The translations under genes and the position numbers were made by a program. Shown piece by piece: positions 1 through 64,000 of a stretch of DNA of 64,000 nt; within the stretch, counting starts at the first letter, position 1; every line of letters starts with the position of its first letter. The notes beneath the pieces were generated by a model, which saw only the letters and a list, made by a program, of their open reading frames with translations, ran no database searches and had not been told where the DNA came from. The DNA is taken from contig NC_089433.1 of NCBI RefSeq assembly GCF_026210795.1, positions 4,675,001-4,739,000 of the forward strand. The letters run 5' to 3'. Source of the stretch: Rhizophagus irregularis (lineage: Eukaryota > Glomeromycota > Glomeromycetes > Glomerales > Glomeraceae).

Positions 1-379
1 TATTACACATGGTCAGTTATGGTCGGGTTTATTGCCATCCCTAAATATAACAAACAACAAACCTCGTTAATTATATGAATATCATAAAAGATAATTATTG
101 GTTTATTACTTACTATTGCTATTATTAAATTTGCTAAGATCAATATTACTATAAATACTGATCAAACTCAGATTCTTTTGTTAAACGGTCTAAAAATCAA
201 ATGATAAATTTTTATTAATTGCAATATTGACAAAATAGATCCTTTCATAATTAATCTATGGTTAGGAAAAAGATTCTATAATTAAAAAATGATATAATCC
301 AAAACTAATAAATACCAAATTCAAATTCTTCGTCTAAAAAATATTGCATAAATTAATTAAATACTGCATATATAGTACA
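1..379. other. AT-rich left edge, no gene seen
   Basis: I see no open frame, RNA gene or clear repeat here. The stretch lies downstream of the minus-strand kinase that ends at 380 and holds only AT-rich sequence. Confidence 0.5.
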
Positions 380-2122
380 TTAAATCTTGAATAAAAATAT
401 ATATATATATTTACCATCATCATCATCAATTTCGGTTAATTTAATTTTTTTATTTGTTCTTTCTGAATTTTTTTTTAAAAAAAAAAAATTAAAAAAATAT
501 ATATATAATCAATGGCGCAATAGATTATAAAAACATCTGACATCACCTTCAATCAGATTAATATCAAGTTCTCTTTTATCTTTTTAAAAAATATGAAATA
601 TTATCAGTAATAATACATAGACGCTAGACTCAGATAGTTAAGAAGCTAATAAAATAATATAATAATTACCATTAAAAAATTCATCACTACTTTGGTACGG
701 GTCTAAATAAATAAATTTGTGAAATTATTTTACTTAAAAGAGGTAATAACTAATATAAAGATGTCTTGACCATTTACCAAGTTTTGTAAAAATTTCCGTA
801 GATTCAACAGAATTGATCATTGTACTCAAAGATCTACTTTTATAAATAAAATCTGGATTATTTATCGTTATTGGTCCAATATCTGGTGACTTTATAATTT
901 TAGTAGGATTATTGTCACGACAATTATCAGATTCCATTAACAAAATATTTCGAATTTTTGATTCTATATCAAAAGCTGTTGGTCTTTTCTTTGGATCATG
1001 ATGCCAACATTCTTGCATTAATTCAATATAGCCTTCAGGTGCATTTGTAACAATTGGAGGACGAAGTCCATCACATATTTGAATAATAAGTTCTGTATTA
1101 TGGTATCGATCCCAAAAAGGCCTTCTACCTGTCATCAATTCCCACATGATCATACCAAAACTATATACATCTGAAGCTTTAGTATATTTCTTTCCCTGAA
1201 TAATCTCTGGATCCATGTAAGGAATAATTCCATAAATCTCATTATAATCAGAATCTAATGATTCACTTACGATTTTTGCCTCCGCTAAATCACCTATAAT
1301 CGCAAAATTTCTTTCAAGTAAAATATTTCCACTATGAATATCCCCATGAACTATATTTGCATTATGCATATTTTTAAGTCCAAGTATAATGTAATTCAAT
1401 ATATTTAACTTATCTATCCAATTATGTTTTAAAAAATCATCGATTAAATAATGCGCTAGATCTCCTGATTCATAATATTTAATGACTATCGCAAAATTCT
1501 GAGTAGTAGGATCTAGAGTGATTCCATAATATTTATTAATATATGGATAATAACCGTCATTATCACATGGATCATAACTAGCCATTGAAAGTATGAATTT
1601 ATAAAACATCTTAATCTAAAGTTAATGTAAGTATTGTTATTATATTATATGATAAATTAAATTAATATTCAATAATCAAAAATACCGTACCTCATTTAAA
1701 CCTCCAGAATTGATGTATTTAGAACTACTAAGTTTCTTAAGTACAACGTTCATTTCACCATAACTATCATACTTCTGTTTTTTATGATTCCAATAAGAAA
1801 TTGGTCCATCAATCCAAGTGGCCTTATAAATTTTACTAAATCCTCCTACGGCAATAAATTCTATATCTTTAAATCTATCATAAGGAATAAATTCCATTTT
1901 ACCCGCTTTTTCATTACGATTGGTCAAAGTATATTTTATAAAATCATCAACAACTCTATTTCCGCTTGGTATAAATGCTGTCATCGGTTTGTAACATGAT
2001 TTACAAATTTGAAATTCATTTAAATATTTTCTTTTTCGATCGCATCCATTACATTTCTTAAATTCATCAAGTACGTTGTGCATTGATTTAATTTTTGGTC
2101 TATTTTTTGTTGTACGCTCCAT
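380..2122 (-). CDS. TKL-type protein kinase, five exons (paralog 1)
   Basis: Predicted exons (minus strand, 5' to 3'): 2122-1691, 1615-778, 702-670, 579-547, 462-380; the joined length is 1419 nt (472 aa) in frame. The start is the ATG at 2122, in a position equivalent to the paralog at 6728. The N-terminus has a zinc-ribbon-like C24-x2-C27 and C40-x2-C43. The kinase domain follows: Gly-rich loop (about 90-100), Lys129 in VVLKK, catalytic loop HGDIHSGN (234-241; HGD in place of HRD), and the DFG position read as DLA (253-255). The APE motif is read as DPE. The P+1 and C-lobe motifs (ASDVYSFGMIMWE, RRPFWDR, CWHHDPKKRP) are strong. The first intron splits the lobe at LNE, as in the other kinases here. 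The final exon ends in a strong donor (GATG before GTAAAT), so further exons are possible. An alternative end reads through the exon-4 donor to a stop at 509. The loss of the DFG Gly makes reduced activity likely. Confidence 0.88.
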
Positions 2123-3119
2123 GATAATTATACCGTATATTATTAAATTCTTGAAAAAAAATATTTGCAAAATGAAGGAAAGATTGAAAAAAAAAAAATC
2201 TTAATTACGCCACATTTATTTTCGGTGATTACAAAAATTTAAAAATAAGTGATCGTCACAACGCATACTTTTGAATTCCACGAATAATATTCATTTAAAA
2301 ATTTATTTAAATAAAAAATTTGCCTTTATAATTCCTCGAATAAACGATGAAAAATATATTTTAGTCTGAAGATCGTGCATTTAATGTATTGTACATAGAA
2401 AGTTTATTTTTATACTATGAGTGATATAATTATTATTTTTTTTTATAAACTTTATTAGTATTGAAATAATAATTACCAATGTAATCATTCCCGATTTAGA
2501 CGTAAAAAAATACGGTATCCGATCAAAATCTCGACAGTCATTTGCACGACTAACATAAGATCGATAACAAAATTTCGACAATCCAAAATCCTGAAAAGTC
2601 ATTATATCGACAATTTTAAATCTAATGATGAGTGTTCTAATAAAATAATTTGTTACAACATGTAATATTTAGTTTAAATGTGGTAAATTTCATAATTTTG
2701 TTCCTAAAATTGTCAGAATAATCAACTTGTCGGTATAATGATTTGTCCGGATTTTGACTTGTCATTTGTTGTCGGTCTTGAAGTGCCGACTCACTGCCGA
2801 GTAACTGTTGTATTTGCAATAAGCAATATGATTGGTGGAATTTACTGAGCGCAACTCACTGATCATATTGTATTTTATTGCAAGGCACAATGGTGCCGCA
2901 GTTATGAGGTCACGTGTGCCGAGTAACTTTTTTTATCAGGCTTACAAAGTATTTTTTTTTATACAGCTTAGTAGGTTGTACTAACATCACCAATTAGTAA
3001 ATGTCTGAATGTCTGATAATGTTCTATACTATACTACAAACAAACCTAAATATATTGTGATTAAGTTCATTAAAGTATATTAAAAAAATTACTCTATTGA
3101 AAGATATTATTCATTTACT
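2123..3119. other. intergenic, possible kinase fragment at 2450-2600
   Basis: Mostly AT-rich sequence without a recognisable gene. On the minus strand at about 2590-2480 a short frame begins with a TTTTCAG acceptor-like sequence and DFGLSK, followed by an IPYF segment. This resembles the activation segment of the neighbouring kinases (DFGxSK...IPYxxPE), but the rest of a kinase is not visible. It could be a small relic or chance. Confidence 0.2.
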
Positions 3120-3475
3120 CGCTATCATTGTCCTCCCTACTTCCCTGAATTCGTTTATTGTTTTCATTCAATTTGTCATTATCCGTTTCGATTTCTTTAC
3201 CTTTACTTTTTGATCCTTCTACATTACCCTTATCCTATTACTAAATTCCGAATTTAATTTGTTAAATCTTCGACCAAATCATTATTGGGAACCTTCGAAC
3301 CCGCTAGACTATCTGTTGCTTCGAAAATTATTCGTAATCCGATAGAGAATTAGCGTTATTGATTGGCGTCTTTCGAGTTCTCCGTTTCCTAAACGAACCA
3401 TCTTTACATATGAGTTCATAACTTGTAATCCTAATCCTAAATCATCTTGCATCGCGGAATCATATATTGCTTTCA
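3120..3475 (-). pseudogene. decayed coding relic, unknown family
   Basis: On the minus strand the region reads as protein-like sequence with balanced composition, broken by frameshifts and stops. From 3475 an ATG opens a 55-codon frame rich in charged and polar residues (it includes QDDLGLGLQVMNSYVKM). A shifted frame continues with a segment including DSLAGSKVPNNDLVEDL, and another with KGKEIETDNDKLNENNKR. I do not recognise the family. The relic abuts a dispersed repeat at 3484, which may have truncated it. Confidence 0.4.
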
Positions 3476-3483
3476 TGGAGTGG

Positions 3484-3696
3484 TATAATTATATTTATTA
3501 GCGGTAATTGAAAATATATTTTTTGTTAGACTCTTTGTCAAAAATTATTTTTTATTACGACTATTTATTGCAGTTTTAAGATCTCTGTATACGTTGTGAT
3601 CATTGGGTGATTATAATTACAGGACGATTACCGGACAAATTGTCCGGTTTTTTCCAGTAATCATAATCATCCTGTAATCTATAATTATATTTATTA
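3484..3696. repeat. dispersed repeat copy A, with hairpin core and 17-bp flanking direct repeats
   Basis: A segment related to 22568-22680: both carry TTGCAGTTTT, then GTGATTATAATTACAGGA, a CCGG-containing core, a (T)CxTGTAAT inverted match, and TTTATTA..TTTGCATGG. In this copy ATTACAGGA at 3617 pairs with TCCTGTAAT ending at 3678. The segment 3501-3679 is bounded by an identical 17-bp sequence (3484-3500 and 3680-3696), which may be a target duplication or a low-complexity coincidence. Confidence 0.5.
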
Positions 3697-3711
3697 AGTA
3701 ATTTGCATGGC

Positions 3712-4180
3712 GTTTAATCCGGTCCGTAAATAAATGGATTATCCGGATGACCATCCGAATGAATTTCATATAAAAATTCGGATGACCGATCCGTAAATAA
3801 CGGATGATCCGGATAACTAGGACCCCGAAATATATATGTAGAGGTCAGGTCCAGTAGTGGTCCAAAATACGCATTCTTTCAGGGCCGGAATTACGATAAT
3901 TTCAGCCATTATCTAAATTAGGAAATATTATTTTGGCTGGGATTATCCATAAAAGGAATGATCTACATGATTTTTTTGACTCATTATACGCAAAACCCTT
4001 TTATGTATATTTCGGGGTCCTGGATAACCATCCGAATGGATCCGTTTAATACTATAAACCAAACGGATAGATCCGGATTTATATACAGAAATAGCAGATG
4101 ACACCTTCATCTGGATCCAGATGGTTTCGAATCGGATAAATCCACGGATTCGCGGATTGACGGATTGACGGATCGCAACA
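3712..4180. repeat. CGGAT-rich repeat patch, split by a MITE
   Basis: Both sides of the MITE at 3819-4021 are crowded with variants of ATCCGGATGACCATCCG and GGATCCGTAAATA on both strands, including back-to-back GGATTGACGGATTGACGGAT near 4155-4175. The patch appears to be an older repeat into which the MITE inserted. No coding potential is seen. Confidence 0.6.
3819..4021. mobile_element. hAT-like MITE, copy 1 (8-bp target duplication)
   Basis: A 203-bp element with terminal inverted repeats AGGACCCCGAAATATA and TATATTTCGGGGTCCT. It is flanked by GGATAACT (3811-3818) and GGATAACC (4022-4029), an 8-bp target duplication with one mismatch. An 8-bp duplication is typical of the hAT superfamily. 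There is no transposase, so it is non-autonomous. The interior shares TTTCAGGGCCGGAATTA and CCTTTTATGTATATTTC with the second copy at 55585-55806. Confidence 0.8.
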
Positions 4181-4181
4181 C

Positions 4182-5013
4182 TACAGTGAAAACAGCGATA
4201 ATTTGTCTTTTCAGTATAAAGTTAAGAATACTATTACTATTCCTTATTGTCTAATTGTATATATTTCACTGCAATGAGTTCCAAACTTAGCTGATTGTAG
4301 TTACATTAAAAATATTTAAAATTCTCTTTTTACATTTTCGGGAATTCTGAAAATTATTTTGGAATATTGCTGATGAACTAAATTGTTGGAATGCACTTTA
4401 TTGACACATGTGATAGATCAATGTATCATTGAGTTATTTCGATACTAATAAAGAAATCTATTATAAATTGTTGGAATATTCAATATAAAACTTTTAATAT
4501 TTTCTTATTACATTCGTAATATTTCATAAAAAAGTTTTTTTTCGATTCGTATTTGGTCAAAATATACGTTGTGGGTTTATATTAGAATAAATGATTTATT
4601 ATCATGCTGTAATTCCGTTCTGTAATTACGACCGACGCTATAAATTTTTATATCTGAAAACTATTAAGAATTAGAACTATTAATACCTATATTTTACACT
4701 AGTAAGTTGGCGTGGCCTATTCAAGTAAATCATTCATTATCAAGTAGTTAATTGCATGCGTTCACAATTAATTTAATAATTAAAAAAATGAGAAATAAAT
4801 ATCTATTTATTACAACAAAATTTGAAAACATTTTATAAATAAGTCTATTTAATAAAAACTAAACGCTTATACATAAACAATTTCTTTGATAGTATAATCT
4901 ATGATGAAAGTGTGTTCGTTAGATCTTAAAAGATTGAATTTAAATACATACGTCTAAAAAAGAACGTAAATTTCGTTTAAATCTAAAATATTTTATATAG
5001 TATGATATTATAT
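4182..5013. other. intergenic, nothing recognised
   Basis: AT-rich spacer between the CGGAT patch and the 3' end of the second kinase. I see no gene or repeat that I can support. Confidence 0.4.
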
Positions 5014-6728
5014 TTAAGCAATGCCATCATCATCATTTTCAGACAATCTAATTTTTTTCGTATCTTCATCTAAATAAATAATTAAAGATTAATAATATAG
5101 ATCATAGGTTAATCAATAATAAAATTGATTATAAGAAGAATCACCTTCAATCAAATTATTATCAAGTCTCCTTTTATCTTCTAAAGGAAAGATAAAAAAA
5201 TAATAAATAAAATATAAGATAAAAATTATTAGTAATGATAGGAAATAAATCAACACATTAAATAATAAATAAAAAACTACCATTAAAAGATCCTTCATCA
5301 CTTTGGTATGAGTCTAATAAAATATTTAAAATATTTCTTTAAAAAAAGATATTAATCATTTAAAATGAATATAAATGTAAAATATTTACCAATTTCTGTT
5401 AAGCTTCTTGTAGATTCTGTAGACATTATTAAACTCAAAGAATTGCTTTCATATATACCACTTGGATTATTTATTGTTACAGGTCCAATATCTGATGATT
5501 TTATAATTTTAGTTGGATTGCTTTCATGATAATTATCAGATTCTATAAGCAAAATATTTTTAATTTTGGATTCTATTTCAGTAATTGTTGGTCTTTTCGT
5601 TGGATCGTGATGCCAACACATTTGCATTAAATCAATATAACCTTCTGGTGCATTTGTGACAATTGGTGGTCGTAAGCCATCACATATTTCATGAATAAGT
5701 TCTATATCATGGTCTCTATCCCATAAAGGCCTTCTACCTGTCATTAATTCCCACATGATCATACCAAATCCATATATATCTGAAGCTTTAGTATATATCG
5801 GCTTTACAAAATTTTCTGGAGCAAAAAATGGAATAACCCCATAAATTTCATTACTATCATCATGTACTAATGCTGATTTGCTTAATCCTAAATCACCTAT
5901 TATTGCAACGTTATTTTCAAGAAAGACATTTCCATCACGAATATCTCCATGGATTATATTTGCATTATGCAAATTTTTAAGTCCAAGTACAATATAGTTC
6001 AATATATTTAACTTATCTAACCAACTATGATTAAAAAAATCGTTGAGTAAATAATGTGTTAAATCTCCTGATTCATAATATTTAATAATTATCGCAAAAT
6101 CTTTAGTAATAGGGTCTTGAGTAATACCATAACATTTATTAACGTATGGATAATAACCATCATTATCATACGGGTCATAACTAGTCATTGATTGTGTAAA
6201 ATTATAAAATATCTTAAGCTAAAATTAAAATTAGAAATGTTATTCATAATATTATAGTAAGTAATATTTAAACCTCATAATCGAGAAATACCGTACCTCA
6301 TTTAAACCTCTGGAATTTATGTTTTTAGTATTATGAAGTTTCTTGAGTACAACCTTCATCTCACCATAACTATCATATTTTAGTTTTTTATGATTCCAAT
6401 AAGAAATTGGTCCATCAATCCAAGTGGCCTTGTAAACTTTACTAAATCCTCCTTCAGCGATAAATTCTATATCTTTAAATCTATCATAAGGAACAAATTC
6501 CATTTTCCCAGCCATTTCATTACGATTGGTTAGAGTGTGTTTAATAAAATCATCAACTACTTTATTTCCACTTGGTATAAACGCTGTCATCGGTTTGTAA
6601 CATGATTTACAAATTTGAAATTCATTTAAATATTTTCTTTTTCGATTACATCCATTACATTTCTTAAATTCATTAAGCACGTTGTGTATTGACGTAATTT
6701 TTGGCTTTTTGCTAGTTAATTGTTCCAT
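5014..6728 (-). CDS. TKL-type protein kinase, five exons (paralog 2)
   Basis: Exons (minus, 5' to 3'): 6728-6297, 6218-5390, 5313-5281, 5180-5145, 5069-5014; the joined length is 1386 nt (461 aa). It has the same exon layout as the kinase at 380-2122 and clear sequence identity along its length, so the two are tandem duplicates. Zinc-ribbon-like Cys are at 24, 27, 40 and 43. The Gly loop reads AEGGFSKVYK, with Lys129. The catalytic loop is HGDIRDGN (234-241) and the DFG equivalent is DLG (253-255). C-lobe motifs ASDIYGFGMIMWE, RRPLWDR and CWHHDPTKRP follow. The short acidic/polar tail is spread over three mini-exons. If the last donor (GAAG before GTGATT at 5144) is not used, the frame stops at 5113. 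Unlike paralog 1, the DLG glycine is kept. Substrates are unknown. Confidence 0.9.
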
Positions 6729-9149
6729 GCTATTTATAAGTATATAATATTAATTTTTTTTTAAAAAAAAAAAAGTTTTCAGGTGTTGGAAGGATTTTTA
6801 AATAAAATAAATAAAAGAATAATAAATAAATAAAAAAGAGAGTAATTACGCCAAATTTCCAAAACTGTTAATTTATATTTATTTTCGGGTAAAAAAAAAA
6901 GTGATTGACATATTGCATACTCTGGAATTCCACGAAAGAAGGATATTCTAATAAGTATGTTCTTTTTTTTTGACATTTTCACAATAAAAAGCTATTTTTC
7001 ATTAAAAGATTGTGCGGCTAATAACAAATTTGGTAAATCATATTTAATGGCAAAAATATCAAACCTATATGCACATTGTCAATCTGAATGAATAAAGGAT
7101 ATTATGTTATTTATGTAATAGGGAATTTTTAAAAAAGCAAATGCAAATGGGTGATTAAGTGATGTCAACTCAACCAATGTAGCAACAATATTGCAAAATT
7201 CGAAATGATCGGCATGCTGCGGAAAATTTGGTGACGTTACTAAAGGTTCCGGAAACCGTTGAGAGTCCGGAGCTCGATTAGTATGGTTACGCCTATAGAT
7301 ACTAAAAATATTTGACAATAATAAATATATACGTATAGTGAATGTATTATAATTGAAATAAGCGATTTGCAAGATAATTGAAGTAAATCGATGTTCTTAT
7401 TACGTTAATATATCATCAATCAATAAACAACTTCTTAAACTCGGGAAATAATATTTAGACTCCTAAAAAAGGCGAGAGAAACAGGAAACGTAAATTTAGA
7501 ATTTGTTTTACTATCACGCAGTTACTAATCACTTACTATAGTGTCACGTGAGCAAGAGGCATAAGCTTGGCCACATGGTGGATTTAGTGGATTGTTATAA
7601 ATACTCTCAAAAACATTTGCAACGTTTTTTGAGGTAATCACAAATGCGTCTTTACAATAAAACGCAATGTCTATAATGGTCAAACACTACATATTTTTCC
7701 GCTTATTTTGTCGTAGGATAATTTGAGCAAATCACACTGAAGAGCAAGAGATGTCCAGAATATTTTGCTAAATGACACCGGGTACTTTCTTCGCGGAGAG
7801 CGATATATTTAATGTTCGCCTGATTTTTAATCATTTTGAATAACATGTAATGAAATGTTATATCGATCGCGTTTTCTGTAGTTTTTTAGCGTTTTTCGGG
7901 CCTGCCGCATAAAAATATCGGCCATATTCTTATTATTTCTCTGGTGTCTTGGCATGTCTAGTAATGAATGGGTAATACTAGTCATAATATACGGTAAATT
8001 TCTTGGGATATACCTATTATCTCAATTTTCATAGGTGGAGATGGATTAAAATCTAGAATTCATCCTTAATACACAAATTTCAAAAGGGTAGAAACGAATG
8101 AAAAATACACAGAATATTTTGGAAGGAATATGGTCGATCGCCAGAAAGAAGTTGCTGATTTAAAAAGACAAAATAGTGAGTTTCGAAAAAAAAATCTAAA
8201 CTAATATGTATCCAATTAGCTAGTGCTTGAAAGATTTTCTGTTGATGATTGGACTCATTGAAGAAAATGATGTCCAAAAGGAGCTTGAAAGTATGTCATA
8301 AAATGTTACGTTCAAGGTCTATAAATGACGCTTTACCGCAACATTGTCTGGATAAATCAGACATACGAACTCATGCAGAAAGAATGCATGACATAATATT
8401 TTTCCACATAGTTCGCAACTAACTCGCAACGAGACACAATGTGATGTAGACCGAATCCACCATACATTATGGTTGATGACATGAGATCAGATTAGTAGAA
8501 TGGGATAGATTTCGGATGGAAAAGAAGACTTTTATAGTTAGAAAAAGGTGAGGTTTTACTAGTAATTTCAACACAGGCTACTATAATAATCATACCAACA
8601 TTTTGGTTGGTAATCTCATATACTTACAAGGCAAGCAAAAGGCACAAGTGACCACTGGATACTTTCAACCTACAAAAATTAAACCGATAAAAACCGATAA
8701 ATTTTAATATATCGGGCGAACAAGGAAGTGTGTTACCGTTTTCAGAACCAAAACGTTTAATTAGATTATATAGTACAACAGCAGCTTGTCCAATTTTCAT
8801 GAATTAGTAAACTAGAATCTAAATACTAAATTTGTGATAAAGCTATTAAGACAAACGAAATAATGAAAGTTTAATTATCAAGTTCAATAATTTGCGTATT
8901 ACTAGAAATCGCTCAAAATGGCCATACAAATCTCACCGCGCCAGCATTAGCAAATATTAATGGGCAGAGTTTCATGACATTTTTAATTCTGCCCAAAATT
9001 CTACTCTAATTCTGGTAAGGTGACAATCACAAGCAGTGATATTTAGCAATACTCAAAAAATAATATCCATAAAAAGAGGTTAATTCGTAACACACGATGA
9101 GACTATCGTCCATCTTTATCATTTATAAATTACTGGCGACATAATTTTA
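6729..9149. other. intergenic, at most weak coding relics
   Basis: No supported gene. A short plus-strand stretch near 8110-8180 reads VDRQKEVADLKRQNSEFRKKN, which looks like a coiled-coil fragment, but it is flanked by stops. A 97-codon minus frame at 7079-7372 has no recognisable features. The rest is AT-rich spacer with no repeat or RNA gene that I can name. Confidence 0.35.
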
Positions 9150-9512
9150 ATGAAGATGAAGAAGATTACTGCAGCTCTGGTGATTCTGACAATTGCGACA
9201 ATTTTCTAAAAAAAAAGAAGTTACTAATTGATAAAGACAATGACGTGGCTGTGGTTCAAATAATTCATGGTGTTCCTTGTCCTCATAAGCATCAAGAACT
9301 TTTAGCAATGATTTTATAGAGTCCCCATCTAATATTCTTAGTTCGGATCCTTATAAACATCCAAATATTTACTCTCCGCAACATGACTTAATTATTGAAA
9401 TTCGAGGTATTCAACAAGAACGTTATGTATGGAAATTTATCAAACAAGAACAAGAAGAACTCTGTGAAGATAATTGGATCCTTTTGGTAGAAGAATGGTA
9501 CTATGAAGTCTA
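9150..9512 (+). pseudogene. decayed coding relic with one frameshift
   Basis: Two plus-strand segments have protein-like composition. The first (about 9150-9320) is acidic at its start (FNEDEEDYCSSGDSDN) and ends after VQIIHGVPCPHKHQELL. A shifted frame (about 9327-9512) contains IIEIRGIQQERYVWKF and ends WILLVEEWYYEV at a stop. Both lack an ATG and cannot be joined without a frame change. I do not recognise the family; transposon or host-gene debris are both possible. Confidence 0.35.
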
Positions 9513-12500
9513 ACCCCTATTTGTAAGTACCATATAATTGTTTTATTAATTTTTTTCGTTTATATATAAACTAAAATTTCTCTCTTTTATAATCGCGTCG
9601 AACACTACTAATAATTTCGGCTAGTGAATATAAAATGTATTACAATTCACTAATAACAAACATTACGAAATCCTTCATCCGAATAAAAACAATTTCACTA
9701 TCCGGATATTCGGTGAAATCCTCCTTCAGGAGGACCATTTTCAATGGTATTGAGTGATCAAACTGAACATGATATTAATGAATTTTTTCCTATTGCAACA
9801 AAAATTACTATTAAGATCAGATTTATTAGTATTATGAATATTATTTTGTGGTCTCTTTTTTTAGTGGTGTTTATTATAACGGCAACAGTCTTTTTATCTT
9901 AAATATAGTTAGCACATAATTTTTAAACAAAGTTCTCATAGTTTTCTTATTATACTCTTTAGATTTTACTAGACGAATTAGGAAAAAACTTGGTTATTTT
10001 TTTCATTAAGAGCAATGATTTAGATTTAGATTTAAAGTTATACTGTAAATCAATAATAATAACCATAATGGCATAATCCTAATCATAATTAATCAAATTA
10101 TAGATAAATATACAAATTTATTACAAATAACACGATCGCATTAATCATGTAAAAACAGATATCTGATATTGGCGCCTTTTATAATTTTTATAATTACAGT
10201 TAGATCTCGATATATATTAAAACTGAGAACACATATAAATATTAACACATCACTCTTTTAATTTTTGCATGATTTTTTATTTTGCTGATTAATTTTTTCA
10301 ATTATATGCCTTATTTTCTTTACTGAAAATAAACCAAATAAGCTAATTTTTATTTTATTTTTTAATCAAATGTTTAAGAAAAAGTTTTCCCTTCTAATAA
10401 CAGTTCATATCACCCTTTCTATAGAAAATTTTTATATAGTGAATAACTTGCTATAATGAAGAAAAGTTCAGATACAGATTTGTTTTATATGATAATAATA
10501 TGACCCTCAGTATAGTGAATTTCTCACTATAATAAATTTTAATCTCCGGCCAATGGGATTCACTGTATGGACTATTTTAAGAAGAACTGACCTAAAAATT
10601 GGAAATATATAAGTTATTACAAATAACAATTAATATTTGAAGAAGAGTTTAAGATATCTTTTGGTAAAGAATCAGAATGTCTTAAAGAATGTTTAAATAC
10701 TTTCAAGCAAAGACAATAATGAAGAAATTCAACTTCATACAGAAATTCAGAAGTTACAAAAATTTTTACAAAAAATGTTATTCTTTTATATATACCTTAT
10801 GGTTCCAGGCACAGCTTTTCTGTTACACTATGAAAGTTTTTTGAACACCTATTGAAAGATCTGTCATTTCTGGAGACTATGTACCTTTCTTACAATAGTC
10901 AAAGAAGTTTTGTAGTATTTAATGGAGAGCTTCGTAGCATTAGATTCCATTTACTACTAGGGGATCTATCATGGTATGAAATAAAAGTTGCTAGTAGAAA
11001 AGTACCTTCTACTGGCCTTTTATGATCTGAAGTAATGAAGAGAAAATCTCTTCATACATATTTAAAGAAATCTATTCTGGAACTAAAATTAATTTTTCTA
11101 TAATTTTATGAAAACTTACCATTGCTTTATTGTGATGAAAATCTGCTTCTTTAGGTTTTACAGATTCTTTATTCAATTGCCTATCAATTGGGGGAACATT
11201 TATTTTAATGTTCAATAGCACAATACTTGACCTTCATGTATTTATATTAATGATCAAAATCATCACAAAATATAAATTATTAATGTTTATTCTCAAAAAA
11301 ATTAATTTTCTCCATAAAAATCGCTATTTTTTAATTTGAAGAAAATATATTAAAGATTTTTCTGCCTCTATAATTCGGTTAGTTCGGAGATAAACATGAA
11401 TTCTCAGATGTAATGGAGGATTAATTTCGTGTGTGATATTTTATTGTTGCATCTATATTAAAAGTAAAAGAAAATAATCAAAGAAATATTAGTATTGTTA
11501 CTTTAACAAATATTCGAAAATAGGGATTTTTTTTTACATTTCAAAAAACGTCATAACATCGTTCGTATAAGAAGTCCGGCTAAATAAATATCCCAAAAAA
11601 ATTTTTCTGGCATAAGTCAAATAATTATTGATACAATATATAATCTTTGGTTGAATTCCTTTTTAATTAAAAATATATAATACTTGATTTTGCTTTAAGA
11701 TATAGTAGACGTATAGGTTAGTTTATAATTTCACCGAAAAAATGATCAATGAATTGATAAACACAGGATTACATTTAAAAAATAATATATTACGGTTATA
11801 TGAAACGCCTAAAACACTTCCTCAACCATATTTCTATTGCCTCCTCGGTCCTTTCATCATACCGAGTACTCGAAGGTAAACAAAAGATCCAATGGATTAT
11901 AGCTAAATCTTTAAGCTTCTCAAATAGGTTGTCATATTTTTTCCATCTTGTCCGTCGAATTTCATCCACAACTAATGATGATTATGATGACGTAACAAAA
12001 ATAATTTCTTAAGGCTCCATGTTCGAGCAGCGTCTTGTGAAATTGTGTTACAAATGTTTTAAAGAGTCGAATTATGGTGAAAAAGTGTCTAGGACAAAAT
12101 TAAATCGCGGTATCATCCTAATTTTCATGAATCCTATTGTTTCTGGAGACCCTTCAACCCATTTCATTATTCATAATCGTTAGAACGTGACAGACCATGG
12201 TGGTCCAACATAATACAGAGAAAAAATACTATAGATCATGCCGAAAGCTATGCTCTTCATCATGTAAGATAATACCAATAGTCATAAACTGAAGGGCAGT
12301 GTTCCAGTTCGGTGATATTGTACTGATCTATTTTCGTTATTGGATTTATAGATTAAGAAATACTGTGGAAGAGAATCAAAGTAATTAATTAGTATTTCTC
12401 ATATTACTCACATTCTCGCATCCCAATATGCGAAAGATTTGCCAGAAATATAGAAATTCTTGAAGGAGTGCTTTATTGTTATAATAATAGAAATATATCG

Positions 12501-12612
12501 TAAAAAGCAATTACAAAGTTGCAAGAAAATAAATACGATTTTTCTATCCTACTAACACTTTATCAAATTTTTTTAAATGAACTAAGTTTTATCGATTCTT
12601 TGCCAGCGATCC
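9513..12612. other. intergenic, gene-poor
   Basis: No supported gene. A 60-codon ATG-less plus frame at about 10851-11029 (it includes FVVFNGELRSIRFHLLLGD) looks protein-like but is isolated. A 70-codon plus frame at 11800-12012 has no recognisable motif. The remainder is AT-rich with no repeat structure that I can support. Confidence 0.35.
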
Positions 12613-12766
12613 TTAAAAGCAGTCTGAGGCATAATAACTCAATCGATCAAGCATAGCAACGGTATCGCTGGTGTCAATAGGAATCTGAAAATCGTTACTA
12701 ATAGGGCCTTCATTTACACCTACAGCATAATAGTATGAAGCAATCTCAGATATAGTAATATTTAAA
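12613..12766 (-). pseudogene. orphan coding exon, possibly a relic
   Basis: After a GATATAG acceptor-like site at 12767-12768 the minus strand is open for 51 codons to a stop at 12613-12615. It includes YYYAVGVNEGPISND and DTSDTVAMLDRLSYYA, a composition unlike random AT-rich sequence. It lies 42 bp downstream of the Cys-rich gene at 12809-13072. Splicing from that gene's GTAAGA donor (at 12821) gives the wrong phase (phase 1 against the phase 2 needed). It may therefore belong to another transcript or to a frame-broken ancestor of that gene. The family is not recognised. Confidence 0.4.
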
Positions 12767-12808
12767 CTATATCACAGCTATTTGTGATTGCAATTGATTA
12801 TTTCTTTT

Positions 12809-13072
12809 TTATTTTTTCTTACCGTTCACTTTTTTGCTTGGATATCTAATTTTCTTACATTCTTCAACATCGTTGCAACAGATAGCATTCGTTCTATGCA
12901 TAAAATCCGGGAGAATTACACATAAATTTATAGCACAACCAAAAAAACCCGGTCCACTACAAGTCATATCTCCACATGGCGTGAAAAAACATGATTGTTT
13001 CATGGGCACGGGTTCAACATTGTTTATTGAGATTAAACCTAATAAAGGTATGATTAATTTAGTTACTTTCAT
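12809..13072 (-). CDS. small cysteine-rich secreted protein candidate
   Basis: An 87-codon frame. The N-terminus MKVTKLIIPLLGLISIN looks like a cleavable signal peptide (positive start, hydrophobic core about residues 6-16). The mature part has eight Cys (28, 33, 38, 46, 51, 65, 66, 72; spacing C4C4C7C4C13CC5C), consistent with four disulfides, and a Lys-rich tail. Small secreted Cys-rich proteins of this size are typical effector-like products of mycorrhizal fungi, but I see no named family. A GTAAGA donor lies inside the last codons (12821), so the 3' end may be spliced. An antisense frame at 12834-13088 lacks these features. Confidence 0.6.
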   Translation of the reverse strand: MKVTKLIIPLLGLISINNVEPVPMKQSCFFTPCGDMTCSGPGFFGCAINLCVILPDFMHRTNAICCNDVEECKKIRYPSKKVNGKKK

Positions 13073-15822
13073 GTTTAATTTTTATTAAACTTATAAACAA
13101 TTAGAGGGAGGGTAAATTTCGACAAAATACTTTTCTCAAAAATTTCATTATTTAGAAATCTGTAAAAAAATACCAAGAAATATATGTATAATACATGGGA
13201 CCATTTTCGTGAAGATATGGTTAGGTTAATGCAGCATGTATATCGTACCTTAATAGCACAATTGACCCGTTTAGAACTTTTCTCCTGGAATATTTCACGT
13301 TCATACTGTTCATACCTTCCATTTCATTACACACTTCTTTTAACCATTTAGGATATATGTTCATTTTTTTCCGAAAAAAGGCTGCTTTACCTCATAAATT
13401 AGGATAAATAATAAATCACATAGGAAACAATCGTTACGCCAACGTCAATGATTTTTTCAAGCTTACTTTTGCCGCACATGAATATATGTATTGACCATTC
13501 ATTTCATTTCTGTAATCCAACTATAATAATTATTTCGGACTAACTACTGTGAACTATGCCAGATGTGAAAATAAATCAAACGAAGCCTAGTTTATTAAAT
13601 TTAAAATTGAATTCTTACATGATGATGACTGCACAATCAAAAATTGTACGAGATACATATTCGTTACATGATGTATCCACACATTATCTATACTGTATAC
13701 CCTTGGAGATATTGTTAGGTCAGTTCTTTAACGCTTAAAAGTATTAAGCAATTATGTAAGCAGAAGGTTTATATATAATAAACGGTATACAGTATAATTA
13801 CACAGTATATCGAAAAATATCCAATCAGACGTGTAGTATAGCGCATTTGTGGACCTTTCATTCCTTTATTATTAAAATTTATGTACTGTATAAAAAACAA
13901 ATACATTGGATTTTCAATAATAACTAAAGCAGGTATAATGATATTCACGCCCCTGAATATTTATAGCCTGAATTGCAAAATTATAATGTATTGTAAGTAT
14001 GAATCATACGCCAAAAAGAAATAAAATCATGGTAAAATATTCTTTTAAAAAATCTTGGCGCAATAATTGATAATCTAAATAAAGATCAAGGTTTATTAAT
14101 TAACATATAAAGTCAATGATTAAGATCTCAAATCTCAACACATTCTCGAGATTTGTATCTCAGATGCATTTTACAATTGGAAGATTCAACATAAATAACA
14201 TGTGAAACTAACATATTTTTCATTCAAAAGCTTCCCAAAAAGTGCATATTTCAGTTATTGCAACAAGAAACTAATACTTTCACTAGAGATAACTGTTTCC
14301 TATCTAGATATTTAGATACATTTTTTTCAGTTGGAGAAAATCCCTCTTTTCTTAACAAAACCCATTCTCTTTCTTTAAAAAGAGCCCCTTTTCTCTCTCT
14401 TTTTTTGTAACACTTTTTCTTTCTTTTTCTTCCCACAAAACTAATAAAAAATCACAAAGAATAGTCCTTCAGGACATATTTAGAGTGAAAAAATAACACG
14501 TTTCCTTATAAATATGTATTCAACTTATTTAGTCGTGTTTTCCAAATAATACTTTCGCCAAAACTTAGAAAAAAAACTCGCACAAAGAACACATCAAATC
14601 ACGTATACCCTTTGGAAATAAGATTTGCAATACGTTTTCACTGCATGGTTATCAGATATAACAAGTACTGAATTGAGGAGGTAGCGAAACGAAAAGTATC
14701 TTCATCTACGTTTAAGGCGGGGAAAAACATTCTACCAGCACACATGTCCAAGCGGGAGAAAAACCAAAAGTTGTGAAGCGCAAAAAACTTTTGACACGAA
14801 GTTCAGGCACAATAAGTAGTGGTTCCATCAGTAAGATGTTATAAGTGGGAAGTGTCGTCAGTAAAGAATCGGACTAGAACCCTACTAATACCCTAGTTAT
14901 TGATTAGGTAGTTACGAAAAGAAGATCTATTATTATGACCATTGTTTAGATGTCAACATTTCTTTCATACACTTCAATTTCATATTCCATAATAATCGTT
15001 TGTACAAAATAATCTGCCACTTTTTTTTTAAGATGAGTAAAAAACACCCTTCCGAGTTTAACGCCAAACATATCAAATAAATTTTATTTGATAAATTTAT
15101 TTGTGGATAAATCAGTTTCTTTTTCAAGAAATTGTTTCAATTTATTTAATACTTCGGTATATTTTTTTTCTTTAATCATAAAAAGAAAACATCCCGTTAT
15201 TTTGGCTGATTATATTTGATTTTGTTAAATCATATAAATGATATGACGACGCTACGACCTGCTGCAACCTACTCAGATCAAACTTCTTTTGTGCCGATGA
15301 CAAATTACGAATTTTTAGAAAAATATTAGTGGAATAAGAGGATATCGGTTCTCAATTCAAGAATAAGCCCTTTTCTCAGATTCTCAGATTCTAGGATCAT
15401 GATCTGTCGTGTTGATTTTGACAAAATTGACGAGTCAATCAATTATCTTTGTTATTTCTTTCTGGTCTGAGCAATCTGATCTAAGCTATCTCTCGTTACA
15501 ATTGGTCATTCGTTAGATTTTATGAGAATTTTCGCTAGTACTTTTTTTATTACTGATATAGTGGGATATTAAAATTGATGCGTGTTAAATTTCTTTTAAT
15601 CATTGATCATTTAAATCATCAGTCCTCCACATAACATTCTTTTAGTTAACTAAAGAATAAAGTTGAACATAGATTAACGAGACAAATTCTTCAAGAAACT
15701 TCACTTTTTTATTGAATTATATAGATAACGTGCGCGTGAAATCCCTTACAAATATGCAATAAAAAAAATGTAATAAATATTATATTTCCTTCTCGATCAT
15801 TTTTTCTCAAATCCATCTTCTT
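13073..15822. other. intergenic, nothing recognised
   Basis: About 2.7 kb of AT-rich spacer. Short frames at 13556-13738 (+), 14251-14436 (-) and 14933-15127 (-) are low-complexity or featureless and are not supported. Small palindromes such as the AATCTC..GAGATT pair around 14128-14157 are present but unremarkable. Confidence 0.4.
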
Positions 15823-17486
15823 TTAAAAAGTGAACTTAATTCTTTGATGTTTACTTAAATTATCTTGCATAGCTACACTTACTCCATAACAATTCTTTGC
15901 AATAACCTCCTTCAAATTTTCTAGTCGATCACATAAATCTTGTAAAACCCTATCATCCATATCATAAACTAAACTAATATCTAAATATTCCAAATTTTTA
16001 CACCAATAAGAAATTTGTTTCAAATTTTTATCTGAAATTTCACAATTATCTAATACCAATTTTCTAATCTTAGAACAAGATCTTTCCTCGTTAGAAGAAG
16101 GAGGAAGTAAATCAATTGATGATGATACTTCCAAAATTTTACTACTAGTAAATGAAGCGTATTCTATTTGACTCGATTTGATTATAGAAAGAAAACTTTT
16201 TCCCGATATCTGTAATAAATAATTAAGATAAATAATTTTTAATCGAGGACAATAACTTAAGAAATCAGAAATTTCATCATCAATCAAATAACATCCACTT
16301 AAGTCAATAAACAAGAGTTTCCTGCATCCTCGCCCGATAGTCCTTAAACCTAACCTTGTAATTAAACTAAATGATAAAGAAAGATAAACAAGATTTGGAC
16401 AATGTCGTGAAATTATATTTGTAGCTTCATCGGTAAGCTTTGGATTACTGATTCCCAAATCCAATTTACGCAAACTTGGAATCTGTGAAATAATATTTTT
16501 GACAATTAAATCGGATGTAAAGCTGGAATGCATATATAATTTTCGTAATCCTTGAAGGTTTTTTACCATGGGGATTAAAGAAATTGCTCGAGTATTTAAA
16601 CAATGTGATATTGTGAGCGACGTGAGTTCCTTGCATCTATTTACCAAGCTTTGTAACGCATTTGGAGTGATGATAACGCAAAAACTAGGAAAAAGAAAAA
16701 AAAATCAGAAATCGGAAAAAAATAATAAAAAAAAATTTTTTTTTAATAAATTTCATTAAATATTACTCACCCTATATTTAACGTGGTAAGTTTAGAACAT
16801 CTCATTTCAATCCAATACAATGATCGATTCGTGAGACTTGTACATCCGAATAATTTTAATTTCTTTAAGTGATGACATGATTTCGTTAATTTTTCAATTA
16901 CCCTATCAGTAACTGTATAACAATTATAAAAATTAACGTTCTCAAGATTTGGTATGTTTGGAAAAAGGTCGCGAAGCATTTCCTCAGTGATAAGATTTTT
17001 TCTGTGAATTCTCGATAAATCAAGTTTTTTAACAAAATATCCATAAAATTTTGTTGAATAAAAATAAGTCGGTTTTGTAAAAGAAATTTGGGCCCCTACA
17101 TCTTTTTCTTCTTCTTCTTCGTATTCTTCTTCTGAAGTTCTTGAAATGGGAGACTTTATTACGTTCAAATATGCTTTTACAAATCTACTCCAATTATCTA
17201 ACGCTCGATTTCTTCTCGTCTTCGTTATTAGCTGTAATATTTCATGAAATCTTGAAAACGTTTCGAACTTATTAAATTTTACTGTACGCCATATGTAAAA
17301 TGATGTAATTATATGGTGCCATGTTTGATTAACTTGTGCGCATAATAATAAATCTTTAACGGAATCTGAAAAAAAACTAAATATGTTTACGAGAATCTCT
17401 GGCGGTAATAACGACAATGCACCTCCATTTATATCTGCTGCGGTCGTACAGGAACTTATATCTCTCTCATTGTTTGTTACTTCCAT
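15823..17486 (-). CDS. F-box / leucine-rich-repeat protein
   Basis: Two exons, 17486-16771 and 16684-15823, joined in phase 2 (1578 nt, 525 aa). The donor is GTGAGT and the acceptor TTTTTCCTAG. The splice restores the LRR text LNIG/F...ITPNALQSLVNRC across the junction, which supports it. The start is the ATG at 17486; an upstream in-frame ATG at 17540 only adds a hydrophobic, AT-rich extension. The F-box is at about residues 24-70 (LLPPEILVNIFSFF...LLLCAQVNQTWHHI). An acidic insert with a Glu run follows, then cysteine-containing LRRs to the end (C..L..L.L..C pattern). Proteins of this design act as substrate receptors of SCF ubiquitin ligases: the F-box binds Skp1 and the LRRs bind the target. 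It is transcribed divergently from the PP2C gene. Confidence 0.88.
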
Positions 17487-18016
17487 TAATTTTATAGATA
17501 AAATAAGAAAAAAAGGAACTGAAAAAAAAAAAATTTCCAAAACTGAAATAAAAAAAAAAATTTACAAAAATTTAATTAAATAATTTATCAGCTGATTGAC
17601 GTATTAGTGATACAAATACAAAAACAAGTTGTACATCCCGGAGTAAACCATATATGGCTTGTCTGCTGGTTGTCGTACTTCGTACTTCACTTCATTATGC
17701 CGATTTTATTTTTTTTAATCCTGTAAAGGAATTTTTTTTTTGGAATTTTAAAAATTTTTTTCATACATATTCAAACAAGGAATTAAAGAAATTTTTGTTT
17801 TTTTCGAATATCCTTACTTTTTTATTAAATTACCATACAATTATTTCTTAATTTCTAAATTAAAAAAAATTACTTACCGTAATTGTTATTGTACGTATTA
17901 TTATTAAACAAAATTGGTTTAATTTTTTTTCGTATATTTGTAAATAATAAATAGGAACTTGTTCTATCACCTCTTTTTTGTTTAACAAATTTCCTATATT
18001 TGACCGTAAGGTAATC
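17487..18016. promoter_or_regulatory. divergent intergenic promoter region
   Basis: 530 bp separate the start codons of the F-box gene (minus) and the PP2C gene (plus), so both promoters must lie here or overlap the genes. The sequence is rich in A and T homopolymer runs. I see no individual factor site that I can name. Confidence 0.5.
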
Positions 18017-19871
18017 ATGCAGAACGTTAAAAAACTTATAAAAAAAAAGTCCTTTTTGCCTTCAAGAGGTATGTCGGACATATCTATCAATGAGTCAAGA
18101 GATGATTTTATCTTAACGAGTTCCATCAGTGCATCCTCGAAAGCCGAAATTCATAAATATGATGATATTCAAGATCTTATAGTCACCGCTGTAACTGCGC
18201 AAGGACTTTTGTCTCAATGTATGTTTTTAATTTCGAATTTTCATTCATATGTTGATATTATTATTATTTTATTATTTTAATTATTTAACATATATATTTT
18301 TTTAGATGAGCCTATCACTTTTATGGAAGATTTCATAAGCGTTGCATCTTTTATCGTGAAAAACAAAACATATGAATATTTTGCGGTTTATGATGGTCAT
18401 GGAGGTAGAGATTCTAAAACCGGAATAAAAAAAGGAGGTAAATATAAACAATGAACCTTTATTTGCTTTCTCTTATTCATATTAAACAATTAATGATTAT
18501 TTTCTTAAAGGACATGAAGTTGCGGAGGAGTGTGTTAAATATATACCGGAAATAATTAAAAATGCCTTAAAAAATAATGATGATGACATTAAAGATTTAT
18601 TGATTAAAAGCTTCGAAAAGGCTGATAAAGGTAATATTAATTGTAATTAATTAATTTACAAATTTGCTAATTGATATCTTTTCCTTTTTTTAGAGCATTT
18701 TTTAAAAGATAAAAAAAGATTTCCGGAAAATGTTGGTTCCACAGCAATTATCATGTTAAGGGAAAATAAGAACATTTATATTGTATGTATAGAATTAATT
18801 GATTAAATGTTCTTTCTGTATTTAAAACATTTATCTAATAATTTATTAATCAGGCTAATCTTGGTGACTCTCGTGCTGTAATTTGTAAAGATGGAAAAGT
18901 ATTTTTTGAAACAGATGATTTTGATTGGACTAGCCCTGCAGGTATTTTAAATTTATGAATAATTTACTTCAAACTTTCTGATTCTTTTTTTTATTATTAT
19001 TATTATAACAATTACAGAACTAGAACGAATAGGAATAAATAAAAATAATAAAACTTATGCTATAAAAACTAATTTTGGAATTAAGAAATTTATATTGAAT
19101 GGAAGATTTTTAAATGGTAAAATTAAAATCTTAATTTTTATTTTTTAACTTTATTAATATATTAATGTTATAATTATTTTAGGTGAAAAGTGGAATATAG
19201 CAGCTTCACGTAGTTTTGGGGATTATCATTTTAAATTAGGTTCAAATAAACCTCCTGTTACAGGTAAAATTTATTAATTTATTAATTAAACTATTAATTG
19301 CATTAAAAATATGTGTGTGTAATTAAATTTTTAATAATTTAGCCAAGCCCGAAGTGAGTAGTCTCGTAATTGATGAGGATATGAAATTGATTCTTATTGC
19401 TTCAGATGGTTAGTAAAATAATTTAGAATTTATCATTATGAAAAATAATAATTAAGCAATGAACTAAAAAAAATTATTCTTTAATTATTAGGAATTTGGG
19501 AAAATGAGAAAGGATTGAAATCTGAGCATTATGTTTCAAAATTTATACAAATTGCCAAAAAACAAGATTCACCAAATGCAGATGAATGTTTAAAAGAAAC
19601 TTGCAAAGAATTTGTTAGATGGTGTATGATTGCTCAATTAAAATTTGAATATAGAAATTATGGAGATAACATTGCTTTAATTGCTATTGGAATACTTAAT
19701 GGAAAAAGTAAAGCAGAATGGTTTAGAGATATTAAAAATTGGAAAGGAATATATGAAGATAATAATTTAATTTCAAAAGATATAGATGATGCAATTCAAG
19801 AAGAAGATAGTGAAGAAATTGACTATGGATCAGATAGCGAGAGTTGTAAAATTGATTTTACCCAACTATAA
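18017..19871 (+). CDS. PP2C-type serine/threonine phosphatase, nine exons
   Basis: Exons 18017-18218, 18306-18437, 18511-18630, 18694-18782, 18854-18941, 19018-19116, 19183-19263, 19343-19408, 19492-19871; the joined length is 1257 nt (418 aa). All junctions keep frame with GT..AG sites, most in phase 1. PP2C motifs occur in order: FAVYDGHGG (Asp97/Gly98 metal ligands), ANLGDSRAVI, IAASRSFGD, ASDGIWE (Asp292) and YGDNIALIAIGI (Asp351). The Mn/Mg ligand set appears complete, so activity is expected. An in-frame ATG lies 13 codons upstream (17978). The N-terminus is basic (VKKLIKKK) and the C-terminus acidic. PP2C enzymes dephosphorylate Ser/Thr in stress and MAPK signalling; the substrate here is unknown. 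Confidence 0.93.
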
Positions 19872-20721
19872 AAATTCTGTGAATAATAATAAAGTGGAAT
19901 TATATAAATAATTTACTGTGATAGATTTTATTTTTTTTTTATCCATTTCTCTCTCTATCACTCTTTTTAGTTAGATTATATATTATATAAAATATTTTAT
20001 ATTCATTTTTTTTTTGTTGTTGTATTCAAAATAAAATATATTGTTGTTTTTAAATATAAATAAAATAAAGTTATTTTAAATTGTTATATTATTATATTAG
20101 TCGTATTTGAGAACATTATTAAAAGAAATAAGACTTATTACAAAAATTATAATTAAATACTATCATATAACTCAATTTTCGAAAAATATTGGTCATTAAA
20201 TTTCTTGTAAAATCTTGACCATATTCAATTGAAATAAAGTACTGTATATAATGAATATGAAGGCGGCTGTTTTATGAAAAATTTGAGAAAATCAGAGATA
20301 TATATAATTAGGTATAATCAAAGAAAATTAGGTAAAAGTATTATCTATTTAAATATAAATTTAAATTATTAATTATCACTTACCATTATCGTTTAGGTTC
20401 GAATTCTTGTCATATGATTTGATCGACACTAAAATCGGTAATGATTACGTAAGATAATTTTGTTTGACTTACGCAATTGTCATGTTTTTGTTTTTTCCCA
20501 GGATCGGCTCAATATCATGCATGTTCGCCATTTTTACATAAACTTTTTTAGCCACTGTGCTTTCCATGTATTTATGTCATCAATGATCATGCGTTAAGTT
20601 TCTTTATCGGGTAAATTGTCTCCATTACCGGAAAAAAAGACATATTGTAGAATGGACTTTTTACTTTTGATTGTGATGACCGCGCATATCCGTACATATA
20701 GCCATTAAGCATTGAAATTTC
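19872..20721. other. intergenic, nothing recognised
   Basis: AT-rich 3' flank of the PP2C gene with an AATAAA-like signal soon after the stop. No gene or repeat is supported. Confidence 0.4.
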
Positions 20722-21681
20722 ATATGGGCCGATTTGTCTCACTTCAATTATGTCACCTGTGGGTTGTCGATCATTGTCACATTTATCACCATAGCTAAAG
20801 TCCGTTTATTGGTCAAATTTCACGTGCGTGGTGATCAATAAATACGAACTTTAAAAAAATTTCGTTAAAAGAATTCAAAGAGAAAAAATTTTATAATTTT
20901 AATCACACAAATTTCATAATAAATAGAATTATTTTATAAACCACTTGAAAACAACCATTATATCTATTTTTATAAAGTAAAATTGTTCAAAATGAATAAC
21001 AGGAGACCGAGAAATCACGAAAACTATAAATAAATGTTATAATATGCTCAAAAATTATTATCCAAGCTTCCTATAATCCAATTTAAATAATTTTTAATAT
21101 TCTAAGAGGACAAACAAGACTCTTTCTTATAATACTAAAATTATCTAAACTCAGCATGTTTATCTATAGCTATAACTCTTTAAAGATATGGTACATAATC
21201 TCATCGAGGTAGTAAATAAAATAACACAGAACGTCCAAAAAAAACCTGTAATAAAATAAATAAGAATTAAAATTACAATAATAAAAAGATTTTTTTTAAA
21301 AGCTTTAATGTTTCTAATAAATATATGGGAACGTATTATTTTTGTTTTTTTCTAACGTAATAAGAGTTATTTTTGCCATTTTACCAAATAACCTTTCTAT
21401 TAAATAATTTTACAATACCACTTACCATTTCCAAAAAAAATAAATTCCTTCCAAAAAAAACCAATTCCAAACCAATTCCCGACAGGTTTTGACATTGAGA
21501 AATCAAGTTTTGCAAGCGTGCGAAGTCTTTGACAATTGGCTTAAAAGCAAAATCAAAATATACGTCATCATGCATTATTTGATATTATCACTATTTTCAC
21601 TATTTTTGTATATTGACATGTCGATCAAATTCACATTTATCACTTTTATTTATTAGTGATGTGAGCCAAATCGGCCCATAT
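20722..21681. mobile_element. possible TIR element, 0.96 kb, no coding capacity
   Basis: ATATGGGCCGATTTG(T)CTCAC at 20722-20742 is matched in inverse by GTGAG(C)CAAATCGGCCCATAT at 21661-21681. In addition GTCGATCA..TCACATTTATCAC occurs in direct orientation near both ends (about 20767 and 21619). The terminal match extends little beyond 21 bp and I find no clear target duplication, so element status is tentative. A related GATCGGCCCATATGATGACA lies at about 25397. Confidence 0.4.
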
Positions 21682-22567
21682 GTTGTATCGAATTTGGCGT
21701 AAAAATTACAAATGTAAAAATTAATGATGTTATTAATGGTTAAAATATATTCCGGCTAAAATATCTTCGGATTATTATTTTTTTTTTTTACTGCTTCGGA
21801 TAATTTGTTTCTTTAAAAGGACGGAAATTTCTTTTTTTCCAAATAAAAACCTTTGTTTTTAATTTTGTACGTGTATCAAGTATATAGTTTGTACCGTAAT
21901 GTACAGTGTACCTAATTAATTTCTTTGTCGTTTAAAACGAAAAACTATAAGTAAATAATATATACAACCGGGAAAGAATAATCTTTAATAAAAATTGATT
22001 AATATTCTTTATATGTTAAAAAGTAAAAAAAAAAAAGTTGCTCCAAAATAGATGGAGAACGGGATTTGTTTTTATGATAGGCTCAAACGATCTCCGAGAA
22101 AAAAATCTCGGATTGATTCAATATGTCAAAAAATTATGTCAGTATTTAACAAATGTACTAAAAGTACTGTGATGAATTATTTAATTATCTCGCAATAATT
22201 TATGATTATTTTCTGATATTCTTACGGATGGTATACTAAAAGTTTTATGGCCGAAACTGTGATATAAATAGTCATCGTGAGAATGAATATCACAATTTTT
22301 CACGGAGCAGCCGTGAAAACCAAATTCTCCGTGAAATAATTATCACACATATTTTCCAAATATTTAATAAAAAAAATTCAGATATATTGAGTTTTGAGAG
22401 TAGAAATATTTTTTACCTCCAATTGTTAAAAATGCATATGAAAAATGAAAAGTAGTACAGTATATCTATTCTAATAGTACTGATGAGTGTACCAGATAAC
22501 CAGTAATTTTTAATTATAACGTTATTTATAATCGGAATAAATATTTATAATCGGAATAATAATTATT

Positions 22568-22680
22568 GCAGTTTTCAAAATTTTGTGTACATTGTGATTA
22601 CTGGTGATTATAATTACAGGAAGATTACAGGCCCGGTAATCGTCTTGTAATTTGGTAATTTTATTTATTAATTTGCATGG
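22568..22680. repeat. dispersed repeat copy B
   Basis: Second copy of the repeat at 3484-3696: TTGCAGTTTT, GTGATTATAATTACAGGA, a GGCCCGGTAAT core, CTTGTAAT and TTTGCATGG in the same order, with a shorter palindromic core. It has no coding capacity. Confidence 0.5.
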
Positions 22681-22743
22681 GTAGCACAATTACGAAACAG
22701 CGTTAAATCAATGACATTTTTTATTGTTATGACGAAGTGGAAA

Positions 22744-22904
22744 TGTTGTGCCCCAAATCTCAATATGCCCCAAATTGACGATAATCATCGATGATTACTA
22801 TATGTGAAAGGTAATGCTTTGAAAATTCTTAAGGCATTATAAAGATGGGCCGATAATTTAGGCCGATCGTTGATTTGGGGCAATCGTCAACTTGGGGCAC
22901 AACA
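22744..22904. mobile_element. inverted-repeat MITE, 161 bp
   Basis: The ends are TGTTGTGCCCCAA and TTGGGGCACAACA. A second inner inverted match (TGCCCCAAATTGACGAT against ATCGTTGATTTGGGGCA) makes terminal repeats of roughly 40 bp. It is flanked by GAAA on both sides (22740-22743 and 22905-22908), a possible 4-bp target duplication. I cannot assign the superfamily. Confidence 0.65.
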
Positions 22905-24449
22905 GAAATAAGGCAATTAGAAGAAAAAAAATTAGAAGGTCAAAAAATTCGTTAAAATATTGCAAATTGCAAATTTAGAATTTGTAGAAATCAAATTCTA
23001 AGATTCATAATTATTATTTTAAATTGTAAAAATAAAAATAATTTTAAACTTACTTATTTTTAAATATCAAAGCAAATTTCCTAGTCGGTATAATTAAAAA
23101 TTCTCGTGTATAAAATATTAAAATTCTGTTTTTTATTATTTACAATTGTTATCAATTAATTTATATAACTAATTATTAATTTGTTTTTTCTATATTTATT
23201 AAAAATAAAATTATATTTATCTTATAAAAAAAAAAAATTAGAAATTTAGCACAGTCTAGTGTCTTAATGACCTTCAGAGAAGGGAAAAGGAAGTAAAAAG
23301 GATGAGAGAGGGAGAAAATAGAGAGAAAAAGCGAGGGTTAGAGGTCTGTATTGACAACCCAGACCGGACCGGACTCTATTATTGTATATTCTCAAAAACA
23401 AAAAAAATTGGCCAACTTAATTTTGGCTAGTATAATTTCGGCCAGAATTAAGACGATTTTGGCCAGAATTACAAAAATCCGGGTTTAACGAAAAGTCATG
23501 TGCCGGCTCGGACCCGGGCCGGGTTCCGGTCCCGTTTGCATGCCTCCAACAAGGGTGTACATTAAAATCATTTTTTTTCATTGTATAGTACTTTTCCGTT
23601 AAAAATAATTACATTTGTCATCGAGATTAGGCCACTGATGCTAGACGAAAGTGTAGAGCGATTTCTCACCGGTATTTCTCTATATTTCTGCAATAACTTT
23701 AGATTTTTTTGCAGAAATTGGGAGTGTTTAAGCTCTAATGACATTATCTTATCAGATATTTAAATATAGTTGTACAACATTGAATTTATTGAATAAAGAA
23801 TTTGGTAATAGCAGTAGTAGAGAAGAGCTTTAAAAAATGCAGGGGTTAAAGTTGTTATTGTTAAAAGTTATACCTATTATAATGGAAATCAGATATTCTA
23901 TTTTGGTTTTGAAAAACCTCTTTTGCCTAAAGATGACGCACACATTTTATTGGTCAAAAGTAAATATTAGTTTCATATTTAATATCTGATATCGTAATAT
24001 TGCTACATAAAATCTACATGGAAAAATATAACATTTGATAGATAACATGTACAGTATATGCGTAATAAATAAACCATTGGTCTTTATTTATTTTATAATA
24101 TTCTGTTTTAAAGTAAAAGAAAATATATAATTGATAATATTAAATATGAAAGTGATTTATCAAAAACTATTTCTTTGGTAGTATATTTATATAAATAAAA
24201 TTTATTAGTTTATTAGCAAACGTTATTACAGTAAATGTAAAAGTATCAATATCAAATTCAAATTTTCTTGTCAAATCAGGTAAAATTTAGTTAAATTATT
24301 AAATTATGATATAAAATTATTTTTGTTTATTTTGATTTTTTTTTAATAATTTTATCTAAAATAATTTTTATTATAAAAAAAAATTATTATAAAAGATATT
24401 AACCAATTTATTTACAATATCTTATTAAATTTTTTTTACCATTATCATT
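22905..24449. other. intergenic with purine-rich tract and GGCCAGAATT repeats
   Basis: A GA-rich tract runs at about 23275-23330. It is followed by CCGGACCGGACT and by TTTGGCCAGAATTA motifs (23400-23480) and a GC-rich GGACCCGGGCCGGG stretch near 23512. These resemble dispersed repeats; similar GGCC/AATTCTGG motifs occur near 35920-35960. I see no gene. Confidence 0.4.
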
Positions 24450-25880
24450 ATTATTTTCAGTATCTTCAATAAAATTACCATCATACTTTCCTTTATATTA
24501 TACAAGACTATTAGTATTTAATAATCATCCATTAATTAATAATTTATAATTTAAAAACTATCAAAATGATTGGATGGGCGATACTATCACGTGCATAAAG
24601 ATATTATAAACGTATGTGAAATTTCAAAAAATTTATGTATTTTACCATTCTATTATTAAATCATGCAAAATTATGCTCAACTAAAAGCTCTATTTTGAGT
24701 GTAATTTAATGATAATATTTTTACAAAAAACGGATTTAAATTAGCTAAATTATTTATTTTTGTAGTATAATATTTATTTTTCCCAAAAAAATTATATCTT
24801 TGTAACTTATGTTTAAAATTAGGTGAAATTATAACAAAATAAGGGTTTAACTAAGGTGATTCTAACAATACTAAAATAGAAATATTTATTAACAAGGGGT
24901 TAGGAAAGTCACAAAAAGTTCCCCCACTCTCTCTCTGATTTTTGAATAATAAAATTTGCCTAATTTTGAAATAAATAAAAATTTTTTGTTATTACTTAGA
25001 TTCTTTAATAAAATATGATATAAACAAACAAGAAATAAAATCACAACAAGTTTTGTCTAAAGTCCCAAACTTTTACAACTTCTTACAACTCTACTGAATG
25101 CCGAGAACTTTTAGAAAACAAAAAAAAAATAGTTACCAACTATATTTAATATGCAAATAACGTGAAATTATCACCTATACCAAAAACCCATTGGAAACTT
25201 AAAAACCCATTAGATTTCGCGCTGTTTATTTGTATCTATGGAAAATATTTTTATTTCAAAGTAACAAAAAAAATTTTTTTTTTAACCGGTCGGCATATAG
25301 ATGATCATGTAACACAATTGAAATAGGGGGTTGTGGAATAAATGTCACGTTTTTTTAATAAATTTTATAAATCCTTAATTTCAGCCGATTCTGTAGATCG
25401 GCCCATATGATGACATTTTTTATATGTCCAATATCTGATGACGCTATAATTTTAGCTGCATCAGCACATACTTCTTTTTTGTAGATAACCTTGATTTTCT
25501 CTTTTAATCAGTAGTTGTTGGTCTCTTGTTTGGATCAGAGTGCCAACATTCATTTGTAACAATTGGGGGACATATATCAATAATAAGTTCTTCATCATGA
25601 TTTTTATCCTAAAAAGGTCTTCTACCTGTCATTAATTCTCATATAATCATACCAAACTATATATATCTGATGTTTTAGTATATTTTGACCTTGAAGAACC
25701 TCTGGCGCAACATAAGGGATAATTCCATATATCTCATTTTCATCATCAAATGATTCAATTTCAGATTTACTACTTAATCTTAAATCACCTGTTATCGTAG
25801 TTAAATTATGTAATTTTTGGCAATAGGATTTTGGGTAATTCCATAATTATATTTACAAGTTTCATTATACTATTTTAATT
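24450..25880 (-). pseudogene. decayed TKL kinase
   Basis: Minus-strand remnants match the local kinases in order: a short YGITQNPIAKN fragment near 25850, then after a deletion a GDLRLSSKSEIE activation segment and EIYGIIPYVAPEVLQG (25680-25800). C-lobe pieces follow with stops and frameshifts (equivalents of the DIYSFGMI, GRRPFWD and CW..DP.KRP motifs) down to about 25420. A tail piece near 24450-24480 resembles the acidic C-terminal mini-exon (EDTENNNDNG). The catalytic loop is deleted. It is dead as a kinase. Confidence 0.75.
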
Positions 25881-26476
25881 TTGTGTTATAGATAATGATA
25901 ATAAAATTGAAAATTTGAACGTGCTTTTTTGTAATTTATATCTGAATGATAGTTTTCGTTGATGATACGGAAAAGTTCGTTTTATAAAATTATAATTTTA
26001 TTATTATTATTTCTTTTAAAAAAAATTAAAAATACTTTCTCGAAGAACAAATGCTAAAGATGCACAAGTTCAACTAGTAGAAGTGTTTTTTAAGTATTGG
26101 GCATAATTATTATTTCATCATAGAAGATAATGAATGAAACACAAATTAAATAATTTGAAAAATAATGAGTATTCCCACAAATAATCGTCAGTATAGCAAA
26201 AAATATATATATATATACAATATATTGTTACTTGTGTACCTTTGGATACTGTAAGAGAGTTTTATATTAAAGAAAGTAAAATAATTATGTACTAGAATGG
26301 AAGCACTCTAATTTACTATTTTAATTTATTTATTTGATTCATTTATTAAACAGACATTTAATTAATAGCACACAATTATTTTAAATAAGCTTTAATAACA
26401 AATTTACTAAGATCGTTAAATCATGTCTCATTAAAGGAGTGAGATTACATACCTGAAGGAAGTGAAGGGTACTCAT
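25881..26476. other. intergenic, nothing recognised
   Basis: AT-rich spacer with a short TA microsatellite near 26200. No gene seen. Confidence 0.4.
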
Positions 26477-26616
26477 GGGTACCCTATAAAAATGAAATAT
26501 TAAATTCGTTTTATATTTGTGTTCATGAATAAAAAAGCATCATTTTGTAGATATTTATTATCATACACATGAGCACAAATATAAAACAGTTTCGCATTTC
26601 GTTTTTATAGGTGGTA
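26477..26616. mobile_element. foldback MITE, 140 bp, with 7-bp flanking repeat
   Basis: The left half (GTACCCTATAAAAATGAAAT..GTTTTATATTTGTG) is an imperfect inverse of the right half (CACAAATATAAAAC..ATTTCGTTTTTATAGGTGG), so most of the element can fold back. TACTCAT precedes it (26470-26476) and follows it (26617-26623), consistent with a 7-8-bp target duplication. No coding capacity. Confidence 0.6.
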
Positions 26617-27044
26617 TACTCATTATTTCACGGTGTAGTTACCTCACGTGAATTATTATTGAAAGATGTCTTAACATTTTTTTGTTTCATATTATCAATG
26701 AGATACGAATCTATTTTAAGCAACCCCGGTTTGTTATAACCAAAAGCAGGATGTTGATCTTCGATCATCTTAATCATAATGATCAGTTATTAAATTAATG
26801 TTACGTGGTAAATACAAAACATTTTATTTTTCGTCGTTTAAATAATGCTCCTATTGCTGGATATATAAATTTTTTCTTTATTTTTGTAAAAAAATTTTTT
26901 TTCAATTGGTAAAATGGTGCAATTCAGATAAAGTTTAGAACAAAAAAGAAAAATTATTTCTGAATAAAGGGAAAAAAAAATCTTTTTTTTTGTTGTACGA
27001 AGATAAAATGAAATGCGAGTTTGATCAACATGATCATCTACCAT

Positions 27045-27180
27045 TTCTTCTTTCATCAACATTTGCTCCGTCATCAACATTTATTGCTCCGTCATCAACA
27101 TTTATTGCTCCGTCATCAACGTTTCCTTGCTCTGTCGTCAACGTTTCCTTCAACATTTCCTTGCTCCGTTATCAACATTT
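27045..27180. repeat. 21-bp minisatellite (CATCAACATTTATTGCTCCGT)
   Basis: Four to six imperfect tandem copies of a unit of about 21 bp, degrading toward the right (CATCAACGTTTCCTTGCTC). The unit is a multiple of three, so both strands keep open frames through it. The encoded repeats (SSTFIAP on plus, MLM-rich on minus) have no other support as genes. Confidence 0.75.
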
Positions 27181-27848
27181 GCTCATATGTCATCACTTGA
27201 TTTATATCCGGGGTATTTTAGACAGTGTTCTACAGTATTTCTACATTATTACCATTTGCACCATCATCGTTCGTTATATTAATAAAAAAAGCTAGTGTAA
27301 ATTTTTTTTAATTAGCTATTTCATTTTAAATTTATGGATTTTCTAGCATGGTTATCGTATAATATGAGATGTGTAATGTATTGCTTTAAATTTTACGGAG
27401 ATACTGCATATCTAATTTATATACTCATGAATAATTAGTATTACGTTGAAAGCGAAGCTACTAAACACCAATTATAAGTTAACATATTACCTGCATATTA
27501 CGCGAATAGATGGACACAAAAAAATAAATTTCAATAATTTACACGAGGGATAATGCTGTTGCACATCGGACACGGCACGGAGGAGATTTGTTACAATGTA
27601 ATATAAAGGTCCCGATTAAAACTTATTTTTGGCTAAACCCATAATTTTCTTTCTGAGTTTCATTTATAATCAACAACAATTCAAATGAACTGCGTCACAG
27701 TAACACAATGATCTTTCTGCATTGTATGAGAGTATTAAAAAAGGCAGTAAAAAATGATCAACTTTAATTTCGGTATTTGATGATCATTTAAATTTTAAAA
27801 GAAAAAAAGTCCTTAGAAATCAGTGGTTTAGAATGTCTTGGAATACAA
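27181..27848. other. intergenic upstream of aspartic protease
   Basis: It contains one copy of a short dispersed motif (TTGATTTATATCCGGGGTATTTTAGACAGTG) at about 27196, also seen near 35999. Otherwise AT-rich, no gene. Confidence 0.4.
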
Positions 27849-27858
27849 TATATATAAA
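27849..27858 (+). promoter_or_regulatory. TATA-like box of the aspartic protease gene
   Basis: TATATATAAA lies about 100 bp upstream of the ATG at 27954, followed by a T-run and CTCAATAC before the start. The position suits a TATA element with a short leader. Confidence 0.4.
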
Positions 27859-27953
27859 TGTGTGACTGAGTAAGCTAGAGACCTTTTTTTTTTGATATAG
27901 TCACTCGTCTAAAATATCTTAACTTCTGTTCTCAATACTAACCTTAATTTATC

Positions 27954-29152
27954 ATGAAAACTTTATACGTATTTATTCTTGCAATAGCAGTTTTACTATA
28001 TGTTGATGCGTTACCTTACATACCATCTAAAGTAGTAACAATTCCGCTAAAGGAGAAACGAATCACTCGTCGCAAGCCACGTAAATTTGATCGACGAGAC
28101 ACCACAAATGTGGAAGTTGATCAACAACATCCAGACATAGCATATTTTGGAGAACTATTTTTCGGTGATTCGAAATTTGATATACAATTTGATACAGGTT
28201 CAGCCGATTTATGGGTTATAGATGATGCCTGTCTTTCACCTGCATGTGACGATAAAAATCGATATGATCCTGAAACGGATGAAGACTTCCAAGATCTCCA
28301 TGAAAATTTTAATGCCGAATATGATAAAGGAACGGTAACTGGGACGCAAGGAACGACCATTGTTCAAATTGGGGATCTTTCAATAAGGCAAAAGTTCGGA
28401 TTGGCCGTCACGCTTACCAATGATTTTCAACGTGATGAATTTGACGGAATGATGGGGATGGCATTTAACGTAGCAAGTCAAAATGACCAAATCACACTAA
28501 TCTCCAACCTTTTTAATGATAATAACAATCATTTCGATGCACAACAGTTCTCTTTTAAACTTGGGAGAGATGCAGATGGTACGGAAGGCGAATTAACAAT
28601 TGGTGGAATTAATTCAGAAAGTTTTACTGGTGAGCTTACCTGGACAGGTCTATCGGAAAATAATGGTGGTCTGTGGATTATCCCTCTCGACGACTGCCTT
28701 GTCAATGGCGCAGCATTAAATTTAGCAGGTCGTATTGCAAACCTTGATACCGGAACCACATTAATAGTTGTACCACATGCTGATGCTCAGCAAGTTTACG
28801 CAAACATTCAACATGAAGAGAAAAATGGACATTTTTACATATCTTGCGATGTCCAAGTCACAATTAGTATGAGAATCAATGGTGCAACTTGGAATATTGA
28901 TCAAAGAGATTTTATAATTGAAGACGGTGATGAATGTTATGGGGCGATAGACGGAACCGATGATGGTATTGTTATTTGATTGACGTACTTATAGTCTAAA
29001 TTTTTAATGAAAATTGATTTTTAAAATATACTTTTTTTCACTCTCTTTTAGGGCCGGCCAACGAATGGATTCTTGGTGCCGCCTTTTTGAAGAATGTATA
29101 CAGTGTTTTTGATCTAGGTGGAATACAGATCGGATTAGGTCAATTAGCCTAA
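27954..29152 (+). CDS. secreted pepsin-like aspartic protease
   Basis: Two exons, 27954-28965 and 29052-29152, phase 1 (1113 nt, 370 aa). The donor is GATG before GTATTG and the acceptor CTCTTTTAG. Splicing restores the family's C-terminal motif ILGAAFLKNVYSVFDLG. Signal peptide at residues 1-19 (MKTLYVFILAIAVLLYVDA), then a basic propeptide with a dibasic RR at 47-48 just before the mature part. Catalytic aspartates are in DTGS (Asp80) and DTGT (Asp265). The flap region is about 122-133 (EYDKGTVTG). Both active-site motifs are intact, so it should be active, probably in the vacuole or outside the cell. The length fits family A1. Confidence 0.95.
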
Positions 29153-30267
29153 TCAAAATAACAGACGAATGTTCTTAAGCTTTATAACACTACATCATCT
29201 AATATAATTTTCAAACTTAAAAAAAAATATATATATATTAATTTAATACACTCATATACTGTATACAGTATAATTAATCTAGGTTACTCCAGTAGTATTC
29301 CGTGTCCAAATGGCCAAACTTTATTAATTATTTAAACAATAAATTCTTTTTAATTATATAATAAATATTAAACTCTTTTTTTTTATTTATAAATAAAATA
29401 AATCAGTGATTAATATAAATTTTTTTATTGTAAGCCACCATCGTATAATCTCTTATAAATTAAATAAAAAACTTTTTTTTTAAAAAAAAAATCAAAAATG
29501 CCTTCATCAGCTACTATTTTTGTGCCAAATTAAATCAAAAGGAATATAAATATTGTTTATTAACTAGAGTAATTGAAACGATGTGTTTCTATGTGACAAT
29601 TGTTTTACCAATTGATTATCGTACCATCAGTTAATACATGTTACATTGTTATATATTATATTTTATCCCACGGTTCTTAGTTAAAAATTTGGGTAAAAAG
29701 TCCATCAATATTGGAATAAAAAATCAATCATTATTAGTTAAAATAAATATATTAAAGGGCTTCATGGTACGGATACCGTGAGATAAAACAGTTATTTCAC
29801 GGAGTCACATGATTTTCACGGCCGCGCTGAAATAACTATTACATATATTACTTATATGTACATTATATCATATACTGTTTCTTTAATTAAATAATTAAAT
29901 AATATTTAATCGTAATATGTAATATAAAAGTTATTATTACTCATATTACTCATATTACATAGTTCCGATCTTTTTTTTCATCGGGTGCAAATTTTTGTGT
30001 GTGATAATTTTTTCTCACGAGTTAATTCATTTTGAGCCATGAGTCATCCTTTGAGTCATCCTATACATGTATAAAAAAAATTATATATATATACCCATAA
30101 ATACATACATGAATTTTAAAAATACGCAAAAAAAAATTTTTCTTTTTTCTTTACCAATACCGTTACTCTCAAATATACAACCTCGCACTTCTTATTTTTT
30201 TTGTTACTCTTTACTCTACATTTCTTCCAATATATATTTCCAAATTTTTTTTAAATATCAACACAAA
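29153..30267. other. intergenic with a short palindrome at 29790-29837
   Basis: AGTTATTTCA (29790-29799) is mirrored by TGAAATAACT (29828-29837) around TTTCACGG motifs. TTTCACGG-type motifs also occur at about 22300-22335 and 26625, suggesting a small dispersed palindromic element. The rest is AT-rich, including the leader of the next gene. Confidence 0.4.
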
Positions 30268-31137
30268 ATGCAGTCAACTTCAGATTTTCAACAACAACAA
30301 CAAGAAAAAATTTCTCAAATACGTCGTCCTGGAATTTTCGCAAACTTTGTATATAAAATTGTAGAACTTGCTACCTATACTTCCGCTTTTGCCACTGATG
30401 CTATTAATATATTAAGTGAAAATACATTAAATACTGGAGGTCATTCAACAAGACGAAATTATAGTTATGATGATATCGATGATGATGATAAAAATGTCCA
30501 TGATCATAAGGAAAAAGATGTTTCTACTTGGGGTGAAAATGTAGAAACTGTTGAAGATGAAGAACTTCCTCCACCTTACGCAACAACATTTGCAACTACC
30601 AATACAACCACAACCGAAACTAAACTTTCACTTACTATTGATTATCCAACTATTCAAACTTCTCCAAAAATTTCAACACCAACACACTCACCAACGAATT
30701 CAACTTCACGAAGAAGAAAATTCCGTGTTCGTCATGGCCGTAGAATTATACGTCGCAAATCATCTTCCATTGATATGAATATTATTAAAAATACGGATAC
30801 TCATACTGATAATAATGTCGATCATGATGTTGATAGTTTTAATACGGATAGTCATATTGATAATAATTTCGATGATGATGTTGATACTGATAATAATGTC
30901 GATGATGATGTAGATATTATCTATGAAAGACTTAATTCCAAAATATCTGATATGATAGCTGAAGGTGAAGCTGCTTTAATCAGTAAGGTTGAAATTACAG
31001 AAGTTGACATGATACTTGCTGAGGAAAAAGAATATGAAGAACGAATTATGAAAGAATTTGGAATTCAAACTCCACTTCGTAGGCGAGCTCGTACAAATTT
31101 TAATGTCCACAATTACAATTACAATTACAATTTTTAA
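30268..31137 (+). CDS. low-complexity protein with PPPY motif and basic cluster
   Basis: I chose the ATG at 30268 (289 aa), because the 67 codons above it are low-complexity leader translation. The N-terminus has a Q run. The hydrophobic stretch IFANFVYKIVELATYTSAFATDA (about 23-45) is split here by charged residues. PPPY is at 101-104 after an acidic patch. A Ser/Thr/Pro region leads to a basic cluster (RRRKFRVRHGRRIIRRK, 148-164) that could be a nuclear signal. Then come imperfect Asp/Asn repeats (THTDNNVDHDVD-like, 177-216) and a predicted helical, Glu-rich part. The tail repeats NY. PPxY binds WW domains, for example those of Nedd4/Rsp5 ubiquitin ligases. I know no family for the whole protein. 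Confidence 0.65.
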   Translation: MQSTSDFQQQQQEKISQIRRPGIFANFVYKIVELATYTSAFATDAINILSENTLNTGGHSTRRNYSYDDIDDDDKNVHDHKEKDVSTWGENVETVEDEELPPPYATTFATTNTTTTETKLSLTIDYPTIQTSPKISTPTHSPTNSTSRRRKFRVRHGRRIIRRKSSSIDMNIIKNTDTHTDNNVDHDVDSFNTDSHIDNNFDDDVDTDNNVDDDVDIIYERLNSKISDMIAEGEAALISKVEITEVDMILAEEKEYEERIMKEFGIQTPLRRRARTNFNVHNYNYNYNF

Positions 31138-31342
31138 TTGGATAATTTATATTCTCCTTTTTTCTTATTCATTTCTTTACAAAATTATCCATTTAGTAAA
31201 TACTATTCTACTTTCTTATTTTTTCTCAATTCATATATTTTATATATTTTTCAAAATTATCTTATATTATGTAGCTAGGTCCATTGCTTACCAAATATAG
31301 CATGGAGACATAATCTTTACCCTTTGGTCAACTTGGGATTAC

Positions 31343-31554
31343 TTGACCATTCTTTAGATAGATAATTTTTACAAGGGGATCGTTTGCATCGCCCTTAATT
31401 GGTGTCAGAGAGATCCTTTGTCTTGTAAAAATTTACCCTTTCTTGATCATTTGACCATTCTTAGATAGATAAATTTTACAAGGGGATCGTTTGCATCGCC
31501 CTTAATTGGTGTCAGAGAGATCCTTTGTCTTGTAAAATTTACCTTTCTTGATCA
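31343..31554. repeat. tandem duplication of a 104-108-bp hairpin unit
   Basis: Copies 31343-31450 and 31451-31554 are nearly identical and start TTGACCATTCTT. Inside each, TTTTACAAGGGGATC pairs imperfectly with GATCCTTTGTCTTGTAAAA, giving a hairpin of about 75 nt. Its loop side holds TTGGTGTCAGAG, one base from the TGGTATCAGAG primer-binding site common in copia-type retrotransposons. It could be LTR-element debris or a structured RNA; neither is shown. Confidence 0.6.
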
Positions 31555-34156
31555 TTTGATCTATCTCATGTGATTTTCTTCTTCACATGTGATATCCTTT
31601 ATTTCATTCCTTTGTTGAGTTTCTTTCCTTAATAACTTATCAACTCAACAAAAATCCATCACCGTTGGTTCCACAATTTCTGTGTCCAAGTTCAATTCTT
31701 GGAGGTGATTTTCTTTATCTTCTTTTTTCAATTTTCTTTCTTCTTTTATAGGAGTTCCAGACGAAATTATAAACTAGACTTTAGGTAGAAAATATTTTAT
31801 TATTTGTTTTTTTTAGTAGTATTTTTAATATTACTTATTTTTCTTTTTCTTTTAGGGATTGCTGAGACGAACTGGACTCCTGTGTTATAAAACAAATGAT
31901 CACACAGCAAAGTTTGTGCGTCTATATAGTACATTCAGTATTCTTTGCACAAAGAGTAATAAAATTTTTATCACGTTGTTCTTAGTGGCGATTATGACGT
32001 TCATTTGAAGAATCTCTCACTCCAAGACAGGTGATAAAACAGAGAATCTAACAATGATGGTATTTTCAGTTTTTTCGTGTGTCATTTACAAATTACAAAT
32101 TACAAATTATATATTATAGATTATAAAATTATAGATTCGTTTTATATATTATTTATTATGAATTTTATATAAACAAATAGTTAAAGCCTTTTACGTGAAA
32201 CTTTGTCTATACACGCCTTACATAAAGCATATTTATTACAGGTATTTGCTTTTTAATTAAGAACTTCTTTATATACTGTTAGTTGATGCTTTCCCATTTT
32301 CAGTTAAAAGTATGCAGACATACAATGATATAAACAGTACAGACTACACGAACTGATACTTAAAATTTTATTTAAAATTTGTTTAATTTAATTGGCCAAA
32401 ATTTGTACAACTCAGTCCAATTCCAATTGACAAAAGTCCATTTGACTGGACCGTCCAGTCCAGTGACCAACACTGTACATAGTATATAAATAGAATCTAA
32501 CGCATTAAACGCTGTTAATGTGAAATAAAATTATTATAATTATGGAATCAGAAATCTTAGCTAGCCTACCAATAAATGATAATAATATAAAATAGAAAAT
32601 AGCAACATATTAAAATATTGCAGTCAAATTACGTGATGCATAATTTTGAGAGATTATTGTTGACACGCTTTTCGTATTAATAATCTTAAGTAGTTAAGTT
32701 TCGTTTTATGAGTAAAATAAAAAATGCGATTTTATTGAATTTGAAAATTATAATGTTTGCCACATTTAAAATCATCATTATTTTTTATATCAATCAAAAG
32801 ATTTAAGAGAATTTAGATTTTTTATGATTTTATATTTTCTTGAAGAATTTTTAGAAATTGGTACAATTCAACATACACATCTGAAAAAGAGATGAGAAGA
32901 TAACCACTTGAGAGGATGGCTGTTAGCATTATCTCATTATCATCTGACCAAACCGAAATTGGATTAGCCACAAAAATCTCATTCAGCCATTGGTACGCAC
33001 ACATAACCACGATAGTATTTTTAATCATAATAAATACAGGAAAGATCGGGCGCAAATCATCCATATTACACAATTCTAAATTTTTGAATCCAAATCAAAA
33101 TATTTATATATAATAACTAACGGTGTGAAAAAATAAAATGGGGATGAACTGTTTTTTAGTTTTTCATGCATATTACTAATATTCAAATGACTTTTTTTAA
33201 TTTAATTATATTCAATATATAAAATAAAAATTATGTTATTACTTTTGAAATCAATGAAAAAGAAAAAAATATCTTGATTCTTTTGTATTAAACACATTTT
33301 TTTAGTAGCATCATTTTTATTCTGAGTAAAAAATTTTGCTCACAAAAGTTTAGATATTAAATTAATTGTGTATTTAAATACCAAACAAAAAAAAAAAAAT
33401 GGTTAAATTAACTTTTTTTAAAAAAAAGAATCTTTTCTTTATGTAAGAAAATTTCTTTAAGAGGTTTTTTAAAAGTTGATCTCGCCTCTAAAATAAAAAG
33501 TTCAAATTTTTATTAAATTTTTTTTTTTTTTTTTGATGACATTCTTTTTTTTTTCAAAAACTATTTGAATAAAATCGGCAAATTTAGCAAGTTAGAAAAA
33601 TAAATATTTCTATTTTGCATAAACTATTTGTAATACGTATTCAAAAAAATCATTGTATCTGATTCGTTCATTTATGCATATATGGAAATTTGAGCAACTA
33701 AAAAAAAGTTGTGAAACAAATAAAAAGAGTTTTTTTGCGTAACAAATTGTTGCGTAAACTATATATAAACCATTCGTTAAGGGAGAATAGGCGTTATGTT
33801 CTTGGATTGACACGTTATTTTTATTCCTATATCTACAATCTAAGATATTAAATTTGTAGGCAAAGCTCAACAAAGAATATACTTTGCAAGTGTTTTGATG
33901 AGGGTAATTTTATTCAAATATACATATATATATGTATAAATTTGTACCACTATATTTGAGAAAGTACCAGATAGGGGAAATTAGTATCTGTTTTTAATGT
34001 ACGATAAATCGAAAAAAAATCAATTATCAAACATATTTAGCTAATTTTGTAATTACTGGAAGTCGCATTAGTGATTTTGGTTATTTGAAGTTATATTTAA
34101 ACAACCTTTATTCGTTGAGGTAGATACCACTCATCATACTAATAAAGTTCTTTAGT
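31555..34156. other. intergenic, no supported gene
   Basis: TTGTTGAGTT / AACTCAACAA (about 31613-31653) forms a short hairpin. A minus frame at 32822-33073 (83 codons, containing NPISVWSDDNEIMLTAIL) has moderate coding look but no motif. A poly-T stretch lies at 33518-33534. Nothing else is supported. Confidence 0.35.
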
Positions 34157-35344
34157 ATGGGCAACATTTCTAGTAGCAATCCAAAGTACACTTCAGCAAG
34201 CAACAGTCCAAACAATAGTACAAACGAAAACGACAGTACAAACGATGGTCCAAGCGACAGTTCAAACGAAAGTTCGAGTGATAGTACAACTAGCAGCAGT
34301 TCAAGAGATATTATTTTGTATAATGAAATCAAAAATAAATTAAAAGATGAGGAACTTTGTAAGTCACTTGAGGAGAGGGAACTCAATGAATTGATACTTA
34401 ATCTTGGGGATGAAACAAGATTTCTAAATCAATATCTCCAGCTTGGTGATAATCATTTGAACCAAATCACTAACGATCTGCGAACATTAGTTCAAAATAA
34501 TAATTTTTCCATTATTTCCTTAGGCGAGTACTATGTGAGGAACCTGCTAAGGAAACACAGAAGGAAATCCGACAAATTCAACATTTATTTGTTTATTAGC
34601 AAGCTTCGAGATGATCGTTCTGACAGTCCATTTCTTCGATTTTTTGCAAAATCTCTGCTTAGAAATAAATACGGAATGTTCCACGTTGGATTGGAAATAG
34701 ATGGAATTATTCTAGAATGGGGCACTGGTGATGCTGGTCCTCATCTTATTTATCCAAGGGTCAATACAAAACGATTATGTGAGAAGCTTGCACACATACG
34801 CGTCAATTACGGTCAAGAATTTAACCTTATAACTACTTTCTCGGAGACTTGGTATCACAAACTATATAATTACATCTTAAACAAAATGAGAAAGTTTCTA
34901 TCTTTTGTTCCGAAAATTGGCTCTATTTCTTCTGATAAATTACAAATCATTGCCCGAAAATGCGTTTATTGGAATAAGAATTTTAATTACAATCCATTAA
35001 GACGTAATTGTCAACATTTTATTGAAGAAATACTCGAAGCACTTGGTCTAACATTCAATCCTGAAGGCGAGTTCAAAAAGTTCCTGGATAGAATTGTTAA
35101 TTATGCGGATGATAGTTTCTTATTCCAAGAGGAAGAGTTTCTTTCGAGACAAGATCTCGATCAATTTGCTGATAAGAATTGGGATAAGATCTCAAATGTT
35201 TGGGACAAAAGATTACTTCTATGTTATTCGGATATGATGAATAATATGTATGAGTATAAACATGACAAAAAATGGGAAAAATGGGGTCCTATGAATAGCA
35301 AAGAAAAATGGGTAGAAAGAGAAAACGAACTAAGGACGGATTAA
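34157..35344 (+). CDS. putative permuted papain-fold (PPPDE/LRAT-like) protein, N-myristoylation start
   Basis: Intronless, 395 aa. MGNISSS fits the N-myristoylation consensus (Gly2, Ser6). A long Ser/Asn/Thr-rich linker runs to about residue 50, and a helical part follows. At 172-200 the text YGMFHVGLEIDGIILEWGTG gives a His (176) in a beta-hairpin-like setting. At 281-292 RRNCQHFIEEIL gives Asn-Cys (Cys285). The His-then-NCxxF order is that of circularly permuted papain-like folds (PPPDE deSUMOylase/deubiquitinase and LRAT/NlpC-related families). I infer a thiol hydrolase or acyltransferase-like activity; the exact family is uncertain. The C-terminal 100 residues are charged and helical. 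Membrane tethering is likely if myristoylated. Confidence 0.7.
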   Translation: MGNISSSNPKYTSASNSPNNSTNENDSTNDGPSDSSNESSSDSTTSSSSRDIILYNEIKNKLKDEELCKSLEERELNELILNLGDETRFLNQYLQLGDNHLNQITNDLRTLVQNNNFSIISLGEYYVRNLLRKHRRKSDKFNIYLFISKLRDDRSDSPFLRFFAKSLLRNKYGMFHVGLEIDGIILEWGTGDAGPHLIYPRVNTKRLCEKLAHIRVNYGQEFNLITTFSETWYHKLYNYILNKMRKFLSFVPKIGSISSDKLQIIARKCVYWNKNFNYNPLRRNCQHFIEEILEALGLTFNPEGEFKKFLDRIVNYADDSFLFQEEEFLSRQDLDQFADKNWDKISNVWDKRLLLCYSDMMNNMYEYKHDKKWEKWGPMNSKEKWVERENELRTD

Positions 35345-38300
35345 AAATTACTGCACCATATAGAACTGACTGAAAATTGATTCATAAGAGTTATTTTATT
35401 TTTTTATTACCGTTATGTATTGATATTTTATTTCATGTTTAAAAAACAAATTATCAAGAAAGTAAATAGGAAAAAAGTAAATAAATTTATGCGACAGACT
35501 GTGGCATATAATATTAATAATCATTTTTTATAGTATGATCCCGAATTTCATTCTAAAGCTCTTTATAATGAACTAAATAAAATAAATTTTTATTCAATAT
35601 TTAATCTAAACATAAAAAGTGGTTTATTGAATAATAATAAGTTACTACTTTTTCCATTCTTATTGTGGTTTTCAAATATTTTTAACATCGTGCAACAATT
35701 ATTCTAAATAATTTATAAAATTATGTAAGATAATTTTCACCCAAAAGTGCATCAGAAACAAATATTTGTACGTTCGTATGTATAAAAAATAGAGTTTATT
35801 AATTATGCGTAACATCACATTATTTTCTTATACAGTTTAACAAAAGATTAAGTCGATAAAATTATTACGCACTGACTAGGTATCCCATTATAATATACAT
35901 GAGTATGATATGTGGCTAAAATTTTAATTCTGGTAGAATTAGGCTAATTCCGGCCAATTTTTCCATGTTCCGTATAATTCAATTTTAAATAGGGTAAATT
36001 GATTTATGCTCGGGGTATTTTAGTCGGTGCTATACGACAATCTATATATATTGTAAATGTTAACTTTTGAACAACATGTATCACGAAAATCATTATTATG
36101 CCACAATGGTAAGTAAAGAATTAAAATTTGCTCTTTAACCAAGGTTGAATTATACATTCGGAAGAAATCAGATAAAAATCTGAACATAAGGAAATTTGCG
36201 GGTTCGAGGAAATTGATGAAATTAAAGTCGTTAAGGGAGATTACTTTCTAAATTAATTGAAGTTGTTCAGCAAGGTCGAAACTACTTATATATTAATTTT
36301 TATGGGGATGATCTGTTGACAACATAATGAACTCTGACCACAGTTTCATGATGTAGTTATTCATGATAACATAGCTACTAAAACTAATCGTTATAATTTT
36401 AAAACAAGAATTATTACCCAGGTTTTAACTAAATATGAACAATTTAGTAATATTCAGGAAATTATTATTGGGAAGATTGAAAAGTATATCATGTAAGCTA
36501 GAAAAATCCTCTTGAAACATTGAAATGTTTTCCATGTAAAGAAAAACTAAATTTTTCAATCCACTATAACTGAGTAATCGGACTAATATACATATATACA
36601 AAAAAATAAATTACAACTACTTAGAAAACAAATGAGGGAAAAGCAAGATCGCTAAAAAAAAACCCTAAATGAATTCTATCAAAGTTAATTATCTAACTAA
36701 AGACAGATTAATCCCCTCCGTACTATACCCCAGTAAACCAAGGTAAAACCTTCCTTCGGCGAAATCTGCGGTCTCTAGTTAGTTTTCTCGCATGCGAGTA
36801 CCGCCCGCCACCAAAATTACGTCAACGGCGTTAAATTCTTTAATTATAATTTTATACATTCAAAAATTTTAAATGTTTTCAATGTTTTCACATTTTAATA
36901 AATAAACAATGTTCATTATAAGTAAATATAAAAAATATTCATTGGATAGTAAAAAAATATTTAATACATAAATGCGCATCATCTATTGCGGCTAAAATTA
37001 CGTGTAACGCAAGTTGATATGCAATGTCTGGATGTCCGTTCGGTAAAAGTGTCATTCTAAATAAAATAAAATAAATATGTTCATCAAGAATCATACTATG
37101 AACATGTCGAGAATGATATTTCGTGACATTGTGCAACAAAAAAAACGTTAAATGGCATTCGGACTATACCGGTTTCCGTTTCCTAGTTATTAGTTGTATT
37201 ATTAATCATTTTTCTTCGCATATGCGATAAATAATAAATCTCTTTTTTTACAAATATATATATACTCTCAACTATCCTACTCCCAACTTTCCTCTAAAAA
37301 AAATACTACAGTATCTAAAAAAAGAATACTTTCTCTAAAAAAATTACTATCTCTAAGAAAAACCTCTCTGTATATAGAAATATAGAGTTTATTGGACGTC
37401 GATAGAAGGGAAAGAGCAACATAAAAAATTATTTTTAAATAAATAATGAATAATAAAATATCATTTTTTTTAATCATTTATTTTTGTTGCACCGTGCGAG
37501 GTATTTTTTTATTTTTTCATGCACAAGAGTAATGGGTATCAATACTGTATCGGTAAGAAAAAATTCATTATCATATCAGATATTATGTTCATGAGTTAAG
37601 ATAGTATTTATCTCTTTTTTTATTTACTTATTTGACATTAGAACGTTACTGGTTTTCTAGATGAGATAGTAACAGGTAAATTTTTAAATCAATATTTATT
37701 GTGTCTTAAAATAAAATGATACTTCATTAGAAAAAATAGTTAAAAAGAAAGTTTTTCTTTTGTTATGATATTTGAAGGGGTAGCGTATGATAGTAATAAA
37801 GGACATTTCTATTTTTATGAAACTATATTCCGATAATTTTTTTCATGTACACAATATCCACGATCAACATATAATCGGCAAATGCAGTTAACTAAATAAA
37901 TACATAATGTATAGCCATATTCATCTAAACGATACGCATACTGAAACTTCTAAAAATTCTGTTTATAATATTAATAACCTGACTTTTTAGTTCAAAATTC
38001 TTGAATTATAAGAAATTTTAAACCTAATTCCAACATAAACGACGACGTACTGAGTCCTCTTCATTATTTTTATTTCGAAAATTCAAATTACGTCGATCAT
38101 TTATTATTCACAATTATACTAACCTCAGCGAAGCATAATATGAATTCAATAACTTTCTATAAAAGGTTAATCACATTTCTTTCAATAATCGGACATTACT
38201 CTTTTTTTAGTTAGTATATTCCTCATTAAAAATATAATGAATTTCTTTTTTTGTAAATAAAGAATAACTTGTTTCACTTAAAAAGCAATAATATATTCCT

Positions 38301-38626
38301 TTATTTGTTATTGACATAGAAATACGATAATTCCCTATAAAAGGCTAACCAAATTATTTCAATGACCGGATATTATTCTTCTTTTGGTTATCATATACCT
38401 ATTTTGAAATCACAATCCATATTATGCCCCCGTTCGTTATTAGATTAAGATAACCTTTTTTACTTACAAACAAGTAAAAATATTCCTTTAGTAGATTCAA
38501 TACAGTTGCGATAATTCTTCTATAAAAATCTCTATACTTTTTCATTTTTTTGAAAATTCGTTTCGTTATTAGAAAAAATAAACTTTTATTTATAAACTGA
38601 TAAATATTCCTTTAATTGCTTTCAAT
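35345..38626. other. intergenic with GC-rich island at about 36700-36835
   Basis: AT-rich spacer. 35999-36050 shares TTGATTTAT..CGGGGTATTTTAG with 27196. 36700-36835 is markedly GC-richer and carries the palindrome CTCGCATGCGAG and CCGCCCGCC. A 66-codon minus frame at 36939-37139 (it includes LLPNGHPDIAYQLALHVILA after a TTTTATTTTAG acceptor-like site) may be an exon relic. No tRNA fold is found in the island. Confidence 0.35.
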
Positions 38627-40023
38627 ATGGAAGAAATTAAGATCGATGATGATGTTTTCAACCAATTAAAAGAACTTCACGGTCAATTAACTGAAGAACA
38701 AAATTTGTTAATAGACAAATTAATATTAAATGATGAATTAAAAGAACGTTTTAAAGCGTTTCATTTATGTGATGAATGTAAACAACCTAACACCGGTAAT
38801 GATTGGTGTCAATCATGTAATGCTAATCGTTTTAAACTAAATTTCAAAAATTGGTCTAGCGGAAACGATATCATTGATGAGTTTATTCAAAAAGCGCAAC
38901 TTGAGGCTAAACATTATCGTGGAGTATTAGAATGGATTGATTATGATAGATTTGAAGACGTTAAATATTTGACCAAGGGAGGATTCGGTATTACTTATAA
39001 AGCAATTTGGAAAGATGGTAATATATGTAATTGGGATTCTAAAACAAATAAATGGCAAAGAAGTAATTTCGACGAAGATCAGATGACGAAAGTTGCTTTA
39101 AAATCTATGCAAAACTTACAAGATATTACAATCGAACTTTTAAGAGAAGTAAGTTTTTTTTTTTATTTATAATAAATAATTCTTAACGATATTAATCTAT
39201 AAAATGCTAATATTATTATTCTTTTTAGATTGAATTACATGTTGTAACGCCTGGTAAAAATGGTGGGGAAATTTGTTGTTATGGTATCACTAAAGATCCA
39301 GAAACGAATAACTTCTTGTTTGTGATGAGTTTTGTAGAAAATGGTGGTTTAAGACATCATTTAGATAAAAATTTTAATTTAATGGATTGGAGACAAAAGT
39401 TAACGATTTTAAAAGATATTGCGAATGGTCTTAACGAAAATCATTATGATAATAAATTAAATGATATCAATAGCGCTTATATTACTGATTTAGGATTATG
39501 TCAATTAGCAATTACAGAATTAAAATCTTTTCATAATGATAATAAAGAAATGTATGAAGTATTACCTTACGTAGCTCCTGAAGTTCTAAAAGGAGAAAAA
39601 TATACTAAAGAAAGCAATATTTATGGATTTGGGATTATTGCATTTGAAGTTTGCACAGGATTACCTCCTTATCAAAATATGAGTCATGAAGAAATATTGG
39701 CTAGTGAAATTTGTAAAGGGTTGAGACCAGATAACGATTATAAAATCCCTCAATTAATTATTGATTTAATTAAAAGTTGTTGGGATGCGGATCCTTTAAA
39801 ACGTCCTAAAATAGAAGAATTATGTAATGAATTAGTAAATTTATGTAATTATAATTCAGAAATATCTAAACAATTTGAGGAGGCTGATAAAATTAATGAA
39901 AAGTTATCTATTCCATTAACACCTGGTATAATCTTGTATACAACAAATTCTCAAGCAGTTTATACAAGCAGATTTTTAGATTTTGATAACCTTCCAGAAC
40001 CTAAAAATGCTGATGATGATTAG
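38627..40023 (+). CDS. TKL-family pseudokinase, catalytic loop missing
   Basis: Exons 38627-39148 and 39229-40023, phase 0 (1317 nt, 438 aa); GTAAGT donor and CTTTTTAG acceptor. An N-terminal helix is followed by a zinc-ribbon-like C48-x2-C51 and C61-x2-C64, then the family motif NWSSGNDIIDEFI. The Gly loop is TKGGFGITYK and the Lys is 159 in KVALKSM. After IANGLNE (243) the sequence runs directly through a short Asn/Asp-rich segment to AYITDLGLCQ (257-265). The HRDxxxxN loop, present in every other kinase here, is absent. DLG, APEVLKGEKYT, the YGFGIIAFE helix and CWDADPLKRP are intact. Phosphotransfer is therefore unlikely, and a scaffold or regulatory role is more plausible. The frame is otherwise undamaged, so it does not look like a simple dead copy. 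Confidence 0.9.
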
Positions 40024-43000
40024 ATAATTATGGTTAATTCAATCACTTTTATAAGTATCTAACGTATTATATAATTATATTTTATATTTTTTTTTTTTTG
40101 ACTATTTTATCGAAAACAAAAAAATATGAAGTTCTCGATAATTCATGTTATTTTATTTCCTAATCTTAACATAACTTATTTTCTTATTTAAATTATAATA
40201 AAATTTTAAATCTTTTATAAAATACATGAAAATAATAAGTATTACTTTAAAATTAATAGTAAAAGAAAGAGCTTATTAAATATCATTATCAGTAAGATGA
40301 CGATTATCACGTGAATTAAAATTTTAAGTATACCACACAATTTTTAATTACCAGTTACATGAGAACTTTATCAATAAATGAGCGCGAGTGAATTAAATAC
40401 AAGCAAAATCGAAACGTTAGTATTAAATCATTAGTTTAAAAATTAATTAACGGTTATTCTTAATTCCCACTACAAGTGTTTAATGCCGAGTTTATAGAAA
40501 ATTAGGCCGAATTATTGAATACCGTAAAGTGATTTCGATTATGTCACGAAACGGCCGGCATTAAGAAATTAAGAAATTAACTATGTGACGAATAAGGGGT
40601 GAGGATTAAGTTTTTACCTACTCGAGAAAAACTGTACCTCAGATACTTATAGAAAAATGGAAACAAGAAAGGGTGTGACGTATGTGACAAAAAACAGTCA
40701 CGTGAATTTTCGTGACATTTTTGAAGGGTAACGCAGGGTAATCAGTGATTTTCAACTGCGCCACGTGTCAATCGATTCTTAGTTAAAAATGTCAAATTTT
40801 TTGCAACATTTTATTTTTTCGAGAGTTGACTTAAAATTAATCTGTAAGCTCTATTCCAGCAACATGACCGTCATGACGGTAATACAAAGCATAGGAAAAT
40901 GGCAACTAAATTCCACGTCTTTAATTTTAAAATTTTAATTACGCGGTCTCCATAATTAAATTTTGAACGAACTTTTTCTGTTTTACTCTGTATTAATGGA
41001 AATACTACATTATAAATATATCTTCTGGACTAACTTGTTAGTTGTTACATCTAGTTTTTATATTTTTTATGTTATTTAGGGTCCTTAAATAATCTCAGGA
41101 TTCAGTAACAACATAAAGATAATCAAATTATATCATTAATTAAAATATTTGAATGTATATTTGCAAATTAAGAGTCAAAATGTAAATTCTTTATATTCCT
41201 ATTTGAAAAAGTATTAATTATTTAAAATAAAGAAAAAAAACATTTATTATAAAATCGTTATCTTAAAGTCTCGTGATAAAAATACTGTAAATTTCATTTA
41301 TAACGTTATATTATAAAAAAAGCATAACCCTTAATCCTTATCGTAATTCGTAATATTATTGTAAAAAAATTAAAATTAATTTTCTTTTCACTCACATGTT
41401 AACGTTAATAAAAGAAAATATAGAATATTTTAGCGTAACATTACATTTTAATTATACGGTAAATTCATAATTCAAAGACTTATTCTTTTCAATACTGCGA
41501 CCAGAATAATAAAAATATGTGAAAAGGTTTGAAAATTATTAAAAATTCAATCAGAATTAGAAAATCGACGTTCTTTGTAATATAAATATAAAATCGCAAA
41601 TCGAAGTATTCTTCGATACTGAGTAAAAAATTAGAAAACTAGAGTTTCAATAGTTTTAATAGTTTTATAAAATTTCTCAATTAATCCAATTAAGATTTGT
41701 TTTTTCACATGACATTTAAATATTTTTATTTGACGATTGAAAAATATTCACAAACTAGATTTTTTAGGCAAATTGGCTTTTAGAACTATCAAGTTATTAT
41801 AATCATGTTTTATTGGGCTGTAAACTTTCTGTAATCACTGAGGAACTTTTAGGTGCTTATCCATCGCGTGCCACTATGTAACGATGTCATAATGTCGGGC
41901 AAAGCGGATTTTTTTTTTTGTGCATCCGTCAAAATAATATTTTAACCTTCATATTTGATGTATATAACCTCATCTTTATACAAGCCTTGTAAAAAATTTA
42001 TTCGTAATTTCTGTAATTTCTGTAAAATCTCCGTGAATATGATACATTCATGGAAAACGGAAAAAATATACATTTACGGAAAAATAACTAAAAATCTAAG
42101 CAACTTGGATAATTCCCATGTTTTGTAGTTATAAATTCCGTGAATATGATACATTTACGGAAATATTAAATTTTTGAAAACGACAATAAACATTGTGCTC
42201 TGGAAATTTTTTAATGTTCCACATCCCGAAATTAGAATATGTTTTAAAAAATATCATTTATTATAATGATTATTATTAAATGAAAATGTTTGGCGAAAAA
42301 TCAGGGGCGTTTGTTTGTGAAATCCTGATGCCTGAATGAGAATGTACACAATAAAATTCACAATCAAATTTAAAATCTTATAATATTAGAACCCCGCTTT
42401 CATTAAAGTACTATTATGGTAATAATAAAAATAGGAATTATTAATTTATATAAGTGCCGTCGGAATTATTTCTACGATCACGTAATGTGCCGTAACGAAC
42501 TCCTTTTAAAAAATTCATTTTATTTAGGAACGGCTCTTCCGGATTTTTTTCCGGTAAGTGGAAAAGAGGTTTTTTTTAAACATTATTTTTAAGATACGAC
42601 ATTATTTATTATTCAGGATATAATTGATATATCCCCTACAATAGTAAGTGTTTTTAGTATATCGTGAGTATAAATATAGTATGTTTTATTGTTGAATCTT
42701 ATTTTCTTTCGCTTGATTTTTCTTTCATTTTTAAAAGATTTTAAAAAAATGCATGATTTAATTCTAAATAATATTGAGATTACGAATAAATTAAAGAAAG
42801 TTTTTCTCATTTGGAAAATGCAAATCTTTCCGAATTACTCATACTTTAAATCCGTTTATTATCTAGTATAATCAATAGTTTATATTCATTTGTCCGTTCC
42901 TAGGAGATTTTGCAGTTAAAAATTAAGTTGCTACCCAGTACATTTGCATAATGGTGCCGATCAGGGGATAAGTAATACACGTATCTCCAATTTATATTAC

Positions 43001-43747
43001 GCAAAATATCAGTATGCATCAATGAAAATGAATGTCGAATTATCATCGATATATACGTTGCCAATACCGGAGATACTTTCTTCGAAACCAAATTTAGATA
43101 AATTAAGCTGTTTTTTTGATTTTTCAATGTCTGTAATTAAGAAGAAATATAGATATCCTATGGGTTTATCTTTTATCTTTTACTAATTCGTTTCTTTTAA
43201 AGTAAATTTCAAAAAAAACATCCTTATTTACCGGGAAGTCAGGAGGTTTGAAAAACTATTTTTTTTATCTTATCCATTTATGTCACATATATTTGCATTG
43301 GCATTCCTATTACGGTGTCAAACAGAACCTATAATTAGATTGAAATAGACAAACACAAATATTTTTAATGGATAGTTTTTCTTTTATTACCATTTTCGTA
43401 AATGTTGACAATTTAAATATTGAATATACACCGAACAAAATAAAATTATTTTAGATAACGGAATATAAATCAAAAACAATATTATTCGCATGTACAATGT
43501 GTTCACTTTCGTTTATATTTCCTGATTGTCTAATTTCTAAAAATGATTATTAAAAATACCTGATACATATTTTAAAGGATTCAATGTAAATATGTAACAT
43601 TTCGGTTTTTTTGTGTTCTCGGAATTTGACTCCTATTTATTATTTAGGTTCTAGATTCTTCTTATTAGAATTTTCCTTTGGCTTCCAACGCAGAATTCTT
43701 TATTTTTCATCATTAATAACTCAACTAATTTTAGTAATAAGAAAGGG
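40024..43747. other. intergenic, no supported gene
   Basis: About 3.7 kb of AT-rich sequence. Plus frames near 42689-42871 and 42944-43186 (with SNLYYAKYQYASMKMN) have no recognisable motif and no joining splice sites that I trust. Small near-palindromes (CGTCATGACGG near 40868) are present. Confidence 0.35.
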
Positions 43748-43805
43748 TATATATACACTCTATTAGTTGATAAACTAAACCTTTTTTTTTTTAGTATGAA
43801 GGTTA

Positions 43806-45371
43806 ATGGAAAACAAGCCAACCATTAACTCATTAATGACACACAAACCACACCTGAAAATGTTTAAAAATTGTACTGAATGTAATCGAATAATTTTCAG
43901 CGAAATTAATGCCAACTGCTATCAATGTTGTAAATTAAGAAGTATTCCGTTAAGCGGAAATAAAGTTGTTGATGACTTTATAAGAAGATATACATTAGTT
44001 AACGGTGAAGTGTGTATAGAATTTGTTCCTTTCGATAAATTCAAAGATGTAAAATATATTGGTGAAGGGGGATTTAGTAGAGTATATAGTGCCACTTGGA
44101 AAGAAGGTCCGATAGCTAATTGGAATGACGAAAAACAAAAATATGCTCGTCATGGTAAAATAACAGTTGCACTTAAGGAACTTAATGAATCTAAAAACAT
44201 AAGTCCTAAGGAATTAAATGAGGTACGGTATTTTACACCAATTCAAATTATAAAATCTCGTTGCAAATCATTAGTATATTAACAAAAATAAATATTATTT
44301 TAGCTCAAGATATATTTCAATATTACTTTAAATTGGAAAAGTGATAATTTCAATTATATTAATATCAACACGTATTATGGGATTACCCAGAATCCCATCA
44401 CTCAAAATTTTATGATCGTCATGAAATATTTTGAATCAGGGGATTTAGCGCATTGTTTATTTAATAAATTTTTTAATTTTAGCTGGTGTAATAAGTTAAA
44501 TGTTTTAAAGGATATTGCATCTGGATTGAAAGATATGCACAGCACAAATATTATCCATAAGGATTTTCATAGTGGAAATATTTTTATTACGGGGAATTTT
44601 TGCATGAATGCATTTATCGCTGATTTTGGGATTAGTAAATCTGCATTAGATGATGATGATGAGATTTATGGAATTATTCCCTATGTTGCTCCAGAAATAT
44701 TTCTAAGTCATAAATATACTAAAGCGTCGGACATATATAGCTTTGGTATGATCATGTGGGAGGTAATGACAGGTAGAAAGCCTTTTTGGGATCGAAATCA
44801 TGACGCAGAACTTATTGTTGAAATATGTATAATTGGAGCTCGACCTCCAATTGTTACGGATGCGCCTGAGGGCTATATTGAATTAATGAAAGAATGTTGG
44901 CATCCTAATCCAAATGAAAGGCCGACGGCTACTGAGTTAAAAGGAAAACTTTGGAATATTCTGGACGAAGAACAAGATCCCTTTTCAACTCCAACTAAAA
45001 TTACGAAGACACCGGATATTGGACCTGTAACAGCAAATAATCCATGCGCTATATATAAGAGTAGAGCTTTAAGCGCAATGATAAAATCTATAGAATTTAC
45101 TAAATGTTTAAAAATTCAAGGTAATTTTAATATTTTATTAATAATTTAACTGTTAAATTTCATTACTATCTCAGAGAAACTAAATTCTCTCTTTTTTTTA
45201 TTTAGATTATTTTACAAAAGAACTTGAATTTGATATTGACATTGATAATAATCATAGTAATTGTAAGTAATGAATATACTTGATTAATAACACAATTAAA
45301 TTCGTATATTAATAATTTATTTATAATTTATAGATTATATTACCAGAGAAATTGATTTTGATATTTATTAA
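43806..45371 (+). CDS. TKL-type protein kinase with canonical motifs, four exons
   Basis: Exons 43806-44222, 44304-45120, 45206-45262, 45334-45371 (1329 nt, 442 aa). Zinc-ribbon-like Cys are at 23, 26, 38 and 41. The Gly loop is GEGGFSRVYS, with Lys124 in VALKEL. The catalytic loop is HKDFHSGN (224-231; HKD variant) and DFG (246-248) is intact. APEIF, ASDIYSFGMIMWE, RKPFWDR and CWHPNPNERP follow. The last mini-exon gives YYITREIDFDIY, a tail style common in this kinase family. It is closest in text to the pair at 380-2122 and 5014-6728, including the GAG before GTACGG first donor. Just upstream, TATATATA (43748-43755) and a T-tract ending in TTAG (43794) allow a TATA box or a leader-intron acceptor. 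An overlapping upstream ATG at 43796 opens a 10-codon frame that could lower translation. Confidence 0.92.
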
Positions 45372-46426
45372 AGAATTCTTTTGATGAAGTCTTTAATCCA
45401 ATTTTATCGGTTGATTTTCTTGAATAGATGGGAGCGCATCATTTAATTATTACAAAATAGAATTTCTTATGTAGGAAGGACATAAAATAATATTGATTAT
45501 ATGATATCTTTTATTTTTTTTTCGTTTCGTTTTAATAATAAATATTTTTTTAAAAAAAAGTGTGTAGTATGATATACGAAGAATCTTATAAAAAGAATAA
45601 ATATTAAACCAAAAAAAAAAGTCCAAAAAACTTTAACCGGTTAATTAACTGGTTATTATTAAAAAATTTTTTTGATTGTAAATTGTACCGATTTTTGACA
45701 TATTTAGTTGTAAGGAAAGTATTAAAAGCTTCGAGTTTGGGAACACGCGAACCATATCTCTGGGGCACATTATATATATTTTACCAGAATTATGGTCAAA
45801 GTAGTTTTGACCGGTTAACCGGTTAACCGGTAATATTTGTTACCAAATACATAGCGTTGCATTTAATGCGGTTAAAGTAAATTAATACAATTAAGAGTAT
45901 ATTATTAAAAAAAAAAATAATAATAATAATCTAAAATAATCATTTAATTTTAATTTATTGATGACTTATATACATAACTGAATCATTTGTTAACGCAACT
46001 TCACGCTAATAATTTAAAATACAAAAAATCATAAAAATTTTGGTGCTAAAATTATCACACAATTTTATCTTTCTATAAAAAAAAAAATCTCTTGTAATAC
46101 CGACAACAGTACGTAATTTCTAATATCTTTTATTTTCATAGTTCACTAAATGAAGTTAACCTTTAAATAAAAAAGTCGATTTAATGATTTAGTGATAGTT
46201 AATGTTTGCTTTTTATTGAATAAATATATATTAAACAAAGAAAAATATTTTTTAACATTAAAATAATGATCGGATGTTGAATTTTGAATAGTGATTTATC
46301 CTATAGTTTAAAATTAAACTCTTTAGTAAAAAATAATTAACGAAATGTTTAATTTGTCACGTGGCTATCTGGCCAGAGTTATAGGGTTATGGAATTATGT
46401 GCTGTACGTGATAAAATGAGGATTCA
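45372..46426. other. intergenic with ACCGGTTAA repeats
   Basis: AACCGGTTAATTAACTGGTTA (about 45635-45655) and GACCGGTTAACCGGTTAACCGGTAA (about 45809-45833) form an inverted pair about 200 bp across, possibly a small foldback element. The rest is AT-rich without genes. Confidence 0.4.
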
Positions 46427-46964
46427 GTGAAATATTCAAAGACTTTTCGTTGGGCATATCGTAACGAAGATATTCACCCTGTAACACTTTTACTTTTAAA
46501 ATCATATATAACCACCGATTTGGTTGGAATATTTCGATCTCACTTTAATACGATGAAAACTATTAGGACGCTACTTTTTCCCTTCATGCAATTGTGTAGT
46601 ACTTCGTTCAAAAGTAATATTTGGAAATTACGTAACGAAAAATGGAAAGCATTACGCGATGAGCTAAACCTTACGAAAAAATCATTCAAAGATTATAGGA
46701 AAAAATTTTATTAATGAAAGACGAAATATTGGGACTTCTTCTGTACCTAATTCTTCTAATAGGCAGCATGATCGTGAATATGGTTATATAAACCCGTTTA
46801 ATGACTTTAGAAATTTTAAATTAGATAAAGAATTTTTGTTTATTTTATTTTCATCTTCTAACTTTTTACATAGCGGTTCCTTCTTTTCACATCTAGAATG
46901 TAACGATTTTTTAGATTATTCATCTCCTGTATGTTCATTTGATTATAACATTTATAATGTGTAA
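46427..46964 (+). pseudogene. LINE-like retrotransposon C-terminal fragment, frameshifted
   Basis: The frame from 46427 (95 codons) ends in a segment including SNIWKLRNEKWKALRDEL. This resembles the C-terminal tail after the RNase H region of LINE elements in these fungi (IWxxRN/C...K..GI..K). A +1 shift near 46710 leads into another 80 open codons (including DREYGYINPFNDFRNF) ending at 46964. The long open text across a frameshift marks a young relic. The exact element family is inferred from memory of the tail style, not proved. Confidence 0.45.
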
Positions 46965-47392
46965 GTACGCCACAACTTCATATAATTATATATAGGGTCC
47001 TTTTTCTAGATAGTCTTTTTTTGGAGGGTTCTCTCCTATTCCTTCGTCGGTCGGGGCGTTGGGATAGACTACAGTTTCCATATAATTAGAAGTTTGGGTC
47101 CGTTACCAAAATGGATGATAGCAAGAAGTAGGATAAATTCCCTTTTGTTGGGTATATGTTCTGTTTAATTGTCTGTCCAACTTCACATAAAATAAATAAA
47201 TAAGTACGTGATAAAATGAGTGACAAGTAGGATTTCTACACTGAAAAAATTCTATCGATTTTATTAATTTAATCATGATATTTTCATTTGATATGTAATT
47301 GAAAAATAGAAATTAGATATAAATTTTCATAGAAGAGCCTTGAACGGTTTGAACCATTAATTAGAAATCCTTTAAAACGGGTTCTTAATGTA
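46965..47392. other. intergenic, possible LINE 3' flank
   Basis: T-rich and slightly GC-richer stretch (CCTTCGTCGGTCGGGGCG near 47041). It may be the 3' untranslated part of the preceding retroelement. No gene. Confidence 0.3.
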
Positions 47393-47522
47393 CAGTGAGG
47401 CCTGTGAGGGTGTACGATATTAATGTACGAACTGACCGGAGTTGACGTTAACGCTATAACGTGCAAGTGCATAACCCCTAAACTCGGGCCAGTTCGTACG
47501 TTAATTTCGTACACCCCGACTG
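47393..47522. mobile_element. Tc1/mariner-like foldback MITE, 130 bp
   Basis: It starts CAGTGAGG and ends CCCGACTG, flanked by TA on both sides (47391-47392 and 47523-47524). The two arms (GGTGTACGATATTAATGTACGAACTGACC and its inverse at 47488-47516) leave a loop of only about 40 bp, so nearly the whole element can form a hairpin. CAGT ends plus a TA duplication are the Tc1/mariner signature. There is no transposase. Confidence 0.75.
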
Positions 47523-48431
47523 TACGTTAAGGACGTCCACCTTTAAAGTAGCTCATTAAATTCAAAATTCCCACATTTTACTGTGATTAATTAATTCCTA
47601 GGTAAACGATACTACTTTTTTTTTTTAGTTAGGCATAAATTAGAAATGTCCTGTTTGCTTACTTTGTATAATCAATTGCATAAACTGCGAGTACAAATAA
47701 TTATATATAAATGATTTATATTGGAATCATATGTTTTATTTTTTCCAGAAATGGGATTGCTCATTAAATTATTATGACTTTAGGCTACTTTAGACCTATT
47801 TTCTCAGATAATCTCAATATTTTTTTCTCGCGTGCGTATGTAGTCCGACTAGTAAATACAGAAACATGTCAGTGGCAATTTCATAATTCGAATGTGTAAG
47901 AAAAAATTATGTAATAATAAACATACCTTACTTCTGAGGACTCTATTTATCAGAGATTTCTCTTCCTTTATAGCTCTATATCCCATTATTCCTAAAAGTA
48001 TATCCACTCTTTTTAATTCTTAGAATAAAGAATTATTAGTTAATATTTCACGTTGTTCCAGTAAATATTTTAGAGCTACGAGTATTGCTGTAAAATAGTG
48101 ATTGACTCGGTCAAAAACACACTGCAACTCACGGTTCAGTAGTGCCTCTCTATTTATGGACTACTGATGAATCACTACTGACTCTCAGAGTCATCACTGT
48201 ACAACTTCACGATTCACTAGTGTGTAGCAACAATAACTCACGGTCTACTAAGAATCTTAGAAGTTCTTGGCTCATCAGCAGCCCTTTTTTTTTAAAAAAA
48301 AATACAAACTTAGTATTTTTTCATATCGACTTCGCCGTTTATCGGTCTTTATTCTATGAAAGGGCAATGAAAAAAAAATAAATCATAGAGAATCATGAAA
48401 ACAAGAAAGTCGGGAAAAATGACAACACCTT
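47523..48431. other. intergenic, nothing recognised
   Basis: AT-rich. A cluster of GACTC/GAGTC and AGTAGTG/CACTACT palindromic words lies around 48090-48250. No gene supported. Confidence 0.35.
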
Positions 48432-49934
48432 CCCTATAAAAAAATTGGATACGTTTTTTATAAAGTTTTTATACGATTTTTTTTCCTTAGAAATAACGTA
48501 TCATAATAGGATACGGAAAAATGCACAATTCCGTATCACCAAAAATATGGTTTGGATACGGAATTTGCACGGGATTTATATGGAATTTACATGATTTGAT
48601 CACTGATTTTATCACGAAATTTATACGATTTGGTCACTGAATTTACTATTTGTATTACAGTTTACTATAATTGTATTTACATAAATCTAATTTCACTTTA
48701 TTAAATTAAATAAAAAATAAAAAATAAACAAAGTACAAATACATTATGAAAATTCCCTCTTTATTAAAACCACCTATTGCAACCTAAATTATCTATAAGT
48801 TCAGGTTCATTTGTAGTCAAACAACCTAAAAGAACAGAAAAAAAGATTGGAAACAAAACCCCCCATCTGCAATCGTCCAAGTCACCAAAGGTCAGCATTC
48901 CTACAAAAAAAGAAAGAGAACTCCAGAATGTCTGACCTACATAAAAGAAAAGAATTATGAGGCGTCTAATGAAAAAGAAACCAAAACAACAAAATAAATC
49001 CAAAACTGACCTACAAAAAAAGAAGACTCTGAAGCAACAAAACTGAAACAACCTACAAAAAGAAAAGAATCTGAACCCAACATACAAAAAAACAAAAAAA
49101 TTTGAACTGACCTAAAAAAAGAAAAAAATCCTGAATCATCCTACAAAAAGAAAAGGACTCCCAAACTGATCTACAAAAAAAAAAAAAAAAGAAACTGAAT
49201 ATTCTCACAAAAAAAATCTGCTGGCCTATGAAATTAAATCCAAAAAAAATATTTTTTTAAAAAGAGGGATAACGAAGTTAGGAAAGTTAAAAAAAAATTT
49301 TTTTTTAAAGGGAGGACGTCAAAGTTAGAAAAATAAAAATTTTTTTATAAAGAGGAAATAGAAATAGAAAGAAGAAATTTTTTTTAAAAAAAAAAGAAGA
49401 GTGGGAATAAAAGAAAAAATTTTTTTTCAAAGTAAAGTGACGAAAAAAAAATTTTTAAAGTGAGGTACGAAAAAAAAAATTATTTTTAAAAGGGGTGACG
49501 AAAAAAAAAATTATTTTTAAAAGGGGTGACGAAGAAAGAAGAAAAATTTAGAAAAAATAACAAAAATAAGACAAGAGAAAGAGAAAGGAAAGGAAAGACA
49601 GAAAGGAAGATCGGAAGATCAAACTCATCAAAGTAAGGGTTTATATAAAAAACAAAAAACGTATCATAACAAAACAATAAACAATCATGTGATCTCGTGT
49701 TATGATACGGAATTTTTGTAAAATTATCTTCTAAAAATATTAAGTTTAAAAATTCCGTATACATTCCGCATGATTAATTTTTTCCCGTATACATTTCTTA
49801 TACATTAGTTTTTTAAAAAAATGTTCAAAAATGAATTACTTATTAAATATACGGAATTTGTATACGGAATCTATAGAAACGTACATAAAATGTATACAAA
49901 ACGTATCCTTTCCGTATACATATTTTTTATAGGG
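48432..49934. mobile_element. 1.5-kb non-autonomous TIR transposon with subterminal repeats
   Basis: Ends CCCTATAAAAAA and TTTTTTATAGGG; flanking CTT on both sides (48429-48431 and 49935-49937) is a possible 3-bp target duplication. Both ends are packed with GGATACG/CGTATCC and ATACGGAAT/ATTCCGTAT words in both orientations over 150-250 bp, like transposase-binding arrays. The interior (48780-49560) is strongly purine-rich on the plus strand, first with about 38-bp degenerate repeats containing CTGACCTACAAAAAAAGAAAA, then with GGGGTGACGAAAAAAAAAATT repeats. Minus frames here are only translations of this bias. A 3-bp duplication with subterminal repeats suits CMC/EnSpm-type elements. Confidence 0.65.
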
Positions 49935-49937
49935 CTT

Positions 49938-51790
49938 GTTTAAGCAAAGTGATCATGACTCGACCCACGTTATATACATACTCGTTAAAAAAATCACCGC
50001 TTTACACAGTATCATGTGATTTGTGGCGCAACTAATAATATCAAGCATGCGTAGCATTATGGCGCAGCGCGTTAATTTTTGAGGACGCAGCCCGTTATAC
50101 ATGAACGTTCTAGTCGTTCCAATCGTTCCATGCTAAAGAATCCTCAAAATTCTACAATGAAAACTGCCATTCATAAAGTTCATAACAGAATGCACTTCCC
50201 GTCTAGCTTCCAAGCCTGTTCATACATTTCTTTTTTCAAATCATGAGAGAACGAAGAGAACGAAGTAAAAAAATTCAAATACGAAAATTTCACACTTTGC
50301 ATAATTAACTAGTTTTTAATATATTATAACGAATATCGGTATATCGAGATGTAATAACTACATAATATGTCGTGCTGCGTGGCATGATTATGATATATAT
50401 ATATGATAGTACTTAAATGTCTTTACAACCAGATATATATGAATATTATAAATTAACTAAATATTTACGATACAGTTAAAGAAAAATAAAAAATATAGAA
50501 ATCACTTATAAAATCCTTCATTACTGTATAATAATACTTTGGTGATATTGACAAAATATACGTCAGTATGAGTAATGTGCTCATTTATGCAGAATATGCG
50601 AGGCGTTAACATTAAATTCCTATTGGTCACCACATTATTCTAAATGGAAAAGAACGAAAACAGAAGAAAAAATATTTTTCCAATATTGCCAAGCATTAAC
50701 GACTACATGACAAATAATAAACAAGAACGGAATTCGTCCGATTGTACTACATAAGAGTGCTGCGGGTAACTTGAAAAATCTTGTTTTACAACTTCCTACG
50801 GTAGAAACTATTTTTGTACATTATTATCTTTAAAATAGATTGAATAAAAATAGAAAAATAAAGCAAACATTGTATTTCCAAAACACTAAAAAAGGAAATA
50901 CATTCAAATATACAAATTTACAAAAGTTCATATTGTTTTCATATTTTTAAAGTAAACGTGTAACATATTTATTAACATAAATGGAATGATAATACCTTTC
51001 ATATTGTCGCACAAAAAAAAATTATTTAGAAAATGAACATTCGGGATAATCTTTTTAAGGAATATTTTGCAACAACGAATGAAATTCTAATTTAGTTAAT
51101 AAACTTCCAATGAAATTTTGTCTATGACAATATTATCATACCATTTTTTTTTGACGAATTCATTTATTTTCGTTTAATAACATTAAAATAGTTTCAATTA
51201 ATGATAATACATACATATACATACCGTACATTGATATTTTTCTTTTATGCAGAAATAATTTAATAATTTTTGATAAAAAATTTGCTCATTTACATATACA
51301 AAAATGGCTTTTTTTTCTTTGCAAAGTAAAAATTGATGAACCCCTGATTTTACCTAATTTTACCTTGTTATTGGATAATCCGATGCAATGCCTGCAATAA
51401 AATGTTACATCTTATGCGTTGTATGTTCAAATTAAGAAATTAGAATAATAAGATCGGATACACGACATAAAATTCCGGAATCAGAATTTCCGGAAAGTAA
51501 TCGGTCATTGATTTCCGTTCTTCCGTTAAAAAAACTTTGATCTAATCTATCGATTATTACAAATTCATTATTGCAGATAGTGCATATTTTATGCATATTT
51601 TTTTTTATATAAAGAACGACATAAAATAGTCCCAAAAAAATAACGACAATAAGTTTTAATTTTAACGATAAAAAACCTGTTAACGAACAATTACTAAGAT
51701 TAAACTTTTATTTTTTTTTGTTTAAAAGTTTAGTCTTAAAAATTTTTTCACACCCTTTTTTTAAATATAAATCTCATTATTTTCTCGAAT
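49938..51790. other. intergenic, nothing recognised
   Basis: AT-rich. A minus frame at 51432-51635 contains HKICTICNNEFVIID but nothing further. No gene or repeat that I can support. Confidence 0.35.
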
Positions 51791-51800
51791 TATATAAATA
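51791..51800 (+). promoter_or_regulatory. TATA-like box of the His-rich gene
   Basis: TATATAAATA followed by a pyrimidine-rich CTTCTCTCTCCTTC, about 180 bp upstream of the ATG at 51980. Confidence 0.35.
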
Positions 51801-51979
51801 AACCATCTTCTCTCTCCTTCAGTACATATAAAATTATCATAAAAAAAAAAACTTATAATCATATATTAAAATCATTATACATATACTTATAATCTTACAA
51901 TCATACATTTATATATTTCACATTTCACGTCTTAAAAAATTCTTTCTTAAACAACAAAAACTTACAATAATTATTCATC

Positions 51980-52344
51980 ATGTGGCAAAGATTTTTAGGA
52001 GCTTCTTCACTTGTCGCAGTTGTCGCGATAAATACTACTTCAAAAGTCGTTCATCCTCCACAGGATCATCATCACCATCATACTCATCATAATAAAAAGT
52101 AAGTTATATATATCTATGATTCATCGTTACATATATATTATTATATACCGTACGAAACTTGTAATTAATAATTAACTTTCTTTATAGGGAAGAAAATCAT
52201 GATTATAATCATTACAATAATCAACCTCATTATCATTTTACATTCTCAAGAAATGGTCAGACTGAAAATACTGATCCTATAAACAACACTAAATCAAAAA
52301 AGTCAAAATCCAACAAGCGACATACAAATAAACACTACTTATAA
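51980..52344 (+). CDS. small histidine-rich protein, secreted or organellar candidate
   Basis: Two exons, 51980-52098 and 52188-52344, phase 2 (276 nt, 91 aa); GTAAGT donor and CTTTATAG acceptor. Neither exon alone exceeds 60 codons, but the join is clean. The N-terminus MWQRFLGASSLVAVVAINTTS is hydrophobic, like a signal peptide or mitochondrial presequence. Then comes a His cluster (DHHHHHTHHNK, about 29-39). The second exon is rich in His, Tyr and Asn (HDYNHYNNQPHYHF) and ends with a Lys/Ser-rich region carrying a dibasic NKR near residue 81. Metal binding (Zn, Cu, Ni) is a reasonable inference from the His density. No family is recognised. Confidence 0.65.
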
Positions 52345-54696
52345 TGATTTTTTTTTGATATTTTGGGACATTTTATTACGTTTTAATTTTCCACTTCCTT
52401 TTTTGTATTTATATTATTAAATGAATTTCTTTCTTTTTTTTATCTTTTTTTTTGGAAAAAAATTAAATAAGTATTATATTAATTTGTATTAAATGTAATT
52501 TAAATAAAAAAAAATCATTTCATACTTTTAAAAAATAATTTTTTTCTTTTGTTGGTTAGCATTTACCAAATTAATTTCGTCTTTAAAAAGTAAAAAAAAT
52601 AGAGTCCAAACGACTATCAACCAATAGATCGACGCTCATTGACGCTATTAAAAAGGTTAAAGGTGAAACAATAAACATATTTATACAAGTTTTTTCTAGA
52701 TCGTTAATAATAAAACCCTCCTGAAAAGTTAAGAAGGAAATTTAGGCGCTTTCCTGAAATAATAACGATAATAAATTTGTTTAGGATCTCATATACTTTT
52801 CCTTAGAAAGTTGGCTGTAGGTTGCTGTAGGTTGATACTAGCTATACTTGTAATAAAATTATTTGCGCATTTGTATTAGTTCGATTTCTTCTATTTTTGA
52901 TACCCTTTTATATTTTTTAAAAATTTTTTGTTAATTAACAATATCGTGTTATTTTAGAATAATCCAAAAGTTTTTTAGCGGAGATGGTTACACCAATCAC
53001 GGGACTGACTTTTTTCCATATTTAAACGAGATTTTTGATTTTCTTTTTGCGAGAAAAAATTTTTTTTTTCCTTCCGCTAATAATGAATTATTATTTATAA
53101 TGTGATTTTATAATAATTTTAGTGTAAGTCATAATATTAATTACGTTAAATTAATTTATTTATTTTGAATAACTTTTTTGAAAAAAAGTTATATGATTTC
53201 TATAATAAAGTAAGCATTTTCATTTTTACTTTTTTTTATATCAAAAGAAAAAAAAATAAAAGAAAAGAAAATATATATTTATATCTCGAAATTGACGAAC
53301 ATTTGGCTCATTTTTTTTTTCGCTGAAAAAATATATATATGTGTATATATTTTCCGATGAAGCATTTTAATCGACTTTTGAGAACAATTTTTTATCTAGA
53401 GTAAAAATTTTTTAAATTTTTTTTTTTATAAATACGAATAATTAAGATATTAATTTATCATTACTCCTTTTTTTTAGACATTTTTTTCGTTAACGTAAAA
53501 CGAATAACGTGTGTTTGATTTCACCCAAGCTAAACCATTCTATGGCTTTTTAGCGTCATACGCTAAATCAATTCATGGTTATAAAGAAGGAGTCATGGAA
53601 GGAGTCAGCTATCCACCCTTACTACATCACAGTTATGCAGTACACCAGAAGAACAAGCTGTCACAAATAAACCCGATAATTGTATATGAACTTGACTTGA
53701 TATGAACCTGGCATGTGTAATCACGTATATTATTTAACATATGATGAGTACGACTGTTATTCTAATGGTTCAAGAGACGATTACTAATTAGAGGGGGCTA
53801 AAAAATGTACTGTACAAAGCTACTATAAATATTTGTAGATTTTTGTTAGCGCTAATCAATAAAAGAAAATATGTATATATACATATTTTTTTTTTTTTGT
53901 AAGAATTTTTTATTCTAATAAATCTGACGATTCTAATTTTTAAAAGATTTAATAACTTGACGAATTATTGTATTTTGATTGGACAAATTAACGCATTATA
54001 AAATATTTTACAAAAGGATTAAAAAAATATTTAAAAAGATTCTTGACAATATATTCAAGAGCGGGAGAAAAGGTGTAAAATTTTTCTATTATTTTTTTTT
54101 TATTCTTATTTTATTAATATAGACAGAATTTTTCTATTATTTTATTTTATTTTATAAATTGAGACAATGACGGGAGCCATACAAGCCTGGAAGCTGTGTC
54201 TTTACAAAAGTGACAAACACGCACACGCTACAAGTTATTAACCAAACCTTCGCAAAGATCGCATTGCTTAATACTTAAAAATCAACACTAGGCATTGCCT
54301 GCATTATACAGAAAGATTCGAGATTAATTAGAAAAAAATTTTTCAAATTTTCTATTATTATAATCTATATTTTATATTACAATCATTAAAACATTATTAC
54401 GTGATGGTAACATTTCAGATCTAAAAATATAACTGATAACAAGTTACGTTATTATTTTTTTTTTACTTTATACAATCAATAATCAATGAAATTCAGTCAA
54501 AATTTTTTAAATCAAGATGATGAGATGATTTCATCCTCAAAAATCAAAATCCATTTTATTTTAATACAGAATTGATTTTAAATAATAATAAGAAAAATAA
54601 AAAAAAAAAATTACTTCACTTTAGGAAAGCCTGTCGGTAACAATTTATAATTCGGTTAGCCGGTCCGGTTAAAAATCGGAAAAATATATTATAGTA
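52345..54696. other. intergenic, very AT-rich, no supported gene
   Basis: Long T and A runs (for example near 53050 and 53880-53900) and TA microsatellites. A plus frame at 53511-53705 (with EGVSYPPLLHHSYAVHQ) has no clear motif. GGTTAGCCGGTCCGGTT near 54654 resembles a dispersed repeat word. Confidence 0.35.
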
Positions 54697-55007
54697 GTGG
54701 TCATAAGTATCCAACCCCTCATAATTTCTAAAGTCAAGTACAACGCCATTAAAATTTTTTAGAGTTTAAGTGTGATGCTAACCTTGATAAAGTGTAGAAT
54801 TATAAACATTATGATCGATGAATTTTAACTGCAAAATGCCGATCTTTTCTTACGTTATGCGTATAGAACTAAGGTGAAATTAAAAAAATTCTATAATGGC
54901 TCTTGAAAATTTATATTTCAAAAAAAAAACTATATACCTAGAAGGTTAAGGCATGAAATGATGAAGGAATGGAAATATTATGTCATAAATCTATTACTTA
55001 TGACCGC
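54697..55007. mobile_element. TA-flanked MITE, 311 bp, Tc1/mariner-like
   Basis: GTGGTCATAAGTA at the left end is matched in inverse by TACTTATGACCGC at the right end. TA lies outside both (54695-54696 and 55008-55009). The interior has no transposase. Ends with GGTCATAAGTA and a TA duplication suit Tc1/mariner-derived MITEs. Confidence 0.55.
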
Positions 55008-55584
55008 TATTGCACACAAAAAATCAGTCAAGGAAAAATACATGTGCTAAAGGGTATTTGCTTTATTAATAGTCTTCATATGATTATCCAAAGCTGTTTG
55101 TCCTTTGTATTGTTTATAACAGATGGGTCACTTAACCATTGCTTCTTTTGGTAAAGAAATAGTTGAAAGTGAAACAAGTTTCTAGAATATTGACGCAAGT
55201 ATATATACAGTACAATAAATGTAAAGCGGTAAACATAAACACCAGAGGTGTATTTAAGTAGCATAGTTTAATTTTATTAGCTGACAATTGATATGATGGT
55301 CCCTCTTACTGATCGCAAAAATGTCCCCAAAAATTTTAGGGACTTCCTCTATTGGCCGATATGAGGATAGAAATCATGTTTTTCAATGATAAAAATATTA
55401 ATGATGATGATAGTCATACATGTTATCTGTTATAGTCAATTATCTGGTTCAGTTTAATATTAAATACTATGTAATATGTCATGATTATAATATCATATGG
55501 TACAAAATACAAAAAGTTGGTGTAGCTAAATATTCAGTGCAGATACATTATTTTAATTATTTTATCATCAAAAGGTGTAGTGCT
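55008..55584. other. intergenic between two MITEs
   Basis: AT-rich; no gene or further repeat supported. Confidence 0.35.
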
Positions 55585-55806
55585 AGGACCCCAAAATATA
55601 TATACAAAGGTAAGGTGGCGGCCAAAAAAATTTACTATTAGCTGTACGCATTTTTTCAGGGCCGGAATTATGATAATATTGGTCAATATCCAAAAAAGGT
55701 AATACCTTCCACCAGGAATTATCTATAGGGAAAGATTTTCATAATTTTTTTTTGCTGATGGTACGCGAACTTTAACCTAACCTTTTTATGTATATTTCAG
55801 GGTCCT
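55585..55806. mobile_element. hAT-like MITE, copy 2
   Basis: 222 bp, ends AGGACCCCAAAATATA and TATATTTCAGGGTCCT, flanked by GTAGTGCT (55577-55584) and GTAGCGCT (55807-55814), again an 8-bp duplication with one mismatch. It has the same family and interior order as 3819-4021, with slightly more diverged ends. Confidence 0.8.
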
Positions 55807-55820
55807 GTAGCGCTTATAAA

Positions 55821-56275
55821 ATGCTGATGGCAGCTAAAGAACAAATGGACAATTCTAACACTTATATTGATTGGTTAGAAAAAGCAATATCAGAAGATTA
55901 CATCAAATACCATATTATAATCATGAAGATTTTACTAATAAAGAAGGAATAAGTAATGGGTCTTTTAGCTTTAAAATTTCCATTTAATTTAACTATTAAC
56001 AAAATTGTAAATATTTAATAAACTCAAATGGAATTATAAATATAAATTAGCACTACAACTTGCAAATGCTGTAAAATGTTTAAAATGTTTGCATAATGAA
56101 GGAATTATTTATTGTAATTTGGTAACATAATAATTTACTGTATATTAATTTTTTTAATTTGACTACATCAAGCAATAAACTAATATATATGTTCATTTTA
56201 GCATGCATAAATGTACTTGTACTTCAAAATAGAATAAAGTTAGCAGATTTTGGTTTATTAAGAAATACTAACTAA
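55821..56275 (+). pseudogene. decayed protein kinase (different subfamily)
   Basis: Plus-strand fragments in kinase order: WLEKAISEDYIKY (55879-55917), then in a shifted frame EDFTNKEGISNGSFSFK (the IGxGSFG Gly-loop region). Next come LALQLANAVKCLKCLHNEGIIYCNL (56047 on, in place of the helix and HxDL), a gap, and INVLVLQNRIKLADFGLLR (about 56210-56265). Stops and frameshifts separate them. The text resembles the SH3/Sel1-associated kinases of these fungi rather than the zinc-ribbon group elsewhere in the window. It sits directly beside the MITE at 55585-55806. Confidence 0.65.
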
Positions 56276-56835
56276 TAAATCATATAATCCTTGTTGTATT
56301 TCCTATGTTGACTAAAATATTTAAATAAAAGTCAACAATACAAATTAAATACAACCAACTATTGAGATAAGTACAAAAAATTTTACATCATTCTATACAT
56401 TAGAAATGGTTTTATATACTTATTATTTTAATAATTTATATTTGATAATTAAAAAAAAGATTTATTTAAATTACAAACTAAGTAATTTGTAAAATATTCA
56501 CTACTCTATCCTAGTGTTTATATAATTCTAAAAAGAGAATATGTATTTGATATTTGGATAAAATATAAAAAAAAGGAATTATTTAAATTACAAACTAAAA
56601 ATCTTTGAAACATCTTACTACTCTAGCTTTAGTGTTTAAATAAATCAAAAAAAGAATAAAATAAATAAAAAACAATTTTTGTTGAGTACATGATATCAAA
56701 TATCATTTAAAAAGAAACTATAAACCTTTTTTAAAACACAAATAATTAGTCTGTTTTAATATCTAAATAATTAAATAAATAAAATTAGTTTCATGTAAAT
56801 AATTTGCAAATTAAATTATTTTATATCATACTATA
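56276..56835. other. 3' flank with duplicated exon-intron debris
   Basis: On the minus strand 56741-56844 repeats the intron at 56970-57058 (GTAxGTAAT..TTATTTATTTAATTATTTA.ATATTAAAACAG), but the following exon copy meets a stop after one codon. Further down, two copies of AAACACTA..TAGAGTAGT (about 56501-56519 and 56617-56637) mark another local duplication. No independent gene. Confidence 0.5.
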
Positions 56836-59800
56836 TTACATACCTAATGACTTCAAATTAACCATACATTCACTCAAATCTTCACTTACAAGCATTTCAT
56901 TCACTTTTATACTAGCTTGTGAATCTTCACTTTCAGGAATTCCATTCAATTTTTTGCTAGTATTTTCATCTGTTTTAATATTTAAATAATTAAATAAATA
57001 AAATTAATTTCACAAAAATCACTTGCAAGATTAATTTTATACATACTAAATTACTTACCTAACAATTTCAAATCTTTAATCATATAATCATTCAAATCTT
57101 CACTTACCAGCATTTCACTTTCAAGAATTTCATTCAATTTTTTACTAGTAAAATTAAGCAAGCGACTTGTATAACAAGCCTGTGGATGAGATTCAGTAAC
57201 AAGATTATTATGTTCAATTGGTGCATTTATAAATTCCATAGCATTGCGTTTTAATACTTCATCAATATCTTTAATTTCCTTGCCATAAGGAAGATAAATC
57301 CATTTTTTAATAATTTCTAAAACTTCCTCAGAAGATGGCCTTTTTAATGGATCTTCATCCCAACATTTTTTCATTAAATCTACATAACATTGTGGAGTAT
57401 TTTCAATAATTTCAGGACGTTCACCTTTACAAATACTTAAACTAAGTTGAATATCATGTGCTCTATTGTTAAATGGTGGTATTCCAGATGTAAATTCCCA
57501 CATAATCATAGAAAAACTGTATATATCACTAGCTGAAGTATAAGATTTGCCTCTTAAAACTTCAGGTGCCATAAATGGTACAACACCAAAAATCTTATAC
57601 TCTTTTAAAAATGATTTTACAGGTTGACATAATCCTAAATCACTAACATAAATTTTATATGCTCTATTCTTTTCATCTTTTTCATAATAATTATGATTTA
57701 AAATATTGCCATCATGAAAATCACAATGAATAAGATTTTGCTTATGTATCACATTAAGTCCAGAAATAATTCCATACAACATATATAATTTTTGATCCCA
57801 AGCACTTTCAACTATTCTTGTTAAGTTTTCTCTTAAATTACCTTTGTTTGCATAATACATTACTGCCATATATTTTAAAGTATCTGGATTTTTTGTAAAT
57901 CCATAAAAATAAATAATTTCAGATGAATCTAAACAACTTTCATGACATTCCCACTATAAAAAATAATAATATATTAATAAAAGTAGATTATAATTTAAAT
58001 TAAAAAAATAAAATAATATACTATCATACTTCATTTAAAAATTCATTCAAATTTTCATTTAAATTATTATGACATTTAAGAATTACTTCTTTATCATTCT
58101 TTAACCAAATAGCTTTGTATATGGTACCAAATCCTCCTTTATTAAGATATTCAACATTTTTAAATTTATTATAAGGAATCCATTTTAATCCTTTTTCCAA
58201 AATAAATTTATCCATAATTGTATTTTCACTTTTTCCAAATCTATAAATTTAAAGAATTAAAAATATATTAAAGTTTATAATAAAATTTACACTAAAACAC
58301 TAATGTTAAGATTAAAATTAACACTTACTCTAAAATTCAAATAGGAATTTAAGATAATATATGTCTTAGTTCTTGTATAAATATATACAATAATAAGTTA
58401 TATTTCACAACTTACCAACTAAAGTAATAGAAATTTTAAATGAAAGAATACAGTTAATAAATAAATATTATATAAAATATGTAACAATAAAAATAACAAA
58501 TAACCTACAAGCTATATTATTAAATAATTTTTAAATAAAGAATTTAGTTAGTTTAAATTATATGTAAATATTATAACAATAAGTAATAATAGAATTAAAT
58601 AAATAACTTACGATCTAAAAGAAATTACAAAATAATTTTTTAAATAAAGAATTTGATTTAATAGTTTAAATTATATGTAAATATTATAACAATAAGTAAT
58701 AATAGAATTAAATAAATAACTTACCATCTAAAAGAAATTACAAAATAATTTTTTAAATAAAGAATTTAGTTAGTTTAAATTATATGTAAATATTATAACA
58801 ATAAGTAATAATAGAATTAAATAAATAACTTACGAGCTATATTATTTTAAATAAAGAATTTAGTTAGTTTAAATTATATGTAAATATTATAACAATAAGT
58901 AATAATAGAATTAAATAAATAACTTACGAGCTATATTATTTTAAATAAAGAATTTAGTTAGTTTAAATTATATGTAAATATTATAACAATAAGTAATAAT
59001 AGAATTAAATGAATAACTTACCATCTAAAAGAAATTACAAAATAATTTTTTAAATAAAGAATTTAGTTTAATAGTTTAAATTATATGTAAATATTATAAT
59101 AATAAGTAATAATAGAATTAAATAAATAACTTATAACTTACAATCTATTGAATAAAGAATTTAGTTAGTTTAAACTATATGTAAATATTATAACAATAAG
59201 TAATAATAGAATTAAATAAATAACTTACGATCTAAAAGAAATTACAAAATAATTTTTTAAATAAAGAATTTAGTTTAATAGTTTAAATTATATGTAAATA
59301 TTATAACAATAAGTAATAATAGAATTAAATAAATAACTTACCATCTAAAAGAAATTACAAAATAATTTTTTAAATAAAGAATTTAGTTTAATAGTTTAAA
59401 TTATATGTAAATATTATAATAATAAGTAATAATAGAATTAAATAAATAACTTATAACTTACAATCTATTGAATAAAGAATTTAGTTAGTTTAAACTATAT
59501 GTAAATATTATAACAATAAGTAATAATAGAATTAAATAAATAACTTACAAGCTATATTATTTAAATAATTTTTTAAATAAAGAATTTAGTTAGTTTAAAT
59601 TATATGTAAATATTATAACAATAAGTAATAATAGAATTAAATAAATAACTTACGATCTAAAAGAAATTACAAAATAATTTTTTAAATAAAGAATTTAGTT
59701 TAATAGTTTAAATTATATGTAAATATTATAACAATAAGTAATAATAGAATTAAATAAATAACTTACGATCTAAAAGAAATTACAAAATAATTTTTTAAAT

Positions 59801-61928
59801 AAAGAATTTAGTTTAATAGTTTAAATTATATGTAAATATTATAACAATAAGTAATAATAGAATTAAATAAATAACTTACGATCTAAAAGAAATTACAAAA
59901 TAATTTTTTAAATAAAGAATTTAGTTTAACAGTTTAAATTATATGTAAATATTATAACAATAAGTAATAATAGAATTAAATAAATAACTTACGATCTAAA
60001 AGAAATTACAAAATAATTTTTTAAATAAAGAATTTAGTTAGTTTAAATTATATGTAAATATTATAACAATAAGTAATAATAGAATTAAATAAATAACTTA
60101 CGATCTAAAAGAAATTACAAAATAATTTTTTAAATAAAGAATTTAGTTTAATAGTTTAAATTATATGTAAATATTATAACGATAAGTAATAATAGAATTA
60201 AATAAATAACTTACCATCTAAAAGAAATTACAAAATAATTTTTTAAATAAAGAATTTAGTTTAATAGTTTAAATTATATGTAAATATTATAATAATAAGT
60301 AATAATAGAATTAAATAAATAACTTATAACTTACAATCTATTGAATAAAGAATTTAGTTAGTTTAAACTATATGTAAATATTATAACAATAAGTAATAAT
60401 AGAATTAAATAAATAACTTACAAGCTATATTATTTAAATAATTTTTTAAATAAAGAATTTAATTAGTTTAAATTATATGTAAATATTATAACAATAAGTA
60501 ATAATAGAATTAAATAAATAACTTACCAACTAAAAGAAATTACAAAATAATTTTTTAAATAAAGAATTTAGTAAGTTTAAATTATATGTAAATATTATAA
60601 CAATAAGTAATAATAGAATTAAATAAATAACTTACGAGCTATATTATTTAAATAATTTTTTAAATAAAGAATTTAATTAGTTTAAATTATATGTAAATAT
60701 TATAACAATAAGTAATAATAGAATTAAATAAATAACTTACGATCTAAAAGAAATTACAAAATAATTTTTAAATAAAGAATTTAGTTAGTTTAATTTTACA
60801 GTATGTAAATCTTATAACAATAAGTAATAATAGAATTAAATAAATAACTTACGAGCTATATTATTTTAAATAAAGAATTTAGTTAGTTTAAATTTTACAG
60901 TATGTAAATATTATAACAATAAGTAATAATAGAATTAAATAAATAACTTACGATCTAAAAGAAATTACAAAATAATTTTTTAAATAAAGAATTTAGTTAG
61001 TTTAATTTTACAGTATGTAAATCTTATAACAATAAGTAATAATAGAATTAAATAAATAACTTACGAGCTATATTATTTTAAATAAAGAATTTAGTTAGTT
61101 TAAATTTTACAGTATGTAAATCTTATAACAATAAGTAATAATAGAATTAAATAAATAACTTACACCCTATATTATTTAAATAATTTTTTAAATAAAGAAT
61201 TTAGTTAGTTTAAATTATATGTAAATATTATAACAATAAGTAATAATAGAATTGAATAAATAACTTACGAACTATATTATTTAAATAATTTTTTAAATAA
61301 AGAATTTAGTTAGCTTAAATTGTATAACAATAGAAATATAGGCATCATATAACTTACACCCTGAATTATTATTAATTTTTTTTTTTATTAGTTAGATATA
61401 AATATAATAAGAAAGGTATTTGCTATAAATTGAATATATTACTTACAATCTATTTATTTAAATTAAGAATATAATTAATTAAATTATATTAAATATTGAT
61501 AAATAAATATAATAAATTAATATTCTTAAGTATTATAACTTACTAGCTGTAATATAATTAATTAGTTGTTATTTGAATATTATGTAAAATAAATAAAGTA
61601 AAAAACTATTAATTTAAACAACTGATAACTTACAAACTATAGTATTAAATGAATTATTTAGTCACATAGGATATAATAAAAATAATAAGTAATTTTATTA
61701 TTATTTAATTATAAGATAACCTATTAACTTACGAGCTAAATTATTTAATATAATTTTTATATAATGCAGTTAGTTTGTATATTATATATAGGTTTATTTA
61801 CAGATAAGTATTCAAATTATTTGCAATAAAAATTTAATATTTCAGATACCTTCAAATTCTTCAGAGCCATTTTTATTTTCTTCAGAGCCATTTTTTTTAT
61901 TAATACTACCGGAAACTAGTTTTATCAT
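56836..61928 (-). CDS. TKL-type protein kinase, predicted 38 exons including 34 micro-exons
   Basis: Exons (minus): 61928-61850; 34 micro-exons (listed in the array entry); 58240-58030; 57953-57059; 56969-56836. The sum is 1419 nt (472 aa). Kinase motifs: SENTIMDKFI (family pattern before the domain), Gly loop NKGGFGTIYK, Lys115, WECHESCLDSSEII, catalytic loop HCDFHDGN (206-213), DLG (235-237), APEVLRGKSYT, ASDIYSFSMIMWE, CWDEDPLKRP. Exon 58240-58030 is open only in phase 2. The 5' exon starting MIKLVSGSINK ends in phase 1, and the single 1-nt micro-exon supplies the shift. The last exon repeats the preceding exon's tail (KKLNxIxES..VSEDL). The zinc-ribbon Cys of the sister kinases are absent. 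The kinase exons are certain; the micro-exon joining and the 5' exon are inferred. A simpler alternative is translation from the ATG at 58215 with the array as untranslated or unrelated DNA. Confidence 0.6.
58241..61849 (-). repeat. tandem array of 35 introns separated by 3-nt (one 1-nt) micro-exons
   Basis: Each 84-117-bp unit on the minus strand has a GTAAG donor, CTAAC/CTAAA, and a YAG acceptor. Micro-exon last bases, in transcription order: 61733 CTC, 61634 TTT, 61544 CTA, 61447 ATT, 61358 GGT, 61269 TTC, 61164 GGT, 61065 CTC, 60952 ATC, 60853 CTC, 60741 ATC, 60636 CTC, 60527 TTG, 60422 CTT, 60335 ATT, 60215 ATG, 60102 ATC, 59993 ATC, 59880 ATC, 59767 ATC, 59654 ATC, 59549 CTT, 59462 ATT, 59342 ATG, 59229 ATC, 59142 ATT, 59022 ATG, 58928 CTC, 58834 CTC, 58725 ATG, 58612 ATC, 58509 CTT, 58416 TTG, 58329 A. 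Each 3-nt exon spans the given base and the next two. Units from about 58560 to 61320 are near-identical (tail types AAAAGAAATTACAAAATAATTTTTT or TATATTATTTAAATAATT). The outer ones are diverged except at the splice signals. Confidence 0.8.
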
Positions 61929-62519
61929 ATTACCAATTTGTTAAAAATTTCAAAATTCTTATTGTATTAAATGTTCATACTATATATACGATTTTTACCT
62001 TTACCAATACATTGACCCATTACTATGTATTATATCAAAATTTTCTCTAACTGAAAAGAATAAAACAAATCTTTTTTTTCTTCTTTTTTTTATTATTTAT
62101 TAAACGCCTTATTAGTATGAGTAAATATGGTAATAATATTTATGCAAATTCATTATGTACATCATAAGTATTGCATATATGCACATATGACATAAATGTT
62201 GCATATCAATCAATCTTTATTGTTACGTAGCAAACATCACGAAATAGAGAAAATTGTCTCATATTAAATATATAAATTTCAAAAGTCATTAAGAAGGTCA
62301 AGTTTGGCTGCTTTGCAAGTTTACTTAGAATGACAAAGGTAGTTTTAAATATCACTATCGATTTTTTGTAAAATTGAAAAATGATCGGCACATATTCATT
62401 TTCTAGTTTTATTTTAAAAAAAAAGTTGCGGAAATATTTGGACAAAGTTACAAGTCAGTTACTAAAAACACTAAAAAATATATCAAATTCTTCAACATAA
62501 TAGAGTAGGAGTGTAAGGT
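61929..62519. other. upstream region of the micro-exon kinase
   Basis: AT-rich, with a pyrimidine/purine run near 62070-62090. An in-frame stop lies four codons above the ATG at 61928. No core promoter element is distinctive. A 79-codon minus frame at 62206-62445 has no recognisable features. Confidence 0.35.
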
Positions 62520-64000
62520 TCCTCCTACATGGAAATTGTTTTCAATCTTCAAGCCACACCCTCAAAAAAAGACCTACATATAATGGTTCAAGACCTATCA
62601 AAAGTGTATGATCGCGTAGAAATCCCGCTTTTAGAGCTGGCATTATGAAGAATTTGCATTCCTAAAACTTTAATCACTTTTATTATCAACCTTTTTACCA
62701 ATAGGAAAATCAAGTTATCTTTCAAGATTGGATTGGCGACCCATATAATGTCACAACGGGAAATCCATTTGTCCATTATTATGGGTTATCTACCACGATC
62801 CCATATTCGAGACTATAAATAACTCCCCCCACGCTGGCATTTCTTATGAAGATAAAATTCCAACTCGTATCCCTAATGATGATCTAGATCACAAAATCCA
62901 AGGTTACTTGGACGATACCATCTGGTTATCAGATAATTTGAATACATTACAATAAAACCCGGCCATCGCTGACAATTTTTACCAATTAGCCAATATCAAA
63001 ATCAATAAACACAAATGGACAAAATGACGCTTCTAACTAATAATAACGACATAGCAAAAGATCCTCATCTAACGATCAATTTTGGACTCTTATTAATTTT
63101 TGATACTGTTGTCTTTATTAGACCCATTTGCGCTAAGGTAGGCTCCTAATATTCTGGTAGCTTTTCCTATAGGTAGAATGTTAATTTTAACTGAATCATT
63201 ACCAAAAATAAAGATGGTGAATTACGTTACCTTTCTAATACGGAAAAAAGAAAATCACTAATGATCACGTGATTTAGTGATCAACAAAGTCATTATACCA
63301 AAGGATAGAATACTTAGCTTTCTTTAGCATAGTTTAGATAGCGTTTGGCTTTTTATTTAATTAGTTCTTGTCTATCTTTCTGTAATCTTGTTCACATGGG
63401 TAATAAAAATAAAAATAAAAATAGAATACTTAGCTTTCATATTTTAAAATCAATTCCATTTTACGATCAGTTTTAAACATATAACACATTTACCCAAAAA
63501 TACATATAATTCGATTATTTATAGCTCTATTTATCTACATATAAACAATATTTTTGATAATCAAATGAAAGCTCAAGCTTCTATATTTGTCGCTCAAGCA
63601 AACTCTCTTCACACTTCAAATACTTTAAAATTTTTAATGTTACTTAGTCAATATCGTTTTTGGTTACCTTTTGATTCTAATAACTTTTTTTCTCTTTTCG
63701 ACTTGTTCCTCGTTCATTTTCACGTTTAGGATTTTTTATTTACTTTTTTTCGTTTTTACAATCTTTCTATTTCAACCAATTTTCAATTTAGAGTTAAATT
63801 ATATTATTAATCCAACCCACTTGTTTCCATATTAATAGTCTTCGTCAAAAAGGTATCATGTTTCTTGACCAGATTATCACAATTGATTCAGCTTATTTAT
63901 TGGAATATAAGGACATCAAAACATCGCTAATTAACAAAACAGGTCACATTCCAAGATGATACAGTTTTTTAAAAGAACACATCACCCTACAAAATAACAC
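62520..64000 (+). pseudogene. decayed LINE-type reverse transcriptase, runs off the window
   Basis: Plus-strand text includes NLQATPSKKDLHIMVQDLSK followed by VYDRVEIPLLELAL (RT block A, at about 62545-62646), then a stop and RICIPKTLITFIINLFTNRK. The catalytic block appears as GYLDDTIWLSDNL (62901-62940, a YxDD variant), followed by FYQLANIKINKHKW. Further on, QASIFVAQANSLHTSNTLKFL (63573-63638) and LRQKGIMFLDQIITIDSAYLLE (about 63843-63910) match the downstream part of LINE polyproteins of these fungi. Frameshifts and stops are scattered throughout. It is inactive. Confidence 0.8.

Follow-up and report, generated by a model that had tools for sequence, protein, structure and literature searches.

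The minus strand of the analysed stretch of the Rhizophagus irregularis genome (64 kb, hereafter the window) carries a kinase gene in which the linker between the N-terminal region and the kinase appears to be encoded by tandem units. Each unit would consist of an intron of about 100 nt and an exon of 3 nt, and the series would be closed by an exon of a single nucleotide. We assign this reading, which is based on genomic sequence, a probability of roughly 0.86. Most likely, the mRNA retains the micro-exons in order and is translated, because paralogous loci share the layout and stop codons are avoided on the spliced product. Should transcripts agree, no exon-intron organisation that we know of would be as extreme as dozens of consecutive 3-nt exons plus a 1-nt exon, recurring in many genes of a single genome.

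The micro-exon array and the kinase gene of the window

An earlier note on this DNA had proposed 35 consecutive introns separated by 3-nt exons. This was borne out: the length is exactly 3 nt in 33 of the 34 micro-exons and 1 nt in the last. A recount also reproduced its GTAAG donors after 33 of the 34 micro-exons (the exception is GTAGG after 58509) and its intron lengths of 84-117 nt, which apply to the 33 introns lying between successive micro-exons. The sequence YAGNNNGTAAGT occurs 32 times in the window, every copy being located in the array and on the minus strand, compared with 0.42 copies expected from dinucleotide shuffles, which ruled out a chance origin of the array. The units are clearly tandem duplicates. 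A tRNA scan of the 64-kb window found none.

Table 1. Predicted exons of the kinase gene and elements of the array (window coordinates).
Feature	Positions	Strand	Remarks
Predicted 5' coding exon 1, MGQCIGK	61999..62020	-	leaves 1 nt; in one open frame with the other exons
Predicted coding exon 2, SGSINKKNGSEENKNGSEEFE	61850..61915	-	leaves 1 nt (phase 1)
Micro-exon array	58241..61849	-	35 introns; micro-exons: 33 of 3 nt, one of 1 nt
First micro-exon, CTC	61733..61735	-	opens the header CTC-TTT-CTA-ATT-GGT
Last 3-nt micro-exon, TTG	58416..58418	-	ends the trailer CTT-TTG, common to most parsed arrays
One-nucleotide exon, A	58329..58329	-	flanked by TTTTAG and GTAAGT; brings the kinase exon back into frame
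First kinase exon, A/TTTGGAAAAAGT..., FGKSENTIMDKFILEKGLKWIPYNKF...	58030..58240	-	
Main kinase exon	57059..57953	-	kinase domain PF07714 in the joined protein
3' coding exon	56844..56969	-	joined frame
Last coding exon including stop codon	56746..56762	-	joined frame

Joined together, the micro-exons of the window comprise 100 nt, corresponding to about 33 residues (ALSNWFRSHPHPLAYYDHHHHPYYDHYAPHDPF). With the 5' exons and the kinase exons they form one open frame of 478 aa, and the array contributes these 100 nt to its coding sequence. Omission of the entire array, or of the 1-nt exon alone, leads to stops inside the first kinase exon. The earlier claim that the frame stays open from a 5' exon to the kinase thus holds, but it needs the 1-nt exon, which the claim had not named. 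Its further statement of one codon per exon was correct in the length of 3 nt but not in the reading: the array introns are of phase 1, and a codon consists of the last base of one micro-exon and the first two bases of the next. The joined protein matches PF07714 at residues 92-346 with 132.6 bits (curated cut-off 23.1; E 2e-38), and the gene is a protein kinase gene (PF07714 / PF00069). An exon similar to the predicted 5' coding exon 1 is present in the paralogs L009, L014, L031 and L033.

Sister arrays in the genome

Many such arrays are present in the R. irregularis genome. We parsed 1033 three-nt micro-exons in 27 loci, with 23-75 units in a row and 38 gaps left unparsed. Since the parser allows only exons of 3 nt and 1 nt, a summed exon length of 1 mod 3 is built in; evidence on exon length that is independent of this rule is provided by the spacing of YAG in the arrays and by the genome-wide counts of one donor 21-mer. 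This 21-mer exists in 1293 copies; YAG precedes it by exactly 3 nt in 1248 of these, by 2 nt in 5 and by 4 nt in 2. In the 27 arrays the nearest YAG upstream of GTAAGT (n=1008) is located at 3 nt in 956 cases, at 1 nt in 27 and at 0 nt in only 2, so that the zero-nucleotide abutment of recursive splicing is not the arrangement found here. In 6 arrays out of the 27 (L013, L016, L017, L028, L036 and L029m), ten donors altogether have YAG at 2 or 4 nt, and the exons concerned, if included, would break the frame there. Introns range from 53 to 132 nt and span all mod-3 classes (369/265/360, with gaps above 135 nt set aside).

The donor is GTAAGT in 989 of 1059 cases in the 27 loci, and the acceptor is TAG in 1005 and CAG in 47 of 1059, the parse itself asking for such sites. 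A CTRAY motif was detected in 848 of 994 introns versus 247 of 994 after base shuffling. By donor, branch-like motif and acceptor the units appear to fit spliceosomal GT-AG introns.

Most of the parsed arrays have ATT-GGT close to their start, in many cases after CTN-TTN-ATG, and a terminal 1-nt exon was parsed in 26 of the 27 loci (25 A, 1 T). Its 24-nt context, with at most 2 mismatches, occurs at 76 sites genome-wide, and at 71 of them a listed kinase exon follows at a distance of no more than 150 nt. The last 5' exon is of phase 1 in 22 of the 27 loci, in a scan that sought phase 1 only. Nine loci were parsed without gaps and the scan found the 5' exon in 8 of them; all 8 are stop-free from the 5' exon via the array and the 1-nt exon into the first kinase exon, L013, L016 and L036 with the odd exon left out. 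Two complete genes, of 478 and 457 aa, could be assembled. The 26 loci with the same layout beyond the window, which had been out of the earlier reader's sight, support the consecutive-intron reading, because the exons keep to 3 nt although the introns differ in length, because the 5' exon phase and the 1-nt exon recur at these frequencies, and because stops are avoided only at consecutive joins in the matching phase.

Stop codons at the micro-exon junctions

Consecutive phase-1 joins contain 0 stops in the 969 junctions of the 27 loci, with a mean of 26-27 after shuffling and a minimum of 16 in 2000 shuffles and 13 in 500. Fifteen other joins yielded 19-30 stops each for shifts of +2 to +8 and 12-30 each for shifts of -1 to -8. 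A non-coding minisatellite free of phase or stop constraint was rejected on this difference. Fisher tests of the stop avoidance resulted in 2e-12 when junctions were counted as distinct within loci and in 4e-6 when junction types were counted as distinct over all loci. Genome-wide, 248 pairs begin with a T-ending exon and a single one of them, which does exist, continues with an exon starting with AG; after A-ending exons an AG-starting exon follows 55 times, a count of these pairs alone. The array of the window has no exons starting with AA, AG or GA, so the evidence on stop avoidance comes from 17 paralogs which contain both exon types. Taken singly, only 4 of these 17 show their 0 stops at a chance below 0.05 (range 0.001 to 0.69). 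Judged from the junctions, selection apparently acts on the spliced product.

A minisatellite located within a single long intron, whose splice signals were inherited by duplication or serve only as temporary recursive sites and whose micro-exons are absent from the mRNA, is very unlikely. The tandem origin of the units, the absence of the array from the public models P0044 and P0059 and the recursive splicing of animals via juxtaposed acceptor and donor (described in part of PMC8605326) are in line with such an intron; however, direct joining breaks the frame of the window gene, and neutral repeats would not retain 3-nt exons next to introns of drifting length, and would not be free of stops at consecutive joins alone.

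Real micro-exons of which each mRNA contains a variable subset, giving many linkers from one gene, are a highly improbable alternative. The frame would survive whichever of the 3-nt exons were left out, a locus containing a broken unit might still be expressed if that unit were skipped, and schistosome micro-exon genes vary through alternative splicing (PMC5825161, text in part). Against this, joins from exon i to i+2 show no stop avoidance (22 stops of 910, shuffled mean 25.8), so mRNAs with skipped exons are not the product seen by selection. Skipping as the main product was rejected, as skip joins are not protected from stops.

Public gene models and literature

The public models P0026, P0044 and P0059 skip the array. 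P0015 joins the micro-exons of its array singly, a point in favour of the micro-exon reading, but does so in phase 0, and P0021 and P0037 probably also use phase 0. We regard translation in phase 0, in which one exon is one codon and a 5-nt exon AGTAA replaces the 1-nt exon, as extremely unlikely. The residues E-L-G-I-L-G-I-E of P0015 match its genomic micro-exons in phase 0, with the omission of one unusual-donor unit as well as one of the final two exons, and phase 0 contains 3 stops among the 1033 exons versus 26 expected from independent base positions. However, the 5' exons found in the 22 loci leave one base instead of zero, P0015 appears to bridge this leftover base with intron bases, and the avoidance of stops at consecutive joins points to phase 1. 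Moreover, TGA as such is not avoided in phase 0; exons starting with TG are rare (n=12), and TGA makes up 3 of them. Phase 2, with 155 stops, was rejected. A gene start at the kinase exon, as annotated in P0026 (beginning MDKFILEK), with an array that is untranscribed or 5' UTR, is exceedingly improbable, since untranslated DNA explains neither the coding-like 5' exons of equal phase upstream of 22 of the 27 arrays nor the conserved frame-restoring 1-nt exon and the stop avoidance, and since L009, L011 and L013, among other paralogs, have ATA in place of the codon with which P0026 starts.

A protein database search with the first 105 residues of the window protein gave 57 matches whose coverage never exceeded 48%, corresponding to roughly the beginning of the kinase and a few further residues; no phase-1 micro-exon peptide was found, 42 of the 57 matches having been looked at individually. 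The corresponding peptide of L033 was absent from its 3 protein database matches, and that of L031 had no match. A literature search, judged by title and the start of the abstract, revealed no such micro-exon arrays among the matches listed. Excerpts of the presumed assembly paper (PMC10234402) describe gene models refined with Nanopore RNA reads, and micro-exons are unmentioned in these parts of its text. The kinase genes with arrays are probably a class that is wrongly annotated at the N-terminus, and gene finders and spliced aligners apparently fail on exons of 3 nt and 1 nt.

Discussion

If the micro-exons are translated as proposed, the pre-mRNA would be spliced at every unit and the micro-exons would be read in order as a linker of roughly 20-75 residues. 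The introns may be recognised singly (intron definition) by means of the full GTAAGT donor, which would need no exon bases. Splice factors cannot occupy both sides of 3 nt simultaneously, so the introns would be removed one after another, each splice setting 3 nt beside the next donor. Such stepwise removal would resemble recursive splicing, except that 3 nt stay behind. Unequal exchange between the near-identical introns could add or remove whole units, and the linker would thereby grow, shrink or change by three bases without loss of frame.

Ratchet points of recursive splicing leave 0 nt behind; in contrast, 3 nt are left each time in the fungal array and would be translated. Both have an acceptor directly before a strong donor, with stepwise removal being likely (AG/GT ratchet points as described in part of PMC8605326). 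In micro-exon genes (MEGs) of schistosomes the exons measure 6-36 bp and account for about 80% of the coding region; the encoded proteins are nearly always secreted or membrane-anchored (PMC5825161, excerpt). Shared features are the series of small symmetric exons, the frame-neutral gain and loss and the variable protein stretch. The array of the window, with exons of 3 nt and 100 nt in total, lies outside the MEG range of exon size and coding share; unlike MEGs, the fungal exons occur in series of 23-75, are amplified in tandem with their intron, belong to a kinase and show stop avoidance solely when all are joined consecutively.

Single-nucleotide exons are described for Arabidopsis APC11 and Fusarium CYP621A (PMC4674806 and PMC12940212, each in part). 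At the level of sequence the window gene has the same arrangement, one nucleotide between AG and GT that lies between ordinary introns and is required for the frame. In contrast to these single exons without an array, the fungal one closes an array, and its context recurs upstream of the 71 listed kinase exons. According to PMC4674806, no alternatively spliced exon smaller than 3 nt was known before that paper. The fungal exons have this same length and differ by standing in series of dozens. We know of 3-nt alternatively spliced micro-exons elsewhere only as isolated exons, none in series of dozens.

It is somewhat likely that the arrays represent coding sequence of a new type, namely minisatellites with a translated message that comes into being only after dozens of consecutive splicing steps of three bases each, with more than 1200 exons in perhaps at least 70 kinase genes of one fungus (27 loci were parsed) and with linkers that vary by unit exchange. 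If true, the arrays test the lower size of exons under intron definition and whether splicing has to proceed one intron at a time; they would be a natural substrate for recursive-type splicing, and a protein segment could vary in whole units without frameshift. In nature they would thereby produce peptide linkers of variable make-up for the signalling kinases of a plant symbiont. The NNK scheme is used for random peptide libraries, and the junction codons resemble it: T or G occupies the third position in 940 of the 969, TAG is nearly the sole stop still possible, and all 20 residues occur.

Structure of the array and of the gene in the window

On the minus strand at 58241-61849, 35 introns enclose 34 micro-exon positions. 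The chain of introns with 3-nt exons claimed in the earlier note was borne out, with 33 positions of exactly 3 nt and a last one, at 58329, of 1 nt. The 33 introns separating successive micro-exons are 84-117 nt long. The sequence YAGNNNGTAAGT occurs in 32 copies in the window (0.42 expected), every one of them inside the array. Other kinase-like reading frames, judged by eye, lie at 734-2170 (-), 5352-6188 (-), 38627-40023 (+) and 44412-45149 (+), and a search of the window revealed no copy of YAGNNNGTAAGT near these four frames.

Joining two 5' exons, the micro-exons of the array and four downstream exons gave an open frame of 478 aa followed by a stop codon, as had been proposed for the path from a 5' exon via the micro-exons into the kinase exons. 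The predicted product contains a kinase domain, matching PF07714 with E 2e-38. Omission of the array, or of the 1-nt exon alone, leads to stops inside the first kinase exon.

Exons flanking the array in the 478-aa model
Feature	Position	Strand	Remark
Upstream exon	61999-62020	-	part of 478-aa model
Upstream exon adjoining the array	61850-61915	-	part of 478-aa model
First kinase exon	58030-58240	-	part of 478-aa model
Downstream exon	57059-57953	-	part of 478-aa model
Downstream exon	56844-56969	-	part of 478-aa model
Downstream exon	56746-56762	-	part of 478-aa model; last

Deductions from the layout of the array bear on a possible order of intron removal, suggest a putative role for the encoded linker and point to a possible origin of the array via unequal exchange. 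Further tandem repeats of the window are a 107-bp unit present twice at 31343-31559 and repeats at 27053-27180 and 49032-49537, the types being a 21-bp unit and A-rich repeats.

Exon length in paralogous arrays

Using the array as query, many homologous loci were found in the genome (146.7 Mb, 32 contigs), a lower bound as 28 of 557 candidates were scored. After merging of overlapping pieces, 27 loci including that of the window were parsed. They yielded 1033 three-nt and 26 one-nt exons in 23-75 units each, with a parser that admits these two lengths only and fills some units with laxer donors; it left 38 gaps, in part holding long extra DNA and in part broken sites. For an independent check without a length rule we determined the nearest YAG upstream of each GTAAGT in the 27 arrays (n=1008). 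The spacing was 3 nt in 956 cases and 1 nt in 27; 2 nt (7), 4 nt (3), 10 nt (2), 0 nt (2) and 6 nt (1) were rare, and ten GTAAGT had no YAG within 14 nt. For one donor 21-mer followed genome-wide, YAG stood at 3 nt in 1248 of 1293 cases, at 2 nt in five and at 4 nt in two. Intron lengths range from 53 to 132 nt in the 27 loci (gaps >135 nt set aside), with every class modulo 3 represented. Since the 3-nt spacing is nearly constant and introns fall into all three classes, exon length is held and intron length is not.

Exons of 2 or 4 nt are present in six of the 27 arrays, which may be broken genes or may depend on skipping. GCAAGT-type donors occur seven times in the parse of all loci; in the array locus L017 several units carry this donor after the 3-nt exon TTG, as GC-AG introns in register.

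Stop codons are avoided at consecutive junctions

A phase-1 codon takes its first base from the end of one micro-exon and its other two from the start of the following one. None of the 969 consecutive junctions read in this phase forms a stop, and shuffling of exons within loci produced 26-27 on average. As a control, the same count was made with other exon partners: shifts +2 to +8 gave 22, 30, 23, 19, 20, 23 and 22 stops, shifts -1 to -8 gave 30, 26, 24, 18, 21, 16, 15 and 12, and joining each exon's last base to its own first two bases gave 14. Exons ending in T were followed by an exon starting with AA, AG or GA in 0 of 249 cases; after other endings such successors numbered 50/257 (A), 20/155 (C) and 53/308 (G). 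Fisher's test gave p = 2e-12 with each junction type counted once per locus and 4e-6 with each counted once over all loci. Ten of the 27 arrays, that of the window included, contain no exon starting with AA, AG or GA and are uninformative in this respect.

A genome-wide pattern search agreed with this: an AG-starting exon followed a T-ending one in one of 248 T-ending pairs and, as a raw count, 55 times an A-ending one. The single T-then-AG pair, at 381463-381572 (+) on contig C6, lies outside the 27 loci and may stem from a broken gene or be a real exception. Taken from genomic sequence, the stop pattern would be expected under selection on a spliced message in which every micro-exon is linked to its successor and read in phase 1; mRNAs that skip micro-exons are therefore unlikely to be the usual product.

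Frame closure across loci

A scan restricted to phase 1 identified the last 5' exon in 22 of 27 loci and detected no phase-1 5' exon in L010, L018, L027, L028 and L029m. Most 5' exons finish in variants of a common peptide, e.g. ...TKESK|G or MDQRIE|G. Nine loci have a gap-free parse; in all eight of these with a scanned 5' exon, the frame stays open from that exon across the array and the 1-nt exon and enters the first kinase exon. When 14 further loci were joined across gaps, two (L017, L023) showed stops and 12 were open, three of the latter (L013, L016, L036) with a 2- or 4-nt exon dropped from the join.

The terminal 1-nt exon consists of an A in 25 of the 27 parsed loci and of a T in one; the parse did not find it in L018. 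Its 24-nt context matches 76 sites genome-wide (<=2 mismatches; control 1), and 71 of them lie <=150 nt upstream of a kinase exon, among the 150 kinase exons listed.

Variability of the micro-exons

Variability within loci was scored at 53 positions around the micro-exon. The highest values belong to exon bases 1 (0.64) and 3 (0.69). Base 2 reaches 0.50, below two intron positions (0.51 and 0.53). Splice-site bases hardly vary (0-0.05), and the remaining intron positions have values between about 0.05 and 0.5. All 20 residues are represented among the junction codons, most commonly D, R, W, Y, G, F, N and I; 940 of the 969 codons end in T or G. This pattern may reflect diversifying selection or only low constraint.

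Public gene models

The public protein model of the window's gene, P0026, starts inside the first kinase exon, and P0044 and P0059 skip the array. Model P0015 joins the micro-exons of its own array, but in phase 0, with one codon per exon: its genomic DNA at the array end reads GAA TTG GGT ATC TTG GGC ATC, followed by one unit whose donor is unusual and then by GAA CTT TTG A, and the protein at the corresponding stretch reads E-L-G-I-L-G-I-E-L-S-K-F. A gene finder unable to place a 1-nt exon would probably arrive at compromise models of this kind. At the protein level, P0021 from R. irregularis and P0037 from R. diaphanus have similar N-termini. In a further model, P0058, a MULE-transposase-like protein is fused to 5' exons of the kinase family (MGQCIGKV...TKESK).
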